The notes under the pieces are model-generated. The model was not told the DNA's origin. It saw only the letters and a list, made by a program, of their open reading frames with translations, and made no database searches. The position numbers and the translations under genes are program-made. A stretch of 64,000 bases of DNA from Gemmataceae bacterium (lineage in GTDB: Bacteria; Planctomycetota; Planctomycetia; Gemmatales; Gemmataceae): the NCBI GenBank assembly GCA_022616435.1, contig JAKEET010000070.1:1-64000 (forward strand), given 5' to 3'. Positions within the stretch are counted from its first letter, which is position 1. The number at the start of each line of letters is the position of its first letter. Positions 1 through 64,000 of the stretch are shown in pieces.

Positions 1-109
1 ACACCGGCGGCTGGGTACGTGGGGAGCGATTCGTTCACGTACAAGGTGAATGACGGGGTCGCGGACAGCATGGACGCGACGGTGTGGATCAACGTGACCA
101 ACAATACTG
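1..109 (+). CDS. Fragment of a cadherin/Ig-like repeat protein (5' truncated)
   Basis: Reading from base 1 gives a short stretch typical of the end of a cadherin-like or tandem Ig-type repeat: an aromatic-Gly-Asp-Ser-Phe-Tyr-Lys core (SDSFTYKVNDG) followed by a beta-strand pattern (ATVWINVTNN). Such repeats occur in large secreted adhesin-like proteins of planctomycetes. The repeat sense stops near base 109, after which the frame stays open to 393 but encodes no recognisable protein, while an aldo/keto reductase begins in another frame. The fragment is cut at its 5' end by the window edge. It may be the real end of a gene, a recombination scar or an assembly joint. Confidence 0.45.
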
Positions 110-505
110 ACCGGCCACCACGATCCGGCGATCCTGCTCGAAGCCATGCGCCGTTTCGCCTTCGACACGGTGCTCGTGGCCCTCAACGCCACGGATGTGC
201 ACCGGCTGCCGTTCATCTCGACGGTACTGGCCGAGGCGGCCCGGCGCAACCTCGGCGTGATCGCCATGAAGACCCTGGCCGGCGGCCGGATGCCGGGGAC
301 GCTGTCGGTTGGGGACGCGCTGGGATACGTGTGGTCGCTGCCGGGAGTCAGCCTGGCGATCGTCGGCTGCAGCTCGCCGGAGGAAGTGGATGAGAACGCC
401 CGTGCGGCGCGCGAGTTTGCCACGCTCACCGACGTCCCGATGCGCGACCTCGAAGATCGCACCCGAGGGCAAGCGAGTTCATTGGGGTATTTCAAGAGGG
501 ATTGA
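107..505 (+). pseudogene. Aldo/keto reductase, C-terminal fragment
   Basis: The frame from about base 107 reads TGHHDPAILLEA and then continues from the Met at 146 as a normal aldo/keto reductase C-terminal third, including an IAMKTLAGG beta-strand, the IVGCSSPEEVDEN segment and the usual tail with ALEERT/LGYFK-like ending. Family members are about 290-380 residues and have a catalytic Asp-Tyr-Lys-His set in the N-terminal half; all of that is absent here. A stop codon lies in this frame at 95-97, immediately before family similarity begins, so there is no intact start. It joins abruptly to an unrelated cadherin-like repeat upstream. I read it as a truncated remnant or a chimeric join. Confidence 0.6.
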
Positions 506-587
506 TTCGAATTCGGATCATTGCATCCTGCCCCGCGCCGTGTTACGTTGCCATTTCGTCACGATGTTTCACTCAAGGAGCAACGCT

Positions 588-1325
588 ATGACTCGTCGTT
601 TCGCATCACTTCCGCTCGTCGCGGCCCTGGCGTGCGGGGCCCTGCAGCAAACCGGCAACGCCGGCGGCAAGAAGGAGGCCCCGGAGGTCCCGCCGCGCAA
701 GGGCAAGTCCGAAACCATCAAGCTGTTCAACGGCAAGGACCTCACCGGCTGGGAAGGTTACAAGGATCTGTGGTCGGTCAAAGAGGGCGTCATCGTCGCC
801 AAGAACTCGACGCCGATCAAGTACAGCACCTACCTGCTCACCCAGCGCAAGTTCAGCGACTTCCGGCTGATCTTCTGCGCCAAGCTGGTCGAATCCGAAA
901 TGCACTCCGGCGTCGCCCTCTGGGGCAAGAAGTTTCCCAACGTGAAGGGAGTGAAGGACCCGAAGGCCGCGCGCACCGAGTACACCTATCAAGGCCAACT
1001 GGTGATGTTCCCGTCGGGCTGGGGTCTGTACGACCTCTATCGCCGCGAAGGCAAGATCAACCCGGGCCAGGAGATTCGCAGCGTCGCCATCAAGGCGGGC
1101 AAGCAGCACGACTGGAACGACATGGAAATCCTCGCCCAGGGCAACCGCATTCGCCTCGCCGTCAACGGCAAGCTGGTCCTCGACTGGCGCGATCCCGAGC
1201 CCGACCTGGTCAACGAAGGCCCGATCGGCCTGCAACTGCACTCCAACACGGTTCCGCAGGAAGTGCATTTCAAGGGGCTCGAGCTCACCACGTTCCCCGA
1301 GGACAAGATGATCACGGTCAAATAG
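588..1325 (+). CDS. DUF1080 (3-keto-disaccharide hydrolase-like) secreted protein
   Basis: A 245-residue protein with an N-terminal signal peptide (about residues 1-25) and one concanavalin-like beta-sandwich domain of the DUF1080 family, shown by the KLFNGKDLTGWEG opening, the VKEGVIVAKN strand, the LTQRKFSDFRL motif and the C-terminal GPIGLQLHS motif. The family is strongly expanded in planctomycetes and some members hydrolyse 3-keto-glycosides; the exact substrate here is unknown. The start at 588 is preceded by AAGGAG at 575-580, which decides it over the Met at 564. It stands alone between an AKR fragment and a P450 gene, and probably acts in the periplasm or outside the cell. Confidence 0.85.
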   Translation: MTRRFASLPLVAALACGALQQTGNAGGKKEAPEVPPRKGKSETIKLFNGKDLTGWEGYKDLWSVKEGVIVAKNSTPIKYSTYLLTQRKFSDFRLIFCAKLVESEMHSGVALWGKKFPNVKGVKDPKAARTEYTYQGQLVMFPSGWGLYDLYRREGKINPGQEIRSVAIKAGKQHDWNDMEILAQGNRIRLAVNGKLVLDWRDPEPDLVNEGPIGLQLHSNTVPQEVHFKGLELTTFPEDKMITVK

Positions 1326-1337
1326 TGAGTGGTGAGT

Positions 1338-1414
1338 GGTGTTTGGTGCTTGGTGAGTGGTGAGTGGTGCAGCAAAAGCACCTGACACTGACCACTCACC
1401 AAGCACCAAGCACC
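1338..1414. repeat. Inverted repeat of GGTGAGTGGT units
   Basis: Two 24-base arms (1338-1361 and 1391-1414) match as inverted repeats with one mismatch; the core is GGTGCTTGGTGAGTGGT. Surrounding bases 1326-1369 are further copies of GTGAGTGGT. The element fills the gap between the DUF1080 gene and the P450 gene. It could form a long hairpin in RNA but lacks a U tract. Shorter pieces of the same type lie near 47471-47485 and 63340-63370. Confidence 0.75.
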
Positions 1415-1429
1415 ACCTATCATGTCATC

Positions 1430-2821
1430 ATGGCCGCTTTGCGCATCCCGCCCAGTCCGCCGCTCGTGAGCTGGCTGGGGGGGCATCTCAATCGCTTCCG
1501 CACCAACCGGCTCGACTTCTTCGCCGAGGCGGCGCGAACGTACGGCGACATGGTCAAGCTGCGGCTGGGCCATCGCCGCGTCTATCTGGCGAGCCATCCG
1601 GACCTGATCGAAGAAGTGCTCGTCACGCAGAACCACAACTTCATCAAGCACTTCGCCCTGCGGCTCAATCCGCCGGTCCTCGGCAAGGGCCTGCTCACCA
1701 GCGAGGGCGACTTCTGGCTGCGGCAACGGCGGCTGGTGCAACCCGCGTTCAATCGCGGCCGCATCACGCGCTACGGCCCGGCGATGGTGGCGGCGGCCGA
1801 GCAGGTGATCGCCGCCTGGCGGCCGGGCGAGCGCCGCGACATCATGGTCGAGATGATGCGGCTGACGCTGGTCATCGCCGCCAAGACGTTGTTCGACGCC
1901 GAGGTGGGCGGAGGCGCTCAGGATGTCGTCGAGGCGTTGAACGTGCTGCAGGAAGAGTTCCTGAGGAGCTTCAACCGCCTGGTGCCGACGCCGATGTGGA
2001 TTCCCACCCCAGCCAACCTGCGGCAACGCCGGGCGATCCGCCGGCTGGACGAGATCCTGTACGGCTTCATCCGCTCGCGGCGCGAGCAGAACGTGGACAA
2101 GGGCGATCTCCTGTCGCTGTTGCTGCACGCCCGCGACGAGGACGACGGCAGCCGCATGACCGATCGCCAGGTCCGCGACGAGGCGATGACGCTGTTCCTC
2201 GCCGGCCACGAGACGACCGCCCTGGCTCTGTCGTGGACGTGGCACTTGCTTGCCCAGCATCCGCTTGTGGAGGAGAAGCTTGTCGCAGAGTGGGCCGCGA
2301 TCCTGGGCGGGAGGACGCCCACCGTGGACGATTGGCCGAAGCTGCGCTTCACCGAACAGGTGATCCTGGAATCGATGCGGCTCTACCCGCCGGCCTATGT
2401 CATCGGCCGGGAAGCGCTCGCGGATTGCACGATCGGCGGCTACCACGTGCCGCGCAAGACCACGGTGCTGATGAGCCAGTGGGCCGTGCAGCGCGATCCG
2501 CGCTTTTTCGAAGAGGCCGAGGCCTTTCGCCCGGAACGCTGGACCGAGGCGTTCCAGAAATCGCTCCCGAAGTTCGCGTACTTCCCGTTCGGCGGCGGTC
2601 CGCGGCTGTGCGTCGGCAACCTGTTCGCGATGATGGAAATGGCCCTGGTGCTGCCGACGATCGGCCAACGCTTCCGCTTCGCGCTGGAACCGGGCCGGCC
2701 GGTGACGCCGCTGGCGACGTTCACCCTGCGGCCGAAACCGGGGATTCCAGGATTGATCGTGCGACGCGACCCGGCGAGCGGCGCGCCCCCCGGCGAGCGG
2801 CGTGGCGTAAGCCCGCCGTGA
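1430..2821 (+). CDS. Cytochrome P450
   Basis: A 463-residue cytochrome P450, a haem-thiolate monooxygenase that inserts one oxygen atom from O2 into an organic substrate using electrons from a separate reductase or ferredoxin. The I-helix AGHETTA motif is near residue 258, the K-helix ExxR (ESMR) near 314, and the haem loop FPFGGGPRLCVG with the ligand Cys at about 394. Its length is normal for soluble bacterial P450s and no membrane anchor is evident. No ferredoxin or reductase gene lies beside it. The Met at 1430 opens the family-like region; the sequence before it is repeat DNA. The last dozen codons run into an inverted repeat, so the C-terminal tail is repeat-encoded. Substrate cannot be assigned. 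Confidence 0.93.
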   Translation: MAALRIPPSPPLVSWLGGHLNRFRTNRLDFFAEAARTYGDMVKLRLGHRRVYLASHPDLIEEVLVTQNHNFIKHFALRLNPPVLGKGLLTSEGDFWLRQRRLVQPAFNRGRITRYGPAMVAAAEQVIAAWRPGERRDIMVEMMRLTLVIAAKTLFDAEVGGGAQDVVEALNVLQEEFLRSFNRLVPTPMWIPTPANLRQRRAIRRLDEILYGFIRSRREQNVDKGDLLSLLLHARDEDDGSRMTDRQVRDEAMTLFLAGHETTALALSWTWHLLAQHPLVEEKLVAEWAAILGGRTPTVDDWPKLRFTEQVILESMRLYPPAYVIGREALADCTIGGYHVPRKTTVLMSQWAVQRDPRFFEEAEAFRPERWTEAFQKSLPKFAYFPFGGGPRLCVGNLFAMMEMALVLPTIGQRFRFALEPGRPVTPLATFTLRPKPGIPGLIVRRDPASGAPPGERRGVSPP

Positions 2822-2904
2822 CTGTACCGCGTCGCCAGCCGTGCCGGGATTCGGCTGTGGAATGGTGGATGCGGTCACGGCGGGCTTACGCCGCGCCGCT
2901 CGCC
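2792..2904. repeat. 29-base inverted repeat between convergent genes
   Basis: Arms at 2792-2820 and 2876-2904 are inverted copies with one mismatch in 29; the core is GGCGTAAGCCCGCCGTG. The left arm encodes the C-terminal end of the P450, and the right arm lies just past the end of the convergent PLP-enzyme gene. The spacer is 55 bases. It may act as a bidirectional transcription barrier, but it has no U tract and looks like a dispersed intergenic element. Confidence 0.8.
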
Positions 2905-2927
2905 AAGACGCCGCGCCGCGCGCCGGG

Positions 2928-4085
2928 TCATTGCAGTCCTTTCTTCATCTCATGCCGGATCGCTTCGACGTCCTCGCAGCCCACCGACAAGCGGATCAAT
3001 CCATCGGTGATGCCCTGCCGGCGGCGCTCGGCCGGGCTGGCGTAGCGGTGCGACGTCGTTGCCGGATGGCTGAGCGTGGTGGCGCTGTGGCCGAGCGACG
3101 GGCTGAACGGGATGCCGGGGGCCTGGCGCATGAAGCGGTTGACGGCATCGCGGCCGCCGTCGAGCTCGAAGCAGAGCATGTTGCCGAAGCCGCCGCGCAG
3201 CACTTCCGGGGCCAGCTTGTGGTCCGGATGGTCGAGCCGGCCGGGATAGACGACGCGCGTGACGTTGGCTTGGTCGGCCAGCCATTCGGCCAGCCGGGCG
3301 GCGTTCTGGCAGGCGGCGTGCATCCGTAGTTCCAGCGTCGCCAGGCCGCGCTCCGCCAGCCAGCAATCGAACGGGCTCGACGCCAGGCCCCAGATGCTGA
3401 CGGCGGCGGTCAGCGCCGGCAGCATGTCAGCGTCGTTGCCGCCCACGAAGCCGAGGGTCACGTCGCTGTGGCCGGAGATCATCTTGGTCAGGCTTTCCAT
3501 GACCAGGTCGGCGCCGAGATCGAGCGGCTTGGTCAGCACCGGCGTGGCGAAGGTGTTGTCAACGACCAGCAAGCAGTTGTGCCGGTGCGCCAGCGTCGCC
3601 AGGTTGGCGATATCGACGACGCGCACCAGCGGGTTCGACATCGTCTCCACGAACAGCAGCCGCGCTCCCTTGGCGAGGGCCGCTTCAACTTGCTCCAGGT
3701 CGTTGGCGTCCACGTATTCCGCGGCGACGCCGAACCGGCCCAGCTCCTGCGAGAAGAGCTGTGTGGTTCGGCCATAAAGCCGATTGCTGGCGACGATGCG
3801 CTGGCCATGCTGCGTGGTGGCGACGACGAGCGCCGTGATCGCCGCCATGCCCGAGCCGGTGACCAGGCCCCAGTCCGCCCCCTCGTCCTCCGCGAGAAGC
3901 TGGGCGAGCCGCCTGGCATTGGGATGGGCGTCGCGGGCGTAGATGTAGCCCGGCGCCTCGGCGTTCATGACCCGATCGAGCGCATCCAGGTCGGGCAGCG
4001 TGTACACCGACGAGGAATACAGGGGCATCACCAGCGGCACAGTCTGACCGAGAGACGGCGGCGGGCGTGTTGATGGTTCGGACAT
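2928..4085 (-). CDS. Cys/Met metabolism PLP-dependent enzyme (transsulfuration family)
   Basis: A 385-residue fold-type I PLP enzyme of the cystathionine gamma-synthase / gamma-lyase / O-acetylhomoserine sulfhydrylase family. Visible hallmarks are the YIYARDAHPN segment near the N-terminus, the TGSGMAAI phosphate-binding loop, ETMSNP, the cofactor-contacting VVDNTFATP and the Schiff-base lysine in SLTKMISGHSD, then a C-terminal LSHPATTSH. These enzymes make or break C-S bonds of sulfur amino acids in the cytoplasm; which reaction cannot be told from sequence alone. The start at 4085 is preceded by an AGAGAGGA ribosome-binding site. It is divergent from the ABC gene at 4253, with an inverted repeat between them, and convergent with the P450. 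Confidence 0.88.
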   Translation of the reverse strand: MSEPSTRPPPSLGQTVPLVMPLYSSSVYTLPDLDALDRVMNAEAPGYIYARDAHPNARRLAQLLAEDEGADWGLVTGSGMAAITALVVATTQHGQRIVASNRLYGRTTQLFSQELGRFGVAAEYVDANDLEQVEAALAKGARLLFVETMSNPLVRVVDIANLATLAHRHNCLLVVDNTFATPVLTKPLDLGADLVMESLTKMISGHSDVTLGFVGGNDADMLPALTAAVSIWGLASSPFDCWLAERGLATLELRMHAACQNAARLAEWLADQANVTRVVYPGRLDHPDHKLAPEVLRGGFGNMLCFELDGGRDAVNRFMRQAPGIPFSPSLGHSATTLSHPATTSHRYASPAERRRQGITDGLIRLSVGCEDVEAIRHEMKKGLQ

Positions 4086-4094
4086 GCGAAGTCC

Positions 4095-4162
4095 TCTCTG
4101 CGTTTCTCTGCGGTCTCTGCGGTTAAGCACTCAACCGCAGAGGGCGCAGAGGAACGCAGAGA
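4095..4162. repeat. CTCTGCG-type inverted repeat in a divergent promoter region
   Basis: Arms 4095-4124 and 4133-4162 are inverted copies with three mismatches over 30 bases and an 8-base loop; the repeated unit is TCTCTGCG/CGCAGAGA. The element occupies most of the gap between the divergent PLP-enzyme and ABC-transporter genes, beginning only 10 bases from the PLP-enzyme start codon, so the left arm would be in its 5' leader. Confidence 0.75.
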
Positions 4163-4252
4163 CGCGTCCCAGCGGCGAGCGGCTGGTCTGCGAATCATTG
4201 TACCGAGACTGCGGCGGTTTCCGTATGATTGCGCAAGCGATCCGTAACGTCG

Positions 4253-4950
<698 letters not shown>

Positions 4951-4954
<4 letters not shown>

Positions 4955-7900
4955 CGTTCATCGCCTTGCTGCTGCGGAACCTGCGTTACCACTGGCGCGG
5001 CAACCTGGCCGTGTTCCTGGGTGTCGCGCTCGGCGCCGCCGTGCTGACGGGGGCCTTGTTCGTCGGCGATTCGCTGCGCGGCAGCCTCAAGGAATTGACG
5101 CTCGATCAGCTCGGCTGGGTCGAGCAGGCGCTGGTTCCGGGACGATCCTTTCGGGCCAGGCTGGCGGACGCGCTGGGCGCCGAGCGGGCCGCGCCGGTGC
5201 TGATGCTGCAAGGTTCCGCGGCCACGAGCGACGACAAGAAGCCGAAGACGGTTCCCAAAGTGAACGTGCTGGGCGTGGACGAGCGGTTCTGGCAGGACGA
5301 GACGAGCCGGCAGGCCGCGAGCTGGAACGGCGGCGAGGACGCGGTCGTCTTGAATCGGACGTTGGCGGCAGCGCTCGGCGCTCAGGTCGGCGACCGGCTC
5401 ACCTTCAACGTCCAGAAAAGCGAGGCTGCCCCGCGCGAAACGCTGCTCGGCAAGCGCGACGACGTGGTGCAGTCGGTCCGCGTGACGGTGTCGGCCATCG
5501 TGCCCGATCGCGGCATGGCGCGGTTCACGCTGCGTCCCAGCCCGGAGCCGGTCCGCAACGCCTTCGTGCCGCTGCGTTTCTTGCAGAAGGAGTTGCAGCA
5601 AGACGGCAAGGCCAACGCCGTGTTCGCCCGGTCCATTCGCAACAAGCTCCAGGATACGCTGACCCTGGATGACTGGAACCTGAAGCTGCGCACGCCCGCC
5701 GACCGCGCCCGCGACTTCGTGCGCTTTCTCGATCCACGCAACGAGGACGGCGTTCTGCGAAAAAGTCAATGGGAGGGCCGCGTGCCGGAATCGCTCGCCA
5801 AAGCAGCGGACAAGCAAGGCAACTTGACCGTGGCGGCCGTCATCCAGTATTTCGAAAAACATCGGCCCTATATCAGCGTCGAAAGCGAGCAGATGTTCCT
5901 GGACGCGGCGACGGAGAAGGCCCTCGTTGGCGTGGCGCGCTCCAAGATGAAGAGCGATCCGCCGACGCCGCTCATCTATCTCGCCGACCGCATCAGCGAC
6001 GGCGCGGCCGAGATGCCGTACGCGGTGATCGCCGCCGTGCAGCCCGAGCACTTGCCGGTCGCCAAGCCGGCGCGCTTGGCCGACGACGAGATCGCGCTGG
6101 TCGTGTGGCCGGGGATGCCGCTAGCGGCGAATGTCGGCGACGAGCTGACCGTCAACTACTACGTGCCCGACGAGACCAGCAAGCTGCAACTGCGGTCGGC
6201 GACCCTGCGCGTCGGCTTGTTGATTCCCATGGAAGGCCCGGCAGACGATCCGGCCGACGATCCCGATTGGACGCCGGAGTTCCGCGGCATCACCGATAGA
6301 CTGTCGATCAGCCAGTGGGAGAATCCGCCGTTTCCGTACGATCCCAAACGGATCAAGCCGATCGACGAGCAGTACTGGAAGCGCTTCCGGGCCGCGCCGA
6401 AGGCCTATCTGACGTTGGCGACCGGTCAGCGGCTATGGGCGAACCGCTTCGGCAAGATCACGTCGGTGCGGTTTCCGCATCCATGGCCATATCTGGGCAA
6501 GGACATCTTGAAGCGGTTGCCGGCTGAGGCCGGGGGCTTCGTGATTCAGGATGTGCGCGCCCTGGCGACCCGCGCGTCCTCCGGCTCGACGGATTTCGGT
6601 GTCCTGTTCCTGGCGTTCAGCTTCTTTCTGATCGCCGCCGCGCTGCTGCTGGTGGGGCTGTTGTTTCGCCTGAACCTCGATCGCCGCGCCGCCGAGATCG
6701 GATTGTTGCTGGCCACCGGGTGGCGTCACGGGCGGGTGCGCTGGCTGCTCCTGGCCGAAGGGGCGGCGCTCGCCATCGTAGCCGCTGCCGTGGGGTTGCT
6801 CGGCGCTCTCCTGTACGGCGACTTGATGCTCCGAATGCTCGCGGCCAATTGGCCGGGCGGGGCGAACCTCGCGTTCCTGCGGTTGCACGCGGCGCCGATC
6901 AGCTACGTCATCGGTTATAGCGCGTCGGTGGCGATGAGCGTCCTGACCATCGTGTGGGCCACGCGGATCCTCGGCAAGCTGTCGCCGAGGTCGCTGCTGG
7001 CGGGGGAAACGACCGCCGGCGCCAACGTTTTCACACAATCGTCTCAGCTCAGTCGTTTCGTGCTGATTGGCGCGCTGGTCGGCGCGGCTGGATGCCTGGT
7101 CGGCGGCGTCGTCGCGACCGGCCACACGGCCAAGGCGGGCAGTTTCTTCGGGGCGGGCGCGTTGCTCTTGACCGCCGCCCTGACCTTTGTCTGGCGCTGG
7201 CTGCATGAACACGGCGCGGCGAAGACGCCGCAGCCGTCGCTGACCCGCCTCGGCGCCCGCAACGCCGGACGGCATCCGGTCCGCAGCGTCCTGACGGTGG
7301 GCTTGCTGGCGTCGGCGACGTTCCTGATCACCGCCGTCGAAGCGTTCCACAAGGAAACCGGCCCGGAGTTCTTTGGCAAGCGCGGCGGCAGCGGCGGGTT
7401 CACGCTGATCGCCGAAACCGATGTGCCAATCTTCCAGGACTTGAACGATCCCAAGACCCAGGCGAACTGGGACTTGACGGACGAGGGCGCCAGCGCCCTT
7501 CGCGCGGCCAAGTTCTACGCGCTGCGCGTTCGCCACGGCGACGACGCCAGTTGCCTGAACTTGTATCAACCCCTGAAGCCGCGCATCGCCGGCGTACCGG
7601 CGGGGTTGCGGCGCGAGGGCCGCTTTCGCTTTGCCGGCACGATTGCCGAGAAGACCAAGCCGTGGGACTTGCTGGAGCCGGACTTGCTGGAATCGAGTAG
7701 GGCGGCCAACGCCATCCCTGCCCTGCTCGACGCCAACACAGCCCAGTGGATCCTCAAGAAAAGCCTGGGCGACGACCTGGAGATCACCGACGACTCGGGA
7801 GAGAAGAGGACGCTGCGCGTGGTCGGCCTGCTCCAGGAGAGCATCTTCCAGAGCGAGGTCCTGATCGCGGAGGAAGACTTCTTGCGGCTCTTCCCGCGGC

Positions 7901-8427
7901 GCGAAGGCTTTCAGCTCTTCTTGATCGAAACCGACCCAGCCCAGGCGGAGGCCGTGAAGAAAGCTCTCGAAAACGCATTAGCCGATCAGGGAATCCAGGC
8001 CGAGTCCACCGCCCAGCGGCTGCAATCGTTCCTGGCCATCGAGAACATGTATCTGGAAACGTTCAAGGCGCTCGGTGGGCTTGGGCTGCTGCTGGGGGCC
8101 GCGGGGCTGGCCATCGTGCTGCTGCGCGGCGTGTGGGAGCGGCGCGGCGAACTGGCGCTGTTGCGGGCGCTCGGGTTCCGCGGCGCTCAGCTTGCCTGGC
8201 TGGTGCTGGCCGAAAACGCCCTGCTGGTGGCGCTCGGGTTGGCGGCGGGAACGATCGCGGCGCTCCTCGCGGTGGCCCCGCATCTGGCAAGCAGCGGGGC
8301 GGCGCCGCTGTGGGGCCGGCTGGCAGGCTTGTTGTTGCTCGTGGTGGCGGTCGGTTTGCTAAGCGGCGCGGCCGCGGTGTGGGGCAGCTTGCGAACGCCG
8401 CTGTTGACGGCGCTGCGGCGCGAATGA
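4951..8427 (+). CDS. FtsX-like ABC permease, double-length
   Basis: A 1158-residue membrane protein. It opens with a membrane segment (about residues 20-42), then has a large extracytoplasmic MacB-PCD-like region, a first FtsX unit at about residues 540-680 (helices such as FLAFSFFLIAAALLLVG followed by the AEIGLLLATGWRH coupling motif), a second extracytoplasmic region, and a second FtsX unit from about 1030 to the end (LALLRALGFRG coupling motif). Two FtsX units in one chain mean one polypeptide could form the whole permease, unlike paired LolC/LolE. The gene begins within the stop of the ATPase. It probably moves a lipid-linked or hydrophobic substrate across or out of the inner membrane. 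Confidence 0.88.
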
Positions 8428-8523
8428 CGCTCGCCAGTCACATCAGACAAGCGCGATGCCGGCGCATATGACAAACGTTGGCCTTCCGATGTTGCAAGCC
8501 GCGGAACTTCTCCAAAGGACGAC

Positions 8524-9156
8524 ATGATGGACAATCGAATGTGGCTCGTGTACGCGGTGCTCGCGGGACTTTGCTGGGGAACTTACGTGCCGTTCGTCCA
8601 GCAGGGGATCCAGGGGCTGGGCCGCAACCCGCTCGGCAACTTCCTGTGCGTCGGCATCGCCTATTTCGTCGTCGCGGTCCTGTTCCCCATCGCCATGTTC
8701 ATGGCCGGCGAACGGACGCCGGACTGGAACGCCTACGGCATCACCTTCGCCACGCTGGCCGGAGTCATGGGCGCGCTCGGCGCCCTGTGCGTGATCTACG
8801 CGAACCGGGCGGCTGGCCTATCGGACTACAAACTCTACATCGCGCCGATCATCTTCGCGATGGCCCCGTTGCTCAACACACTCATCAGCCTGGTGTGGCA
8901 TCCGTCGCGCGTGACCGGCGCGTTTCATTTTGGCCTGAAGACGCCGCACTGGACGCTCTACCTGGGCATCCTGCTCACCGGACTGGGAGCGGCCCTGGTG
9001 CTGTACTCGAAGGAGCTGTCGGAACGCCCGGTCCCCGCGCCGCAAACCAGCGGGCCGCGCACTGGCGGGCCGCAGACCGCGGCGCCCCAGACCGCTCAGG
9101 CTTCGCCGCCCACGCAACCCGATACGCGCATCGAGGTCCGCCGTGACTCCCATTGA
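8524..9156 (+). CDS. Five-helix DMT/EamA-like membrane protein
   Basis: A 210-residue protein with about five hydrophobic helices over residues 5-165 (for instance LVYAVLAGLCWGTYVPF, GVMGALGALCVIYAN and GILLTGLGAALVLYSKE) and a proline/threonine-rich hydrophilic tail of about 40 residues. The CWGTYVPF opening resembles drug/metabolite transporter half-units, which would have to dimerise to transport. Classical EamA proteins have ten helices, so this is a half-length form. The start is preceded by an AAAGGA-like site at 8514-8519. The next gene begins inside its last codons, indicating a two-gene operon. Transported substrate is unknown. Confidence 0.7.
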   Translation: MMDNRMWLVYAVLAGLCWGTYVPFVQQGIQGLGRNPLGNFLCVGIAYFVVAVLFPIAMFMAGERTPDWNAYGITFATLAGVMGALGALCVIYANRAAGLSDYKLYIAPIIFAMAPLLNTLISLVWHPSRVTGAFHFGLKTPHWTLYLGILLTGLGAALVLYSKELSERPVPAPQTSGPRTGGPQTAAPQTAQASPPTQPDTRIEVRRDSH

Positions 9157-9505
9157 AGCCATGGAGCGCATCAACGTCGTCCTGGCCCATGCCTGGATGG
9201 TGCGCGCCTTCCTGAAGCACGCCGATGAAGTGCAGGACGACGTCGACATGCTCGAGGTCCACCGCATGATCTTCGACTACACCCGTGCGGTGCAGCCGAG
9301 CTTCGAGCGCGGCGACGCCCAGGAATACCTGCGCCGCGCCAGGGGAAAGCTCGGCAAACTCCGCAAGTCCGCCGAGTTCTTCGCTCAGGAATACAAGCGC
9401 GTCTCCGACCACACCAACTTCCAGATGGCGGCGCTGTCGCTGCAGGGTGTGGTCCGACAAATCGAAGAGATTCTGGCCGCAACGGCTTGTATGAAGTTCC
9501 CGTGA
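9143..9505 (+). CDS. Conserved small helical protein of unknown function
   Basis: A 120-residue, mostly alpha-helical cytoplasmic protein without signal peptide or membrane helix. The first half reads AMERINVVLAHAWMVRAF and HADEVQDDVDMLEVHRMIFD; the second half is lysine/arginine-rich (RARGKLGKLRKSAEFFA). I do not recognise a characterised domain, though the sequence looks like a family conserved among planctomycetes. The start is taken as GTG at 9143, overlapping the end of the membrane-protein gene by 14 bases; the ATG at 9161 is possible but would drop conserved-looking residues. The overlap suggests co-translation with the half-length DMT protein, perhaps as a partner. Confidence 0.65.
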   Translation: MTPIEAMERINVVLAHAWMVRAFLKHADEVQDDVDMLEVHRMIFDYTRAVQPSFERGDAQEYLRRARGKLGKLRKSAEFFAQEYKRVSDHTNFQMAALSLQGVVRQIEEILAATACMKFP

Positions 9506-9585
9506 AATCCACGCTCCTCTTCCCTATCCCCGCCCGTCTAGCTTAGAATCTTCCCATCCAGCACGATCCTCATCAGGGTGTCGCC

Positions 9586-11250
9586 ATGTCGTCGCAATCG
9601 CGTCGTAGTTTCCTCACCTGTCTCGGCCTTGGCTCGTACGCCACGCTCATGGACACACGCCCGTCGCGCGGCGGCCCGGCGCCCACCGTCCTGACGCGCC
9701 GGCCGCGCGGCACGCCGCCGAGCTTTTTCGCGCCCATCGAAGCGAGTGATGCCGACGAATTGAAGCTTCCCAACGGCTTCCGCTACGACATCATCGCCAA
9801 GTGGGACGAAGAGCTCGGCTGCAACGGGCCGCTCGGCGCCGAGAAGTTCGGCTTCAACTGCGACTTCCTGGCCTACTTTCCCATCAACGCCCTGTCCGGC
9901 GGCGTGCCCAACAGCGACGAAGGATTGCTGTGGGTCAACCACGAATATCCCAATCCCCTGTTCGTCAGCGGGTATTCGCCGCTCGCGGGCAAGAAGACCG
10001 AGCAGCAAATCCTCAAGGAAAAGCACTGCGTCGGCGGCTCGATCGTGCACATCCGCCGCGTCAAGGGGCGCTGGGAACGCGTGCCGGGGACGGAGTTCAC
10101 GCGCCGCATCACGGCCCTCTACCCCGACATCCCGCTGATGGGTCCGGCCTCGATGCTGCCGGCCGCCAAGGGGAGCCTGGCCAACTGCTCCGGCGGCCGC
10201 ACGCCGTGGTTCACGGCCCTTTCTTGCGAGGAGAACTTCCACCACTACAACGCCACCACGGGCGTCGACGCCTACCGCTGGTCCGACCAGCCGGGCCAGC
10301 GCATCGACGAGCGGCTGTACGGCTGGGTCGTGGAAATCGACCCGTTCAAGCAGATGCCGGCGGTCAAGCACACCGCGCTGGGGCGTTTCTCCCATGAGAA
10401 CGTCGCGATCCGCCACGACGGGCCAAACAACAAGCTCGTGTGCTACATGGGCGATGACGCCAACGACCAGTACCTGTACAAGTTCGTCAGCGCCGGCGTC
10501 TACCGCGACAATCTTACCCGCCCGCAAAAGAGCGCCCTGTTGCACACCGGCACGCTGTATGTGGCCGACATGAAGGAATGCCGCTGGAAGCCGCTCGACC
10601 TGACGCGCAGCGAGGCGCTGCGCGCCGCCGGCTTCGTCACGCAGGCGGACGTGATGGTCCGCTGCCGGGAGGCCGCCAAGGCGCTGGGGGCCACGCCGCT
10701 CGACCGGCCGGAGGACTGCGAGATCCATCCGCTGGACAAGTCGCTGTACGTCGCGCTCACCAACAACGCCAACCATGGCAATTTCTGGGGCCAGATCCTG
10801 CGGCTGATCGAGGACGGCGGCAACCCGGAGTCGGAGACATTCCAGTACGAGATCTTCCTGGCCGGCGGGCCGCAATCGGGGCTCGCCTGCCCGGACAACA
10901 TCACCTTCGACCGCCGCGGCAACCTGTGGGTCGGCTGCGACATGTCGTCGAGCGCCATGAACAAGAACCCGTATCGGCCTTTCAAGAACAACGGCCTGTT
11001 CGTGGTGCCGACCGCCGGCCCCAACGCCGGCGACGCCTTCCAGTTCGCGTCGGGGCCCAAGGAATGCGAGATGACCGGCCCGTGGTTCACGGAGAACGAA
11101 GAGACGTTGTTCCTGTCGATCCAGCACCCCGGCGAGGAAACCCGGACCGACGACGCCAAGGGCTGGACCAGCCGCTGGCCCGACGGCAGCCCCGGCAAAC
11201 CGGCGCGGCCGCGGCCTTCGGTGGTGGCGATTCAGGGGTTCAAGTGGTGA
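9586..11250 (+). CDS. PhoX-like phosphatase / DUF839 protein, Tat-exported
   Basis: A 554-residue secreted protein of the DUF839/PhoX family. A twin-arginine signal is visible at the N-terminus (SRRSFLTCLGLG), consistent with export of a folded, metal-loaded enzyme. The core has the family's LPNGFRYDII opening, LLWVNHEYPN, an acidic CEENFHHYN segment, FSHENVAIRHDG, the YMGDDAND motif and a late FDRRGNLWVGCD strand, matching a six-bladed propeller fold. PhoX enzymes are Ca/Fe alkaline phosphatases of the periplasm, used in phosphate acquisition. No Pho-box was identified. It is convergent with the DUF2325 gene, whose stop is 28 bases away. Confidence 0.8.
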   Translation: MSSQSRRSFLTCLGLGSYATLMDTRPSRGGPAPTVLTRRPRGTPPSFFAPIEASDADELKLPNGFRYDIIAKWDEELGCNGPLGAEKFGFNCDFLAYFPINALSGGVPNSDEGLLWVNHEYPNPLFVSGYSPLAGKKTEQQILKEKHCVGGSIVHIRRVKGRWERVPGTEFTRRITALYPDIPLMGPASMLPAAKGSLANCSGGRTPWFTALSCEENFHHYNATTGVDAYRWSDQPGQRIDERLYGWVVEIDPFKQMPAVKHTALGRFSHENVAIRHDGPNNKLVCYMGDDANDQYLYKFVSAGVYRDNLTRPQKSALLHTGTLYVADMKECRWKPLDLTRSEALRAAGFVTQADVMVRCREAAKALGATPLDRPEDCEIHPLDKSLYVALTNNANHGNFWGQILRLIEDGGNPESETFQYEIFLAGGPQSGLACPDNITFDRRGNLWVGCDMSSSAMNKNPYRPFKNNGLFVVPTAGPNAGDAFQFASGPKECEMTGPWFTENEETLFLSIQHPGEETRTDDAKGWTSRWPDGSPGKPARPRPSVVAIQGFKW

Positions 11251-11278
11251 ACGGCGCCGCATGGGGCGTTTCCACCGG

Positions 11279-12901
11279 TCAGTCCCTGCCCGGCCCAACT
11301 CGCTCGAGGTTGCCGGCCAAGCGCTCGCCTACCTGCGCTAAGATCTGATGCGCGACTTGATTGGGATTGTACCCGCCCGGCAGGCGGACCAACGGCTTGT
11401 CATGCTGATCGCAATCCTTCTTGATCTCGCCAAAACCGTGCCGCGACCACCGAATCGCCAAGAGGACCACGGCCACATCGGCACGGGCGATGTGCGGCGC
11501 GAACTGGCTGTACGACTGGTCCCGGTTTTCAAGCCAGATCAATTCCGAAAGGCCGAACGCCTCTTCCAGGGCTTCCTTCGCTCCGGCACGCGGCGCGCCG
11601 CCGATGAGCGCCACGGCTTTGCCGCGGAGCAGCCGGGCCACGCGCCGCGCGTCGTCGGAAAACGTCGTGGCCACGGTCAGCGAGCGTGACGGCAGGGATG
11701 CCAGGTAGCGATCGGTTTCCCGCAGGACCAGGCGGAATTCGGGCGGCGTCTCGTCCAGGTCGGGGAGGTCATCCAGCATCGGCAGCAACAGATCGCGCAG
11801 CTCGACATTGCTGGGCGGCAGTCCCCCTTTGACCAACTCCACGACGGCACTGACGAGAGAGGCCCAATCGTCGACGTGGTCCGCTCCAGGCTGTTCTGTG
11901 ATCCGCTTGAGAAGGTAGCGGATCTTGTTGAAGAGCTTGCGTCGTTGGCGTTCGCGTGCCTGGAGCTCTTGCTGGCGGGATTCAAGGGCGGCGATGCGTG
12001 CTTCCAGGTCGCGCCAGCAGGCCGGGTCCGCCGGGTCAACACGGGTCATGAAGCGGTCGAGCCAGACGCGGCGGCGACCGGCGGTGTCTTTGAGCCAATC
12101 GAACAACTTGCGCTGGTCGGCGTCCTGAAGGCGGCTCACATTCGCGACTGCCTTCCAGATCGCGGATTGGGCCTCGGCACAGAGCAGGATGGCCTGCTCC
12201 ACCGGGCCCGAGTCGCTTTCGGGGCTGCTCACGAGCGGTTGGAGCAGGCGGAGCACGTGAGCCGCGGCGTCGAAGCAGCCGGCCAGGTCGTCGAACTGCT
12301 TCGCGTCGGCATCGCGGAAGTCTTCGGAGCGGCACATCCACAGGAAGCAATCGGGCAGCGCCTTGGCGCGCGCGATCAAGTCATGATAGTTCGCTTCGAA
12401 ATCGGCGAACGAATCGTCTCCGTCGCGGAGCCGCACCAGCCGGGCGGCCGCGAAACGGGCAGCCTCCGCCTTCAATCGGCAGCGGGCCTCGATGATCGGC
12501 AAATCTTCGTCCGTCACCGTCGGTCCGAAGCTCGGCGGCAGCGGGCTCGATTCCGGCGCTGCCACGCGATACGCGGGTGAAACAGATGGTGTGCGCGACA
12601 TCGGCGAAGACGAGGCTGGCACAGGCGGCGACAGGGTTGACGGCACGAGCGGCGCGGGCGGCGGCACGGACGGCGCAGGTGCAGGCGGCGCTGGAACGGT
12701 CGGCGCTGGCATGGAGGGCGGGGTTGTCGCTGGCGCCTTCGGGGCATTGTCGGCCGGGGACGACGGGCCTGCCTCGTCCGCAAGGGCCATCAACGTGTGC
12801 CCCACGTGACGGAGCTCCGCACGGATCTGCGCGTCCTGCTTGTCCAACTCCTCAAGCCGTTCGACCAGCGATTTCAGACGCAACAGCATGTCTCGGAGCA
12901 T
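11279..12901 (-). CDS. Coiled-coil, Pro-rich linker and DUF2325-like protein
   Basis: A 540-residue cytoplasmic protein with no signal peptide. Residues 1-40 form a Leu/Glu-rich coiled coil; about 43-120 is a Pro/Ala/Ser linker; about 120-400 is a helical domain with a charged stretch (LESRQQELQARERQRRK); and the last 105 residues match DUF2325: VALIGGAPRAGAKEALEEAF, LSELIWLENRD, ADVAVVLLAIRWSRHGFGEI and LVRLPGGYNPNQVAHQIL. DUF2325 has a Rossmann-like look with a possible nucleotide- or metal-sensing role, but no biochemical function is established to my knowledge. The gene is divergent from the hybrid histidine kinase at 13057 with a 155-base shared upstream region. Confidence 0.75.
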   Translation of the reverse strand: MLRDMLLRLKSLVERLEELDKQDAQIRAELRHVGHTLMALADEAGPSSPADNAPKAPATTPPSMPAPTVPAPPAPAPSVPPPAPLVPSTLSPPVPASSSPMSRTPSVSPAYRVAAPESSPLPPSFGPTVTDEDLPIIEARCRLKAEAARFAAARLVRLRDGDDSFADFEANYHDLIARAKALPDCFLWMCRSEDFRDADAKQFDDLAGCFDAAAHVLRLLQPLVSSPESDSGPVEQAILLCAEAQSAIWKAVANVSRLQDADQRKLFDWLKDTAGRRRVWLDRFMTRVDPADPACWRDLEARIAALESRQQELQARERQRRKLFNKIRYLLKRITEQPGADHVDDWASLVSAVVELVKGGLPPSNVELRDLLLPMLDDLPDLDETPPEFRLVLRETDRYLASLPSRSLTVATTFSDDARRVARLLRGKAVALIGGAPRAGAKEALEEAFGLSELIWLENRDQSYSQFAPHIARADVAVVLLAIRWSRHGFGEIKKDCDQHDKPLVRLPGGYNPNQVAHQILAQVGERLAGNLERVGPGRD

Positions 12902-13056
12902 GGGCTCATTCTAAGTCGTGCGCAACAAGAAGCAATTGCGTGCGTGGCGCGAGCGGCCGACGATGGCTGGACCACGGGAATCAAGGTCGCCATGACAAGC
13001 CCCGGGGGCGACAAAGATCAGCGCCAAAATCAGAGGGTGACAATAGATCAAACACT

Positions 13057-15570
13057 ATGAACCGACCAGCTCACGAGCGCCTTGGCGAGGGAGCCCAAGA
13101 GGACGGGGCGCCGCGGCACCAAACTCCCTTGGACGCGGCGCTCAAGGCCAGCGAGGAGCGCTATCGCAGCGTGGTCGAAGGCTCGTTGCAGGGAATTCTC
13201 ATCCACCAGGATAATCGCATCTGCTTCGCCAATGAGGCGCTGGCGCGGATGTTCGATTACGAGAGCGCGCACGAGCTCGTCGGGCGCTTGCTGTGGGAGA
13301 CTTTCGTTTTGCCGGAGAACCGGGTCGAGCTGCAAGAGCGTACGCGCGATATTCTGTCGGGCAAGCCGGTGCCGCCGCATCCGGGGTGGCGCGCGGTCGG
13401 CAAGCACGGCCGCTGCATCTGGGTGGCGACGACGGCCAGCCGCATCGAGTTTCAGGGACGGCCGGCGGTCGTGGCGTTCTATCTGGACATCACGGAACAG
13501 AAGCAAGCCGAGGCGGCCCTGCGGCGGCGCCTGGTCGACCTCACCGTGCTCAATCGCGTCGGCGTGATCTGCTCCGAGGCGCGGACCCCCGATGAACTGC
13601 TGCACCGCGCCAGCGCCTTGATTGCCGAGAAGTTGTTTCCCGACAATTGCGGGTTCATGTTGCTCGACTCGGCCCGCGGCGTGCTGGTGCCGCACCCCTC
13701 CTTCGTCCTGACCGACCCGAAGGTCATCCGGGCGGACGTACCCCTCGGAACCGGCATCACCGGCCAGGTGGCGCAGACCGGACTGGCGCGGCGCGTCGGC
13801 GATGTCCGCACCGACCCGGCGTACCTGGCCGCGGATGGCCGCACTTGCTCCGAGCTGTGCCTGCCGATGAAGATCGGCCCCAAGGTGGTCGGCGTGCTCA
13901 ATGTCGAGAGCCACGCGCCGGACGCCTTCACGCCGGCGGACGAGCAGCTGTTGGGCACCGTGGTGGACATGGTGGGCAACGCCCTGGAACGGTTGCGGGC
14001 CGAGGAAGCGATCCGTCACAGTGAAGAGCGCTTCCGGGCGCTCGCGGAAAAGGTCCAGCTGATCCCGTGGCAGGCCGACGCCCGGACGTCGCAGATGACG
14101 TACGTCGGTCCCCAGGCAGTCGCCATCCTCGGCTATGCGCTCGACGATTGGTGCACTCCCGACTTCTGGAAGGCGCATATCCATGCCGAGGACGCCGGCT
14201 GGGTGGCGGCCTATTGCATGGAATCCAGCTTGTCGCGCGATCGTTACCAGCTGGAGTACCGCATGATCGCGCGGGACGGACGCACGGTCTGGCTGTACGA
14301 CCTGGTTCACGTGGTCCGCGACGAGCACGGTCCGCGAATCCTGCACGGCGTCTTGATCGACATGACCGAGCGCAAGCGCGCCGAGGAAGAGCGCCGCAAG
14401 CTCGAAGTCCAGATCCAGCACGCCCAGAAACTGGAGAGCCTGGGGGTGCTGGCCGGCGGCATCGCCCACGACTTCAACAACTTGCTGACCAGCATGCTCG
14501 GCTACGCCAGCCTGGCGCTCATGCAGCTTCCGGCCGAGTCGCCGGCCTGCCCCATGCTGCACGCCATCGAGAATGCGGCCCAGCGGGCCGCCGACCTGAC
14601 GCAGCAAATGCTCGCCTACTCCGGTCGCGGCCACTTCGTGATTCAACTCTTGCGGCTGGACACCTTGGTCCAGGAGATGACCAAGCTGTTGCAGACCGTG
14701 GTATCGAAGAAGGCTGCGGTCGCCCTGGAGCTGGCGCCCGCCACGGTCGAGGGCGACGCCACGCAGATTCGACAGATCGTGATGAACCTGATCACCAACG
14801 CTTCCGAAGCGCTGGAAGGCAACGTCGGCGCCATCCGCATCGCCACCGGAGTGCGGCAGGCGGACACGGCCTATTTGCGCTCGCCGTTCTGCCCGGACGA
14901 GCTTCCCGCCGGCCCCTATGCCTACGTCGAAGTCGAGGACAACGGTTGCGGCATGAGCGACGCCACGCTGCCGCGCATCTTTGATCCGTTCTTCACCACC
15001 AAGTTCACCGGACGGGGCCTCGGCCTGGCGGCGGTGCTCGGCATCGTCCGCGGCCACCGGGGCGTCATCAAGGTGAACAGCACGCCGGGCCGCGGCACGC
15101 TGTTTGAGGTGCTGCTGCCGTGCGCGGCCGCCCCGGCGCCGGGCAGCGCCGCGTCAGCGCGCGAGGCGCTCCTGCCGCGCGGGCAGGGCACCGTCCTGGT
15201 GGTCGAAGACGAGCCGAGCGTGCGCGACCTTGCCCGGCGCGTCCTGGAAAGCGGCGGCTTCCAGGTCCGCGTTGCCGACGACGGCCGCCATGGGCTGGAG
15301 ATGTTCGAGCGGCATCGCGCGGAAATCGAAGCCGTGCTTCTCGACTTGACCATGCCGCACATGGATGGGCTGGAGGTGTTGCGGCAGTTGCGCAGCCTGG
15401 ATGGCGACGTTCCCGTGCTCGTCATGAGCGGCTACAGCGAGCAGGAATTGGCGACCCGTTTCGCCGGATCGGGCGCGAGCGGGTTCATCCAGAAGCCGTT
15501 TCATCCGCGCGGCCTGCTTGCGCGGCTGGGGCAATTGCTGCGCTCGAAGACGGGCAGCGATCAAACCTGA
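13057..15570 (+). CDS. Hybrid histidine kinase: PAS-GAF-PAS-HisKA-HATPase-REC
   Basis: An 837-residue soluble sensor kinase. PAS1 covers about residues 30-150 ([20 protein letters not shown]), a GAF domain about 155-310 ([12 protein letters not shown]), and PAS2 with PAC about 315-445. The phosphoacceptor His is in [11 protein letters not shown] near 470; the ATPase has N-box [15 protein letters not shown]1 [10 protein letters not shown]-box FDPFFTTKF and G2 GRGLGLAAV. The C-terminal receiver carries VVEDEPSV, the acceptor Asp in [12 protein letters not shown] near 763 and the Lys in IQKPFHP. There are no membrane helices, so it senses an internal signal. No separate output regulator is nearby. 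The ATG at 13057 lacks a strong ribosome-binding site; the frame is open further upstream. Confidence 0.92.
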
Positions 15571-15600
15571 CCCGTGTCTCGATACGGTCGCCTTGGCGCG

Positions 15601-15630
15601 AACCAACGGATTGGCGAGAACCAACGGATT
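15601..15630 (+). repeat. Direct repeat upstream of vapBC
   Basis: AACCAACGGATT occurs at 15601-15612 and again at 15619-15630, just before the -35 box of the toxin-antitoxin promoter. The 18-base period places the copies almost two helical turns apart, so they could be tandem regulator sites. Confidence 0.45.
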
Positions 15631-15631
15631 C

Positions 15632-15662
15632 TTGACGTTGCGCCGGTAAGACAGTATCTTAC
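15632..15662 (+). promoter_or_regulatory. vapBC promoter with palindromic operator, leaderless
   Basis: A sigma-70-like promoter is visible: TTGACG at 15632-15637, a 17-base spacer, and TATCTT at 15655-15660. A perfect inverted repeat GTAAGA-CAGTA-TCTTAC (15646-15662) covers the -10 box. Only six bases separate the -10 box from the ATG at 15667, so the transcript would begin at or very near the start codon. The palindrome is the natural candidate for binding of the VapB antitoxin or VapBC complex (autoregulation). Confidence 0.6.
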
Positions 15663-15666
15663 GCTC

Positions 15667-15897
15667 ATGGTCACGAGAGTTTCAACCAAAGGGCAGGTGG
15701 TGCTCCCCGCGGAAATCCGCGTGCGCGACGGAATTCAACCGGGCCAGCAGTTCGACATCGAACGGATCGAAGCCGGCAAGTACCGCCTGATTCGCCGGAG
15801 CGCCCCGCCCAATGAAGGACTGGTGGACTGGCTGCTGGCCTGTCCGGAAAAAGGGTTCTTCGCGCCGATTGATTCAGAATCCACCGATACCCTGTGA
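15667..15897 (+). CDS. AbrB/SpoVT-type antitoxin (VapB-like)
   Basis: A 76-residue protein with a swapped-hairpin AbrB DNA-binding domain at residues 1-45: MVTRVSTKGQVVLPAEIR and the following GIQPGQQFDIE. The acidic, aromatic C-terminal tail (DWLLACPEKGFF) is the type of segment that wraps a PIN-domain toxin. It acts as the antitoxin, neutralising VapC and repressing its own promoter. The stop overlaps the GTG start of the toxin gene (GTGA at 15894-15897). The Met at 15667 fits the family start and the promoter position; upstream in-frame codons carry no family similarity. Confidence 0.88.
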   Translation: MVTRVSTKGQVVLPAEIRVRDGIQPGQQFDIERIEAGKYRLIRRSAPPNEGLVDWLLACPEKGFFAPIDSESTDTL

Positions 15898-16301
15898 AAT
15901 ACCTCGTCGATGCCCACGTGTTGAGCGAGGCCACGAAGCCGGATCCGTCGGCCCACGTGATCGACTGGCTTCGGGCCAACGAACACGAATGTGCGGTCGA
16001 TCCGATCATCCTGGGCGAGATTCGCTTCGGCATTCACGTGTTGCCTCCCGGCCAACGCCGCAAGCGGCTTGAACGTTGGTTTGCGAAGGGCGTCGCCAGG
16101 ATCGTGTGCCTGCCCTTTGACGCCGCCACCGGTTTGCGCTGGGCCAAGCTTCTCGCCGATCTGCGCAAGGCCGGCGAATCGATGCCGATCAAGGACAGCT
16201 TGATCGCGGCGACAGCGCTCGCTCACGGACTTGCCGTCGCCACGCGCAATCGACGCGACTTCCGCAAGGCCTCGGTCCGAGTCATCAACCCCTTCGAGTG
16301 A
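15894..16301 (+). CDS. PIN-domain ribonuclease toxin (VapC-like)
   Basis: A 135-residue PIN-domain endoribonuclease. Acidic metal-binding residues fit the family pattern: the first Asp in KYLVDAHVLSEATK, a Glu in ILGEIRFG, an Asp in MPIKDSLIAATAL and a final acidic position near TRNRRDFRKA. VapC toxins cleave tRNA or rRNA loops when freed from VapB. A GTG start overlaps the antitoxin stop by four bases, the usual arrangement for coupled translation of the pair. The pair appears intact. The first motif has Ala-His where many VapC proteins have Thr/Ser-Asn, a minor deviation. Confidence 0.88.
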   Translation: MKYLVDAHVLSEATKPDPSAHVIDWLRANEHECAVDPIILGEIRFGIHVLPPGQRRKRLERWFAKGVARIVCLPFDAATGLRWAKLLADLRKAGESMPIKDSLIAATALAHGLAVATRNRRDFRKASVRVINPFE

Positions 16302-16305
16302 GTCA

Positions 16306-17622
16306 ATGGTCCATTCTCGCAACCATGCAGCGGCGCTTTGGATCATCGTCCTATCGACATCGATGCCGCATTCCCCCGGCATCCGCGCCGCCGATTGGCC
16401 GCACTGGCGCGGGCCCACGCGCAACGGCCTCTCGCCGGAACCTTCCGGCTACCAGAACGGCCGCTGGAACATTGACAAGGCCGCGTGGCACACCAACGTC
16501 GGCAAGGGCTGTTCGACGCCGATCGTCGTCGGCGACAAACTGTACACGATGGGCTGGAAGTCCGGCAAGGACCACGTTGTCTGCCTCGACGCGGCGTCCG
16601 GCAAGCAAGTCTGGTCGCAGTCCTATCCATGTCCCTTGTTCGGACGCAAGGCGCTCGGCGACCAGAATCAATATGCCGGACCTTCGTCGACGCCGGAGTA
16701 CGACGCCGCGACCGGTCATCTCTTCACGCTCAGCACCGACGGCGACCTTTGCTGCTGGGACACGAAAAACCGCGGCGCGAAAGTCTGGGGCGTGAATCTT
16801 CACGCGAAGTACAAGGTTCAACAGCGGCCGCAGGTCGCGTCGAGCGGGCATCGCGATTACGGCTTCACCACGGCGCCGTTGGTCTACGGCGACTGGCTGC
16901 TGGTCGAGGTCGGCGCTGCCGAGGGAACGGTGATCGCTTTCGACAAGGGCGCCGGCAGGGAAGCGTGGCGTTCCGAGCTGAAGGAACCCGCGGGCCACAC
17001 CGGGTCGGTGGTCCCGATGACGATGGAAGGGGTGCCGTGTCTCGCCGTGCTGACGCACTTTCACCTGGCCGTGCTGCGCCTGGACAAGGGGAACGAAGGC
17101 AAGACCGTGGCGCGGCATCCGTGGGTGACCGAATTCGCCAACAGCATCGCCACGCCCGCCGTGCAGGGCCCGTATGTGCTCGTCACTTCCGCCTACAACC
17201 AGATGAAGCTGTGCAAGCTGAAGATCACGTCGAAGGGGGCGGAGAAGATCTGGGAAACCAAGAACCCGTCCGGCGTGTGCAGCCCGGTGATTCACAAAGG
17301 CCGCGTCTACCTCGCCTGGCGCACGATCCGCTGCGTCGACTTTGAAACGGGCAAGCTGATCTGGTCCGGCGAGAACGTCGGTTATCCCGGTTCATGCATC
17401 GTCACGGCCGACGACCGCTTGATCGTCTGGGGCAAGTCTGGCGAGCTGTTCCTCGCCGAAACCGCGGCACGCTCGCCGACCAAGCTCACCCTGCTGGCGA
17501 ACAACAACCACGTGCTTGGAGACCTGGCGTGGCCGCACGTGGTGCTGGCGAATGGGCGGCTGTATTGCAAGGACCGGACGGGCGCGCTTGTGTGCTTTCA
17601 GATTGCGAAGAGCGGCGATTGA
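16306..17622 (+). CDS. Secreted PQQ-like beta-propeller protein
   Basis: A 438-residue exported protein. The N-terminal 35 residues form a signal peptide ending near IRAADWPHWRG; the WPHWRGPTRNG motif is the standard start of planctomycete PQQ-binding-like propellers. Blade repeats follow (CLDAASGKQVWSQ, CCWDTKNRGAKVWG, VIAFDKGAGREAWR, RCVDFETGKLIW), each with the Trp of a PQQ-type beta-propeller. The catalytic Asp and Cys pair of quinoprotein dehydrogenases is not evident, so it may be a scaffold or binding protein rather than a dehydrogenase. It begins four bases after the vapC stop and is convergent with the Rieske gene. Confidence 0.82.
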   Translation: MVHSRNHAAALWIIVLSTSMPHSPGIRAADWPHWRGPTRNGLSPEPSGYQNGRWNIDKAAWHTNVGKGCSTPIVVGDKLYTMGWKSGKDHVVCLDAASGKQVWSQSYPCPLFGRKALGDQNQYAGPSSTPEYDAATGHLFTLSTDGDLCCWDTKNRGAKVWGVNLHAKYKVQQRPQVASSGHRDYGFTTAPLVYGDWLLVEVGAAEGTVIAFDKGAGREAWRSELKEPAGHTGSVVPMTMEGVPCLAVLTHFHLAVLRLDKGNEGKTVARHPWVTEFANSIATPAVQGPYVLVTSAYNQMKLCKLKITSKGAEKIWETKNPSGVCSPVIHKGRVYLAWRTIRCVDFETGKLIWSGENVGYPGSCIVTADDRLIVWGKSGELFLAETAARSPTKLTLLANNNHVLGDLAWPHVVLANGRLYCKDRTGALVCFQIAKSGD

Positions 17623-17650
17623 GCATGCTCGATTCGGTGGATTCCAAAGA

Positions 17651-18652
17651 CTACGCCTGCAACTTCCCGTCATACACCTTCCGCAGCCGCTCGCGGGTGA
17701 TGCCCAGCACCTTGTCGAAGCGGCTCAGCTTCATCCCCTCGATGCCGGTGTCGTAGTCGGCCATGTTCTCCAGAAGCCAGGCGTCCTCGTCGATCGTCTC
17801 CTTGATCTTGGCCCGCACGAACCAGCCCATCCGCCGTGCGACCCAGTCGAATCCCGGCCAACGCGAACGCAGGTAGCCGAACGTCACGACCATCGATTCG
17901 CGCTCGTCCTTGGGAACGAAGTAGTGATAGAGGAAATACTTCGCCATGCGTTCGCGGCCGGTGCGCGGCTGGGTCCAGTAATGGGTGACCGCCGAGCGCG
18001 GCGGATCGAAGTGGAACGTGAAGTCGGAATGGAAGTGGTCGCCCGCCCAGGTCCAGGCGAGCAGCTTGGTGACCAGCGGCGGCGGCTTCGACGGACCGTG
18101 ACAGCGGGCGGTGAAGGACTTGGCAGTCGTTTCGAGCTTGACCACGGTCTCGCTGGCCCGGTCGGGCTCGAGGCCGAACTGCGGATGCACCGCCACGGTG
18201 TGCTCGATCTCCGCGAAGTTGTCGAGCAGCAGTTCGAGGGGGGCCTTGATCGCGTTGATGACGCAGCCGGCGAACGTCCACTGTTCGAAGCCGCGGTGCA
18301 ATTCGGGGAGCGGCTGCCGGCCGCCGCGCTCGCGCACCCAGATCGCGCCGTAGGCCTCGGCGCAATCGTAGCTGGCCGCGCAAGCGTGCAGCTTCGGCGT
18401 GCCGGGGCTTTCGCCGGCGCCCTCGGTGGTGAACGACCAGCCGTGGTACGCACAGCGCAGCTTGTTGTCCACCACCTTGCCGATGCTCAACTTCAGACGG
18501 CGGTGAACGCACCGGTCTTCGAGAGCGCCCAGCTTGCCGTCGCGGGCGCGAAACACCGCCAGGTCGCGGCCGGCAACGCGAACGGCAACGGGGCGTTCCC
18601 TGGGCAAATCCCGCGTGCAGAGCACGGGGTGCCAGAAGCGCATACGTGACAT
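17651..18652 (-). CDS. Rieske non-haem iron oxygenase, terminal oxygenase component
   Basis: A 333-residue Rieske-type oxygenase. The [2Fe-2S] site is seen as CVHRR near residue 47 and CAYHGW about 17 residues later (CxH...CxxH). The mononuclear iron site follows in LLLDNFAEIEHTVAVH, with the bridging acidic residue and two His ligands. Such enzymes hydroxylate aromatic rings, demethylate or modify sterol-like or carotenoid-like compounds with electrons from a ferredoxin/reductase. No reductase partner lies nearby. Sequence style is closer to the phenylpropionate dioxygenase/vanillate O-demethylase group than to classical biphenyl dioxygenases. It is convergent with the PQQ-propeller gene (28-base gap). 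Confidence 0.88.
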   Translation of the reverse strand: MSRMRFWHPVLCTRDLPRERPVAVRVAGRDLAVFRARDGKLGALEDRCVHRRLKLSIGKVVDNKLRCAYHGWSFTTEGAGESPGTPKLHACAASYDCAEAYGAIWVRERGGRQPLPELHRGFEQWTFAGCVINAIKAPLELLLDNFAEIEHTVAVHPQFGLEPDRASETVVKLETTAKSFTARCHGPSKPPPLVTKLLAWTWAGDHFHSDFTFHFDPPRSAVTHYWTQPRTGRERMAKYFLYHYFVPKDERESMVVTFGYLRSRWPGFDWVARRMGWFVRAKIKETIDEDAWLLENMADYDTGIEGMKLSRFDKVLGITRERLRKVYDGKLQA

Positions 18653-18764
18653 ACAGGTGTCTCTGAGGCCACGAGGCGGGTGCTAACATTGGTTGACAAC
18701 GGTGCAGTCGTAGCCAGCCTCGACAAAATCCTGCAGCCATGAAGGAGCAAACAACGTGCCAATC

Positions 18765-20117
18765 CTAGTAGCGGAAGATCATGTCCACGCCGATGCGGAA
18801 GCCTTCCATGTGGCGACTGCCGCCGAGCAAGCTGAATTCGCCGGCCAGGCCGAGCTGGATCGCTTCGCTGAACTTGTAGCGGAAACCCAGGGCCATCGTC
18901 AGGTCGCTGTGGCCGGCGACCGCCATGGAGCCGAAATTGAACAGGTTGGTCCCGTCAAAATCGAACGGCTGTTGCGAGCCGTTCATGGTGTAGCGCGTCC
19001 AGTTGAGCTCGATGAGCGGGTATAGCTTGCCGGCATTCAGGATGTTGTAATCGAGGTGGAACGACGAATACAGGAAGTCCGAGCGCTTCGAATCGATCGA
19101 CAGCGAGTAGCCGGTGGTGTTCATGAAGTTGAACGCGCCGTAGCTCGTCCGCCAGAAGTTCTGCGCGATCGAGAAGTACGGCGAGATCGACCAGTTGCCG
19201 GTGTTCTGCAAGGCATCCGTCGAGCCGGCGGCGATCTCGAAGTTGGCGCCGGCGGCGGCGACGGTCCCGGTGTTGTCGTTGCGGATGAAGGTGAACTTCG
19301 GGCCCAGGTGCAGCTCCGAGAAACCGCTCCCCTCGTCGATCCCCGGGAACCCGCCATCGGGATTGATCCAGGTCCAGCCGAGCTTGTTGATGACCAGCGA
19401 CACATGCTCGGTGAAGGCGACCCGGCCCTGGAGGATGACGAAGAAGTTGTCGCCGCCGGCGAAGACCGGGTTGGTGTCGCGCGTGCTCTGCCAGATGAAG
19501 ATCGGCCGGAACTCGGTCAGCGCGCGCGGGTCTTCGAAGAACACCGGATTGCTGACCGGCGAGATGAAGCTGTCGAAGCAATGATCGCTCTGAAACATCG
19601 CCCGGCCGCCGACGCCGCCGTCGATGGCGTAGGTCATGTCGCTCCAGCAGCGTTTGAACTTGTCGCCCATGCGCGTCCAGAAGCCGCCGAGGTCGGCATT
19701 GCCGACGACGACGCCGCTGTTGTATGCCTCTTCGCCGACGCCAAGCCCGACGGGCCCTGGGGCCGGACCGCCCGGGAACACCGCCGGGCCGCCAAAACCC
19801 GGACCCGGCGGCGGTGGCGGCGGCGGCACATTGACGGGCGGCAGATCGGGGCTCTGGCCGCGCACGAGCGGCCGCGGCGCGCTCAACCGCGCTACGCTCA
19901 GCCGCGCCACCGGAGCGGCGTGGCGAACCTGGGTTTCGGCATCATTCGATTCGGCGTGGCCGGCTTCGGTGTAGATCGGTTGCGGACGGCCCAGCCTGAC
20001 GGGCGCCGCGCTGCGTGCCGAGTGGAGTGTCGGACGCCAGGCGAGCTCCTGCGCCGCGGCACTGCTGGTCCATAGCGCCACCGCCAAACCGACACTGCCG
20101 AACAGAAAAGAGCGCAT
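18765..20117 (-). CDS. Outer-membrane beta-barrel protein with Pro-rich N-terminal region
   Basis: A 450-residue exported protein. A signal peptide (VGLAVALWTSSAAAQ) precedes a low-complexity region at about 30-130 containing polyproline (PPPPPPPGPGFGG). From about 140 to the C-terminus the sequence alternates polar and aromatic residues as a transmembrane beta-barrel and ends in MIFRY, an aromatic C-terminus of the kind recognised by the Bam machinery. No enzyme motif is visible. It may be a porin or structural barrel. A GGAGGA ribosome-binding site precedes the start. A perfect palindrome lies 34 bases upstream of the start codon. Confidence 0.75.
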   Translation of the reverse strand: MRSFLFGSVGLAVALWTSSAAAQELAWRPTLHSARSAAPVRLGRPQPIYTEAGHAESNDAETQVRHAAPVARLSVARLSAPRPLVRGQSPDLPPVNVPPPPPPPGPGFGGPAVFPGGPAPGPVGLGVGEEAYNSGVVVGNADLGGFWTRMGDKFKRCWSDMTYAIDGGVGGRAMFQSDHCFDSFISPVSNPVFFEDPRALTEFRPIFIWQSTRDTNPVFAGGDNFFVILQGRVAFTEHVSLVINKLGWTWINPDGGFPGIDEGSGFSELHLGPKFTFIRNDNTGTVAAAGANFEIAAGSTDALQNTGNWSISPYFSIAQNFWRTSYGAFNFMNTTGYSLSIDSKRSDFLYSSFHLDYNILNAGKLYPLIELNWTRYTMNGSQQPFDFDGTNLFNFGSMAVAGHSDLTMALGFRYKFSEAIQLGLAGEFSLLGGSRHMEGFRIGVDMIFRY

Positions 20118-20151
20118 CCTGGCATTCCTCCGCGGGCGACATCGTGCCGCC

Positions 20152-20168
20152 GTCGGGACCGTCCCGAC
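20152..20168 (-). promoter_or_regulatory. Perfect 8-1-8 palindrome upstream of a barrel-protein gene
   Basis: GTCGGGAC-C-GTCCCGAC lies 34 bases ahead of the start codon of the minus-strand outer-membrane gene. It could be an operator for a dimeric repressor or a small hairpin in the 5' leader. No promoter boxes could be fixed around it. The rest of the 300-base gap to the next gene (20169-20416) holds nothing I can identify. Confidence 0.4.
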
Positions 20169-20416
20169 ATCGCAAGTCTGGACGGTCTCCTATTCCGTTT
20201 CGACCGGCTGCGCCGGCTGTGAATAGCGGAACGTTCGCGGCCGCCGCCGGCCGGGGCAGGCAGCCAAGGAGCAATCCGTACAGCCGGAAAAGATGGAAAG
20301 GTTTGCCAACCCTAGTAGCCGGCCCATCGAAGGCCATAGGATGTTGTTGAAAGATGTCCAACGCTTGACTCTTGCAAGACTATCGGCGGGCCTGTCGTTT
20401 CACAGCGGAGCGAACC

Positions 20417-22879
20417 ATGTCCGAAGCCAACGCGCCTGCCGGAACCGATGCGGCTCCACCGGCCACGAAACCGCCCGGCCGCCTGATCGGCATCCTGGGC
20501 ATGCTGCTGGGCGCCTTCGCGCTGGCCGCTCCCATGCTCCCGGGGCGGCTGGCCTTCCCGGTCCTCGGGTTGCTCATCCTCGCGGTCGGCTTGCTGCAGA
20601 ACATCACCGGCTTCGGCTTGACGAATGCGGCCAGGTCCGGCGCCTGGTTCTCGCGCGGCGGCTCGTCCGTCATCACCGGGCTGCTGCTCATGATCATGCC
20701 CAAGCTGACCTTCGCGGGCCTGGCGATCCTCTTGGGGTTGTCGTGGAGCCTGAGCGGGATCGCCGCGATTGCGGCCGCGGCGCGCGACCGCAGTGAGGTC
20801 GATTGGATCTGGCGGCTGATCGACGGCGTCGTCAATGTCGTCCTCGGCCTGGCGATCATGCTGCAATGGCCGGTGGAGGGGATTGTCTCGGTCGGCGTCT
20901 TCGTGGGATTGCGATATCTCTCGGCGGGTTGGTCCGCGCTCGTGGGAGCGCCATCCATCCAGGCTCCCGCCAGTTCCGAAGAGGCCCTGGGGCTGCATCC
21001 GGACGAGCGCCTTGGCCTGGCGTCCCATCCGTATTTCGCGAGCCTGCGTGAACGGCTCATCAGCGAAGAACAGGTGCGCCTCCGCAGCGACCGCGGCTGG
21101 CGCTGGCTCTTCCTGATCACGCTGTTCTTCATCCATGCCGCCCGCATGGACACCGACTGGAACGTGGTCGGCCTGCTCTCGCCGGCCGGCGCCGTGATCG
21201 GCGACGCGGCGCTGGCCATCGTCCTGGCCTATGCCCTGGTGGCGCCCGTGGCGGTAAGCTGGCGCAACCTGACCCGCGGCGTCGAACGCCGCGCGTGGCA
21301 TCGATACCTGGCGGCGCTCGACAGCGGCGCCGTGCCGGGCCTCCGTTCGCGCCTGGTTCAGGGGTGGTTGACGGGGCGTCTGCGCGCGGCGTGGCGAAGG
21401 CAGCATACGCAAGGCTCACCCACGGCGGCCCTCGGTTGGGGACTGCAAACCGGACTGCCGCTGGCCGCCATTCTCGCGGCCGTGACCCCGCTCTGGGGCG
21501 TGAGCTGGTTCTTCAACACCGAAACCTGGGTCACGGGGGCCTGGGAAATGTGGGCCGAGCGACGCACCGACACCTGGCGCGCGGCGATGGTGCAGGCGAT
21601 CGAGAAGGAATACGGCGACGCCGCGGCCACGTCGAACCTCCTGCGCGTGACTCCGGAAGGCGTGGCCGGCGCGAAGGACTTCAGCTTCATCGTGATCGGC
21701 GACACCGGCGAGGGGGACGCCTCGCAGCACATCCTGCGCGATCAGTTGCTGCTCCTGGGTCAGAAGCCGGAGGTCAAGTTCCTGGTGGTGTCGTCCGACG
21801 TGATCTACCCCTCGGGCGCGATGAAGGACTACGAGCCGAAGTTCTATCTGCCGTTCAAGGGGTTTCACAAGCCGATCTACGCGCTGCCCGGCAATCACGA
21901 CTGGTACGACGCCCTGGAATCCTTCACCGCGAACTTTCTGGAGCCGAAGGCGGCACGCGCCGCCCTCCGCGCTCGGCTGGAAGTCGATCTGCACCTGACC
22001 ACGACGACCGAGACGCGCGCCGACCAGATGATTCAGTCCGCGGAGCGCTTGCGCCGTGAGTATCAGATCCGCGCCGCCCTGCAACGCAGTCCGTACTTCG
22101 AGGTTCACGCCGAGGCATTCTCGCTGGTGGTCGCCGACACGGGCATCCAGCGGCGTCTCGATGACGCCCAGTTTCAATGGCTGGACAAGGCGCTGGCGCG
22201 GGCCGGTTCCAACTTCAAGATGGTGCTGCTCGGCCATCCGATCTACGTGGCGGGCCGCTACCAGGGAACGGATGACGAGGATTTCGCACGGGTCCATCAC
22301 TTGCTGCAAGAGCACGCCGTCCAGGTGGTCATGGCAGGCGACACGCACGATTTCGAGTATTACAAGGAACTCTACGAGCAGGACGGCCACGCGAAGGACG
22401 TCCGGGGAACGGCAGGCCAGGAGCGTTCGATGTACCACTTCGTCAACGGCGGCGGCGGGGCGTACCTCAGCATCGGCACGGCGCTCGACTGGCCCAACGA
22501 GCCGCCGGTCGGGGAGTGCGGTTTCTATCCGCGTGCCGACGCGCTCATCGCCAGCCTGGACGCCAACACGCCCCTGTGGAAACGCCCGCTCTGGACCTGG
22601 GTGAAGCGCTTCAAGGCCTGGCCCTCGTCCCCGGAACTGGTGGCCTCGGCCTTCGACTACGACCACGCCCCGTTCTTTCAAAGCTTCATGGAAGTGCGCG
22701 TCGAAGGGTCCGCCAACCGGGTCCGCTTCCGGCTCTACGGGGCCAACGGCCGCCTGCGCTGGCGCGACCTGCATGTCCACGGCGACCGTATTCCCAGCGG
22801 CCAGGCCGCGGATGAGCCGGTGGAGTTCGCGTTTCCCTTGCGTGATTCGGCAGCAAGAAGGGAAGATGACGACCAATGA
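20417..22879 (+). CDS. HdeD-like membrane domain fused to a calcineurin-type metallophosphatase
   Basis: An 820-residue fusion. Residues about 20-175 contain six short hydrophobic helices of the HdeD/DUF308 acid-resistance type (GILGMLLGAFALAAPML, ITGLLLMIMPKLTFAGLAIL). Two further membrane segments occur at about 220-275 and 345-380. From about 420 a metallophosphoesterase domain starts: FIVIGDTGEGD, VVSSDVIYPSG, LPGNHDWYD, LLGHPIY and MAGDTHDFEYY, matching the metal-binding Asp/Asn/His set. The domain order places the phosphatase after the last helix. The start at 20417 has a GGAG upstream. The function is unknown; it may hydrolyse a phosphate ester at the membrane. The stop codon coincides with the start of a repeat element. 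Confidence 0.8.
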   Translation: MSEANAPAGTDAAPPATKPPGRLIGILGMLLGAFALAAPMLPGRLAFPVLGLLILAVGLLQNITGFGLTNAARSGAWFSRGGSSVITGLLLMIMPKLTFAGLAILLGLSWSLSGIAAIAAAARDRSEVDWIWRLIDGVVNVVLGLAIMLQWPVEGIVSVGVFVGLRYLSAGWSALVGAPSIQAPASSEEALGLHPDERLGLASHPYFASLRERLISEEQVRLRSDRGWRWLFLITLFFIHAARMDTDWNVVGLLSPAGAVIGDAALAIVLAYALVAPVAVSWRNLTRGVERRAWHRYLAALDSGAVPGLRSRLVQGWLTGRLRAAWRRQHTQGSPTAALGWGLQTGLPLAAILAAVTPLWGVSWFFNTETWVTGAWEMWAERRTDTWRAAMVQAIEKEYGDAAATSNLLRVTPEGVAGAKDFSFIVIGDTGEGDASQHILRDQLLLLGQKPEVKFLVVSSDVIYPSGAMKDYEPKFYLPFKGFHKPIYALPGNHDWYDALESFTANFLEPKAARAALRARLEVDLHLTTTTETRADQMIQSAERLRREYQIRAALQRSPYFEVHAEAFSLVVADTGIQRRLDDAQFQWLDKALARAGSNFKMVLLGHPIYVAGRYQGTDDEDFARVHHLLQEHAVQVVMAGDTHDFEYYKELYEQDGHAKDVRGTAGQERSMYHFVNGGGGAYLSIGTALDWPNEPPVGECGFYPRADALIASLDANTPLWKRPLWTWVKRFKAWPSSPELVASAFDYDHAPFFQSFMEVRVEGSANRVRFRLYGANGRLRWRDLHVHGDRIPSGQAADEPVEFAFPLRDSAARREDDDQ

Positions 22880-22978
22880 GCGTGCGCGATTCCGCTGCAC
22901 CAACCCGAAGCGTAAGCGAGGGGAGTTGGTTGGGGCTTGCTCACGCGTCGCGCTGGTGCAGCGAAATTGCGCACGCTG
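22879..22978. repeat. Dispersed palindromic element, copy A
   Basis: The left arm (about 22879-22920) carries GATTCCGCTGCACCAACCCG followed by AAGCGTAAGCGAG; an imperfect inverted copy lies at about 22937-22978. The element begins on the last base of the upstream gene's TGA stop and runs to just before the ribosome-binding site of the GDPD gene. Related copies are at 52423-52517 and 53468-53557, with single arms at 23880-23904 and about 34249-34270. Confidence 0.8.
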
Positions 22979-23014
22979 AACGACAATCTGGCGCCGTTCT
23001 CGGAGGAAAAAGTC

Positions 23015-23833
23015 ATGCCTGTCGCCGCGATCCTGTCCTGTGCTCTGTCATCCGCCGCCGCGGAGTCCGGCCGGCCGGTCGAGATCATCGCCCATCGCGG
23101 CGCCTCGCATGACGCGCCGGAGAACACCGTGGCCGCGCTCAAGCTGGCGTGGGACCAGCGGGCCGACGCCGGCGAGTTCGACGTGATGCTGTCGAAGGAC
23201 GGCCGGATCGTCGCGATCCACGACGCCGACACCAAGCGCGTGGCCGGCGTGGACAGGAAGGTCGTCGATCAGACGCTGGACGAGCTGCGCCGGCTGGACG
23301 TCGGCGCCTGGAAGGGCAAGAAATTCGCCGGCGAGCGCATCCCGACCCTGGACGAGATGCTGGCCACGGTGCCGCCGGGCAAGCGGGTCTTCATCGAAGT
23401 GAAGTGCGGCCCCGAGATCATGCCGGAGCTGGATCGCGTCCTTCGTGCGTCCCGGCTCAAACCCGAACAGGTCGTGGTGATCAGCTTCCACGCCGACGTG
23501 GTCGCGGCGTCGAAAAAGGCGCGGCCCGACCTGGAAGCCTGCTGGGTCGTCAGCCTCAAGCCGGCCAAGGGCAAGAAGCTGCCCACCGGCGAAGAGCTGA
23601 TCGCCACCGCCGCGGCCATTCGCGCCGACGGCCTGGACCTGTCCGCGTCGAAAGCCCTTGACGAGACCTTCGCCCGCAAAGTCAAGAAAGCCCGCCTCAA
23701 ACTCTACGTCTGGACGGTGAACGAGCTGCCGCTGGCGCGGCGGATGATCGAGATCGGCGTCGACGGCATCACCACCGACCGGCCGGCGTGGCTGCGTGAG
23801 GAGTTGGGGATGAAGACGCGGCCGCAGGAATAG
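23015..23833 (+). CDS. Glycerophosphodiester phosphodiesterase family protein
   Basis: A 272-residue TIM-barrel phosphodiesterase. The catalytic HRGASHDAPENT motif is at about residues 26-37 and the metal-binding EFDVMLSKDG follows, with the catalytic His in VAIHDAD. A late strand, YVWTVNELPLARRMIEIGVDGITTD, matches the family's C-terminal motif. It hydrolyses glycerophosphodiesters to glycerol-3-phosphate plus an alcohol, in phospholipid turnover. A short N-terminal segment (about 20 residues, SCALSSAAAES) looks like a signal peptide, so it probably acts outside the cytoplasm. GGAGG at 23002-23006 fixes the start at 23015. Confidence 0.88.
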   Translation: MPVAAILSCALSSAAAESGRPVEIIAHRGASHDAPENTVAALKLAWDQRADAGEFDVMLSKDGRIVAIHDADTKRVAGVDRKVVDQTLDELRRLDVGAWKGKKFAGERIPTLDEMLATVPPGKRVFIEVKCGPEIMPELDRVLRASRLKPEQVVVISFHADVVAASKKARPDLEACWVVSLKPAKGKKLPTGEELIATAAAIRADGLDLSASKALDETFARKVKKARLKLYVWTVNELPLARRMIEIGVDGITTDRPAWLREELGMKTRPQE

Positions 23834-23879
23834 CACCGCCCATCTTCGAAGGCGCAGCCGGCTGGTTTCCGCCGACGTT

Positions 23880-23904
23880 CGCTTACGCTTCGGGTTGGTG
23901 CAGA
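23880..23904. repeat. Single arm of the dispersed palindromic element
   Basis: Bases here read CGCTTACGCTTCGGGTTGGTGCAG over about 24 bases, the right-arm sequence of the repeat found at 22879, 52423 and 53468. No matching left arm is seen upstream, so it is a solo or decayed copy in the gap between the convergent GDPD and isochorismatase-like genes. Confidence 0.6.
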
Positions 23905-23959
23905 GAATAATGGACGGCTATATAGACCAGGACAGGTCCGCCACGACTATTGCGTCAGT

Positions 23960-24850
23960 TCACATCCCCTTGAACCGGAACGCCTTGCCGCCAATGATCT
24001 GATCGCTCGTCATCGTGGGGCACACGAACTTCTCGATGTGCTCGACGATCAGTTCCGTCCCTTTGAAGTGGCTGACGTACGGCGGCATCTTCGGGTTGTA
24101 CATGGTGTCGGTCATGTCGCGCATCAGGACCACGTTCTTACCGTTCTTGGCCATCTGCCGCAGGCCGAACGGCCGGCCCAGGACGCACATGTTGGTGTGG
24201 ACGCCGACGAGGATGACATTGTCGATGCCGCGGCTGGACAGCAGGTTCCAGATCTCGACGCCGGAGTCGCTGATGGCGTCGTTATCGCGGATGGTGATGC
24301 CGTCATGCTGGCGCTTCCACGGCGCCCGCGGGTTTAGGCCCTTCGCCTTGAGTTTGGCGTGCCACTCTTCGTGTTCCTTCGGGTCGTCATCCTCGCCGCC
24401 GTCCGACTGGTCGATGGGATACTTCCCTTTTTCCTCGGCGGGGATCTTGTAGCACCACTTGTCGATGTCCACCGGCAGATTCTTCGCTTTGGGCGCGGCC
24501 ATCGCCAGCTTGCGGCCGGGATGGTCCTTGTAGGGCTCCATGCAGCTCGACGGCGCGTGGATGATGAGCACGCCCTGGCCGCGCGCCTTTTCCAGCACCT
24601 GGTTCATGCGCGGCACCATCTCGTCGAGCCGGCGAACCGCGTTGAGGCAGTGATGCGCGTCCCAGACGTCGCAGACGATGATGGCGGTTTGGGAGGGCCT
24701 CCACTCGGCCACCTTCATTCGGGTTTCAATCAAGTCTCCTTCTCTGAGCACGCGATAACGGAGCTGGAGCTTGAGGAGGTCCGCGTCGCCGGCGTGTAGT
24801 GCAACGGATGCTACAAGGCTGACGATGCCAGCTAGGGTAATGCGTTTCAT
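23960..24850 (-). CDS. Secreted isochorismatase-like cysteine hydrolase
   Basis: A 296-residue exported alpha/beta hydrolase of the isochorismatase/nicotinamidase superfamily. A signal peptide (GIVSLVASVALHAG) is followed by the first strand with catalytic Asp (AIIVCDVWDAHHC), a middle insertion rich in Lys/Asp, and the nucleophile Cys in LVGVHTNMCVLGRPFGLRQM. The superfamily hydrolyses amides or enol ethers with an Asp-Lys-Cys triad; the substrate here is unknown. Export is unusual for nicotinamidase-type enzymes but common among planctomycete relatives. A moderate AGGA ribosome-binding site precedes the start. It shows no operon partners. Confidence 0.8.
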   Translation of the reverse strand: MKRITLAGIVSLVASVALHAGDADLLKLQLRYRVLREGDLIETRMKVAEWRPSQTAIIVCDVWDAHHCLNAVRRLDEMVPRMNQVLEKARGQGVLIIHAPSSCMEPYKDHPGRKLAMAAPKAKNLPVDIDKWCYKIPAEEKGKYPIDQSDGGEDDDPKEHEEWHAKLKAKGLNPRAPWKRQHDGITIRDNDAISDSGVEIWNLLSSRGIDNVILVGVHTNMCVLGRPFGLRQMAKNGKNVVLMRDMTDTMYNPKMPPYVSHFKGTELIVEHIEKFVCPTMTSDQIIGGKAFRFKGM

Positions 24851-24935
24851 GTTGAATCTCGATTCCTGGAAGGGAGCGATGCGGACATCCTACGCTAACC
24901 GAGAATCGCGCCGGGTTCAAGCGGTTGTTTCCGTA

Positions 24936-24985
24936 GACGAAGCGGCTCGCTTCGTCGCGGCCCGGACGAAGCGAGCCGCTTCGTC
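24936..24985. repeat. Perfect 21-base inverted repeat of self-complementary units
   Basis: GACGAAGCGGCTCGCTTCGTC at 24936-24956 is matched exactly in reverse complement at 24965-24985, with an 8-base loop. Each arm is also nearly a palindrome in itself (GACGAAGC/GCTTCGTC), so alternative hairpins are possible. It sits between the start of the hydrolase gene and the end of the LRR gene, both on the minus strand, where it could terminate or attenuate transcription without a U tract. Confidence 0.8.
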
Positions 24986-24996
24986 GACGATGGGCG

Positions 24997-25932
24997 TCAT
25001 TTGCCGTTGACGCCGAAGACGCGGACGCCGGCCTTCTTCAGGGCGGGGATCTGGTTGCCGCGCGCGTCCGCGGACAGCGGGTTGCCTTCCAGGTACACGT
25101 GCAGAAACGGCGCGAACCGCTTCGGCCCGGCGGCGTCCTTCGCGGCGGCCGCGACCAGCGGCTTCAAATCCGCGATCTTGTTCTTGTCGAGCATCAACAG
25201 CCGCAGCTCGGTGTGATTGGCCAAGGGGGCCAGCGACTCGATCTGGTTCTCGTCCAGTTCGAGGGTCGAGAGCCGCGTCAGCTTGGCGACGGGGCCGATG
25301 TCCTTGAGCTGGTTCTTCGCCAGGTACAGGGACCAGAGCCGCTCGAGCCCGGCAACCGGGCCGATGTCCTTCACTCGGTTGCCGGACAGGTACAGCGAGG
25401 TGAGACGATCGAGGCCCTTGAGCGGCGCGATGTTGGCGATCTGGTTGTGGGACAGCTCCAGGAATTGCAGGGTGGCCAGGCCGGCGAGCGGGGCGACGTC
25501 GTTGATGCGGTTCTTGGCCAGGTCGAGCGACTGCAAGTTGTTCAGGTCCTTCAGGGGCTTGACGTCGGTGACCAGGTTGTTGGTGAGCCGCAAGAGCGCC
25601 AGGTTCTTGCACTTCTCCAAGCCGGTCAAGTCCTTGATGCCTTTCCCTTGGGCGTCGAGGACGTAGACGCGGGCCAGCTTGTCGTCGTTGAGATCGCCCT
25701 TGGCCTCGAAGATGACCGCGCGAATGGCGGCTTCGAGGTTCTTGTCGGGAACCAGTGGCTTCGCCTGCGGTTTGGCCTCTTTCTTCTGCTCCTTCTTGTC
25801 CTTCTTCTTCTCCTGCTTCTTCTCTTGCTTCTTGTCTTGCTTCTTCTCCTGCGCGGTGGACGACAGGGTCCAGACCGGCCAGAGCATGGCCAGGGCCGCG
25901 AGCAGGGACCAAGACACGGAACGTGACGTCAT
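24997..25932 (-). CDS. Secreted leucine-rich repeat protein (internalin-like)
   Basis: A 311-residue exported protein. A signal peptide (LLAALAMLWPVWTLSSTAQ) is followed by a highly charged Lys/Gln/Glu region at about 28-62 (repeats of KKQEKK), then about eight 22-residue leucine-rich repeats from residue 85 to 270, each of the form LxxLxLxxNxIxDIxPLxxL as in ITNLKNLSLS-type bacterial LRRs. The tail (about 275-311) caps the solenoid. LRR proteins bind other proteins; the ligand is unknown. GGGAGA lies just before the start at 25932, which excludes an in-frame Met 32 residues upstream. It is transcribed toward the hydrolase gene with an inverted repeat between. Confidence 0.85.
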   Translation of the reverse strand: MTSRSVSWSLLAALAMLWPVWTLSSTAQEKKQDKKQEKKQEKKKDKKEQKKEAKPQAKPLVPDKNLEAAIRAVIFEAKGDLNDDKLARVYVLDAQGKGIKDLTGLEKCKNLALLRLTNNLVTDVKPLKDLNNLQSLDLAKNRINDVAPLAGLATLQFLELSHNQIANIAPLKGLDRLTSLYLSGNRVKDIGPVAGLERLWSLYLAKNQLKDIGPVAKLTRLSTLELDENQIESLAPLANHTELRLLMLDKNKIADLKPLVAAAAKDAAGPKRFAPFLHVYLEGNPLSADARGNQIPALKKAGVRVFGVNGK

Positions 25933-26171
25933 GGCGATGATCTCCCGGAAGTCGCAGCGCGTGTTGCTGTTTCTGGTATGATCCGCGGCCTGGGCCGTCA
26001 AGAATGGCGAAGCGTTCGGGCGCGACATTGGGGAAGGCGGGGAAGGCGAACGAGGCGTTGCGAAATGACGAAACGCCGCGCGCCTTGAGCGAACGGATCG
26101 CCGAGGCGATCGCGCTCAGTCAAGACACGCGGCGAACAGAGCGGGGGCGAGGGCGGAACTGGGGCGAATGT

Positions 26172-26375
26172 TTACAGCTTGTTCGGGGCCTGCTTCAATT
26201 GCTCCGCCTGGGGCTGAGGCGCAACGCCGTTCACGGGCGCCCTGAACCAGGACGCCCGGGCGGCGCATGGATCTTCTTCGAGATCGCAATCGCACACGCC
26301 GGCAGTGTGATGGCAGCCCGCCAAGCCGCAGACGAAGCCCGCGACCGCCGCGAGCGAGTAGAAGAATCGACGCAT
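26172..26375 (-). CDS. Small lipoprotein
   Basis: A 67-residue protein with Arg-Arg, a hydrophobic stretch (FFYSLAAVAGFVCGLAGC) and a lipobox LAGC at about residues 17-20, so lipidation at Cys20 is likely. The mature part is short and carries Cys-Asp pairs (CDCDLEED) and a Pro/Gln/Lys tail. No domain is recognised. AAGGAAAGGG precedes the start. It would be anchored in the inner or outer membrane; function unknown. Bases 25933-26171 on its 3' side contain no gene that I can support. Confidence 0.7.
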   Translation of the reverse strand: MRRFFYSLAAVAGFVCGLAGCHHTAGVCDCDLEEDPCAARASWFRAPVNGVAPQPQAEQLKQAPNKL

Positions 26376-26604
26376 GGGGTTCCCTTTCCTTGGCCGAAGT
26401 CCAGCGTTGGGTCGTTGCCGGGATGCGCTCGGTTCGAGGCCGCGAACCGACCATCGCCGACCTGTAAGCCTTATTCTCATCGTCCTGGGCACTTCCCGCG
26501 CTTGAGGGATTTTCGACAGAACCGACAGCGTCGCCAAACTCCCTAGGCCGCGCCGAATCGCTACAAGCCGTAGGTAGATTTCCATCAATCGCTACAATCG
26601 CAGC

Positions 26605-27327
26605 ATGGACGCGATCCTCTTGGCGGCGGGGTTGGGAACGCGGCTGCGGCCGCATACGGCTTCGACACCCAAACCGCTGCTGCCCGTGCAGGGCCGGCCG
26701 ATCCTCGATTGGATCCTGGGCGCGTTGCCGGCCGGCGTGACGCGCATCATCGTGGTGACCCACTACCTGGGCGAGCAGATCGAGCAGTATTTGCGCGGCC
26801 AGCAGCGCTTCCGTGACTGGACCGTGGTGCCGCAAGGCGACCCGCGCGGCACCGGCGATGCGCTGCGGCGCTGCCGGTCGGCCGTCCAATCGGAAACGCT
26901 TCTGTGCCTCAACGGCGATGATCTGTTCGGCGCCGCCGACCTGGCGCGGCTGGCCGCCTGCCCGGCGGGCGTCATCGTCCATCCGGTCGACGAGCCCAAG
27001 AGGTTCGGGATTGCGTTTCTGAAAGAGGATGGGACGCTGGAAAAACTCGTGGAGAAGCCCGATCTCCCCGGCCCGCGCCTGGCCAACACCGGGGCCTATG
27101 TCTTTCCGCGAAGCGTCTTCGACTTGACGATTCAGCTATCGCCGCGCGGCGAATTCGAGATCACCGACTACGTCAGCCAGCTCGCCGCCCGCGCCCCGTT
27201 CCACGTGGTCCGGGCCTCCTTCTGGTTTCCGATCGGCACCGTCGAGGCGTGGAACCAGGCGCAGACGCTCGATTTGAAGTCAGTATCATTGCAGACTTCA
27301 GATTGCAGATTTGAAGATGCAATCTGA
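26605..27327 (+). CDS. Nucleotidyltransferase (sugar-1-phosphate, GlmU/RfbA-like)
   Basis: A 240-residue NTP_transferase. The N-terminus carries the signature AILLAAGLGTRLRPHT and the PKPLLPVQGRP segment; LLCLNGDDLF supplies the metal-binding Asp and KLVEKPD the sugar-phosphate-binding Lys. The reaction is NTP + sugar-1-phosphate giving NDP-sugar and pyrophosphate, for cell envelope or polysaccharide synthesis. The sugar cannot be told; mannose or glucose types are closest. The protein lacks the left-handed beta-helix acyltransferase of GlmU, so it is a stand-alone enzyme. The last dozen residues (TSDCRFEDAI) are encoded by a repeat, which suggests a modified C-terminus. Confidence 0.85.
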   Translation: MDAILLAAGLGTRLRPHTASTPKPLLPVQGRPILDWILGALPAGVTRIIVVTHYLGEQIEQYLRGQQRFRDWTVVPQGDPRGTGDALRRCRSAVQSETLLCLNGDDLFGAADLARLAACPAGVIVHPVDEPKRFGIAFLKEDGTLEKLVEKPDLPGPRLANTGAYVFPRSVFDLTIQLSPRGEFEITDYVSQLAARAPFHVVRASFWFPIGTVEAWNQAQTLDLKSVSLQTSDCRFEDAI

Positions 27328-27354
27328 AATCTGCGATCTGCAATCTGCAATCTA
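27288..27354. repeat. CAGATTGCAGATT-type inverted repeat at convergent gene ends
   Basis: The left side has ATTGCAGACTTCAGATTGCA (27288-27307) and the right side has ATCTGCAATCTGCAATCT with an AATCTGAAATCTGCGATC stretch before it, giving an imperfect palindrome. It supplies the end of the nucleotidyltransferase and abuts the stop of the convergent phosphatase gene. Confidence 0.65.
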
Positions 27355-28527
27355 AAGCATTTCCAATCCGAGCACCGTGAGATCGTCGGTCTGCCTGGTC
27401 TGTCCGAAGACGTCGGAGGACAGGCGGCCGACCAGCTCGTCGATGGGCAGCCGGCGATACTGTTCCGCGGCGGCGAGCAGGCTGGGCAGGCCGACCGGAT
27501 GGGCGGCGAACGAGGCGCCGTCCATGCCGTCGGTGTAGAGCAACACCTTGTCGCCGGGTTGCAGCTCGTGGGTCTGCACCTGGTAGCGCGTGTCGAACAC
27601 GCCGAGCAAGCTCCCCTCGATTTGCCACAGAGTCGGCGGCCCCTCGCGCGGCAGGTACAGCGGATAGGGATGGCCGGCGCGGGCGAAGCTCAACATCCCC
27701 GTTTGCCAGTTGAACAGCGCATACGCCATCGTGATGAACGGCGTCTCCGACAGGGCCTGGCCGATCATGGCGCGATTGAGCCGCTCGAGGACTTCGTTGG
27801 GCGGCACCAGCCGATAGCTTTGTCCGTCGATGTCCTTGGGCTGCACGCTGGTCTTCACGAAGATCGTCAGCAGGCTGGCGGCGACGCCGTGGCCCATGGC
27901 GTCGGCGACGTACATGCCCAGGTGGTGCTCGTCGAGGCGGAAGACGTCGTAGAAGTCGCCGCCGACGCGGCCGCACAGCCGGTAGCGGGCAGCCAGGCGG
28001 ACGTTGGCGAGCTGCGGCAAGGTCTGCGGGAGGAAGCTTTCCTGGACGCGCCGGGCCAGCTCCAGCTCCTGGTCGATGAGCTGGTAGGCGGCTTGCAGGC
28101 GTTTGTTGATGCGGTGGGTTTCGGATGCCTTGGCGGTGAGCTGATCGTGCCGGTCCTTGAGGCGCAGCAAGGCCCGCGCGTGGGCGACAAGGTCGACCGG
28201 CTCGAACGGCCGCGGCAGGAACGAGTCGGCGCCGCACTCCAGGCTGGCGCGGCGCAGCCCCGCGGCGTCGCCGGCGGCCAGGAACAGGATGGGCACGAAC
28301 GGATCGTCAAAGCGGCTTCGCAACCGATGGCACAGCTTCAAGGCGCCGTCGGTTTCGGCGGCGCCGTCGATGAGGATGAGCCGGGGGGCGCTGCCGTTGA
28401 CCGGCTCGCGATCGAGCGCCGGCGCGAGCGTCACTTGAAGGCCGGCCTGCTCCAGCGCCGCGCGAACGTCTGCCCCAACGGCTGAATCCGCGCACAGGAG
28501 CACTGGACAGGATGTGGCCGCTCGCAT
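27352..28527 (-). CDS. Receiver-like domain fused to a SpoIIE/PP2C phosphatase (RsbU-like)
   Basis: A 391-residue regulator. Residues about 8-125 form a response-regulator-like fold with an acidic LILIDGAAETDG where the acceptor Asp would lie, but Lys of the switch is Arg (FLPRPFEP), so it may be a degenerate receiver. A helical linker (about 128-175) leads to a PP2C-like domain from about 185: VGGDFYDVF, YVADAMGHGVAASLL and LLYTDGMDGA hold the metal-binding Asps. RsbU-type phosphatases dephosphorylate anti-sigma-factor antagonists and thus switch on stress sigma factors. No anti-sigma partner is adjacent. It is convergent with the nucleotidyltransferase gene. Confidence 0.85.
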   Translation of the reverse strand: MRAATSCPVLLCADSAVGADVRAALEQAGLQVTLAPALDREPVNGSAPRLILIDGAAETDGALKLCHRLRSRFDDPFVPILFLAAGDAAGLRRASLECGADSFLPRPFEPVDLVAHARALLRLKDRHDQLTAKASETHRINKRLQAAYQLIDQELELARRVQESFLPQTLPQLANVRLAARYRLCGRVGGDFYDVFRLDEHHLGMYVADAMGHGVAASLLTIFVKTSVQPKDIDGQSYRLVPPNEVLERLNRAMIGQALSETPFITMAYALFNWQTGMLSFARAGHPYPLYLPREGPPTLWQIEGSLLGVFDTRYQVQTHELQPGDKVLLYTDGMDGASFAAHPVGLPSLLAAAEQYRRLPIDELVGRLSSDVFGQTRQTDDLTVLGLEML

Positions 28528-28551
28528 GCAGGAATCTCCGCGAGCCTTCCA

Positions 28552-28794
28552 CTATAGGCAGGAGGATGCGATGTGAACAAGGCGAATTCGCGCGATCATT
28601 TTCCGACGTTTCCAGTAGCCGGGCCTCCGTTTGGCGGGTGCCAGAGCCACGATGCGAATACGGTCAAATTCCCGGCGATAGATGATGCGATACGGATACG
28701 TTGGCAGAACGCCATAGCGATGCCGTTGGACTTGGTCCTCAAACCGCCGCCTGGTACTTGGCCAACGGCAGCCCTGCCGGAGGGGCCGGATCAC
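28552..28794 (-). pseudogene. Remnant of a RelE/ParE-type toxin
   Basis: The C-terminal half is good RelE/ParE: GVLPTYPYRIIYRREFDRIR and RRPGYWKRR, the last being the usual catalytic/RNA-binding region. The N-terminal part of the same frame (RQGCRWPSTRRRFED) is not family-like, while the other frame at the same place reads PLAKYQAAV, which is what a ParE helix would look like. A frameshift near 28740 is the simplest explanation. No antitoxin is visible beside it. I treat it as a degraded copy. Confidence 0.5.
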
Positions 28795-29133
28795 GGTGGA
28801 AAAGATCGAGGTCCTGCGCGCGAAATGACAACGAATGGACCGATCGCAACGGTTGCAGCGACGTTGCCGACTGAACCCAACCCGTCAATTGCACCGATAA
28901 TGGTTGCCATGAAGCCTGCCCGGCGTCCTTTCCCGCGCCCCAGGACCGGTTTGTCCCATCAAAACCGCACGTCCGGCCCGATAGGAACTACGCAACTGGA
29001 CGTTGCGACCGTCACGAACCAGGAATCAGGAGTCAGGGGGTCAGGAATCAGTACGGTTGTCGCTCCGGCCTTGACTCCTGACCCCTGATTCCTGACTCCT
29101 GATTCCTGACCCTCCAAGGAAGGAGAGGCTTCG
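28795..29133. other. Non-coding gap with a weak membrane-protein-like frame
   Basis: About 340 bases without a credible gene. On the minus strand 28791-28958 reads a hydrophobic stretch (AGFMATIIGAIDGLGSVGN) resembling a transporter helix, but it stops after a few dozen codons and has no partner reading in any frame, so I do not call it. Bases 29020-29110 are a repeat described separately. Confidence 0.4.
29020..29110. repeat. AATCAGGAGTCAGG-type inverted repeat
   Basis: CAGGAATCAGGAGTCAGG (near 29020) and variants on the left are repeated in inverted orientation as CCTGACTCCTGATTCCTG up to 29110. The unit GGAATCAGGAGTCAG or GGGTCAGGA occurs several times. It ends just before the ribosome-binding site of the barrel-protein gene at 29134. 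Confidence 0.7.
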
Positions 29134-30216
29134 ATGCTTCGCAAGCAATGGCTCGCGCTGGCCGCCGCCGCGCTGTGTGACCTCAATTCATCAGCCCGCG
29201 CCGAGGATCATCCGACGGCGATCAGCGCGCCGGTCGTGCACGTCGTTGACAACCACCACCAGCCGGAGCACGTCCGCTCGGGGATCATGGGGGGCGCCTC
29301 GATCTACTTCATCCGCCCGTACATCAACGACAACGTCGCCTTCACGACCACCACCGGCATCGGCACGGCGGCGCCGCAGCAGACGGCCGAGGAGTTCGAC
29401 TGGAACTATCACGTGTCGCCCTTGGTGTGGCTGGGTTGGACCAGCGAGTGCGGGGTGGGTTTCCGGGCCCGTTACTTCTACTTCGATCAGGATTCGGAAG
29501 GGTTCACCACCACGCTCGACGCGGCGGGCGCCGCCACGACCGTGATCGCGCCGCCCGCCGGCCTGTCGCCGCTGGTCGGCACCCCGGCGCGCGGCTTCCA
29601 GTCCCCTGGCGTCGTCCTGCAAGGCGGCGCCGGCGCCGATAACCTGTCCTTCGGCAGCAACCTGCACATCCAGACTCTCGACGGCGAAGCCACCTGCGCT
29701 CATGAATGGTGTCGCTGCGGCATGCTGTTCTCGGTCGGCGGCCGCTACCTGCAGATGCGTCAGGACTACCTCGCCACCCTCGTGAACACCCCCGCGGCGG
29801 GCACGTCGGAAACCGCCTCGCTCTCGGCAGGCCACAACTTCTACGGCGGCGGCCCAACCATGAGCTTGTACGGCCGCTTCGAATTCGGCCGCTCCGGCCT
29901 GGCGGTGTTCGGCTCGGCGCGCGGCAGCTTCCTGGTCGGCAACTCGAAGCTGACCGCCACTCTCACCGAAACCATCACTGATCCGGTGAACGGCAACCAA
30001 GCCAGTTCATCGCTCAGTCAATCGCGCGACAACCTGGTCCTGCCCATCGGCGAACTGGAAGGCGGCGTGGAATACTCCCGCGCCCTGGGGCGGACTCGCG
30101 TGTTTGTCCGCGGCGCCGCCGTCAACCACACGTACTTCGACGCCGGCAGCGCCTCCGGCCGCGAGGATAACCTGAGCCTGTTCGGGGCCCAGGTTTCGTT
30201 CGGCTTGAATTACTAG
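29134..30216 (+). CDS. Outer-membrane barrel protein, Lpg1974-like
   Basis: A 360-residue exported protein with a signal peptide (ALAAAALCDLNSSARA, about residues 8-23) and a beta-barrel-like body of alternating hydrophobic and polar residues. Strand patterns such as GGASIYFIRPYINDN, GVGFRARYFYFDQDS, LFSVGGRYLQMRQDY and SLFGAQVSFGLNY (ending in an aromatic residue) resemble the Lpg1974 outer-membrane family common in planctomycetes. It probably forms a monomeric pore or structural barrel of the outer membrane. AAGGAAGGAG supports the start. A repeat follows at 30231. Confidence 0.75.
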   Translation: MLRKQWLALAAAALCDLNSSARAEDHPTAISAPVVHVVDNHHQPEHVRSGIMGGASIYFIRPYINDNVAFTTTTGIGTAAPQQTAEEFDWNYHVSPLVWLGWTSECGVGFRARYFYFDQDSEGFTTTLDAAGAATTVIAPPAGLSPLVGTPARGFQSPGVVLQGGAGADNLSFGSNLHIQTLDGEATCAHEWCRCGMLFSVGGRYLQMRQDYLATLVNTPAAGTSETASLSAGHNFYGGGPTMSLYGRFEFGRSGLAVFGSARGSFLVGNSKLTATLTETITDPVNGNQASSSLSQSRDNLVLPIGELEGGVEYSRALGRTRVFVRGAAVNHTYFDAGSASGREDNLSLFGAQVSFGLNY

Positions 30217-30230
30217 GCGTCAATCGACTG

Positions 30231-30308
30231 CCGCTTGCGGCTTAGCGTTCGCCGTGAATCGTCCGCGATTCTGGCTCATTGCTGCGAACGCTAAGCCGCT
30301 AGCTGCGG
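30231..30308. repeat. GCGAACGCTAAGCCGC inverted repeat
   Basis: Left arm 30231-30252 and right arm 30284-30308 share a perfect inverted core GCGAACGCTAAGCCGC. It lies directly after the barrel-protein stop. A fragment of the same sequence (TAGCGTTCGC) occurs at about 39210-39219 beyond the YTV gene. Bases 30310-30380 contain a short frame ending at 30378 that is too small to call. Confidence 0.7.
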
Positions 30309-30380
30309 GTTCTCAAGGCAAATATCTGCGTTTCGATCTCGAAGCCACGCGCCGCGAGCGCGACGCCATCCGGGAGTGAG

Positions 30381-31634
30381 TCACACCAAATCCTGCACCT
30401 CGTCCGCGCTCAGCGGCTGGTCATAGTGACAGCCCAGCCGCCACCGGTCGTGGACGGCTTTCTTCGCCCACATGACCCGGGCCAGCAACGAGCGGCGCTG
30501 ATGTTTCTTCCCGCCCATGCTGATCGTCAGGACCGTGCCCACTTCGAAGCGCCGCTTTAACTCAAGACACAAGCCCGTCTCGGAGATGTTGACCAGCTTC
30601 CCGCGCCAGGCGGCGGCATCGGTGCAACGCTCCAGCGGCCGGCAGGCGGCGCCGATCTTGGCCGCGATCCGCGGCGCCCCGCGGCGATCGCCGCAGGCGG
30701 CTTTTTTCGGCGCTGGCGCCGGTTCCGGAGGCGGCGCCAGGCTGATCTCGACCGACGGCGGCTCCTGCACCGCCGGCGCGGGCACTGCGGGCGCGGGCGG
30801 CTCTTCCAGCAATTCCAGAAACTCCCGAACGCTTGCCGGCCGTTCCTTGCGATCGGCGCGCAACCCCTGGCGAATCGCGGCATCGACGCGCTCGCTGAGG
30901 GCCGGCGCCAGCGTCCGCGGCGCGGCGATGTCGTTGACCAGCTTTTTCTTGTAGATCGCCCCCAGCGCGAACGACGACTTGGCGCGAAACGGCAGCACCC
31001 CGGTCACCGCCGCGTACATGGTGGCCGCCAGCCCGTACAGGTCGCTCAGAGCATCGACGCGCTTGGAGTCCTCGAACTGCTCGGGCGCCATGAAGTTGGG
31101 CGTCCCCAGGACGCTCTGGGTCTGGGTCAGGTTGAAGTCGCCGCCGGTGTTCTTCACCAGGCTCAGGTCGGTGAGCTTGGCGTCGCCGTCGTCGGTGACC
31201 AGGATGCTGTCGGGCGTGACGTCGCGGTGCAACAGGCCGATGTTGTGAACCGCCTGCAACGCCTGGCCGATTTGCGTGATCACCTTGACGGCCTCGTCCT
31301 CGGTCAGCGGGCCGGCGCGGTCCACGCGGTCCGCGAGGCTTTCGCCCTGGACGTATTCCATCACCAGATACGGCTTGTTGCCGTCGAGGCCGAAATCGAG
31401 GACGCGAACGATGTGGGGATGGCGCAAACCGCGGGTGATCTGGCATTCCTGGGCGAAGCGCATGCGCTGCACAGGGTCCTTGACCATCTGTTCGGACAGG
31501 ACCTTGATGGCCAGGTCGCCGCCCGTGAGCGGATCGACGGCCTTGTACACCGTCCCCTGTCCGCTGACGCTGAGGCGCTTGACGAGAGCGTATGACGCGA
31601 TCCTGCCCAGGTCGCTGACAACCGCGCGAGTCAT
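30381..31634 (-). CDS. Ser/Thr protein kinase fused to a PilZ domain
   Basis: A 417-residue soluble protein. Residues about 10-275 are a Hanks-type kinase: LAIKVLS (VAIK Lys), the catalytic loop HRDVTPDSILV, TDLSLVKN in the DFG position and NFMAPEQFED (APE). The Asn that normally follows HRDxxP as Mg ligand is Ser and DFG is DLS; the Gly-rich loop reads SVSGQGTVY. These changes suggest weak or altered catalysis. A Pro-rich linker (about 278-315) leads to a PilZ domain with the RRGAPR and NISETGLCL motifs that bind cyclic di-GMP. It may phosphorylate or scaffold targets in response to c-di-GMP. No partner gene is adjacent. Confidence 0.82.
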   Translation of the reverse strand: MTRAVVSDLGRIASYALVKRLSVSGQGTVYKAVDPLTGGDLAIKVLSEQMVKDPVQRMRFAQECQITRGLRHPHIVRVLDFGLDGNKPYLVMEYVQGESLADRVDRAGPLTEDEAVKVITQIGQALQAVHNIGLLHRDVTPDSILVTDDGDAKLTDLSLVKNTGGDFNLTQTQSVLGTPNFMAPEQFEDSKRVDALSDLYGLAATMYAAVTGVLPFRAKSSFALGAIYKKKLVNDIAAPRTLAPALSERVDAAIRQGLRADRKERPASVREFLELLEEPPAPAVPAPAVQEPPSVEISLAPPPEPAPAPKKAACGDRRGAPRIAAKIGAACRPLERCTDAAAWRGKLVNISETGLCLELKRRFEVGTVLTISMGGKKHQRRSLLARVMWAKKAVHDRWRLGCHYDQPLSADEVQDLV

Positions 31635-31832
31635 GGGGGTTCCCTGAAGAAGGTGAGCGCGCGCCGTCCAGTTCGCGCGAGGCTGGAATACGCAACTCTA
31701 GGTCGCAACCAGGGGTCTGTCAAAGAAGTGCCTGCAATCCCTGCACGCCTGGTACGGGACCTCTTGAACGACCGCCCAGACCGAGCCGGAGAGAGTCGTT
31801 TCCAGCCGCCGCCTCGCTAACTCCGCATTTCA

Positions 31833-34148
31833 TCACCGCGCCGGCCAGTCCAAATGCTTCCGCAAGAACGCCAGCGTGCCGACGACGCGGCACTCGTGGC
31901 CGCCGGTGAAGAACTCGATCTCGGTGCGGTCGGCGATGCCGAGGCCGGCGTAGAAACGGCGGACCTTGGCGTACTCGAAGGCCACGTACTCATCGAGGCC
32001 GACGCCGTCGGCGTGGCCGCGCTCGACCATGAAGGGCCTCGGCGCAATCAAGGCGGCCATCTCCGCGTAGTTGAAGGTGTTGCCCAGGTCAAACTCGAAC
32101 ATCTCGTATTCGCCGGTGAACATGTAGCTGCCGCGCCATTCCAGGTTGACGTTCTTCCAGATCCATTCGTTGAAGTCGCCGGAGCAGATCGACAGGCAAT
32201 ACTGTTCGAGGATCGCGGGGATGCGCATCGCCACCTTGCCGCCGTACGACAGGCCGTAGTAGGCGATGCGGGCCGGATCGACGAACGGCAGGCCGGACAG
32301 GAACGCCAGGATGCGCTCGTGCTGGCGGACGATGAAGGAGTAGAGCGAGAGCTGCAGCGGGTTGGCCTTGCGCACCGTCTGGCGGAACTCGTTCTTGAAG
32401 ATGTACGGGTTCTGCGGCGCGAACACGACGAAGCCCTGATCGGCGAGCACCGAGCCGAACGAGTTGTAGTATGGCGTCTTTTTTTTCGGGTTGACCACGT
32501 CGGTCGGCCGGCCTTCGAGCCCGTGCTGGCAGACGACGACGGGCCGTTTCTCACCCGGCTTCAGGTCGCTGGGGACGCACAGGATGCCGTAGCTGATCAC
32601 GTCGTCATACACGTCGAGGACGACTTCGTAGGCCTTGTACTTCGCCGTCTCGTGGTGCAGCCGCGTGCGCGGGTTCATGGGCAGCGTCGGCTCGGGAAGC
32701 TTGCCGATGATGTTCTTCCAGAAGTAGTCGCGCAAGGGCTCTTGCGATTTCTTGAATTTCTCCAGGGACGACGTGTCGAGCTTGCTCCAGAAGAACTCCT
32801 GGCGGCGCGGCGCGGCGTCCGGCAGCAGCCTCTGCGTGTAATCGACGAGCTGGGTGAACTGCCGGCGTTGCCGGCTTTCGGGATCGTGAAGCCGCAGGAC
32901 CTTGGGTTCCACCATGTCATACTCGAACTTCTGGCCGAACTCGCCGAGGAAGTCGCGCATGGTCTTGACGTTGGCGATCGCTTGGGTGGGCTTGGGCTCC
33001 TTGGCCGACGCATCGGCGCCGATGGTGAAGCCGACGAACTTGCGCGGGAAGTCCTCCTTGGGCGGCATGGTGTTCATGATGCGCTGGATTTCCAGGATCA
33101 CTGCCTTGACCGGCGGCTCGGCCGCCATGCCGGGCGCGGCGCCGCCGCGACCTTGCCTCGCGGCCGGCGGCGTGCCGGTCGTGAATGGCGCCTGCTCGAC
33201 AATCACCGAGCGCGGCATGATCAGGCGCATCACCTCGCCGTCGCCGAATTCCTTGAGCAGGCCCCAGACATTGCGATAGATGGGCTGATCGTGCAGGTTC
33301 TCGCGCGGGCCGAAATGGCCGCTGACGACCGTGGATGCGATCCGCGTGTCGAGGGCGGCGCTGTACAGGGCGACCAGGCCGCCTTCACCGTAGCCGTAGA
33401 CGCCGATCGGCGTCGGTTCTTTCTTCTGCGTGAACCAATCGACCGCGGCCAGCACCTTTTGCACTTCGTAGCCGATGATGTGCCGGCCCATCTGATACGA
33501 CATGCGGTAGACGAACTCGCGATGGGTCTGGTTGGTGAAGCGTTTGAGCTTGTCGCTGCCGGACCAGGTGTCTTCGCGATTGACGAGCGTGGGGATCAAG
33601 ACGCGGCTGCCGTTCTGGGCGAGCAGCCGGCCGTACTGCGACAGGGCGGGCAATCCCGGCGTCAAACCCACGAGCATCTCCGGCGTTTGATCGGCGTCGG
33701 GAATGGCGACGATGCACGCCTTGGGTTTGTGGTCATCCGGCTCCAGGAGCAGGCCTTCGCCGAAGACGCCGGGGAGGACGCTCCAGCGGACGGCATAGAC
33801 CTTGAACGACTTCCCCGCGCCGACCACCGCGGGCTGTTCGGGACCGGTGACGAATTCCATGTTCGCCGGCACGCGCTGATCGACCACGCCGAGGATCTTC
33901 TTGAGCCGTTCCCGGTTGGGGGTGATCGATTTCTCGTAGGCTTGCGGCGACGTGTAATCGGGCTTCCAGTAAGGCTTGCGTCTCTCGACGGAGGCGGCCA
34001 GCTCGCGCGTCAGGTAGCGGTCGATGCCCTCGACCATCTGCTTGGCGATGTCGCCTTGGATGTCGAGCGGCTTGGTGCCGGGCAACGGTTCGGCGTGCAG
34101 CGTGGACGCAAACAGGCACACGAGGAGCGAGGGGAGGAGGCGGCGCAT
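31833..34148 (-). CDS. Secreted tandem alpha/beta hydrolase (acetylxylan esterase-like)
   Basis: A 771-residue exported protein with signal peptide LLPSLLVCLFASTLHA and two alpha/beta-hydrolase halves. The first (about residues 120-400) has a nucleophile elbow GYGEGG, where Glu replaces the catalytic Ser. The second (about 480-770) has an intact elbow GLSYGGK, an acidic residue in a later strand and a late His (GGHECR). Members of this acetylxylan-esterase/dipeptidyl-peptidase-like group are abundant in planctomycetes and take acyl groups off polysaccharides. Here the second half probably carries the activity and the first may be structural. An AGGATCAACCC leader precedes the start. Confidence 0.82.
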   Translation of the reverse strand: MRRLLPSLLVCLFASTLHAEPLPGTKPLDIQGDIAKQMVEGIDRYLTRELAASVERRKPYWKPDYTSPQAYEKSITPNRERLKKILGVVDQRVPANMEFVTGPEQPAVVGAGKSFKVYAVRWSVLPGVFGEGLLLEPDDHKPKACIVAIPDADQTPEMLVGLTPGLPALSQYGRLLAQNGSRVLIPTLVNREDTWSGSDKLKRFTNQTHREFVYRMSYQMGRHIIGYEVQKVLAAVDWFTQKKEPTPIGVYGYGEGGLVALYSAALDTRIASTVVSGHFGPRENLHDQPIYRNVWGLLKEFGDGEVMRLIMPRSVIVEQAPFTTGTPPAARQGRGGAAPGMAAEPPVKAVILEIQRIMNTMPPKEDFPRKFVGFTIGADASAKEPKPTQAIANVKTMRDFLGEFGQKFEYDMVEPKVLRLHDPESRQRRQFTQLVDYTQRLLPDAAPRRQEFFWSKLDTSSLEKFKKSQEPLRDYFWKNIIGKLPEPTLPMNPRTRLHHETAKYKAYEVVLDVYDDVISYGILCVPSDLKPGEKRPVVVCQHGLEGRPTDVVNPKKKTPYYNSFGSVLADQGFVVFAPQNPYIFKNEFRQTVRKANPLQLSLYSFIVRQHERILAFLSGLPFVDPARIAYYGLSYGGKVAMRIPAILEQYCLSICSGDFNEWIWKNVNLEWRGSYMFTGEYEMFEFDLGNTFNYAEMAALIAPRPFMVERGHADGVGLDEYVAFEYAKVRRFYAGLGIADRTEIEFFTGGHECRVVGTLAFLRKHLDWPAR

Positions 34149-34248
34149 GGGTTGATCCTGGGTGGGATAGCTTCCAAAGTCTTCACGACTTCCGATTGTG
34201 GAGTCGTTTATACGGGATGCGCGCGCGGGATGCCACGAAAGAAATCAT

Positions 34249-34302
34249 AAGCCCGAAGCGCAAGCAAGGGCCGGCAAGCAAGGGCCGGCAAGCAAGGGCC
34301 GG
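34249..34302. repeat. Tandem 14-base repeat after a CCCGAAGCG arm
   Basis: CAAGCAAGGGCCGG is repeated three times in tandem at 34261-34302. The preceding AAGCCCGAAGCG (34249-34260) resembles the arm of the dispersed palindromic element. It lies in the 255-base gap between the hydrolase and second kinase genes. The period of 14 does not suit a CRISPR. Confidence 0.75.
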
Positions 34303-34403
34303 CAGGATCCCGCACAGGCGATTTGATTGGGACTATCGGATGCAGTCCGCCCTTGCTGGCGCTGCGGGCTTGTAGTGCGGTGCGTGTGTGCGATGTCTGT
34401 GGA

Positions 34404-35627
34404 CTACGACACGTACGGACACGACGTGTCCGGGCCGTGATGCGGGCTGCGTTGCGGGCCGGCCTTGGGCAGCCGCGACATGGTCTTGCCCGGCTTGCCG
34501 CCCAGAGAGACCGGCAGCGGCGTGTCGTCGCGCCGCGACGGCAGCCGGCCGCGCTTGTAGGCGCGCTTGCGACTGCCGGACTTGCGGCCGTCGCGCGCGA
34601 ACGGCGCCAGGGCCAGGGCGACCGCCGCCGGGGTTTGGAAACGGTCTTCGGGTTGCTTGGCGAGCATGCGTTTGAGGACCGCGGTGACGCCGGACGGCAC
34701 GTCCTCGCGGAACGTGTCGATCGGCGGCGGCGCCATGGTCTGATGCTGGAGGATCTTCTGCATCAGCGTCCCTTCCGGGAACGGCGGCTCGCCCGTCAGC
34801 AGGTAGTAGAACGTGCAGCCGAGGCTGTAGATGTCGCCGCGGATGTCCACGGTCTGGGCGTTGCGGCCTTGCTCGGGCGACAGGAAGTCCGCGGTGCCGA
34901 CCACGCCCTTGGACATGTGCTCCAGGAGCTGCTGCCCGGCAACGTTGGTGGGAAACCGCAGACTGGCGAGGCCCCAGTCAAGGATCTTGACGACCGGCTG
35001 GTTCTGCCCCTCGGCATGGGTGAGGTACAGGTTCACCGGCTTGATGTCGCGATGCACCAGGTTGTGCTCGTGGGCGTGTTGCAGACCCAGCGCCGTCTGG
35101 CGAACGAAATCGCACGCCTCGGCGACCGGCAGCGGCCCGGACAGGCGGACGTACTTGCCCAGGTCCGTGCCGTTGACGAACTCCATGGCGTAGAAGAAGA
35201 TGTCGCCCGCTTGATCGACGTCGCAGAATTGCACGACGTTGGGATGATTGAGGCGGGCCATCGCCTCCATCTCGTGCAGGAACTGTTGCCGGCCTTCGTC
35301 GCTGGCGAGGGCTTCCCGGCGCAGCACCTTCAGGGCGACCGACCAGCCGTGCCGCGAATGTCTGGCCTTGAAGACCTGGCTCAGGCCCCCCTGGCCGAGC
35401 CGGTCGAGCACGTGGTAGGCGCCGATGACCAGGCTCTTGCCCAGCCCCGTCAGCAACTGGTTCATCTGAAAGACCGTCAGCCAGCCGCGCTGCACGAGCA
35501 GCTTGGCCAGGTCGGGAGCGTCGGGACGTTCCAGGGCAAGTCGCGGCAACTGGGCAAGTTGCTCGGCCGCCAGCAGTTCGAGTTGCTGAAGGACGTCTGT
35601 GAGTTGTTTGCTGGACTCAATGCGCAT
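34404..35627 (-). CDS. Ser/Thr protein kinase
   Basis: A 407-residue kinase without a membrane helix. The N-terminal 90 residues (SKQLTDVLQQLELLAAEQL and VQRGWLTVFQMNQLLTG) match an N-terminal region seen in many planctomycete kinases. The catalytic domain, about 75-345, has LGQGGLSQVFKA (Gly loop), VALKVLR, HRDIKPVN with the normal Asp and Asn, ILDWGLAS in place of DFG, GTADFLSPEQ and a final GRNAQTVD. DWG for DFG is tolerated in some active kinases. The C-terminal tail is basic and low complexity (SRKRAYKRGRL). Substrates are unknown. The start at 35627 is chosen over an upstream frame with no family similarity. Confidence 0.85.
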   Translation of the reverse strand: MRIESSKQLTDVLQQLELLAAEQLAQLPRLALERPDAPDLAKLLVQRGWLTVFQMNQLLTGLGKSLVIGAYHVLDRLGQGGLSQVFKARHSRHGWSVALKVLRREALASDEGRQQFLHEMEAMARLNHPNVVQFCDVDQAGDIFFYAMEFVNGTDLGKYVRLSGPLPVAEACDFVRQTALGLQHAHEHNLVHRDIKPVNLYLTHAEGQNQPVVKILDWGLASLRFPTNVAGQQLLEHMSKGVVGTADFLSPEQGRNAQTVDIRGDIYSLGCTFYYLLTGEPPFPEGTLMQKILQHQTMAPPPIDTFREDVPSGVTAVLKRMLAKQPEDRFQTPAAVALALAPFARDGRKSGSRKRAYKRGRLPSRRDDTPLPVSLGGKPGKTMSRLPKAGPQRSPHHGPDTSCPYVS

Positions 35628-35824
35628 GGGATCACCGGGAATGGACAGCGAGGGGCGAGGGGCGAGGGGCGAGCCGGGGATAGCCGGGGGCATACTGCCT
35701 GCGCAAAGATAGGCCACGTTTCGACGCGGTTCAACTCGCCAGAACCCGGCAATCGTGTTCAACGCAATGGTGGCGCGGTTGAACACTCCCTGAGTTTTCT
35801 CCGTACTTGGCCAACTCAAGAAGC

Positions 35825-35906
35825 GAGTTGGCCAACAAGGGCGCCGGTCCTATTTCTGTCGTCGGCAACAGTTTACGTCCCGACGGTTGCCCTTGTTGGC
35901 CAACTC
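35825..35906. repeat. 18-base perfect inverted repeat GAGTTGGCCAACAAGGGC
   Basis: GAGTTGGCCAACAAGGGC at 35825-35842 is matched exactly in reverse complement at 35889-35906 (GCCCTTGTTGGCCAACTC), with a 46-base loop that itself holds GTCGTCGGCAAC/GTTGCC-like complementarity. The arm contains a nested TTGGCCAA palindrome. A third partial copy (TTGGCCAACTCAAG) is at 35808-35821. Confidence 0.7.
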
Positions 35907-36430
35907 ACGCAGGGTGGGGGGGTGATCGATTCGACGAATAGGTAAATGTCCGTGTTGGAGGTAACTTCTCAATAACCCTGGGGAAGGCTGGATTCATTGC
36001 ATTGCGCGCACACACACACAGGCACATCAAAGCACAGCGGGCGCCAGAATCACACACTTTCCTCAATTTGCCTCAACGGGCTGTTGCGAAACGATGCATC
36101 GGTGATCGGACACCGTCGTGAGCCGATATCCCCGAATCGCCGCATCCGGCGAATTCACTTGGAGATGCGAGTTCGGCGTCGTCGCCGGCTTTTTGTCACT
36201 TTTCGGCATCGCTGTTGCTCTTGATACGGACCGCGTGAGATGTCGGTTGCGAGTCCCGGCATCTTGCGAGAGCCTACCCTGCCACACACTTCTCCATTCA
36301 ACAAGGTGGCACGGAGCGCGGCTGGTTTGCGAGTCCCAGTTGTGCTCCGTGCCGTCACTTCTTTCGCAGCTCCAATCGCTACTGATCAAGAACCACACCC
36401 ACCCGGCAGGGGCGGGCTCGTTTTTGCGCT

Positions 36431-36541
36431 GTAGGTCCCGCCTGCCGGGCGGGACCTTCGCTTCGCGGGAACTTCATTCCGCATAGCGCCTGCCCATCCA
36501 CTGCCGGCCGGCCAAGGTCCCGCTCGGCACGCGGGACCTAC
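36431..36541. repeat. Nested GTCCCGC/GCGGGAC inverted repeat
   Basis: GTAGGTCCCGCCTGCCGGGC followed by GGGACCTT (36431-36458) and a second, inverted version AAGGTCCCGCTCGGCACGCG plus GGACCTAC (about 36514-36541). Each half is a hairpin of its own and together they form a larger cruciform-like structure. A dispersed intergenic element is the most likely nature. Confidence 0.7.
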
Positions 36542-36599
36542 ATGCTGCAATTCGCAATTCGAGTCGCCCTGACCGCCCCCTCCCACTTTGCGCAGTTTC

Positions 36600-36948
36600 A
36601 AAAACCCGCATCCGTTGCACAGCCGGAGTTACCGGGACAAACAAGGACCGGGCAAACGTCATAAAAGGAAGCGGCCGTGTTGAGCCGGGAAAAGCTCAGC
36701 CGATAACTCAAGGTGAACGGGCCAGCGTCCCGCGACAGGCGTCGGGGACGCCAACTCGAACCGAAGGATAGAACGGGGTCAGCCCGGAACAAAAGGTCTC
36801 GGCGCCCGCGGCCGGGAAGGCCGGGCAACCGCTCCCACGGACGCGCGTTCAGCGCGCGTCTCTGCACGGATGTGTCTGCCAAGAGCATGCCGCATCCGGC
36901 GGGGGAGAGTTGCTCGTTTCCCGCCGACGCCGATGAGGAGGCTTCACC
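36600..36948 (+). promoter_or_regulatory. Long structured 5' leader region of the YTV gene
   Basis: The 350 bases before the YTV start hold no gene but several strong short hairpins: GGCGTC-GGG-GACGCC at 36738-36752, and ACGCGCG-TTCAG-CGCGCGT at 36841-36859, plus a TGAGC/GCTCA pair near 36684. The stretch ends with GAGGAG eight bases ahead of the ATG. If transcribed as one leader it may control translation or mRNA stability of an abundant surface protein. Promoter boxes could not be placed with confidence. Confidence 0.4.
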
Positions 36949-39024
36949 ATGAGAATGCGTTTGGGAGCGTCGCTTCTGGTCGCGGCGGCCGGCTTGCTCC
37001 TGGCTGGGCAGACCGCCCGAGCTTCGCACTGCGGCGCCGCCCGGTTCTCCGGCTGCGGTCCCGCCGGCGATGCCCGCTGCTGCTACGCCGCCGGCCAGCA
37101 GCAGAGCCGCGTCAGCTACAAGGTCGTCTACGACACCGTCCTCGAAAAACGGTTCCACACGTGCTACAAGACGGTTTGCGAGACCGTCCAGAAAACCGTC
37201 ACCGAAACCTGCTACCGCGACGAGGTCAAGACGATGCAGCGCCCGTGCTACCGCACGGCCTACAAGGACGTCGTCGAGGAGTGCGTGCGGCCGGTGACCA
37301 AGTGCGTCATGAAGGAAGTGACCGTCACGTGCCACAAGCCGGTCACGGAAACGTGCTACAAGGACTGCCACTACCAGGTCTGCAAGCGCGTCGCCAAGCA
37401 GCAGGAGCGCGATTGCCACTACACGGTGTGCCGCCCGGTCTACGAGCAGCACTGCCACGTGGCGTGCCACCAGATCACCAAGCAGCTCTGCGAGCAGCAC
37501 ATGCGTGAAGTGTGCTGCCACGTGTGCCGCCCGGTGTGCGAGCAGTACGTCAAGACGGTGTGCTGCCAGGTGCAGAAGTGCATCACCGAGTGCAAGGTGC
37601 GCGAGTGCTGCGTGCCCTGCTGCCGCGAGATCTGCGAGACCCGCTACAAGGATTGCGTCAAGAAGGTCTGCAAGGCCGTGACCACCATGAAGTGCGTCAC
37701 CAAGAAGTGCGGCGAATGGGTGGACGAGTGCTACACCAAGCCCGGCCGCTGCTACACGGTGTGGAAAGAGTGCTGCGACTGCTGCTTCGACCCGTGCACC
37801 TGCAAGACGCATGTGGTTCGCCGCCGCTGCCGCGTGACCTGCCAGGAGCCGCCGCAGACCTGCACCAAGAAGGTGTGGCGCGAACGCTGCGTGACCGAGA
37901 TGGTGCCGTGCACCACCCACGTGGTCGAGTGCGTCACCGAAAAGGTGCCCTACACCGTGACCCGCCGCGTGACCGAGATGGTCACCAAGCAGGTCCCGTA
38001 CACGGTGCAGCGCCAGGTTCGCGGCGCCTACGTCGACGACAAGGGCGTGGCCCACGAGACCGACGCCGCCGGCCGCACGTTCAAGGAAGGCGCCGTCGTC
38101 CGCAAGGAAGTCCCGTACACCGTGCAGCGCATGGTGAACGAGGTGGTCCGCAAGCAAGTGCCGTACACCGTGACCCGCTGCGTCAAGGGCGCCTACGTCG
38201 ATGACAAGGGCGAAGGCCACGACAGCGAAGGCCCGGGCCGGACCTTCAAGGAAGGCGCCCAGATCCGCCGCACCCACGTGACCACGACCTGCAAGATGGT
38301 GCAAGAGCAGCACGTCAAGAAGGTCCAGGTCACGGTGTACGAAAACGTGGTGGAAACCTGCGTCAAGAAGGTGCCGTACCAGGTGTGCCGCATGGTGCCG
38401 GTGCAGGTGACCAAGCAGGTTGCCGAACAGGTCTGCGAGATGCAGAAGTTCACGGTCACCAAGAAGGTGCCGTACACCGAATGCGTCCAGCAGGCCTACC
38501 AGGTGACTTGCAAGGTGCCGTACACCGTGACGCGGACCGTGCCGTGCACCGTGACCAAGCGCGTCCAGGTGTGCGTGCCGGAAACGGTGTGCGTCAAGCG
38601 CGCCCGCATGGTGCCGGTGTGCGACCCCGCCCCGGCTTGCCCCGCCCCGGCTTGCCACGGCAATGCCTGCAGCACCAACGCCTGCTGCGAAACCAAGTGC
38701 TGCCCGACGACTTGCTGCGAAAGCGACGGCTGCTGCCGCGAATCGCTGCGCTGCCGGCTGAGCAGGCTGCGGCAACGCTGCTACAGCTCGCTGTGCTGCA
38801 ACACCGGCTGCGACACGACTTGCCGGACGACCCGGACCGCGAGCTGCTCGACCGATTGCTGCGACACCGGTTGCCGCGAAGGCCTGCTGCAGCGGCTGTT
38901 CCGCAATCGCCTGTGCTGCGAGCCGAGCTGCGATCCGTGCACCGACGCCTGCGCCCCAGGCGCCAGCGCCCCGGCCGGTCAGCAGCGCCTGCTCGAGCCG
39001 GTCCCGTCGCCGTCGAAGAACTAA
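36949..39024 (+). CDS. Cysteine-rich YTV surface protein
   Basis: A 691-residue exported protein with signal peptide LGASLLVAAAGLLLAGQTARA and about 87 Cys by my count. Residues about 55-330 are short repeats with paired Cys (CYKTVCETV, CCHVCRPVCEQY); about 330-560 has the YTV repeats (VPYTVTRRVTEMV, VPYTVQRQV, VPYTVTRCVKG) and two copies of a Gly-Ala-Tyr-Val-Asp-Asp-Lys segment ending GRTFKEGA; the last 100 residues are again Cys-rich (ETKCCPTTCCES). YTV-domain proteins are planctomycete cell-surface components, proposed to form a disulfide-linked proteinaceous wall. The strong GAGGAG site fits high expression. A terminator follows. No secretion partner is adjacent. Confidence 0.88.
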   Translation: MRMRLGASLLVAAAGLLLAGQTARASHCGAARFSGCGPAGDARCCYAAGQQQSRVSYKVVYDTVLEKRFHTCYKTVCETVQKTVTETCYRDEVKTMQRPCYRTAYKDVVEECVRPVTKCVMKEVTVTCHKPVTETCYKDCHYQVCKRVAKQQERDCHYTVCRPVYEQHCHVACHQITKQLCEQHMREVCCHVCRPVCEQYVKTVCCQVQKCITECKVRECCVPCCREICETRYKDCVKKVCKAVTTMKCVTKKCGEWVDECYTKPGRCYTVWKECCDCCFDPCTCKTHVVRRRCRVTCQEPPQTCTKKVWRERCVTEMVPCTTHVVECVTEKVPYTVTRRVTEMVTKQVPYTVQRQVRGAYVDDKGVAHETDAAGRTFKEGAVVRKEVPYTVQRMVNEVVRKQVPYTVTRCVKGAYVDDKGEGHDSEGPGRTFKEGAQIRRTHVTTTCKMVQEQHVKKVQVTVYENVVETCVKKVPYQVCRMVPVQVTKQVAEQVCEMQKFTVTKKVPYTECVQQAYQVTCKVPYTVTRTVPCTVTKRVQVCVPETVCVKRARMVPVCDPAPACPAPACHGNACSTNACCETKCCPTTCCESDGCCRESLRCRLSRLRQRCYSSLCCNTGCDTTCRTTRTASCSTDCCDTGCREGLLQRLFRNRLCCEPSCDPCTDACAPGASAPAGQQRLLEPVPSPSKN

Positions 39025-39083
39025 TGGCCCCGCCGGATCGGGTATGGGCGTCGAGCCCGGCCCGATCCGGACTTTCCCCTCCC

Positions 39084-39126
39084 AGGCCAGGAACTGCCCC
39101 CCGCGGTTCCTGGCCTGTTCTCTTTT
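39084..39126 (+). terminator. Intrinsic terminator after the YTV gene
   Basis: An 11-base perfect stem AGGCCAGGAAC (39084-39094) / GTTCCTGGCCT (39106-39116) is followed by GTTCTCTTTT. It lies 60 bases past the stop codon and is one of the clear rho-independent terminators of the window. Confidence 0.8.
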
Positions 39127-39222
39127 GCAATCCGTGTCAGATCGCGGTCAATTCGTGCCCGTTGAGAATCGTCCACGTGGCTGCGTAATCGCGCCGTGGC
39201 TTGCCGTTTAGCGTTCGCGCCA

Positions 39223-42200
39223 TCATCGCAACCCAATCACCCGTCCATCCGCCAACCCGGCGATAAGTAGCTCGCCGAGCCACACCGCCGCGGAAGCGTC
39301 TTGCGGCAGCCGGCGCTCACCGCGAATCTTTCCGGCCGCATCGACGATCCGCACGGTGCCGCCCCAGTAGGTGACCGCAGTCAGGTTGTTCGGGCCGGCG
39401 ACGACACGACTGATCATCCGGTCGGGTCGGCCGAATTTCTGCTGTTGGTCGGCGGTGACCGCCGGGCTTTTCGGCAACTCGCGGGCCATCGTCACTTGTT
39501 GCTGAACCTTGCCGTCGCCGCCGAGCGTGATGCGCGAACCGTCTGCGGTCCAGGCCACGAGCAGGCTGTTTGGACCCACTTGCAGTTCTTCGATTCGGCT
39601 GGGAAGATTCGCACGCCACAAGATCTTGAGTTCGGGCAACAACCCCGGCGCCGACTTGGCGGGCGTGATCTCATCACTTGTCGGCAGCGCCCACTTCGTC
39701 AGCGGTTCCTGTCCCGCGACCGCTTCGTAACACGTGCCGACGGCCTCCTCCATGCCGACGGAGTCGTAGGCAATCAGCGTGATCGACTCCTGATTGGCGC
39801 CGACGCCGTCGCGCTGCCACGCGATGTAGCCGCGCCCCGGTCCCGGCATGTGCTGGCCCGGCGCGTACGGCAGGAACTTCTCCTTGAACAGAAAGTCGAT
39901 GATCGGGTTATCCTGCGGATTGCCGAGCAGGATGACCGGGCCTTGCACGGCGAAGCCGGCGAAGATCGGCGGGTTGGCGTCGCCCGATTTGATCTGCTTC
40001 GAGCCGGCGTATTGCAGGCCGACCCAGGTCGCGGCTTCTTCGTCGGTCAGCTTGCGCGACTTGGCCGCTTCGGTCAGGTCCATCTCCTTGGAGCGAATGC
40101 CCCACGAGGCCAGCGCCTTCGACAGCCGTTTGGCCGCGGCGTCGTTGAAGCCGCTCTTGCCTTTGACGATGGTGACGTCGCGCTGGTTGCGGGCGAAGCG
40201 GAAGATGTTGTCGAGGTCGTTGCCGAAATAGACGGCGCGGCGCGTGGCGCCGGCGATGGCGCGGGCGCGCGGCGGCGGTGTGTAATCGAAGGTCGCCGTG
40301 TCCTCGGTGTTGGCCAGGCCTTCCTTGACGATGACCTGCCACTTGCCGGGGGGATCATTCGCCGCCAGGGGCAAGCGTGCGCTAAACTGGCCCAGCTTCG
40401 TGGCGTCGAACAATTCATGGCGCGTGACGCCGAGCGGATCGACGACGCGGACGTGGATCGGCGCTGAGCCGCTGAGGATGCCGCCTTTGTTGTCGAGCAA
40501 CGTGGCGGCGATGTGCAGTTCGATGGGGGATTTTTCGAGGACAAGGTCGCGGGTGACGACCGGGGCAGCGACCTTGATTCCGCCGATCGGACGAGCGGTC
40601 TCTGCGAAAACACGCATTTGGCCAGGCCCGAGACGCAAGTTGCCGAGGGTCTGTCGGCGCTCCCCGTGCCATTCCAATTCGGTCTGCATGCCGCTGCGAA
40701 CGGCATCGTACGTCGCCTGCTTGCCCTCGAGTGTCAAGCTCCCCGCGGCAGCCGTCGGCGTGATTCTCTCCGGGTTGCCCTTGGCATCTTCGCCTTCACT
40801 GGGAGCGGCGTTTACTGCGAAGACGTACTCAATGTCTCCGGCAATATGGCGTCTTACAACTACCCAGGGCATCGTGGACACGTAAGGAGGCCTGATGCCA
40901 GCCCCGTTCGATTCGCCGAGTATGAAGAGTGCGAGGGGCATCGCCCCCTCGAGGTACTTCTTCGTCGTCAAGCACGCTGCGATCTGCTTGTGCTTCGCCT
41001 CCTTGACTTTTGTGTCCTTCTCCGTCGCCACTTCCTTCGTCAGCCGGTCCAACAATTCCTGATCCGGCAGCTTCCCCGACACGCGCATCTTTTTCATGCC
41101 TTTGAGCGAAAGCGCCGTGTCGGCGGTGGCCAGCACTAGGCCCCCCTTGGTCGCAAAGTCCTCCAAGGCCTTCGCCACTGCGCCATCGACGTAGTCCATC
41201 GAGGTCAGAATGACCGCCTTGTGGTGCGTCGCCAGCGTACCGTCCAAGACATCTTCATCCAGCACCACCGCGAATGGCTCCTGCCACAGCTTGCCCGCCA
41301 GGTAGGTGAACACCAGGTTCTTCCCGTGCGGCGTCGCGTGGACGTAGTTGTCGTTCTTCGGGTCCTTCGCCTGGCTGTGGATCGCCTGCGACAGCGAGTA
41401 CAGCATCGCCACCGGCGGGCGGGTCGGCTTCATCGTCGTGAAGATCGGGCCGAGGCGCTTCATGAGCTGGTTGGTCTCGACGATGGCGGCGCGGGCCGAG
41501 GGGTTGGTGCTCGGCTCCAGGTCGGGCGGCGAGATCATGCCCTGGATGCCGGTCTGGAACGACAGGTACTGCTCCAGGCGATATTGATCGTTCGTCGTGT
41601 TGCCGTACCAGGTCGGCAGGTACCAGCACGGCTTCCACTGATCGCGGGCCCGGGCCATTTCGAGGAAGTAGGATGGGTTGAAGAAGCCGGGGCCGAAGTC
41701 GTGGTAGCCGCCGTGGCCGCTGGTGATCGGCAAGCTGCGCTGGACGTTGAAGTAGTAGCCGTCGCAAAACGCCGACCAGCCGTACTGGCTCTGCGTCAGC
41801 GACAGGTAATCGCTCTTCACCTGGCTGACGCCGAATTGCGAGTCCTTCCAGGCCGCGTCCATGAGGCTCAGCTTCCAGGTCGCCCAGTGCCGCCAGCGGG
41901 CCAGGTCGGCCGGGTTCTTCGGATCGAGCTTGTGATACGCCGGCGGCGCCTTGCCGTAGGCGTGGTAGTACGACTTCAACTGCGCGGGAACATCGTGCGG
42001 TCCGAATTCGCCGGTCGCCGGGTGCTTGTGCCACGTCAACCCCGGCTCGTCGTAGAAATGAATGCCGGGAACGTTGGGCCGGGTGCGATCCATCATCGCA
42101 CGGCGAACGACGCGGCGCGTGCCGCCCTGGACAACGAGGGGATCGCTCCAATCGCATTCGAGCCGCAGGTCCATCTGATGGCCGCCGGACATGACGCAGT

Positions 42201-42726
42201 TGGGAATAAAATCGACGCCGGCGCGGATGAAGTTGGCGTCGTCGTCCTGGCCGTAATGGCCGTAGAAGGTATTGAAGCCGAAGCTGTCCTCGCCCTGGAT
42301 GAGCTGCTGGTCTTTTTTCGCCTTGCCCCAGTTGATGAGCTTGAAGCTCGACTGGCGGATGTGGGAGTAGACGTCGATCACGACCGAAGCCTTGTCGTTG
42401 TCGATGGCCGCTTCGACCGTGTACTTGCCGGGGCGGAGGAGCCAGCCGTTGACGTGGAGGTGCTGCACGGGAATGATTTCCTTGCCTTGCGGCATCGGCG
42501 GCGGTTCGTCGAAGGTAGTGACGATCTTGCTGCCGTCGGCGCCGGACAAGGTGAGCGTCAGGAGGCCGCGCGGCATCGAACTCGGCGAGCCGCGGACGAC
42601 GCTGATGTCGATCCATTCGTTGGTCTGATAGGCGGTGCGACCGAGGGGGAGATGCAGCTTGATTTCGGCTCGGGCAACCGAAGTGGCCATGATGAACGCA
42701 AGCAACGCGCAGACGCCATGACGCAT
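39223..42726 (-). CDS. Very large secreted protein with glycosidase-like middle region
   Basis: A 1167-residue exported protein. After a signal peptide (ALLAFIMATSVARA) come a beta-rich N-terminal domain (about 20-120), a TIM-barrel-like part with GIHFYDEPGLTW and YHDFGPGFFNPSYF (about 130-400), and a region resembling the trimerisation domain of GH42 beta-galactosidases (VAMLYSLSQA; AVILTSMDYVDGAVAKALEDF; GGLVLATADTAL, about 430-570). The C-terminal 350 residues contain Ig-like and propeller-like strands (GGDGKVQQQV, WGGTVRIVDAAGK). It may act on a polysaccharide, but catalytic residues could not be pinned down. GGAG precedes the start at 42726. The stop lies in a short repeat fragment. Confidence 0.65.
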   Translation of the reverse strand: MRHGVCALLAFIMATSVARAEIKLHLPLGRTAYQTNEWIDISVVRGSPSSMPRGLLTLTLSGADGSKIVTTFDEPPPMPQGKEIIPVQHLHVNGWLLRPGKYTVEAAIDNDKASVVIDVYSHIRQSSFKLINWGKAKKDQQLIQGEDSFGFNTFYGHYGQDDDANFIRAGVDFIPNCVMSGGHQMDLRLECDWSDPLVVQGGTRRVVRRAMMDRTRPNVPGIHFYDEPGLTWHKHPATGEFGPHDVPAQLKSYYHAYGKAPPAYHKLDPKNPADLARWRHWATWKLSLMDAAWKDSQFGVSQVKSDYLSLTQSQYGWSAFCDGYYFNVQRSLPITSGHGGYHDFGPGFFNPSYFLEMARARDQWKPCWYLPTWYGNTTNDQYRLEQYLSFQTGIQGMISPPDLEPSTNPSARAAIVETNQLMKRLGPIFTTMKPTRPPVAMLYSLSQAIHSQAKDPKNDNYVHATPHGKNLVFTYLAGKLWQEPFAVVLDEDVLDGTLATHHKAVILTSMDYVDGAVAKALEDFATKGGLVLATADTALSLKGMKKMRVSGKLPDQELLDRLTKEVATEKDTKVKEAKHKQIAACLTTKKYLEGAMPLALFILGESNGAGIRPPYVSTMPWVVVRRHIAGDIEYVFAVNAAPSEGEDAKGNPERITPTAAAGSLTLEGKQATYDAVRSGMQTELEWHGERRQTLGNLRLGPGQMRVFAETARPIGGIKVAAPVVTRDLVLEKSPIELHIAATLLDNKGGILSGSAPIHVRVVDPLGVTRHELFDATKLGQFSARLPLAANDPPGKWQVIVKEGLANTEDTATFDYTPPPRARAIAGATRRAVYFGNDLDNIFRFARNQRDVTIVKGKSGFNDAAAKRLSKALASWGIRSKEMDLTEAAKSRKLTDEEAATWVGLQYAGSKQIKSGDANPPIFAGFAVQGPVILLGNPQDNPIIDFLFKEKFLPYAPGQHMPGPGRGYIAWQRDGVGANQESITLIAYDSVGMEEAVGTCYEAVAGQEPLTKWALPTSDEITPAKSAPGLLPELKILWRANLPSRIEELQVGPNSLLVAWTADGSRITLGGDGKVQQQVTMARELPKSPAVTADQQQKFGRPDRMISRVVAGPNNLTAVTYWGGTVRIVDAAGKIRGERRLPQDASAAVWLGELLIAGLADGRVIGLR

Positions 42727-42836
42727 GGTTGCGACTCCTTGAACTCGTGTCAGGTTATGAAGACACGGCTTCGACATTCTATTCCGAGCATCCTCGGAAA
42801 CCGGTAGGATAGCACCACAAAGAAAGGAGCCGATCG

Positions 42837-43547
42837 ATGGTTGAACCGCCCCGGCTGCTCACGAAAACCGGCCCTCGGCGCGCCAGCGCGGAATCGACGC
42901 TGCCGCCGCTGGAGAACGGCGATTGCATGGATCAAAAGACGTTTCATGAGCGCTATGAGGCGATGCCGGAGGACGCGCGCGCCGAGCTCATCGGAGGAAT
43001 TGTCTACATGGCCTCGCCGCAGAAACGCCGCCACGGCGGCAAGCAGTCTCTCTTGATTCAGTGGTTGGGCGAATACGCCGAGAACACGCCGGGCGTCGAG
43101 AGTTATGCCAACGCGACCAGCATCCTTGGCCCGGCGAGCGAGCCGGAGCCGGACGGCTGCTTGTGCATCGAGCCGGAACCCGTGGATGACAACACCTACA
43201 TCGACAAGGCGCCCGAGCTGGTCGCGGAGATCTCCTCGACCACCGAAGCCATCGATTTGCATCGCAAAAAAGACGACTACGAAGCCGCGGGGGTGCGCGA
43301 ATACATCGTCGCGGCGCTGCGGTCGGGCCAGGTGTTCTGGTTCGAGAATCGCCGCGGGCGCTTTCACGAGGTTCAGCCCGACGCCGACGGCGTCTTTCGT
43401 TCCCGCGTGCTTCCCGGCTTGTGGCTGGATGCGCCGGCGCTCTTGCGCCACGATCGCAAGAAGGTGCTCACCGTCCTGCGCCGGGGGTTGGCGAGCAAGG
43501 AACATAAGGCCTTTGTCGCGAAGCTGGCGGCCGGACGACGATCGTAG
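42837..43547 (+). CDS. Uma2 family endonuclease (DUF820)
   Basis: A 236-residue protein of the Uma2/DUF820 group, restriction-endonuclease-like fold of the PD-(D/E)xK type. Catalytic signature is seen as EPEPDGCLCI (the Asp near residue 103) followed by ELVAEISSTT (Glu-x-Ser near 128) and the basic DLHRKKDDYEAAGVREYI segment. A 30-residue N-terminal extension precedes the family core that starts near DQKTFHERYEAM. Uma2 proteins are numerous in cyanobacteria and planctomycetes, with poorly known roles. An AAAGGAG site lies before the start at 42837. Confidence 0.85.
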   Translation: MVEPPRLLTKTGPRRASAESTLPPLENGDCMDQKTFHERYEAMPEDARAELIGGIVYMASPQKRRHGGKQSLLIQWLGEYAENTPGVESYANATSILGPASEPEPDGCLCIEPEPVDDNTYIDKAPELVAEISSTTEAIDLHRKKDDYEAAGVREYIVAALRSGQVFWFENRRGRFHEVQPDADGVFRSRVLPGLWLDAPALLRHDRKKVLTVLRRGLASKEHKAFVAKLAAGRRS

Positions 43548-43673
43548 GCGGGCGGTGTGCCGGTGATTCTCAATCACCAAGGCGTCCGCCAAGTGATCGG
43601 CGACCTGATGGGGCAATCGCCGTCGATGTTGAACAAAGCTGTCGAATCCGAGTGGTCATGCTGACATTCCCCG

Positions 43674-43943
43674 TCACGCGACCTCCAGCAATGCAGCGGG
43701 GTTGCGAGCGGCAACCATGAGCAAAGTGCGGGCGGCGCCAGAGGGGGACCGCCGTCCTTGTTCCCAATCTTGGAGTGTCCGCACCGATACGCCCAGCAAC
43801 TCCGCAAAACGCGCCTGCGACAGGCCGGTTCGTTCGCGTATGGTCGCAACGGCAGGCACGTTGATCACTCTACCGTGCTCGCCGCGTTTCAGTTCGCGCA
43901 GGCCCTGGAGGATCTCGCCCGCGATGTCGCGTTTCCTAGCCAT
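43674..43943 (-). CDS. Helix-turn-helix antitoxin (HigA-like)
   Basis: An 89-residue XRE-type DNA-binding protein. Residues about 38-65 form the helix-turn-helix: RTGLSQARFAELLGVSVRTL followed by QDWEQGRR. The AGEILQGLRELKRGEHG N-terminus is the dimerising, toxin-binding part seen in HigA/MqsA-like antitoxins. It follows a RelE-like toxin gene in the same direction, toxin first, as in higBA. AGGGAG sits before the ATG at 43943. The antitoxin is intact although the toxin frame is broken. Confidence 0.85.
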   Translation of the reverse strand: MARKRDIAGEILQGLRELKRGEHGRVINVPAVATIRERTGLSQARFAELLGVSVRTLQDWEQGRRSPSGAARTLLMVAARNPAALLEVA

Positions 43944-43967
43944 TTTCAATCTCCCTACGAATCTTTC

Positions 43968-44250
43968 TCAACATTGCGCTGAAATGTTATCGACGACATT
44001 CTTGGGATACATGGTCAGCATCCAAATCGTTCGCTGAACCGGCTTGACGAAGTAGATGATACGGTAGCCGCCACGTTTGCCGCGACCCGGCGCTCGCCAG
44101 CGTAGCTTGCGCACTCCACCGGGAGCCGGGAATGGCATCTCCCGCCTCGGGGTCGGCAATCAAGGCGTCCTGGAGTTCTCGATACTCATCATCCGTCAGA
44201 TGCTCTTGGACCAAACGCGTGAAGAGTTTGGTCTCAATGAACGTGACCAT
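43968..44250 (-). pseudogene. RelE/HigB-like toxin, frameshifted
   Basis: The N-terminal part reads MVTFIETKLFTRLVQEHL, DDEYRELQDAL and PEAGDAIPGS; the remainder is found in the next frame as GGVRKLRWRAPGRGKRGGYR followed by IIYFVKP and MLTMYPKN. Joined by removing one G from the GGG at 44121-44123 they give a complete family-length RelE toxin (PGSGGVRKLRW is the family sequence). RelE proteins cleave mRNA in the ribosome. The shift is a genuine inactivating mutation or a sequencing error. The start at 44250 sits six bases after the -10 box. Confidence 0.85.
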
Positions 44251-44256
44251 GAATTG

Positions 44257-44284
44257 TTTATACGGCATTGCCGTATCTAGTCAA
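44257..44284 (-). promoter_or_regulatory. higBA-like promoter with palindromic operator
   Basis: On the minus strand: TTGACT (44284-44279), a 16-base spacer and TATAAA (44262-44257). The spacer is largely the perfect palindrome ATACGGC-ATT-GCCGTAT (44260-44276), which also overlaps the -10 box. The toxin ATG at 44250 follows the -10 box after six bases, so the transcript should be leaderless. The palindrome is the likely site for the HigA-like antitoxin. Confidence 0.65.
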
Positions 44285-44358
44285 GGGAGTCGTTGTCGAT
44301 CGCGAAACCCTTGCTTGCCCGTGGGGTTCCATGGATAATTGCCGATCGGAGGCATCCT

Positions 44359-45996
44359 ATGGGTCGCTTGAGTCTCACAGCGTTGCTGCTGTTTGTTCCA
44401 CTCTGTCCGGGGCAAGACGTCACCCCTTTTCCCATCGTCTTCCGCGACGTCACCAAACCCGCCGGCGTCTATGACGACCTCGCCGGCATCATGGGCCACG
44501 GCGGCGCCTGGGGCGACATCGACGGCGACGGCTTCATCGATCTCTTCGTCGGCGGCTTCTGCGATCGGCCCAACTCCGAGTACAAGCCGGCCGCGGGCCC
44601 GGTGCCGAGCCGGCTGTACCGCAATCAGGGCAACGGCAAGTTCACGCTCGTGAAGGATACGCCGGCCTCGTTCTTTGGCCGGATCAGCGGGGCCGTGTTC
44701 GCCGACCTCGACAACAACGGCACGCTGGAGCTGTACTCGGCCAACAACGCCAAGGGCAAATCGAAGCAAACGTCGGAGCCGCAGCGCACGGCCCAGATGC
44801 GATTCTCCAACCTGTTCCGCAACGACAAGGGCGTGTTCGTCGACATCACGAAGCAATCCGGCGCTTGCCCGGAGAGCCTGTTCACAGCCCGCAACATCGG
44901 CGTGTTCGACTACGACGGCGACGGTTTGCTCGATCTGTACGTCGTGGAAGATCGCTTCACCAAGAAGCCGCGCTCGGCCCTGTTTCGCAACAAGGGGAAC
45001 CTGCAATTCGAGGACGTGACCAAGGCTGTCGGCCTGCCCGACGACGTGTTCGGCCTGGGATTGGCGGTCGCGGACCTCAACGGCGATGGCCGGCCCGACT
45101 TCTTTGTGCCGCACAGCAACCGAATGTTCCTGAGTCAGAAGAAGACTCCCGAAGTCGCGGCGACCTCGGGAGTCTCCTACCGCGAGGCGGTCGAGCTTCA
45201 CAACATGCTGCAATGGAAGCTCACGAACCGCGAGGAATGGCCGTGCGGGGCGGCGTTCGGCGACCTCAACCGCGATGGGCTGCTCGACCTGGTCGTGACC
45301 ATCCACTACAACCAGGCGCGCAACCGCGTGTTCATCAACGAAGGCCTCAAGGACGGCATTCCACAGTTTCGTGACGTGACCAACGAAGTTGGTCTCGGCG
45401 ACACCGTTCCGATCAAGTGCCCGCACGTCGAGATCCAGGATTTCGACAACGACGGCTGGCCGGACATCTACACCAGCGCCGCCTGGATGGACGAGCAAGG
45501 CAACATCACGCCGCTCGTCTACCGCAACTTGGGAGCGAAGGACGCCCTGCCCCGTTTCGCCCCGCCGCGGAAAATCGAAGGCCCGATGGTCTATTACCCC
45601 GCCGGACCGAGCGGCGATTACGACAACGACGGTAGGCTGGACATCTTCCTGATCAACTGGTTCCAGGGCAACCACTGCCGGCTCTTGCACAACGAGAGCG
45701 CCAAGAAGAACTGGCTGCAAGTGCAGGTTGTCGGCAAGAAGATGAACCGGATGGGGATCTGCACGCAGATCAAGGTGCTCGCGGCCGGGACGAAGGAATT
45801 GCTCGGATTCCAGGAGATCACGACGGGATACGGCTACGCGAGCGGGCAGCCGGCGCTTGGCCATTTTGGGTTGGCGGAACATGCGAAGGTCGATGTGGAG
45901 CTGCGCTTTCCGGATGGTTGGAAGATGATCAAATCGGATGTCGCGGTGAATCGGCGGTTGGTCGTGAATGAGCTGACGGCGAAAGGCACCGAGTAA
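44359..45996 (+). CDS. Secreted FG-GAP/VCBS-repeat protein with ASPIC/UnbV C-terminus (CRTAC-like)
   Basis: A 545-residue exported protein. Signal peptide SLTALLLFVPLCPG is followed by propeller-type FG-GAP repeats with Ca-binding DxDxDG loops: WGDIDGDGFIDLFVGG, FDYDGDGLLDLYVVED, VADLNGDGRPDFF, FGDLNRDGLLDLV, DFDNDGWPDIY and DYDNDGRLDIF. The C-terminal 110 residues match the ASPIC/UnbV domain (NWLQVQVVGKKMNRMG, GYASGQPALGHFGL). Such proteins are widespread and secreted in planctomycetes; they probably bind calcium and another macromolecule. GGAGG at 44348-44352 decides the start at 44359. Confidence 0.88.
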   Translation: MGRLSLTALLLFVPLCPGQDVTPFPIVFRDVTKPAGVYDDLAGIMGHGGAWGDIDGDGFIDLFVGGFCDRPNSEYKPAAGPVPSRLYRNQGNGKFTLVKDTPASFFGRISGAVFADLDNNGTLELYSANNAKGKSKQTSEPQRTAQMRFSNLFRNDKGVFVDITKQSGACPESLFTARNIGVFDYDGDGLLDLYVVEDRFTKKPRSALFRNKGNLQFEDVTKAVGLPDDVFGLGLAVADLNGDGRPDFFVPHSNRMFLSQKKTPEVAATSGVSYREAVELHNMLQWKLTNREEWPCGAAFGDLNRDGLLDLVVTIHYNQARNRVFINEGLKDGIPQFRDVTNEVGLGDTVPIKCPHVEIQDFDNDGWPDIYTSAAWMDEQGNITPLVYRNLGAKDALPRFAPPRKIEGPMVYYPAGPSGDYDNDGRLDIFLINWFQGNHCRLLHNESAKKNWLQVQVVGKKMNRMGICTQIKVLAAGTKELLGFQEITTGYGYASGQPALGHFGLAEHAKVDVELRFPDGWKMIKSDVAVNRRLVVNELTAKGTE

Positions 45997-46005
45997 GGGT
46001 GACGT

Positions 46006-47388
46006 TCACAGCAGCTTCGTCAAATCCCACTCCCACCAGCTCCGGAACAGCACCACCAGAGCGATCAGGCCGAGCGCCAAGCCCCATTTCACCCACCCCA
46101 GCCGGCGCTGGAACGTCGGCTCCAGCCGCGGATCGGCTTCCATGCGGCGGATGAAGTCGATGCGGTCGGCGATCGTCGAGTGCTGCCACCACGACAGGAA
46201 GCCGGGGCGCTCGCGAGGGATGCCGTTGAGGTCGGCGACCTTTTCCAGGGCGCTGACGAACGCGGCCGGCGACGTGGTCTTGGCGCCGAAGATGTCCGCC
46301 TGGCGTTCGCAGCGCCGCGACAGCCAGCCGAACACCACCAGGATGTAGGCCGCGACGATGCCCAGGATCGCCCACACGGCGATGGTGTGCCACGTGGCGA
46401 CGCCGACCAGCGAGCCCAGCCATTCGGGAATGTCGGCGTGCTCGAACCACCAGTTGCCGGCGCTCCACAAGCCGCCGAGCAGCATCAAGCTGGTCAGCAC
46501 GAACACCATGTAGAAGAACATGTGATGGTGCTTCATGTGGCCGACTTCGTGGCCGAAGACCGCTTCGATCTCGTCCTCGTTCAAGTCTTCGAGGAGGCGG
46601 TCGGTGACGACGACGTAGCGCAGCCACGGCAGGACGCCGGTGACCATGGCGTTGGCGACGCCGTTGCGAGTGTTCCACACCAGGACGTCGGTGACGCGGA
46701 AGCGGAGCCGCGCCGCGGTGGCCATGAGGCGCTGCCGGAGCGGGCCGTCGGGCAACGGCTGCAAGCCGAGGAACAACCGCAGGAAGTACGGGATCACGAT
46801 CAGGGCGACGGCGAGCATGCCGATGCTAAGCAGCAGCTCCGGGATGAGAATCACCAGCGACTGCTGGACGACGAGGACCAGCATGAGCGGCAGGACAAAC
46901 AGGAAATTGTGCCGGGCCTGCATGCCGAGGAACGCGAGCCGGCCGACGAACAGGGTGCGCTCGGGGTAGTGGGCGATCTCGAAGTTCAAACGCTCGACGT
47001 CATATTGCCGCAGCCAGCTCAGCATCAGACCGGCGAGGACCGGCGTCAGCACCACGACCTTGAAGCCCGGAACGCGCCATGCCTCTTCCATTTGATGAAT
47101 GGTCGCGCCCCAGCCAAAGACGTACAAGGCGATGAGGAAGAAGCCGATGAGACACCAGCCGTGCCAGCGTTTCCAGCGGAAATACAGCCGCATGACGCCG
47201 GCCCGCTCATCCGGAGCGCGGCGCAGGGCCCGGCACGCCAGCCGCCCGAACAGGTCCGTCGCCAGCCACAGGAGCGCGATGCCCGACCAGACGATCAACC
47301 AGCTGGCGGCCGGCTCGCAGCCGAGCGGATTGGGCCAGGCGTTGTGCAGCGTCACCAGAAACAGCAGCAAGACGAGAAGAAAAGCCAT
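46006..47388 (-). CDS. M48-family membrane zinc metalloprotease (CAAX/HtpX-like)
   Basis: A 460-residue integral membrane protein with about six helices (FLLVLLLFLVTLHNAW near the N-terminus, a pair before and a pair after the active site, a C-terminal helix). The zinc site is GHEVGHMKHHH near residue 277 (HExxH), with a downstream Glu in RRCERQADIFGA as third ligand. M48 proteases such as HtpX or Ste24 cleave membrane or prenylated proteins. It is convergent with the CRTAC gene (9-base gap) and separated from the next operon by a 185-base gap. The start at 47388 is the Met before the first helix; the longer frame upstream is not hydrophobic. Confidence 0.87.
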   Translation of the reverse strand: MAFLLVLLLFLVTLHNAWPNPLGCEPAASWLIVWSGIALLWLATDLFGRLACRALRRAPDERAGVMRLYFRWKRWHGWCLIGFFLIALYVFGWGATIHQMEEAWRVPGFKVVVLTPVLAGLMLSWLRQYDVERLNFEIAHYPERTLFVGRLAFLGMQARHNFLFVLPLMLVLVVQQSLVILIPELLLSIGMLAVALIVIPYFLRLFLGLQPLPDGPLRQRLMATAARLRFRVTDVLVWNTRNGVANAMVTGVLPWLRYVVVTDRLLEDLNEDEIEAVFGHEVGHMKHHHMFFYMVFVLTSLMLLGGLWSAGNWWFEHADIPEWLGSLVGVATWHTIAVWAILGIVAAYILVVFGWLSRRCERQADIFGAKTTSPAAFVSALEKVADLNGIPRERPGFLSWWQHSTIADRIDFIRRMEADPRLEPTFQRRLGWVKWGLALGLIALVVLFRSWWEWDLTKLL

Positions 47389-47573
47389 GGCGGGCAACGT
47401 CCTCGGCCGGAGTTCCGACCTGCAATTGTACGTCATGGAACGAATGGCGCGAAGCCCTGTGCTGGAAGGTGAGTCGTGAGTGGTGGAGGATGCCGAGCCC
47501 TTTCCTCTTGCTATCGGCGCTCGATCCGTTAGGCTGGCAGTCATCCACTCCAACGACCCCGAGGAGACTTGCC

Positions 47574-48581
47574 GTGCGCCGCTTGATCATCCTGGCCGCC
47601 TTGGTCGTTGCGCTGCTGCCTGCCATGGCGAGCGCCCAGAGCCCGCGGCAAAAACTCTACGTCACCAACAGCGCGGGCAACGACGTCACGGTGGTCGACG
47701 TCGCCACCAACAAGGTCCTGTCCACCATCGAGGTCGGGCCGCATCCGCACGGCATCGCCGCGCCGGCGGCGCAGGACCTGGTGCTGATCACCATCGAAGG
47801 CGGTAAACAGGGCGAGCTGGTCTACCTCGATCCCCTCACGGACAAGATCCTGAAGCGCATCACGATCGGCCCGGCGCCGAATCAACTCGCGGTCACGCCC
47901 GACGGAAAATGGGCCTACATCCCGGTCAACGACGGCCATTACGAAGTCGTCGATGTGCCCGCCGGCAAGATCGTCGAGCGCATCTTCACCGGCGGCCGGC
48001 CGCACAACACGCTGTGCTCGCACGACGGCCGGCGCATGTACCTGGCGCCGATGGGGACGCCGAAGAAGGTGTCGATCGCCGACGTGTCCACCCACAAGAT
48101 CATCGCCGAGGTGCCGTTCAGCAACGTGGTCCGGCCCATCGCCGTCACCAAGGATGAACAGCGCCTGTTCGCCGAGGTCGACAACCTGGTGGGCATCGAA
48201 ATGGCGGACGTGCCGTCGCGGAAAATGGTTCACCGGGCGCCCGCGATCCTTGCCGACAAGCACAAGAAGGTCGGCAGCCGCAGCCACGGCCTGGCGATTC
48301 GCCCCGACGAGAAGGAAATCTGGGAATGCGACGTCGAGCATATGGAAGTGCATGTATTCGACATCACCGGCAAAGCGCCCAAGCAGATCGCCACGATTCC
48401 AATGGGCGGCCGCGTCTACTGGCTGACGTTCAGCCCCGACGGCAAGATGGCGTACGTGTCGGTGCGCAGCCGCAACGAAACCGCCGTGGTCGATACACTG
48501 TCGAAGAAGATCGTGGCACGCATCCCGGCGGGGAAGGAGCCGAAACGCCTGCTGGTGGTGACGTTGCCGGACGGCAAATGA
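47574..48581 (+). CDS. Secreted YVTN-type beta-propeller protein
   Basis: A 335-residue exported protein with signal peptide ILAALVVALLPAMASA and seven-bladed YVTN-propeller repeats: KLYVTNSAGNDVTVVD (first), followed by VLSTIEVGPHPHGIA, QLAVTPDGKWAYIPV, RIFTGGRPHNTL, and TFSPDGKMAYVSV near the end. YVTN proteins commonly accompany cytochromes or copper enzymes. The start is GTG at 47574, supported by GAGGAG at 47561-47566. It is first in an operon; the cytochrome gene begins four bases after its stop. Confidence 0.87.
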   Translation: MRRLIILAALVVALLPAMASAQSPRQKLYVTNSAGNDVTVVDVATNKVLSTIEVGPHPHGIAAPAAQDLVLITIEGGKQGELVYLDPLTDKILKRITIGPAPNQLAVTPDGKWAYIPVNDGHYEVVDVPAGKIVERIFTGGRPHNTLCSHDGRRMYLAPMGTPKKVSIADVSTHKIIAEVPFSNVVRPIAVTKDEQRLFAEVDNLVGIEMADVPSRKMVHRAPAILADKHKKVGSRSHGLAIRPDEKEIWECDVEHMEVHVFDITGKAPKQIATIPMGGRVYWLTFSPDGKMAYVSVRSRNETAVVDTLSKKIVARIPAGKEPKRLLVVTLPDGK

Positions 48582-48585
48582 AGCA

Positions 48586-50427
48586 ATGTGGAATCTTCCC
48601 ATGTTCCGACGCATCGTCTTGTTGGCGCCGTTGTTGACATTGTGCCTCTTGTGCCAATGCCAGAAGCCGAGCGTCGCCGACGTTCCCACACCCGGGAGTA
48701 CGGATCGGAGCCCGATCGATGTCGCGCTGCTGGAAGACGGCCGCCGCGCCGTGGTGGTCCATCACACCGCCGATTCGGTCGCGTTGGTGGACCTCCAAAC
48801 CGGGAAGGTCCTCGACGAGGCGCGCACCGGCCGCAAGCCGGCCGCCGTGGCGGTGCATCCGGACGGCAAGCGTCTCGCCGTCAGCAATCATTGGTCGCAC
48901 GACGTGCATTTCTTCGCTGTCGAGGGAAACAAGCTGGTTCGGCAAGCGGTCGCGCCGGTCGGGCCGCTGCCGCGCGGCTTGCTGTATTCGAACACTGGCG
49001 ACCGGCTGTTCGTGGCCGTCGCGGGCGCGGATGAAGTAGTGGCAATCGACCCGGCGACTCACAAGGTGACGCGGCGCTGGCCGGCGCCGCGCGAGCCACG
49101 GGAGCTGGCGCTGTCGGCCGACGGCCGCTGGCTGGCCGCGGCATCGAGCCGGTCCGGTCATGTCCGCGTCTGGAACACGGCGACCGGCGAATTGCACTGG
49201 GAACGGCAGATCGTGGACGCGTTCAACCTGCGCGGCCTGGCCTTTACCGCGGATGGGGATCACGTCATCTGCGCCCACGTGGTGCGCCGCGATCTGCCGG
49301 TGACCAAGGGCCACATCGAAGAAGGCTGGATCATCGACAGCCGGCTCACGCGCTTGCCGCTCAAGGCGAATGTGACGCCGCCGTACTTGCAGATCGCCCT
49401 CGATGTTCGCGGCGAAGCGATGGGCGACCCGCACGGGCTGGCGCTCAGTCCGGACGGCAAGCTGCTCGCCGTGACCGGCTCCGGATCGCATGAGCTGATC
49501 CTCATGCACACGGAGAACCTCCCCTGGAACACCGACCCCGGCGACTTCATCGACGGCCGGCTGCTTGACGGCAAGCAGCATCGCCGCGTCGCGCTGGGGG
49601 GCCGGCCCTTGGCCGCGAAGTTCGCGAAGGACCGGATCGTCATCGCCAATTACCTGTCCGACGCGCTGCAGATCGTCGATCCAGGCGCGGGAAAACTGGA
49701 GCGAACCGTCGCGCTGAGTGAGGTGAGGAAGCCGACGCTGGCGCGGCACGGCGAGGCGATCTTCTACGACGCCAAGCGCTCGCACAATCAATGGTTCAGC
49801 TGTCACACCTGCCACACCGACGGCCACACCAGCGGCCAGAACTTCGACACGCTCAACGACGATTCGTTCGGCACCACGAAGCTGACGCCGACCTTGCGCA
49901 ACGTCGCCAGGACGGGACCCTGGACCTGGCATGGCTGGCAAAAGGACCTCGGCGCGTCGGTCGCCAAATCGTTCACCGACACCATGTACGGTCCCCCCGG
50001 CGCCAAGGAGGATGTGCGGGCGGTGGTCGCGTTCCTGGAGACGCTGGAGCATCCGCCGCTGCCGACGCGGGACGTGCCGAAGCGGGACGTGCCGAAGCGG
50101 GACGTGCCGAAGCGGGCCGATCGGGCGATTGCCCGCGGCGCGGCGCTGTTCAGCGAGAAGGCCCGCTGCGCCCGCTGTCATCGGCCGCCGTTCTATACCG
50201 TCCCGGGCGCCTACGATGTCAAACTCGACAGCGGCGGCAGTCCTCATGACGGCTTCAATCCACCGTCGCTGAACGGTCTGTCGGACCGGGGACCATACCT
50301 CCACGACGGCCGGGCGAAAACGCTGGAAGAGGTGCTGCGGACCTGGCACACGCCGCGGCACGTGGGCGGGGCGGCGTTGACGGAGGACGAGGAACGCGAT
50401 CTGCTGGCGTTCTTGCGATCATTATGA
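48586..50427 (+). CDS. Di-haem c-type cytochrome / beta-propeller protein
   Basis: A 613-residue exported protein. A signal sequence (LLAPLLTLCLLCQC; lipidation at a Cys is possible but the box is not ideal) is followed by a propeller of YVTN/WD type over about residues 40-370 and then a cytochrome part with CHTCH near 405 and CARCH near 528. Two CxxCH sites suggest two haems as in MauG/CCP-like proteins. Before the second haem is a tandem of VPKRD units encoded by a perfect 15-base triple repeat (50071-50115). It probably transfers electrons in the periplasm, maybe to the partner propeller. The Met at 48601 is an alternative start. Its stop overlaps the IDH start (ATGA). Confidence 0.85.
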   Translation: MWNLPMFRRIVLLAPLLTLCLLCQCQKPSVADVPTPGSTDRSPIDVALLEDGRRAVVVHHTADSVALVDLQTGKVLDEARTGRKPAAVAVHPDGKRLAVSNHWSHDVHFFAVEGNKLVRQAVAPVGPLPRGLLYSNTGDRLFVAVAGADEVVAIDPATHKVTRRWPAPREPRELALSADGRWLAAASSRSGHVRVWNTATGELHWERQIVDAFNLRGLAFTADGDHVICAHVVRRDLPVTKGHIEEGWIIDSRLTRLPLKANVTPPYLQIALDVRGEAMGDPHGLALSPDGKLLAVTGSGSHELILMHTENLPWNTDPGDFIDGRLLDGKQHRRVALGGRPLAAKFAKDRIVIANYLSDALQIVDPGAGKLERTVALSEVRKPTLARHGEAIFYDAKRSHNQWFSCHTCHTDGHTSGQNFDTLNDDSFGTTKLTPTLRNVARTGPWTWHGWQKDLGASVAKSFTDTMYGPPGAKEDVRAVVAFLETLEHPPLPTRDVPKRDVPKRDVPKRADRAIARGAALFSEKARCARCHRPPFYTVPGAYDVKLDSGGSPHDGFNPPSLNGLSDRGPYLHDGRAKTLEEVLRTWHTPRHVGGAALTEDEERDLLAFLRSL

Positions 50428-51419
50428 CCCCCGTTGTCATGATCCCCGGCGACGGCATTGGCCCCGAGGTGATGGCCGCGACGCGGCACATCCTCGCGGC
50501 GGCCGGGGCGCGCGTCCATTGGATCGAGGCGGTGGCCGGGCTGGCGGCCATGGAACAGCACGGCGAACCATTGCCGGACGCGACGCTCGACCTGATCCGC
50601 AAGCACCGCGTCGCCCTCAAGGGTCCGTGCACCACGCCGATCGGCAAGGGCTTTCGGTCCATCAACGTTCGCCTGCGCAAGGACCTCCAGCTCTACGCCA
50701 GCGTGCGGCCGGTGCAGTCGCTGCCTGGGATCAAGGTGCCGTATCAAAATGTCAGCCTGATCGTCGTCCGCGAAAACACGGAGGGTTTGTACGCCGGCCT
50801 GGAACATTACGTGGTGCCGGGCGTGGTGGAAAGCCTGCGGCTGGTGACCCGCGAGGCGGCCGAGCGCATCGTCCGCTACGCCTTCGAGCTGGGCCGCAAC
50901 CAGGGCCGGCGCAAGATCACCGTCGTTCACAAGGCCGACGTGCTGCCGATGAGCGACGGCATGTTCCTGGCCGCGGCCCAGCGCGTGGCCGACGATTACC
51001 CGTTTCTGGAATTCGAAGAGTTGCCGATCGACCGCGTCGCCCTGGAGCTGGCGCTGGAGCCGGCGCGGTTCGACGTGCTGGTGATGGAGAACCTGTTCGG
51101 CGACGTGATGAGTGACTTGTGCGCGGGCCTCGTGGGTGGGTTGGGCTTGGTGCCGGGGGCCAACATCGGCGCCCGTTACGCGCTCTTCGAAGCGGTGCAC
51201 GGCAGCGCCCCCGACATCGCCGGCAAGGGCCTGGCCAACCCGATCGCCCTGGTCCGCTCGGCAGCGATGATGCTCGAGTACATTGGCCAGCGCGAGCCGG
51301 CGCGGCGGATCGAAGCGTCCGTCCGCGCGACGTTGCAGGCCGGCCAAGGGCTGACGCGGGATCTCGGCGGCGACGGCAACACCACGACAATCACCGAACG
51401 GCTGATCGCGAACCTGTGA
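50424..51419 (+). CDS. NAD-type isocitrate dehydrogenase family protein, putative catalytic subunit
   Basis: A 331-residue member of the isocitrate/isopropylmalate dehydrogenase family. Motifs: GDGIGPEV at the N-terminus, SINVRLRKDLQLYASVRP (substrate Ser and Arg residues), VVRENTEGLYAGLEH (Arg and Tyr), TVVHKADVLPMSDG (catalytic Lys), NLFGDVMSDL (metal Asps) and FEAVHGSAPDIAGKGLANP for NAD binding. It oxidises isocitrate to 2-oxoglutarate and CO2, or a related 2-hydroxyacid. Length and HGSAPDIAGK suit the short NAD-dependent mitochondrial IDH3-like class. It starts within the stop of the cytochrome gene and is followed 9 bases later by a divergent paralogue of the same length, so the two may make a heteromer. 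Confidence 0.88.
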   Translation: MTPVVMIPGDGIGPEVMAATRHILAAAGARVHWIEAVAGLAAMEQHGEPLPDATLDLIRKHRVALKGPCTTPIGKGFRSINVRLRKDLQLYASVRPVQSLPGIKVPYQNVSLIVVRENTEGLYAGLEHYVVPGVVESLRLVTREAAERIVRYAFELGRNQGRRKITVVHKADVLPMSDGMFLAAAQRVADDYPFLEFEELPIDRVALELALEPARFDVLVMENLFGDVMSDLCAGLVGGLGLVPGANIGARYALFEAVHGSAPDIAGKGLANPIALVRSAAMMLEYIGQREPARRIEASVRATLQAGQGLTRDLGGDGNTTTITERLIANL

Positions 51420-51428
51420 AGACGTATC

Positions 51429-52424
51429 ATGTTGCGAGTTCCTCTCATCCACGGCGGCGGCATCGGGCATGACATCGTCCCGGCCGTGAAAGGCATCATC
51501 GCCGCAGCCGGCGTCGCCATCGCCTGGGATGAGCATCTCGCCGGCGGCGAGGCCGCGGCGCAGGGCCATGAGCCCCTCCCCAGAGCGATGCTCGATGCCG
51601 TCCGGCAAGCAGGCCTCGCTCTGAAGACCAAACTGCAGCTGGCGCCGCGCGACGCGCGCGTCAACTACAACATCCTCCTGCGCCGCGAGCTGGACCTGTT
51701 CGCGTCGGTGCGGCCCCTGAAGAACTTGCAGGGTTTGCCGGCGCGGTTTCAGAATGTCGACATGCTCGTCGTCCGCGAGCTGACCGAAGACCTCTATGCC
51801 TCCATCGAGCACGAAATCGTTCCGGGCGTGGTGCAGAGCATCAAGGTGGTGACCGAAACCGCCAGCCGGCGCTTCTTCCGCTTTGCGTTCGATTGGGCCC
51901 GCGCTCATGGCCGGCGGAGCGTCCATTGCGTTCACAAGGCGAACATCCTGAAGCTGGCCGACGGCTTGTTCCTGGAAGCGTTTCGCGGCGTCGCCAAGGA
52001 CTACCCTGACCTGCAGCCGAAGGAAATCATCGTGGATAACTGTTGCATGCAGATGGTGTCCAGGCCGCAGCAGTTCGACGTGCTGGCCATGGGCAACCTG
52101 TACGGCGACATCGTCAGCGACCTGGGGGCGGGACTGGTCGGCGGCATCAGCGCCACCCACGGCATCAACGTCGGCGCGGGGGTGAAGATTTTTGAGTCGT
52201 TCCACGGCGGCAGCCGGGAGAGCATCGGCGTCAACCGGGCCAATCCGCTGCCGTTGCTGCTGCCGGCCATCGATTTGCTGAACGCGCTAGGCCACCAGGC
52301 CGCGGCGGAGCGGATTCATGGGGCGGTGGAGCGGGTGCTAAGCCAGGGCCGCGTCCGGTCGCGCGATCTGGGGGGGGACGCGACGACGACCGAGTTCGCC
52401 GAGGCGATTAGCGCGGCGCTCTGA
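51429..52424 (+). CDS. Isocitrate dehydrogenase paralogue, putative regulatory subunit
   Basis: Also 331 residues and clearly related to the preceding protein, but several cofactor and substrate positions differ. The N-terminal loop is HGGGIGHDI instead of GDGIGPE. Substrate motif is YNILLRRELDLFASVRP (the Ser is lost), while RELTEDLYASIEH and VHKANILKLADGLF keep the Arg, Tyr and Lys. Metal Asps are retained (NLYGDIVSDLGAGL). The NAD-binding HGSAPDIAGK is replaced by HGGSRESIGVNRANP. This pattern recalls the beta/gamma subunits of eukaryotic IDH3, which regulate the alpha subunit. Regulatory role is inference. The stop codon is also the start of the repeat element copy B. Confidence 0.72.
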   Translation: MLRVPLIHGGGIGHDIVPAVKGIIAAAGVAIAWDEHLAGGEAAAQGHEPLPRAMLDAVRQAGLALKTKLQLAPRDARVNYNILLRRELDLFASVRPLKNLQGLPARFQNVDMLVVRELTEDLYASIEHEIVPGVVQSIKVVTETASRRFFRFAFDWARAHGRRSVHCVHKANILKLADGLFLEAFRGVAKDYPDLQPKEIIVDNCCMQMVSRPQQFDVLAMGNLYGDIVSDLGAGLVGGISATHGINVGAGVKIFESFHGGSRESIGVNRANPLPLLLPAIDLLNALGHQAAAERIHGAVERVLSQGRVRSRDLGGDATTTEFAEAISAAL

Positions 52425-52517
52425 GCGTGCGTGATTCCGCTGCACCAACCCGAAGCGTCAGCGAGGGATTTTCGCTTGCTCCCTCGCGGACGCTTCGGGT
52501 TGGTGCAGCGGAATCAC
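52423..52517. repeat. Dispersed palindromic element, copy B
   Basis: Inverted arms 52431-52468 and 52480-52517 match over 38 bases with one mismatch and an 11-base loop; the core is GATTCCGCTGCACCAACCCG. A short GAGCGTGC extension reaches back into the TGA stop of the IDH paralogue (52422-52424). It is the best preserved copy in the window. The rest of the gap to the next gene (52518-52670) shows a TTGACAC-like stretch but no supported promoter. Confidence 0.85.
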
Positions 52518-52670
52518 CCGCCTCGAGGGCGGTTCGGCGAAAAACCTTGGGCCTGTACCTTGACACTCTTTCCCGCCGCCAAGTAAACTCACAGTTGGCA
52601 CCGACAGCTTCCCTCCCCAATCCAAAAAGGCGGCGCCGGCAGGGCGCCGACCATCGGGAGATGCCTTCAC

Positions 52671-53432
52671 GTGAAAGCCTTGATCAGCGATATCCACAGC
52701 AACCTCGAAGCGCTGCAAGCTGTCCTGGCGGATATCGAGCAACACAACGTGACGGAAATCTATTGCCTGGGCGACATCATCGGCTACGGGCCCAATCCGC
52801 GCGAATGCATCGACCTGGTGCGGCAGTGCCGGCTGGTCCTCCTGGGCAACCACGACCAGGGCGCCATGTTCGACCCGGACGGCTTCAATCCTCCCGCCGA
52901 ACGGGCCATCTTCTGGACCCGCGCCCAGCTCGAATCCCCCGCCGACAGCCGCCAGAACAAGGAGGACCGCTGGGAGTTCCTGGCCGAGCGGCCGCGCGTG
53001 TTCAAGGAGAACGGGTTCCTGTACGTGCACGGCTCGGCCCGCAACCCGTTGAACGAGTACGTCTTCCCGGAGGACATCTACAACCAGCGCAAGATGGACC
53101 GCATCTTCGCCCTGGTCGAGAAGTACTGCTTCCAGGGACACACCCACGTCCCCGGCGTTTTCACCGAGAACCCGCAGGACGATCTCTATCAATTCCAGTC
53201 GCCCGAGGACCTCAACTACGAATTCAAGCTGGACGCGCGCAAGACGCTGGTCAACGTCGGCTCCGTGGGCCAGCCGCGCGACGGCGACTGGCGCGCGTGC
53301 TACGTGCTGCTCGACGACGATGCCCTCTACTACCGCCGCGTCGAGTACGACATCGAACGCACCATTCAAAAAATCCACGACATCCCGGAGCTGGACAACT
53401 TCCTGGGCGACCGCCTGCGCGACGGACGGTAA
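52671..53432 (+). CDS. Metallophosphoesterase (YfcE/PrpE-like)
   Basis: A 253-residue calcineurin-like phosphoesterase with an almost N-terminal active site: [17 protein letters not shown] (DxH), [20 protein letters not shown] (GDxxG-type), [10 protein letters not shown] (GNHD), LYVHGS and [12 protein letters not shown] (GHTH), together the full metal-binding set. These enzymes dephosphorylate phosphoproteins or small phosphodiesters in the cytoplasm. The start is GTG at 52671. Upstream GGGAG is about ten bases away. No partner gene is coupled; the next gene, yidC, lies past a repeat. Confidence 0.87.
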
Positions 53433-53467
53433 CCTGCAACTTTGGCACGGGCGCTGTATCCTAATAT

Positions 53468-53557
53468 GAGCGTGTGATTCCGCTGCACTAACCCGACGCG
53501 TGAGCGAGGGGAGGAAGCGAAATCCCTCGCTTACGCGTCGGGTTGGTGCAGCAAGAC
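53468..53557. repeat. Dispersed palindromic element, copy C
   Basis: Left arm 53474-53510 (GTGATTCCGCTGCACTAACC...GCGAGGG) and right arm 53524-53557 are inverted copies with a few mismatches. The ATGAGCGTGTG before it resembles the TGAGCGTGCG lead of copies A and B. Here the lead lies 33 bases past the metallophosphatase stop rather than on it. It forms most of the upstream region of yidC. Confidence 0.8.
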
Positions 53558-53657
53558 CGTGCATGCGGAATCTATCCTACGAGATCCGTCAACGAGATCG
53601 AATTCACGGCGAATCCCATGTAGGGCGAGACGGCGTTGGCCGGGAGCGAATCCGGTG

Positions 53658-55964
53658 ATGCAGAAGAATTTCGTGGTGTTCGTCATCGCATCCATCGCCA
53701 TCCTGGTGGGTTGGATGGTGCTGCAGAACCAGCTGTGGCCGCCGCGCCCACCCCAGGACAAGCAGGCCGCCCAGAAGGAGAAGAAGGACGAGGAAAAGAA
53801 GCCCGAGCCGGCAAAGGCCGTCGAGAAGAAACCAGAGAAGAAGGCCGAACAGCCGGTGGTCGAGGCGAAGAAACCGAAGGACAAGGTCGACGCGAAGCCG
53901 GAGCCGCCGGTCGCGACCTACACGCTGGGCAACAAGGACACGCACTTGCAGGCGGTGCTGACCACGCGCGGCGCCGGCGTCCAGAAGCTGACGCTCAATC
54001 GCTTCCAGGCGGCCGACTATCTCGGCCAGCCGGTCGACGCGCCGCTCGACCTCATCCCGGACGATCCCTTCGTTCCGTCGTTCTTGATGTATCACTACGC
54101 GGACGCCTCCGGCGAACAACCTCCCGTGTTTGGCCTGGAGCGAACCTGGAAGTTCGAGGGACAGGAGACACTGGCCGACGGGGTCGAGCAGATCAAATTC
54201 TCGACGCCGGTGCCGGGGCAGGAGCACATCAAGATCACCAAGACCTATCGCTTGGGCCCGAAAGACTACCACCTGGGGCTGCTCTTGGAGATCGAGCGAG
54301 CCGAAGCAGGCGGTCCGGCCGGCGAGCTCAGGTTTCGTTACCAGCTCGTCGGCGCCCACGGCTTGCCGGTCGAGGGCGAATGGTACACGAGCACGTTCCG
54401 CAAGGCCATGATCGGGACGCTCGATTCCCGCAACAGCCTGTGGCGCGCCCTGAACAATGAAGACGCCTACGTCATTGCGCACAAGGCCGGCGGCGACAGG
54501 GTCCCCCCCGGTTCGCGGGGCGAGAGCTTCTTGCTGTACGCCGGCGTGGCGACCCAGTACTTCGCGTCCATGATCGTCGTGGACGATGTCCAGCCGGACA
54601 AGGCCGTCAAACGCAGGAACATCCTCGCCTGGGCGCGGCCGACCCTGGAATCGACGGAAACCCGCGGCCGCTTCAAAGGAATGCTGGGCGATCAGATCCT
54701 GGTCCAGGAATCGGCCACGAAGGGCCACGCTTATCAGCTGTTGCCGCACGTCAAGAAGCACCTGGAGGACACGGGCATCAAGGACAACGATCAAGTGATG
54801 GTCAGTCACTATGAAACACCGGACGGCAAGCGGGTCGCGACCTGGATTCGCCGCGGCCAGACGCCGCGGCCGTACCTGGACGACGTCACGGCCCGGGTCA
54901 ACAGCGAGCCGATCGAGCTGCGTCCCGGCGACAAGGTGGCCCACCAGTTCTTGCTGTACCATGGCCCGGTCAAGACCCGGCAGCTCGGCCTGTTCTCCGG
55001 GGAGGAGGCCGTGCCGGAAAGCCTGGTCGATCGCTACACCGACACGCTCTACCTGCACACGCTGACCGACTACGCATCGATGGCGTTCACGCGGGTGACC
55101 GGCTTCAACACGCTCCTGGTCGCGTGCACCAAGCTCATGCACCTGCTCCTGTACTTCCTCGGCTTCCTGGTGTTCGGCAACCACGGCCTGAGCATCATCC
55201 TGCTGACGGTGCTGGTGCGCGGCTTGATGTTCCCGATCAGCAAGAAACAAGCCATGTTCAGCATTCGCATGCAGGAAGTCGCCCCGGAGCTGAAGAAGCT
55301 GCAGGAGAAGTACAAGAACGATCCGCAGGGCCGCACGCAGGCCACCATGGAGCTGTATCGCAAGCACAACGTCCATCCGCTGGGCGGCTGCTTGCCGCTG
55401 TTCCTGCAACTGCCGATCTTCCTGGGGCTGTATTATGCCCTGCAAGAGAGCATCGGCTTCCGGCTGGCGAGCTTCCTGTGGATGGACAACCTGGCCGCCC
55501 CGGACATGCTCGTGTGGTGGGGCGAAGCGATTCCGTGGATCAGCGATCCGGACAGCCAGGGCGGGTTCATCTACCTCGGTCCGTACTTCAACCTGCTGCC
55601 GATCATCGCGGTGGTGGTGATGTTCATCCAGACCAAGCTGATGACGCCGCCGCCCACCGACGACCAGCAAGCGATGCAGCAGAAGGTCATGCAGTTCATG
55701 ATGATCTTCATGGGGATCGTGTTCTACAAGGTGGCGTCCGGGTTGTGCCTGTACTTCATCGCCAGCAGCCTGTGGGGCCTGGCCGAGCGGAAGCTGTTGC
55801 CGAAGAAGAAGACGGGTCAGACAGTCGTGGCCGCGTCGCCCAACGGCAAGGCCCCGCCCGGCAAGGGCAAAGGCAAGACGCCGGCGAAGCCGCCCAGCGA
55901 CGGTCCGGTGCAGAAGGTGAAGGACTGGTGGGCGGAGATTCTGAAGGAAGCCAGGAAGAAGTGA
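53658..55964 (+). CDS. yidC: Membrane protein insertase YidC
   Basis: A 768-residue YidC/Oxa1 insertase that places proteins in the inner membrane, alone or with SecYEG. An N-terminal helix (FVIASIAILVGWMVL) precedes a Lys/Glu/Pro-rich stretch (about 35-85) and a large periplasmic domain to about 500. The insertase core follows: FGNHGLSIILLTVLVRGLMF with the key Arg, then LGGCLPLFLQLPIFLGLYYAL, GPYFNLLPIIAVVVMFI and VASGLCLYFIASSLWGLAER. The C-terminal tail is basic (GKGKGKTPAKPP) and could contact ribosomes. The Met at 53658 fits a GGAG. The vWA gene starts four bases after its stop. Confidence 0.95.
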   Translation: MQKNFVVFVIASIAILVGWMVLQNQLWPPRPPQDKQAAQKEKKDEEKKPEPAKAVEKKPEKKAEQPVVEAKKPKDKVDAKPEPPVATYTLGNKDTHLQAVLTTRGAGVQKLTLNRFQAADYLGQPVDAPLDLIPDDPFVPSFLMYHYADASGEQPPVFGLERTWKFEGQETLADGVEQIKFSTPVPGQEHIKITKTYRLGPKDYHLGLLLEIERAEAGGPAGELRFRYQLVGAHGLPVEGEWYTSTFRKAMIGTLDSRNSLWRALNNEDAYVIAHKAGGDRVPPGSRGESFLLYAGVATQYFASMIVVDDVQPDKAVKRRNILAWARPTLESTETRGRFKGMLGDQILVQESATKGHAYQLLPHVKKHLEDTGIKDNDQVMVSHYETPDGKRVATWIRRGQTPRPYLDDVTARVNSEPIELRPGDKVAHQFLLYHGPVKTRQLGLFSGEEAVPESLVDRYTDTLYLHTLTDYASMAFTRVTGFNTLLVACTKLMHLLLYFLGFLVFGNHGLSIILLTVLVRGLMFPISKKQAMFSIRMQEVAPELKKLQEKYKNDPQGRTQATMELYRKHNVHPLGGCLPLFLQLPIFLGLYYALQESIGFRLASFLWMDNLAAPDMLVWWGEAIPWISDPDSQGGFIYLGPYFNLLPIIAVVVMFIQTKLMTPPPTDDQQAMQQKVMQFMMIFMGIVFYKVASGLCLYFIASSLWGLAERKLLPKKKTGQTVVAASPNGKAPPGKGKGKTPAKPPSDGPVQKVKDWWAEILKEARKK

Positions 55965-55968
55965 AGCA

Positions 55969-57642
55969 ATGCAATCGCTCCGATCAATCGCAGTGATGTT
56001 CGCCATCGTAGGATTGGTCTTGCCGCTGTTGGGCCAGCCCGCGCCGCCGTACCACATCGATTTCGACCCCGGCCGAGACGTCACGCTGCTCGACCACGAC
56101 GAGCACGGCAACAAGGGGCTGTTCATCAACGTTCGCTTCACCATCACGCTCGAAGGCGGCACGAAGCTGGAAGACCTGGCGGGGGCCGACTACAAGCTCA
56201 AGATCGAAGAAGACGGCCAGTTCATCCCGCCGGAGCTCGACGTGCCGCGGCCGGCGCCGGTCGAGACCTTCAGCGCCGTGCTGGCGCTCGACACCAGCGG
56301 CAGCATGAAGGAACGCAACCGCATGGCCCAGGCGAAAGCCGCCGCCGAGGAGTTCTTGCGGCGTCTGCCGGCCCGGGCCGACTGCGGCCTGATCCTGTTC
56401 GATCATGAGATTCGCCAGCCGGTGCTGCCGCCGTCCGCCGATCGCGCCGGCCTGTCGAAGGAAATCCGCGACGTCCAGCCACGCGGGGGCACCGCCTACC
56501 TCGACGCGACCGCCAAGGGAATCGAGGTCCTGGGCAAGGCGCCGGCCGGCCGCGACAAGGCGGTGGTTGTCCTCACCGACGGCGTCGACCTCAACAGCCA
56601 GACGCCGCTCAACCTCGTGATTCACGAGGCCATCAAGCACAAGGTGCGCGTCTACACGATCGGCATCGGCGAGCCCGGGCGGCAGGAACGCGTCACCACG
56701 GCGCTGGTGCTCGATCACTCCGGGAGCATGAAGCCGCCGGCCGACGATCACGACATCCTCCCGAAGATTCAGGCGTTGCACCGGGCCGGAAAACGCTTTG
56801 TGGAGATCATGCCGTCGAGCGGGCAGGTGTCGATCGTGCCGTTCAGCACCGACGTCGGCCGGCCGCGCGATTTCAGTCCAGACAAGAGCAAGCTCATCGA
56901 GCAGATCCAGAAGCTGCAGGCGTTCGGCGAAACGGCGCTGTTTGACGCGACGTACGTGGGCATCTGCACGCTGGAAGCCGAAGGCGGCGCGGGCAAGCGC
57001 GCCGTGGTGGCGATGACCGACGGCGTCGACAACACCAGCCGCCGCCGCGTCGAAGAGGTGATCGAGCGCGCCCAGGAAGCGAAGGTCCCGCTGTACATGC
57101 TCGGCTTCGGCCGCGAGGGTGAGCTGGACCAGAAAACCATGGAGCACATGGCCCGGTCCACGGGCGGCCGGTACTACCACGCCAAGAACGAAAAGGCCCT
57201 GCTCGACATTTTCGAGAACCTGTCGATCGAGCTGCACGACGACGGCATCGACGAGATCGCGCTCAAGAAGCTCGCGAGCGAGACCCACGGCGCCTATTAC
57301 CCCGCCAAGGACGTCAGTCAGTTGAAGCTCATCCTTCAGCAGGTCTCGGAAACGATCACGCAGAAGCGCTACGCCGTCACGTTCAAGAGCCGGCGGCAAG
57401 TGCACGACGGCACGGCCCGCAACGTCGCCCTCAAGCTGGTCCGCCGCGGCGAGGTCGTGTCCAACGCGGCCGGCGGCCCGATCAACGTCGAGGAACAGGT
57501 CGTGCAGACGGCGACGGGCGGCTACCAGGTGCACGGGGTCGTGCCCGCGTCCATGGACCATCTCGTCTATCTCGGTTTTCTCATCGTGATCGGGCTGTTG
57601 ATCGCGCTTCCCGCCATGATGCGCCGCGTCAGCGGGGCTTGA
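55969..57642 (+). CDS. Membrane protein with two von Willebrand factor A domains
   Basis: A 557-residue exported protein: signal peptide AIVGLVLPLLG, a beta-rich N-terminal domain (about 25-95), then two complete vWA domains. Each has a MIDAS: LALDTSGSMKERN near 104 with VVVLTDGVDL, and LVLDHSGSMKPP near 246 with VVAMTDGVDN. A C-terminal helix (YLGFLIVIGLLIALPAMM) anchors the protein. Two vWA domains in one chain are unusual; such proteins usually bind metal-dependent protein ligands or form BatA-like complexes. It starts four bases after yidC, suggesting co-expression. Confidence 0.85.
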   Translation: MQSLRSIAVMFAIVGLVLPLLGQPAPPYHIDFDPGRDVTLLDHDEHGNKGLFINVRFTITLEGGTKLEDLAGADYKLKIEEDGQFIPPELDVPRPAPVETFSAVLALDTSGSMKERNRMAQAKAAAEEFLRRLPARADCGLILFDHEIRQPVLPPSADRAGLSKEIRDVQPRGGTAYLDATAKGIEVLGKAPAGRDKAVVVLTDGVDLNSQTPLNLVIHEAIKHKVRVYTIGIGEPGRQERVTTALVLDHSGSMKPPADDHDILPKIQALHRAGKRFVEIMPSSGQVSIVPFSTDVGRPRDFSPDKSKLIEQIQKLQAFGETALFDATYVGICTLEAEGGAGKRAVVAMTDGVDNTSRRRVEEVIERAQEAKVPLYMLGFGREGELDQKTMEHMARSTGGRYYHAKNEKALLDIFENLSIELHDDGIDEIALKKLASETHGAYYPAKDVSQLKLILQQVSETITQKRYAVTFKSRRQVHDGTARNVALKLVRRGEVVSNAAGGPINVEEQVVQTATGGYQVHGVVPASMDHLVYLGFLIVIGLLIALPAMMRRVSGA

Positions 57643-57673
57643 GTATCGCCTCAGGCGGCAGGAGGGCCTGGCC

Positions 57674-57874
57674 ATGCCGTACACGATGGACGATTTTCTC
57701 AAGGAAGTGACCCTGGAAGGTCTGGACAAACTGACTCCAGAGGAGCGGTCGCGGGGCTTGCCGGCGGAGGAGCGGTTGCGAGGCTTGCCGGCGGTACAAA
57801 TCGAGGCCTGTTTGCGACAACTGCGCCAGGAACCGAAAGGCGTGGGCGCGAAGAAACGCAAGCGGAAGCGCTAG
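57674..57874 (+). CDS. Small basic protein with LPAEERLRGL-type repeat
   Basis: A 66-residue protein with an imperfect tandem (ERSRGLPAEERLRGLPA, residues about 24-40) and a basic C-terminus (KKRKRKR). Similar EERLxGL stretches occur at the C-terminal ends of larger planctomycete nuclease-like proteins, so this may be a leftover tail or a stand-alone small gene. The start at 57674 follows GGCAGGAGGG by seven bases, which is a good ribosome-binding site. It lies 31 bases after the vWA gene. No function is proposed. Confidence 0.5.
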   Translation: MPYTMDDFLKEVTLEGLDKLTPEERSRGLPAEERLRGLPAVQIEACLRQLRQEPKGVGAKKRKRKR

Positions 57875-57947
57875 GATCGAGTCGCCGGCTGGATGCGCCC
57901 TTCGCTCGCCACCTCTCACGCGTGCCACACCCCAACACGGAGCAGCC

Positions 57948-59309
57948 GTGCTCGCCGGCCGCGGACAACTGCCTCACCCGGACGACACGATGGTCGCGCT
58001 GGCCAGCGCGCACGGCCCCGGCGCACGAGCCATCGTGCGGCTCAGCGGCCCTCGGTCGCCGGCGATCGTGCACGCCCTGATGCCGGACGCAACCCCCGAT
58101 CCGAGCGCCGGCCGGCAATGGTGCCCGGCGTCGTTGCGGCTGCCCGACGTTGCATCGCCACTTCCTGCGGACATCTATTTCTGGCCGGCGCCCAAGACCT
58201 ACACCGGGCAAGACCTCGTCGAGATCCACACGCTGTCGAGCCCGCCCCTGGTGCAACTGCTGATCGCGCAATGCCTGAACGCCGGCGCGCGGGCTGCCCA
58301 GCCGGGCGAATTCACGATGCGGGCGTTCCTTGCCGGCAAACTGGATTTGACGCGGGCCGAGGCGGTGCTCGGCGTCGTCTCGGCCGGCTCGCGCGGGCAG
58401 CTCAAGGAGGCGCTGACCCAGCTCGCCGGCGGACTCGCCCAGCCGCTCGACGCCGTTCGCGACGATCTGCTCAACCTGCTGGCCGACGTCGAGGCCGGGC
58501 TTGATTTCGCCGACGAGGACATCCACTTCGTGGACCAGACGGCCCTCTTGAACCGGCTGGCGAAGGGATTGGCCTTCATCACCCTCGTTCGTAAACAGAT
58601 GGAGCAGCGGGCGCTCGGGCATCGTGCCTTCCGCGTCGTGCTCGCCGGCCCGACGAATGCCGGCAAAAGCCGGCTCTTTAACGTGCTGGCCGGCAAGGAT
58701 CGCGCCGGCAGCGATCGGGCCATCGTCAGCGAAGTTCCGGGCGCGACGCGTGATTGGCTCGAGGCCACGATCCAGGTTGAGGGGATCGCGATCCAGGTAG
58801 TCGATACGGCCGGCCGGCGCGATGCGACGGATGCCGTCGAACGCCAGGCGCAGACGTCGGGCGCCGAGCAAGCACGGCACGCAGATTTGATCCTATGGTG
58901 CCGCGGACCGGAACATCGCGAGTCGCCGCCGCCATCGCCGCTGGCATCGGACCTCGCGCTCGTGCCGCTGGCGACCAAGAGCGACCTGGGAACTCCATGG
59001 CCCGGCATGCTCGCCGTGAGCGCCGTGACGGGGGCTGGTCTCGACGAGCTGCGTGGCGAGCTGGCCCGGCGGGCCAGGGACCACGCCGGTAATCCGCTCA
59101 CCGCCAGCCTGAGCCGTTGCCGGCACCATGTGGACGCGTGTCTGGAACATCTCCGGCTCGCCCATCACCTGGTCCTGGAGGAGCAGCCGCCGGAGCTACT
59201 GGCGCTGGAGATTCGGTTGGCGCTCGAAGAGCTCGGCGCCATGGTCGGCGCCGTCTACACCGACGATCTTCTCGACCGCATCTTCAGCAGGTTCTGCATC
59301 GGAAAGTAG
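57948..59309 (+). CDS. mnmE: tRNA uridine-5-carboxymethylaminomethyl modification GTPase MnmE
   Basis: A 453-residue GTPase that with MnmG adds a carboxymethylaminomethyl group to wobble U34 of several tRNAs. The N-terminal tetrahydrofolate-binding domain has DDTMVALASA and YTGQDLVEIHTL; helical domain GEFTMRAFLAGKLDL; the G domain has GPTNAGKSRLFN (P-loop), SEVPGATRDW, VVDTAGRRD (G3) and TKSD in the NKxD position. The C-terminus ends FCIGK, carrying the conserved Cys. The GTG at 57948 is preferred because DDT lies upstream of the next ATG; GGAG precedes it. MnmG is not in this window. The G domain has the Thr-Lys-Ser-Asp variant. Confidence 0.92.
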   Translation: MLAGRGQLPHPDDTMVALASAHGPGARAIVRLSGPRSPAIVHALMPDATPDPSAGRQWCPASLRLPDVASPLPADIYFWPAPKTYTGQDLVEIHTLSSPPLVQLLIAQCLNAGARAAQPGEFTMRAFLAGKLDLTRAEAVLGVVSAGSRGQLKEALTQLAGGLAQPLDAVRDDLLNLLADVEAGLDFADEDIHFVDQTALLNRLAKGLAFITLVRKQMEQRALGHRAFRVVLAGPTNAGKSRLFNVLAGKDRAGSDRAIVSEVPGATRDWLEATIQVEGIAIQVVDTAGRRDATDAVERQAQTSGAEQARHADLILWCRGPEHRESPPPSPLASDLALVPLATKSDLGTPWPGMLAVSAVTGAGLDELRGELARRARDHAGNPLTASLSRCRHHVDACLEHLRLAHHLVLEEQPPELLALEIRLALEELGAMVGAVYTDDLLDRIFSRFCIGK

Positions 59310-59332
59310 TCGATCTCCTCTGGCGAGGCAAC

Positions 59333-60208
59333 ATGCGAAACTTCACGCTCGGCCTGATTCAGATGCGCTGCGAGCCGGAACGGCGCGCCAACCTCGACAA
59401 GGCGGTCACGCGGATCGAGGAAGCCGCCCGAGCGGGGGCCGACATCATCTGCTTGCCGGAATTATTTCTCTCGCCTTACTTTTGCCAGCGCACCGACCCG
59501 GCTCTGTTCGATCTCGCCGAGGAGATTCCCGGCCCGACCAGCGAGCGCTTGAGCGCGGTCGCCAAGTTGCTCGGCAAGGTGATCGTGGCGTCGTTGTTTG
59601 AACGGCGCTCGGCCGGCGTGTATCACAACACCGCGGCGGTGTTCGACGCCGACGGCGCCCTGCTTGGCCTGTACCGCAAGATGCACATTCCCGACGATCC
59701 CTTGTACTACGAGAAATACTACTTCACCCCGGGCGATCTCGGCTTCAAGGTGTTCCCGACCCGCGCCGCCAAGGTCGGCACACTCGTCTGCTGGGACCAG
59801 TGGTTTCCGGAAGCGGCCCGGCTGACGGCACTTCAGGGGGCCACCGTGCTCGTCTATCCGACGGCCATCGGCTGGCACCCGCGCGAAAAGGCCGAGTTCG
59901 GCGTCGCGCAGCACCAGGCCTGGGAAACGGCCCAGCGCGCCCATGCCATCGCCAACGGCGTGTACGTGGCGGCGATCAACCGCGTTGGCCATGAAGGGCC
60001 GCCGGACGGCGGCCTCGAGTTCTGGGGCGCGTCGTTCGTCTGCGATCCGTTCGGCGTCGTCCTGAAGCGCGGCGCGCATGACCGGGAAGAGATCATCATT
60101 CAAGAATGCGACATGAAAAGGCTCGAGGACACGCGCCGCAACTGGCCGTTCCTGCGCGACCGGCGCATCGATGCGTATGGGGATGTGGTGAAGCGCTGGG
60201 GCGTGTGA
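59333..60208 (+). CDS. aguB: N-carbamoylputrescine amidase
   Basis: A 291-residue carbon-nitrogen hydrolase. The catalytic triad is visible: Glu43 (ICLPELFLSPYF), Lys116 (LYRKMHIPDDP) and Cys153 (LVCWDQWFPEAARL). The KMHIPDDPLYYEKYYFTPGD sequence is specific for AguB, which hydrolyses N-carbamoylputrescine to putrescine, NH3 and CO2 in the agmatine route of polyamine synthesis. Agmatine deiminase (AguA), the usual neighbour, is not present in this window. GAGG precedes the ATG at 59333. It follows mnmE with a 23-base gap, probably cotranscribed. Confidence 0.9.
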   Translation: MRNFTLGLIQMRCEPERRANLDKAVTRIEEAARAGADIICLPELFLSPYFCQRTDPALFDLAEEIPGPTSERLSAVAKLLGKVIVASLFERRSAGVYHNTAAVFDADGALLGLYRKMHIPDDPLYYEKYYFTPGDLGFKVFPTRAAKVGTLVCWDQWFPEAARLTALQGATVLVYPTAIGWHPREKAEFGVAQHQAWETAQRAHAIANGVYVAAINRVGHEGPPDGGLEFWGASFVCDPFGVVLKRGAHDREEIIIQECDMKRLEDTRRNWPFLRDRRIDAYGDVVKRWGV

Positions 60209-60265
60209 ACATGACGGAGCCCGACCCGCGGGAATCGCTCATCCCGCGGCTTGGAACGGCGCATG

Positions 60266-60307
60266 AAAAAACCCCGCTGAACTTCCTTGGGAGGTCGAAC
60301 AGCGGGG
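60266..60307 (-). terminator. Intrinsic terminator of the feo operon
   Basis: On the minus strand CCCCGCTG (60307-60300) pairs with CAGCGGGG (60279-60272) and is followed by TTTTTT (60271-60266). It lies 110 bases past the last feo gene and also about 65 bases past aguB, so it may serve both directions, but only the minus strand has the U tract. Confidence 0.85.
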
Positions 60308-60416
60308 CCGGAACAGAGAAGAGGCCAAAACGAACAAGCTAGATCGTAAATGAACGCGAACCGAAGTCAAGAAAATTGTGAGATTTTTTTTGCGAGAACC
60401 TTCGATCCGCCCCGGG

Positions 60417-60632
60417 CTAGGTCGTTTTCCGCAACGTCAAGCTGTCACTGGAGATAAATACGGGCGTCTGCTCGACCCCGAGCTTCGGCGTCTTGGAAGA
60501 CGCACAACTGCAGCCCGAGCCGCAGCTTCCAGAGCCCCGACGCCAGGCCCTCGACGCCCGCCAGGCCCGCCAGCTGAGATAGCAGCTGGCGAGGCCCACC
60601 AGCGTCCAGACTGCGATCCATTGCCATTCCAT
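60417..60632 (-). CDS. FeoB-associated Cys-rich membrane protein
   Basis: A 71-residue protein with one N-terminal membrane helix (WIAVWTLVGLASCYLSW) and a short Cys-Gly-Ser segment CGSGCSCAS near residues 37-45. This is the organisation of FeoB-associated Cys-rich proteins, which lie after feoB in many bacteria and may help deliver iron or stabilise the transporter. The gene starts one base after the feoB stop. A terminator follows. The C-terminal 25 residues are less conserved. Confidence 0.78.
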   Translation of the reverse strand: MEWQWIAVWTLVGLASCYLSWRAWRASRAWRRGSGSCGSGCSCASSKTPKLGVEQTPVFISSDSLTLRKTT

Positions 60633-60633
60633 C

Positions 60634-62886
60634 TCAAGACCCCAGGCTGCCGATCTGATAAACGAGCGCCGCGCCCAGGTAGGCCAGGGCGGTCATGTAG
60701 ACGAACGTGAATAGCGGCCAGCGCCAGCTGTTGGTCTCCCGCTTGATGACGGCCAGCGTGGAGGCGCACTGGCAGCAGAGCGCGAAGAACACCATGACCG
60801 ACAGCGCCACCGGCACGTTGAACAGCTGGCGGCCGCTGCCGTCTTCCCAGCGCGCTTCCTGCAGGCGTTGACCCAGGCCGGCGCGGTAGTCTTCGTCTCC
60901 GGGATCCCCTTCGCCTTCCCGGAAGATGAGGCCCAGCGTGCCGACCATGACCTCGCGGGCCGGAAAGCTCGCCAGCGCCGCCATGCCGATCCGCCAATCC
61001 CAGCCGAGCGGCCGGACCACCGGCTCCAACCATTTCCCCGCGCGGCCCAGATAGCTTTGGCCTTTCCACGCCTCTTCCAACGCGTGAATCTCGTCATCCA
61101 AGCCTTGCGCTTTCTCGGTCAACTCCGCCAGGCGTTGCTCCTCGACCGCGTCCGGTGTTTGCTCAATCGCTTTCTCAAGCGCAGCGATCTCGGTCTCCAA
61201 CTCGTCGCGCGCGTCCTGCTTGCTCGCCACTTGCAGGTCGTAGCTCTGGCCGGCGGCGTCGGTGTGCGGGAAGTACAACAGCGCCCAGACCACGATCATG
61301 CTCGCCAGGATCAAGGTGCCGGCCCGGCACACGAACATCCAGCCCGCTTCCACGGAGCGGCGCACGATCAGCCGCGCCGACGGAACCTTGTAGAGCGGCA
61401 TCTCCATGACGAACACCGGCGTGGCGCCGCGCAGCAGCGTGCTCTTCAGAGCAAAGGCAACCAGCGGCGCCACGACCAGGCCGAGTGCGTACATCCCAAA
61501 CAGCGTCACGCCCGGAGTCCACCAGGCGTGGTCGTCGCCGCTCAGGAAAGCGCCGATCAAGAGCAGGTACACGGGCAGCCGCGCGGCGCAGCTCATCAAC
61601 GGCGCCACCAAGATCGTGGCGAAGCGGTCGCGGCGGTTCTCGATGACGCGGGCCGCCATGATGCCCGGGACGGCGCACGCCACCGACGACAACAGCGGGA
61701 TGAACGACTTGCCGTTGAGCCCGGCCCCGGCCATCAGCCGGTCCATCAGGAAGGCGGCCCGGGCCATGTAACCGCAGTCTTCGAGCACGGCGATGAAGGC
61801 GAACAAGAGCAGGATCTGCGGCAGGAACACGAGGACGCCGCCGACGCCGTTGACGACGCCGCCCACCAGCAAGCTGCGCAGGGGCCCCGGCGCCAGTTGC
61901 CCTGACAGCCAACCGCCAACGGCGTCCTGGCCGGCCGAGATCAGGTCCATCAGCGGCGTGGCCCAGACGTAGATCATTTGAAACACGAGGAACATCATGG
62001 CCAGGAACACGAGCAGGCCCGCCGCGCGGTGCGTGAGCACGGCGTCGATGCGGTCGGTCCAGGTGACCGGCCGCTCCGCGGGGCGCTGCAGGCAGCCGGT
62101 CGTCGCCTGGCGGATCCAGCCGTAGCGCGTCCGCGCCTCGACCGCGGGGACCGGACAGCCGGCGAGCGCCAGCCGCTCTCGTGCGGCCTGGATTTCCGCG
62201 GCCAAGTGACCATTCTGCCGCCCGGCGAGCAGTCGTTCGGTGTAACCGCCCACGTCGATGAGCAGCCGGCGCACGAGGAAGGGAGGCATGCCGTCGCCGA
62301 CGCGTTGGCTCAGTTGCCGCACCTCCGTCTCGAAGGCATCCGGGAAGGACGGTCCGTGACTGGGCAACGACGCGTCGACGGCGCCGGCGATGGTCGTCTT
62401 GAGGTCGTCCAGGCCCTTGCCCTTGTTCGCTTGCATCGGCACCACGGGGATGCCGAGGTTGCGCGACAGGCGGGCCGCGTCGATGGTCATCCCCTGATTC
62501 ACGGCGACGTCGGTCATGTTGAGCGCGACGACGACGGGCACGCCGATCTCGAGCACTTGCGTCGTCAGGTAGAGATTTCGCTCGAGGTTGGAGGCGTCGA
62601 CAATCGTTACGACCAGATCGGGTTTGCGCTCGCCGGCATTGCGGCCGAGGATGACGTCCACGGCGACCATCTCGTCGGGACTGCGGGCGGCGAGGCTGTA
62701 GGTGCCGGGCAGGTCGATGACGTCGAACGTTCGGCCTTGCCAGTGGAATCGGCCCTTCTTGGTTTCGACCGTGACGCCGGGGTAATTGCCGACGCGTTGA
62801 TTCAATCCGGTGAGGGCGTTGAAGAGCGTCGTCTTGCCCGTGTTGGGGTTGCCGACGAAAGCGATGTTGGGATGCCCCGAGGACAT
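60634..62886 (-). CDS. feoB: Ferrous iron transport protein FeoB
   Basis: A 750-residue Fe(II) importer. The N-terminal G domain has FVGNPNTGKTTLFN (P-loop), DLPGTYSL (G3) and ALNMTD (G4); a helical GDI-like region follows to about 270. The membrane part has two gate segments with the ion-path CxxC/P residues seen as SVACAVPGIMAARV and APLMSCAARLPVY. Between helices a coiled coil of about 70 residues (LETEIAALEKAIEQ, ELTEKAQGLDDEI) is inserted, as in many long FeoB proteins. ATG at 62886 is used because the codon six bases earlier is TTG. It is second in feoA-feoB-Cys-rich. Confidence 0.95.
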   Translation of the reverse strand: MSSGHPNIAFVGNPNTGKTTLFNALTGLNQRVGNYPGVTVETKKGRFHWQGRTFDVIDLPGTYSLAARSPDEMVAVDVILGRNAGERKPDLVVTIVDASNLERNLYLTTQVLEIGVPVVVALNMTDVAVNQGMTIDAARLSRNLGIPVVPMQANKGKGLDDLKTTIAGAVDASLPSHGPSFPDAFETEVRQLSQRVGDGMPPFLVRRLLIDVGGYTERLLAGRQNGHLAAEIQAARERLALAGCPVPAVEARTRYGWIRQATTGCLQRPAERPVTWTDRIDAVLTHRAAGLLVFLAMMFLVFQMIYVWATPLMDLISAGQDAVGGWLSGQLAPGPLRSLLVGGVVNGVGGVLVFLPQILLLFAFIAVLEDCGYMARAAFLMDRLMAGAGLNGKSFIPLLSSVACAVPGIMAARVIENRRDRFATILVAPLMSCAARLPVYLLLIGAFLSGDDHAWWTPGVTLFGMYALGLVVAPLVAFALKSTLLRGATPVFVMEMPLYKVPSARLIVRRSVEAGWMFVCRAGTLILASMIVVWALLYFPHTDAAGQSYDLQVASKQDARDELETEIAALEKAIEQTPDAVEEQRLAELTEKAQGLDDEIHALEEAWKGQSYLGRAGKWLEPVVRPLGWDWRIGMAALASFPAREVMVGTLGLIFREGEGDPGDEDYRAGLGQRLQEARWEDGSGRQLFNVPVALSVMVFFALCCQCASTLAVIKRETNSWRWPLFTFVYMTALAYLGAALVYQIGSLGS

Positions 62887-62935
62887 AGGCAACGATTGAA
62901 TTGATGTCGGCGCGATGAACGCGGCGCGTGGGTTG

Positions 62936-63163
62936 TTAGAGGCGGGTGACGGTAATGCGGTTGGCTTCCGAGCGCCGCAGGCTCAAGCGAAAATCGCGGA
63001 GCCGGATTTCCATGGGGTCGCCAAGCGGCGCAAAGGCCAGCACTTCAACGACTTCGCCTTCGATCAGCCCCATCTCGTACAGCCGCTGCGCGATCGCGTC
63101 GGTGCCTGCCAACGCGTGGACGCAGCCGCGCTGTCCAACTCCCAGTCGATCCAGGCTCGTCAT
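62936..63163 (-). CDS. feoA: Ferrous iron transport protein FeoA
   Basis: A 75-residue SH3-like FeoA protein. Visible pattern: LDRLGVGQRGCVHAL, RLYEMGLIEGEVVEVLA, a phosphate/charged PLGDPMEIRLRDFRLSLRR loop and a last strand NRITVTRL. FeoA binds FeoB and supports iron uptake. It is the first gene of the operon, 49 bases before feoB. GAAGAGGA precedes the start. A promoter with a palindrome lies immediately upstream. Confidence 0.92.
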   Translation of the reverse strand: MTSLDRLGVGQRGCVHALAGTDAIAQRLYEMGLIEGEVVEVLAFAPLGDPMEIRLRDFRLSLRRSEANRITVTRL

Positions 63164-63192
63164 TTCGTCCTCTTCTTGAGATCAATTCTCTG

Positions 63193-63241
63193 TTGAGACG
63201 GATTCTCAATATGAGTTTACAGGGAAGTGAGATGGCGTCAA
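63193..63241 (-). promoter_or_regulatory. feo promoter with TTGAGA-N5-TCTCAA operator candidate
   Basis: On the minus strand TTGACG (63241-63236), a 16-base spacer and TAAACT (63219-63214) form a sigma-70-like promoter. About seven bases after the -10 box lies a perfect palindrome TTGAGA-ATCCG-TCTCAA (63193-63209, minus strand reading), so a bound repressor would cover the transcription start. Position and symmetry suggest an iron-responsive repressor (Fur- or DtxR-type); the sequence is not a canonical Fur box. Confidence 0.5.
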
Positions 63242-63369
63242 GGGATCTTTTTGGTAGGCGGTTGAGAGGTGGAGCGGTGAGTGCGTTGCGTGACTGGAGC
63301 GAGCGAGCGCCAAACGGCAAGCCACACGCCACCAAACCACGATTTGAACACTCACCACGCACCACCCAC

Positions 63370-64000
63370 TCATGGCGAGGCCAGCGACACGCAGATGATC
63401 TCGCGGTCGTTGCGCACGTAAACCGAGCGGTTGGCGAAGGCGGGATGCGACCAGACGACTTTTCGTCCCCGCGCCATCGTGTTGGTCGGCTCCAGGATCT
63501 GGGCGCGGCTGATTTCCTGGTAGCCTTTCGGCGTCAGTTCCGCGAGGATCAAGTCGCCGCGCTCGTTGAACAGCACGTACCGGTCCGTGTCTTGGATGGG
63601 CACGAGAAACGCGTTCCCCCAGCGAACCGACTTGCCGGTGGTTGCCTTGTGCGTCGACCAGAGTCGCTTGCCGGTGCCGGCATCCAGGCAGCGCAGCTCG
63701 CCGTGGCTGCACACGCCGTAGATGTGGCCGTCCTTGATGAACGGCGTCGACATGATGCTGTGCAGTCCGTCGGTGTCGTCGGGCAGCTCGCCGCGGCCCT
63801 GGCCTTTCCAGGCAATCGCCGGTTTCTTCGTGCCGTTCAGCTTCAGCATGAGCGGGCCATCGTAGAAGACGGTCAGGAAAAGATGGCCGTCCGCCAGACG
63901 GGGCGTCGGAATCGCCAGGCCGGCCTTGAGCGACTTCTTCGCGCCGTAGGCTTGCGTCCAGTACACCTGGCCGGTCTCCGGATTCAACGAATTGACCGAT
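63370..64000 (-). CDS. PQQ-like beta-propeller protein, C-terminal part (cut by window end)
   Basis: The visible 210 or so residues are propeller blades of the PQQ-binding-like type: NPETGQVYWTQAYG, RCLDAGTGKRLWSTHKATTG, a LFNERGDLILAELTPKGYQE segment and the standard C-terminal KVVWSHPAFANRSVYVRND. The N-terminus lies beyond the window. Planctomycete relatives are secreted; a blade with YGVCSHGELRC is intact. It is on the same strand as feo but more than 200 bases past the feo promoter region, so independent. The end lies next to GTGAGTGGTG-type repeat pieces. Confidence 0.8.
   Translation of the reverse strand, partial: SVNSLNPETGQVYWTQAYGAKKSLKAGLAIPTPRLADGHLFLTVFYDGPLMLKLNGTKKPAIAWKGQGRGELPDDTDGLHSIMSTPFIKDGHIYGVCSHGELRCLDAGTGKRLWSTHKATTGKSVRWGNAFLVPIQDTDRYVLFNERGDLILAELTPKGYQEISRAQILEPTNTMARGRKVVWSHPAFANRSVYVRNDREIICVSLASP

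Follow-up and report, generated by a model that had tools for sequence, protein, structure and literature searches.

Two adjacent genes in the window, the 64,000-nucleotide stretch of DNA analyzed here, very probably encode different subunits of a single heteromeric, NAD-dependent isocitrate dehydrogenase (IDH), as judged from sequence comparison. By its residues, the first protein (P1) is an intact NAD-type isocitrate dehydrogenase. The second (P2) would complete the P1 active site and would probably also serve as a sensor, and one duplication in bacteria would have given rise to both. Most likely the pair represents a heteromeric NAD-IDH of ancient bacterial origin, which arose by a duplication of its own and functions in the manner of mitochondrial IDH3. 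An earlier note on this DNA had proposed a heteromer, and the proposal gains support from complementary residue loss, co-occurrence and a natural gene fusion. Heteromeric allosteric NAD-IDH has been described as eukaryotic, and the bacterial members of this branch as homo-oligomers (PMC8333347, PMC4360740). We found no description of a bacterial heteromeric NAD-IDH in the open-access literature.

Locus and residue composition of the two proteins

Table 1. Features of the P1-P2 locus (positions in the window)
Feature	Position	Strand	Remark
Overlap (ATGA) between the P1 start codon and the stop codon of the preceding beta-propeller/cytochrome-c gene	50424..50427	+	4 nt
P1, catalytic subunit of NAD-dependent isocitrate dehydrogenase (putative)	50424..51419	+	331 aa, ATG start
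Intergenic gap between P1 stop and P2 start, AGACGTATC	51420..51428	+	9 bases
P2, partner (accessory, probably regulatory) subunit (putative)	51429..52424	+	331 aa, ATG start
Long near-perfect hairpin directly 3' of P2	52431..52519	.	copy of a dispersed palindromic repeat

P1 and P2 share one frame, in which a read-through would join them by a linker of only 4 residues, and are probably co-transcribed (Table 1). The equal lengths and the short gap given in the earlier note are both confirmed, and the equality is peculiar to this genome, the orthologues ranging from 330 to 339 residues for P1 and from 329 to 351 for P2. The hairpin possibly marks the end of the transcription unit and is no part of the enzyme. 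The neighbors in the window are beta-propeller/cytochrome, phosphoesterase and YidC genes, and those of a Marinimicrobia pair are LepA, thioesterase and RmlD genes. A search around these two pairs for a conserved TCA operon showed no common context.

In the residue comparison, the cis substrate, metal and NAD site of P1 is complete. It comprises GDGIGPE, S79/N81, R85/R95/R116, Y123, K170, D203/D227/D231 and HGSAPDIAGK, and includes the IDH-type S-x-N-x-x-x-R motif. The cofactor residues after HGSAP are D264 and I265, which are of the NAD type, and not the Lys-Tyr that occupies the NAD/NADP specificity positions both in long-type IDHs of relatives and in this genome's second IDH. D264 corresponds to Asp268 of human alpha (PMC9731866). 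The substrate, metal and NAD motifs that the earlier note had listed for P1 are thus borne out, but the list overlooked the trans-site position 172, which is Asp in P1 (HKADV) and Asn in single-gene homologues. The sampled P1 orthologues of the Gemmatales carry Asp, Glu or Ser there.

P2 is a paralogue with 43% identity to P1. It has HGGGIGHD where P1 has PGDGIGPE, TK instead of GP at 67-68, L71 instead of T71 and N79 instead of S79, and its NAD loop is gone, HGGSRESIGV replacing HGSAPDIAGK. The HG[ST]APD loop and the substrate Ser/Thr of a catalyst are therefore both absent (HGGSRE, N79, L71). R85/R95/R116, Y123, K170, N172, D203, D227 and D231 are kept. This agrees with the earlier description of a protein that keeps the Arg, Tyr, Lys and metal Asps and has lost GDGIGPE, the Ser and the NAD loop. 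Both proteins match PF00180 over their full length (Pfam; 328.7 bits for P1 and 253.3 for P2, cut-off 27). For TIGR00175 (NCBIfam), both fall below the curated cut-off of 432.4, with 373.6 for P1 and 356.8 for P2, whose best NCBIfam match is this mito_nad_idh model. The predicted P2 structure (pLDDT 92) has a TM score of 0.92 to a bacterial IDH and about 0.89 to human IDH3 chains.

The motifs missing from P2 could indicate a decaying, functionless duplicate, for which we see practically no chance. P2 is under purifying selection (dN/dS 0.07-0.18), which rejects a pseudogene, its reading frames are open without internal stops in 44 genomes, and it retains invariant residues.

Complementary residue loss and joint occurrence

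In human IDH3, Lys184, Asn186 and Asp217 of the active site come from the partner subunit, and Asn186 of beta binds NAD in trans (PMC9731866). These residues correspond to K170, N172 and D203 of P2, whose trans roles we assigned by homology (PMC9731866). In the tandem pairs outside the Gemmatales (from the best 80 of 269 matches), Asn172 is present in 1/45 upstream genes and in 45/45 downstream ones, and every true single-gene homologue has it; the sole upstream member that keeps it is L260. On a tree of 149 rows, it is found in all 55 partners, all 28 single-gene proteins and one of 55 catalytic members, the other 54 having lost it with eight different replacements. It is also Asn in all P2 orthologues of the Gemmatales. 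R85, R95, R116, Y123, K170, D203 and D227 are invariant in both members of the tandem pairs listed (45/45). At the level of sequence, the supply of Lys, Asn and Asp by a partner is matched, with a complementary loss of Asn172 and invariant K170 and D203. Such complementary degeneration is expected if P2 completes the P1 active site. The partners evolve faster than the catalytic members (mean distance 2.45 vs 1.46), and the mirror-tree correlation is 0.82 (0/2000 permutations), uncorrected for shared species history.

Among 99 genomes, P1 and P2 occur together in 43, P1 alone in none, P2 alone in two and neither gene in 54, in raw counts that ignore shared species history; the two P2-only genomes are fragmented assemblies. 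The scan for tandem and fused pairs covered the best 80 of 269 matches and gave at least 45 distinct tandem pairs outside the Gemmatales, in Myxococcota, Acidobacteriota and Marinimicrobia. The genes are thus conserved as neighbors in the Gemmatales and three other phyla, and the pair is present in at least four bacterial phyla. The catalytic gene comes first in all tandem pairs listed, frequently with a 4-nt overlap. In one genome, the two domains are fused in a 711-aa ORF with an Ala/Pro-rich linker (L257:348-2480). Cultured hosts of the pair include Limnoglobus roseus, Zavarzinella formosa and Gemmata, and single-gene homologues occur in Pirellulales, Acidobacteriota and Myxococcota.

P1 and P2 might instead form independent homo-oligomers, P2 being dehydrogenase-like on another substrate or moonlighting. 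The genes are unlinked in 22/43 Gemmatales genomes, and P2 lacks Ser79 and Thr71, the isocitrate gamma-carboxylate contacts (human Ser82 and Thr74). However, the co-occurrence holds also where the genes are unlinked, and this joint presence and absence, the fusion and the complementary Asn172 loss argue against separate enzymes. Ordinary dehydrogenase chemistry by P2 is also unlikely because its NAD site is gone, and P2 keeps the catalytic Lys and Asp and a tree position within NAD-IDH. We regard independent homo-oligomers as very improbable.

Phylogeny and comparison with known enzymes

The trees contain three clades, namely bacterial catalytic members (support 99/94), bacterial partners (99/98) and mitochondrial IDH3. 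After removal of 90 functional-site residues, the two bacterial clades persist (98/95 and 92/96), and we rejected the possibility that shared active-site loss produced the grouping. P2 falls within the NAD-IDHs rather than with IPMDH, HICDH or any other substrate family. Given this placement and the conserved adjacency, neither of the two outcomes that the earlier note had named as refuting its reading was observed. An HICDH or IPMDH identity was rejected on lower profile and PDB scores; the isopropylmalate-type rows lie outside, and HICDH was compared by PDB score. We also considered a duplication within Planctomycetota, with the Pirellulales single gene as the pre-duplication form, but larger trees put the duplication earlier, common to other phyla.

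One duplication could have given both the bacterial pair and mitochondrial IDH3, making them orthologous subunit for subunit. The working principle is alike, the best NCBIfam match of P2 is TIGR00175 (below cut-off), and a constraint that joins the bacterial partners to the eukaryotic regulatory subunits was not rejected (AU p 0.177), although the two groups are separate in the best trees. Against this, one clade unites all the eukaryotic subunits, alpha, beta, gamma, IDH1 and IDH2 (97/98; 95/96 without site columns), P1 lies outside the alpha/IDH2 clade, and a single clade of bacterial and eukaryotic catalytic subunits is weakly rejected (AU p 0.038). The losses also differ, in that the metal Asps are gone from the regulatory subunits of eukaryotes but mostly kept in the bacterial ones. 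A common duplication therefore seems improbable to us. The earlier comparison with IDH3 alpha versus beta/gamma holds for the working principle and not for a common clade, because the trees separate the bacterial pair from the eukaryotic subunits.

Human IDH3 likewise combines a catalytic subunit with paralogous subunits of the same fold that lack the NAD loop, and its partner gives Lys, Asn and Asp in trans, as P2 presumably does. P2 also has the gamma-type K139-D178-Y225 signaling triad. The human enzyme differs in having three subunits rather than two and in its separate clade; the bacterial partners retain Asp 227 for the metal as well as the three Arg, and human alpha keeps the trans Asn that bacterial catalytic subunits lost. 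The yeast enzyme has two subunits, of which catalytic IDH2 lost the trans Asn (Thr) and IDH1 keeps it, but R95 and the two metal Asps are gone from IDH1, which groups with the other eukaryotic subunits. The closest solved structures to P1 and P2 are bacterial subfamily III NAD-IDHs (Methylococcus 6lky, Xanthomonas 6ltf/6m3s). Their active site resembles that of P1, but a single gene encodes Asn172 and the NAD loop in one chain, and the enzymes are described as a homodimer or homotetramer (PMC4360740; 6ltf/6m3s). Homoisocitrate and 3-isopropylmalate dehydrogenases share the PF00180 superfamily (beta-decarboxylating dehydrogenase) and its chemistry with P1 and P2. They differ in their lower scores, in the isopropylmalate-type outgroups standing apart in the trees, and in the motif, which is IDH-type in P1.

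Proposed working of the enzyme

We infer a physical heteromer with catalysis in trans, effector binding and a role in the TCA cycle. P1 would bind isocitrate, metal and NAD and carry the catalytic Tyr, while P2 would be unable to bind NAD in the usual way. Lys170, Asn172 and Asp203 of P2 would cross the dimer interface and complete the P1 active site. The P2 pocket, with three Arg, Tyr and metal Asp, probably binds metal-chelated citrate, isocitrate or a similar hydroxy-acid as a sensor, and the ligand would alter the activity of P1 across the interface. The pair would stem from one bacterial duplication, probably not the one behind mitochondrial IDH3. P2 lacks the gamma-type S79 and nucleotide loop but retains the pocket residues named above. 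Because Thr71, Ser79 and the nucleotide loop are missing, the ligand may not be isocitrate, or there may be none. Lys142 and Tyr228 of human alpha act in the signaling network (PMC5241874). P1 has R139 and F225 at the equivalent positions, so signal transmission cannot be identical in detail to that in human.

P2 could also be purely structural, completing the P1 site in trans while its own pocket senses nothing. The invariant Lys170, Asn172 and Asp203 and the degenerate nucleotide site fit this reading. Human IDH3 beta is described as structural (PMC5816668), and the pseudo-allosteric site of wild-type beta binds no activators (PMC9731866). However, all partners retain R85, R95, R116, Y123 and D227 although they evolve fast, whereas human beta lost R95, D227 and D231. 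The K139-D178-Y225 triad, through which human gamma relays the citrate signal (PMC5241874), is kept in P2 as well. We consider a purely structural P2 possible but rather unlikely, and favor a P2 that both completes the P1 site and senses a ligand.

If the heteromer is real, the division of labor between a catalytic subunit and its partner evolved at least twice, and the bacterial pair would offer a simpler system for studies of TCA-cycle allostery. It would also call for a correction in annotation, since P2 is likely mistaken for a second active enzyme because P1 and P2 match the same family models. We think it improbable that mitochondrial NAD-IDH owes its regulatory half to the bacterial partner lineage by descent; if it does, allosteric heteromeric IDH would predate mitochondria and would have been inherited by eukaryotes.

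The paired IDH genes and their surroundings

The window carries two adjacent isocitrate dehydrogenase (IDH) genes, P1 and its partner paralogue P2, which lie in the same frame. ORF reading bore out the earlier note's description of equal 331-residue paralogues with a 9-base gap. Their identity is 43%, and the PF00180 match spans the whole length of each. The closest solved structures are the same for both: the bacterial NAD-IDHs 6lky and 6ltf, and human IDH3 alpha. In the PDB comparison, P1 clearly prefers IDH3 alpha (337 vs 245 bits for beta); P2 scores nearly equally against IDH3 alpha (252 bits) and beta (247 bits). The predicted P2 model has the IDH fold (pLDDT 92, pTM 0.90), with TM 0.92 to 6lky and ~0.89 to the human gamma chains, values that bear on the fold and not on a complex. 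The dN/dS of P2 is 0.07-0.18. Contig C92 of the same genome carries another IDH, of the NADP type (HGTAPKY loop), so the pair is not the genome's sole IDH; contig C160 carries an isopropylmalate-dehydrogenase-like gene.

The gene upstream of P1, whose stop overlaps the P1 start (ATGA), encodes beta-propeller and cytochrome-c/MauG-type domains with tandem RDVPK repeats. The hairpin after P2 belongs to a dispersed palindromic repeat family: its arm, CACCAACCCGAAGCGTNNGCGAGGG, has 172 copies in the genome vs 0 for the reversed control, often as head-to-head pairs ~12 bases apart.

Features of the P1/P2 region and positions of the hairpin repeat
Feature	Position	Strand	Basis
Gene upstream of P1	48586-50427		
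P1 ORF, 331 codons, ATG start	50424-51419	+	ORF reading
P2 ORF, 331 codons, ATG start	51429-52424	+	ORF reading
Near-perfect long hairpin 3' of P2	52431-52519		DNA fold -53.9 kcal/mol, z -12.7
Hairpin repeat, further position	22898-22923		
Hairpin repeat, further position	53523-53548		

Complementary active-site residues

Human IDH3 structures were used as the residue key (P1 numbering in brackets). Human alpha binds isocitrate through Thr74, Ser82, Asn84, Arg88, Arg98, and Arg119 (T71, S79, N81, R85, R95, R116) and metal through Asp230 and Asp234 (D227, D231); Tyr126 (Y123) is catalytic, the HGTAPD loop (259-264) holds NAD, and beta gives Lys184, Asn186, and Asp217 (K170, N172, D203) in trans, from the other chain (PMC9731866, PMC5241874). 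P1 has every listed site residue in cis, so its substrate, metal, and NAD motifs are intact as claimed earlier, yet its residue 172 is Asp. P2 has lost T71, S79, and the NAD loop and retains K170, N172, D203, R85, R95, R116, Y123, D227, and D231, in agreement with the proposed loss of the substrate Ser and NAD loop and retention of the Arg, Tyr, Lys, and metal Asp residues. HGSAPD is invariant in 31 P1 orthologues, and the P1 orthologue rows sampled have D, E, or S at position 172. K170, N172, D203, R85, R95, R116, and D227 are invariant in 38 P2 orthologues.

Loss of the trans Asn from an otherwise intact chain, with its strict retention in the NAD-less chain, is what an obligate heteromer predicts. 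Two independent homo-oligomers would probably not withstand such complementary loss. Judged by these residues, P1 and P2 most likely form a heteromer. In the papers found, bacterial enzymes of the same branch are described as homodimers or homotetramers (PMC8333347, PMC4360740).

Distribution of the pair

Among 99 genomes (98 relatives and the window's own), 43 carry both genes, none P1 alone, 2 P2 alone (G017, ~1500 contigs; G002, ~740 contigs), and 54 neither (Fisher 5e-26, kinship ignored). The search for the pair in other planctomycetes found P1 and P2 as neighbours, in that order, in 21 of the 43 genomes carrying both; they are apart in 22, with 347 kb between them in G031, for example, a genome in one contig. 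In genus g34, both genes are present in G050, ~10 kb from each other, and absent from G033. Among the matches listed for P2 (best 80 of 269), named carriers of the P2 type are Gemmatales, including Zavarzinella formosa, Limnoglobus roseus, and Gemmata, or MAGs with no finer label. A Planctomycetota-wide sample at a strict threshold, which would miss strongly diverged partners, gave no partner-type gene beyond the window's own. A record titled Bacteroidales (L135) has a Gemmatales-type P2 at 58% identity and is probably a mislabelled or mis-binned MAG.

The same listed matches include Myxococcota, Acidobacteriota (Thermoanaerobaculia), and Marinimicrobia, in each of which the match is one member of a tandem pair. 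Pairs are known from at least four phyla, in partial samples made up mostly of MAGs; those of the three further phyla took in 379 genomes of Myxococcota, 297 of Acidobacteriota, and 199 of Marinimicrobia. The loci read in these three phyla hold 45 distinct tandem pairs, all with the catalytic gene first and 16 with a 4-nt overlap. Upstream members retain S79, N81, and the HG[ST]AP loop and have S, A, G, T, D, P, or Q at position 172 (N in 1/45). All 45 downstream members have N172, with the NAD loop broken, and retain R85, R95, R116, Y123, K170, D203, and D227. Every true single-gene homologue has N172, and all but a few also keep the loop; two rows of the singles list are unlinked Gemmatales P2 genes. 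The sole pair with Asn172 in the catalytic member (L260) has a partner whose NAD loop is lost (SAGDDA), possibly an intermediate or a reversal.

The singles list has only one row lacking N172, and that row is a natural fusion (L257:348-2480, contig G306:C367; a single myxococcotal assembly). Its 711-aa ORF joins a catalytic half (HKAS, HGSAPD) to a partner half (HKAN, HGRAPE) through an Ala/Pro-rich linker of ~40 residues.

Phylogeny

Database and tree results rest on fewer than 150 rows (149 in a quick tree; 75 in a careful one, LG+C20+F+G4). P1 falls with all other bacterial catalytic members in one clade (support 95 in 149 rows, 99/94 in 75), and P2 with all other partners in another (99 and 99/98). 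Removing 90 functional-site residues left both clades standing (98/95 and 92/96), which rules out an artefact of shared site-residue loss. Human and yeast subunits, five sequences from PDB chains, form a third clade (97/98; 95/96 without the site residues). Constraining bacterial and eukaryotic catalytic subunits together was weakly rejected (p 0.038); the constraint joining bacterial partners to eukaryotic regulatory subunits was not (p 0.177). Partners evolve faster than catalytic members, and the two trees mirror each other (r 0.82, 0/2000 permutations, species history ignored).

The trees place Gemmatales P2 nearest to six myxococcotal partners (L272, L283, L287, L288, L289, L294) that have changes even in the HG of their NAD loop (xHV...), a hint of gene transfer between the two groups.

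Proposed mechanism and comparison with known enzymes

In the proposed heteromer, the catalytic chain would bind isocitrate, metal, and NAD, and the partner chain would complete its site. The partner pocket keeps the groups for the hydroxy-acid and metal part, and its gamma-carboxylate and NAD groups vary. This retention makes it probable that the pocket binds an effector, whether citrate, isocitrate, or another hydroxy-acid. The Lys-Asp-Tyr triad that transmits the citrate signal in human gamma (PMC5241874) is present in P2 (K139, D178, Y225). P1 has R139 and F225 in place of triad residues, so signal transmission would differ in detail from human gamma.

We found no paper on a bacterial heteromeric NAD-IDH in open-access text; one may exist elsewhere. 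The earlier note likened the pair to IDH3 alpha versus beta/gamma. That likeness does not extend to the trees, the best of which place the bacterial pair outside the eukaryotic IDH clade. It would hold for the working principle: the bacterial pair, as known here from sequences, would share that of mitochondrial IDH3, and yeast IDH1/IDH2, whose catalytic chain also lacks the trans Asn, is especially alike.
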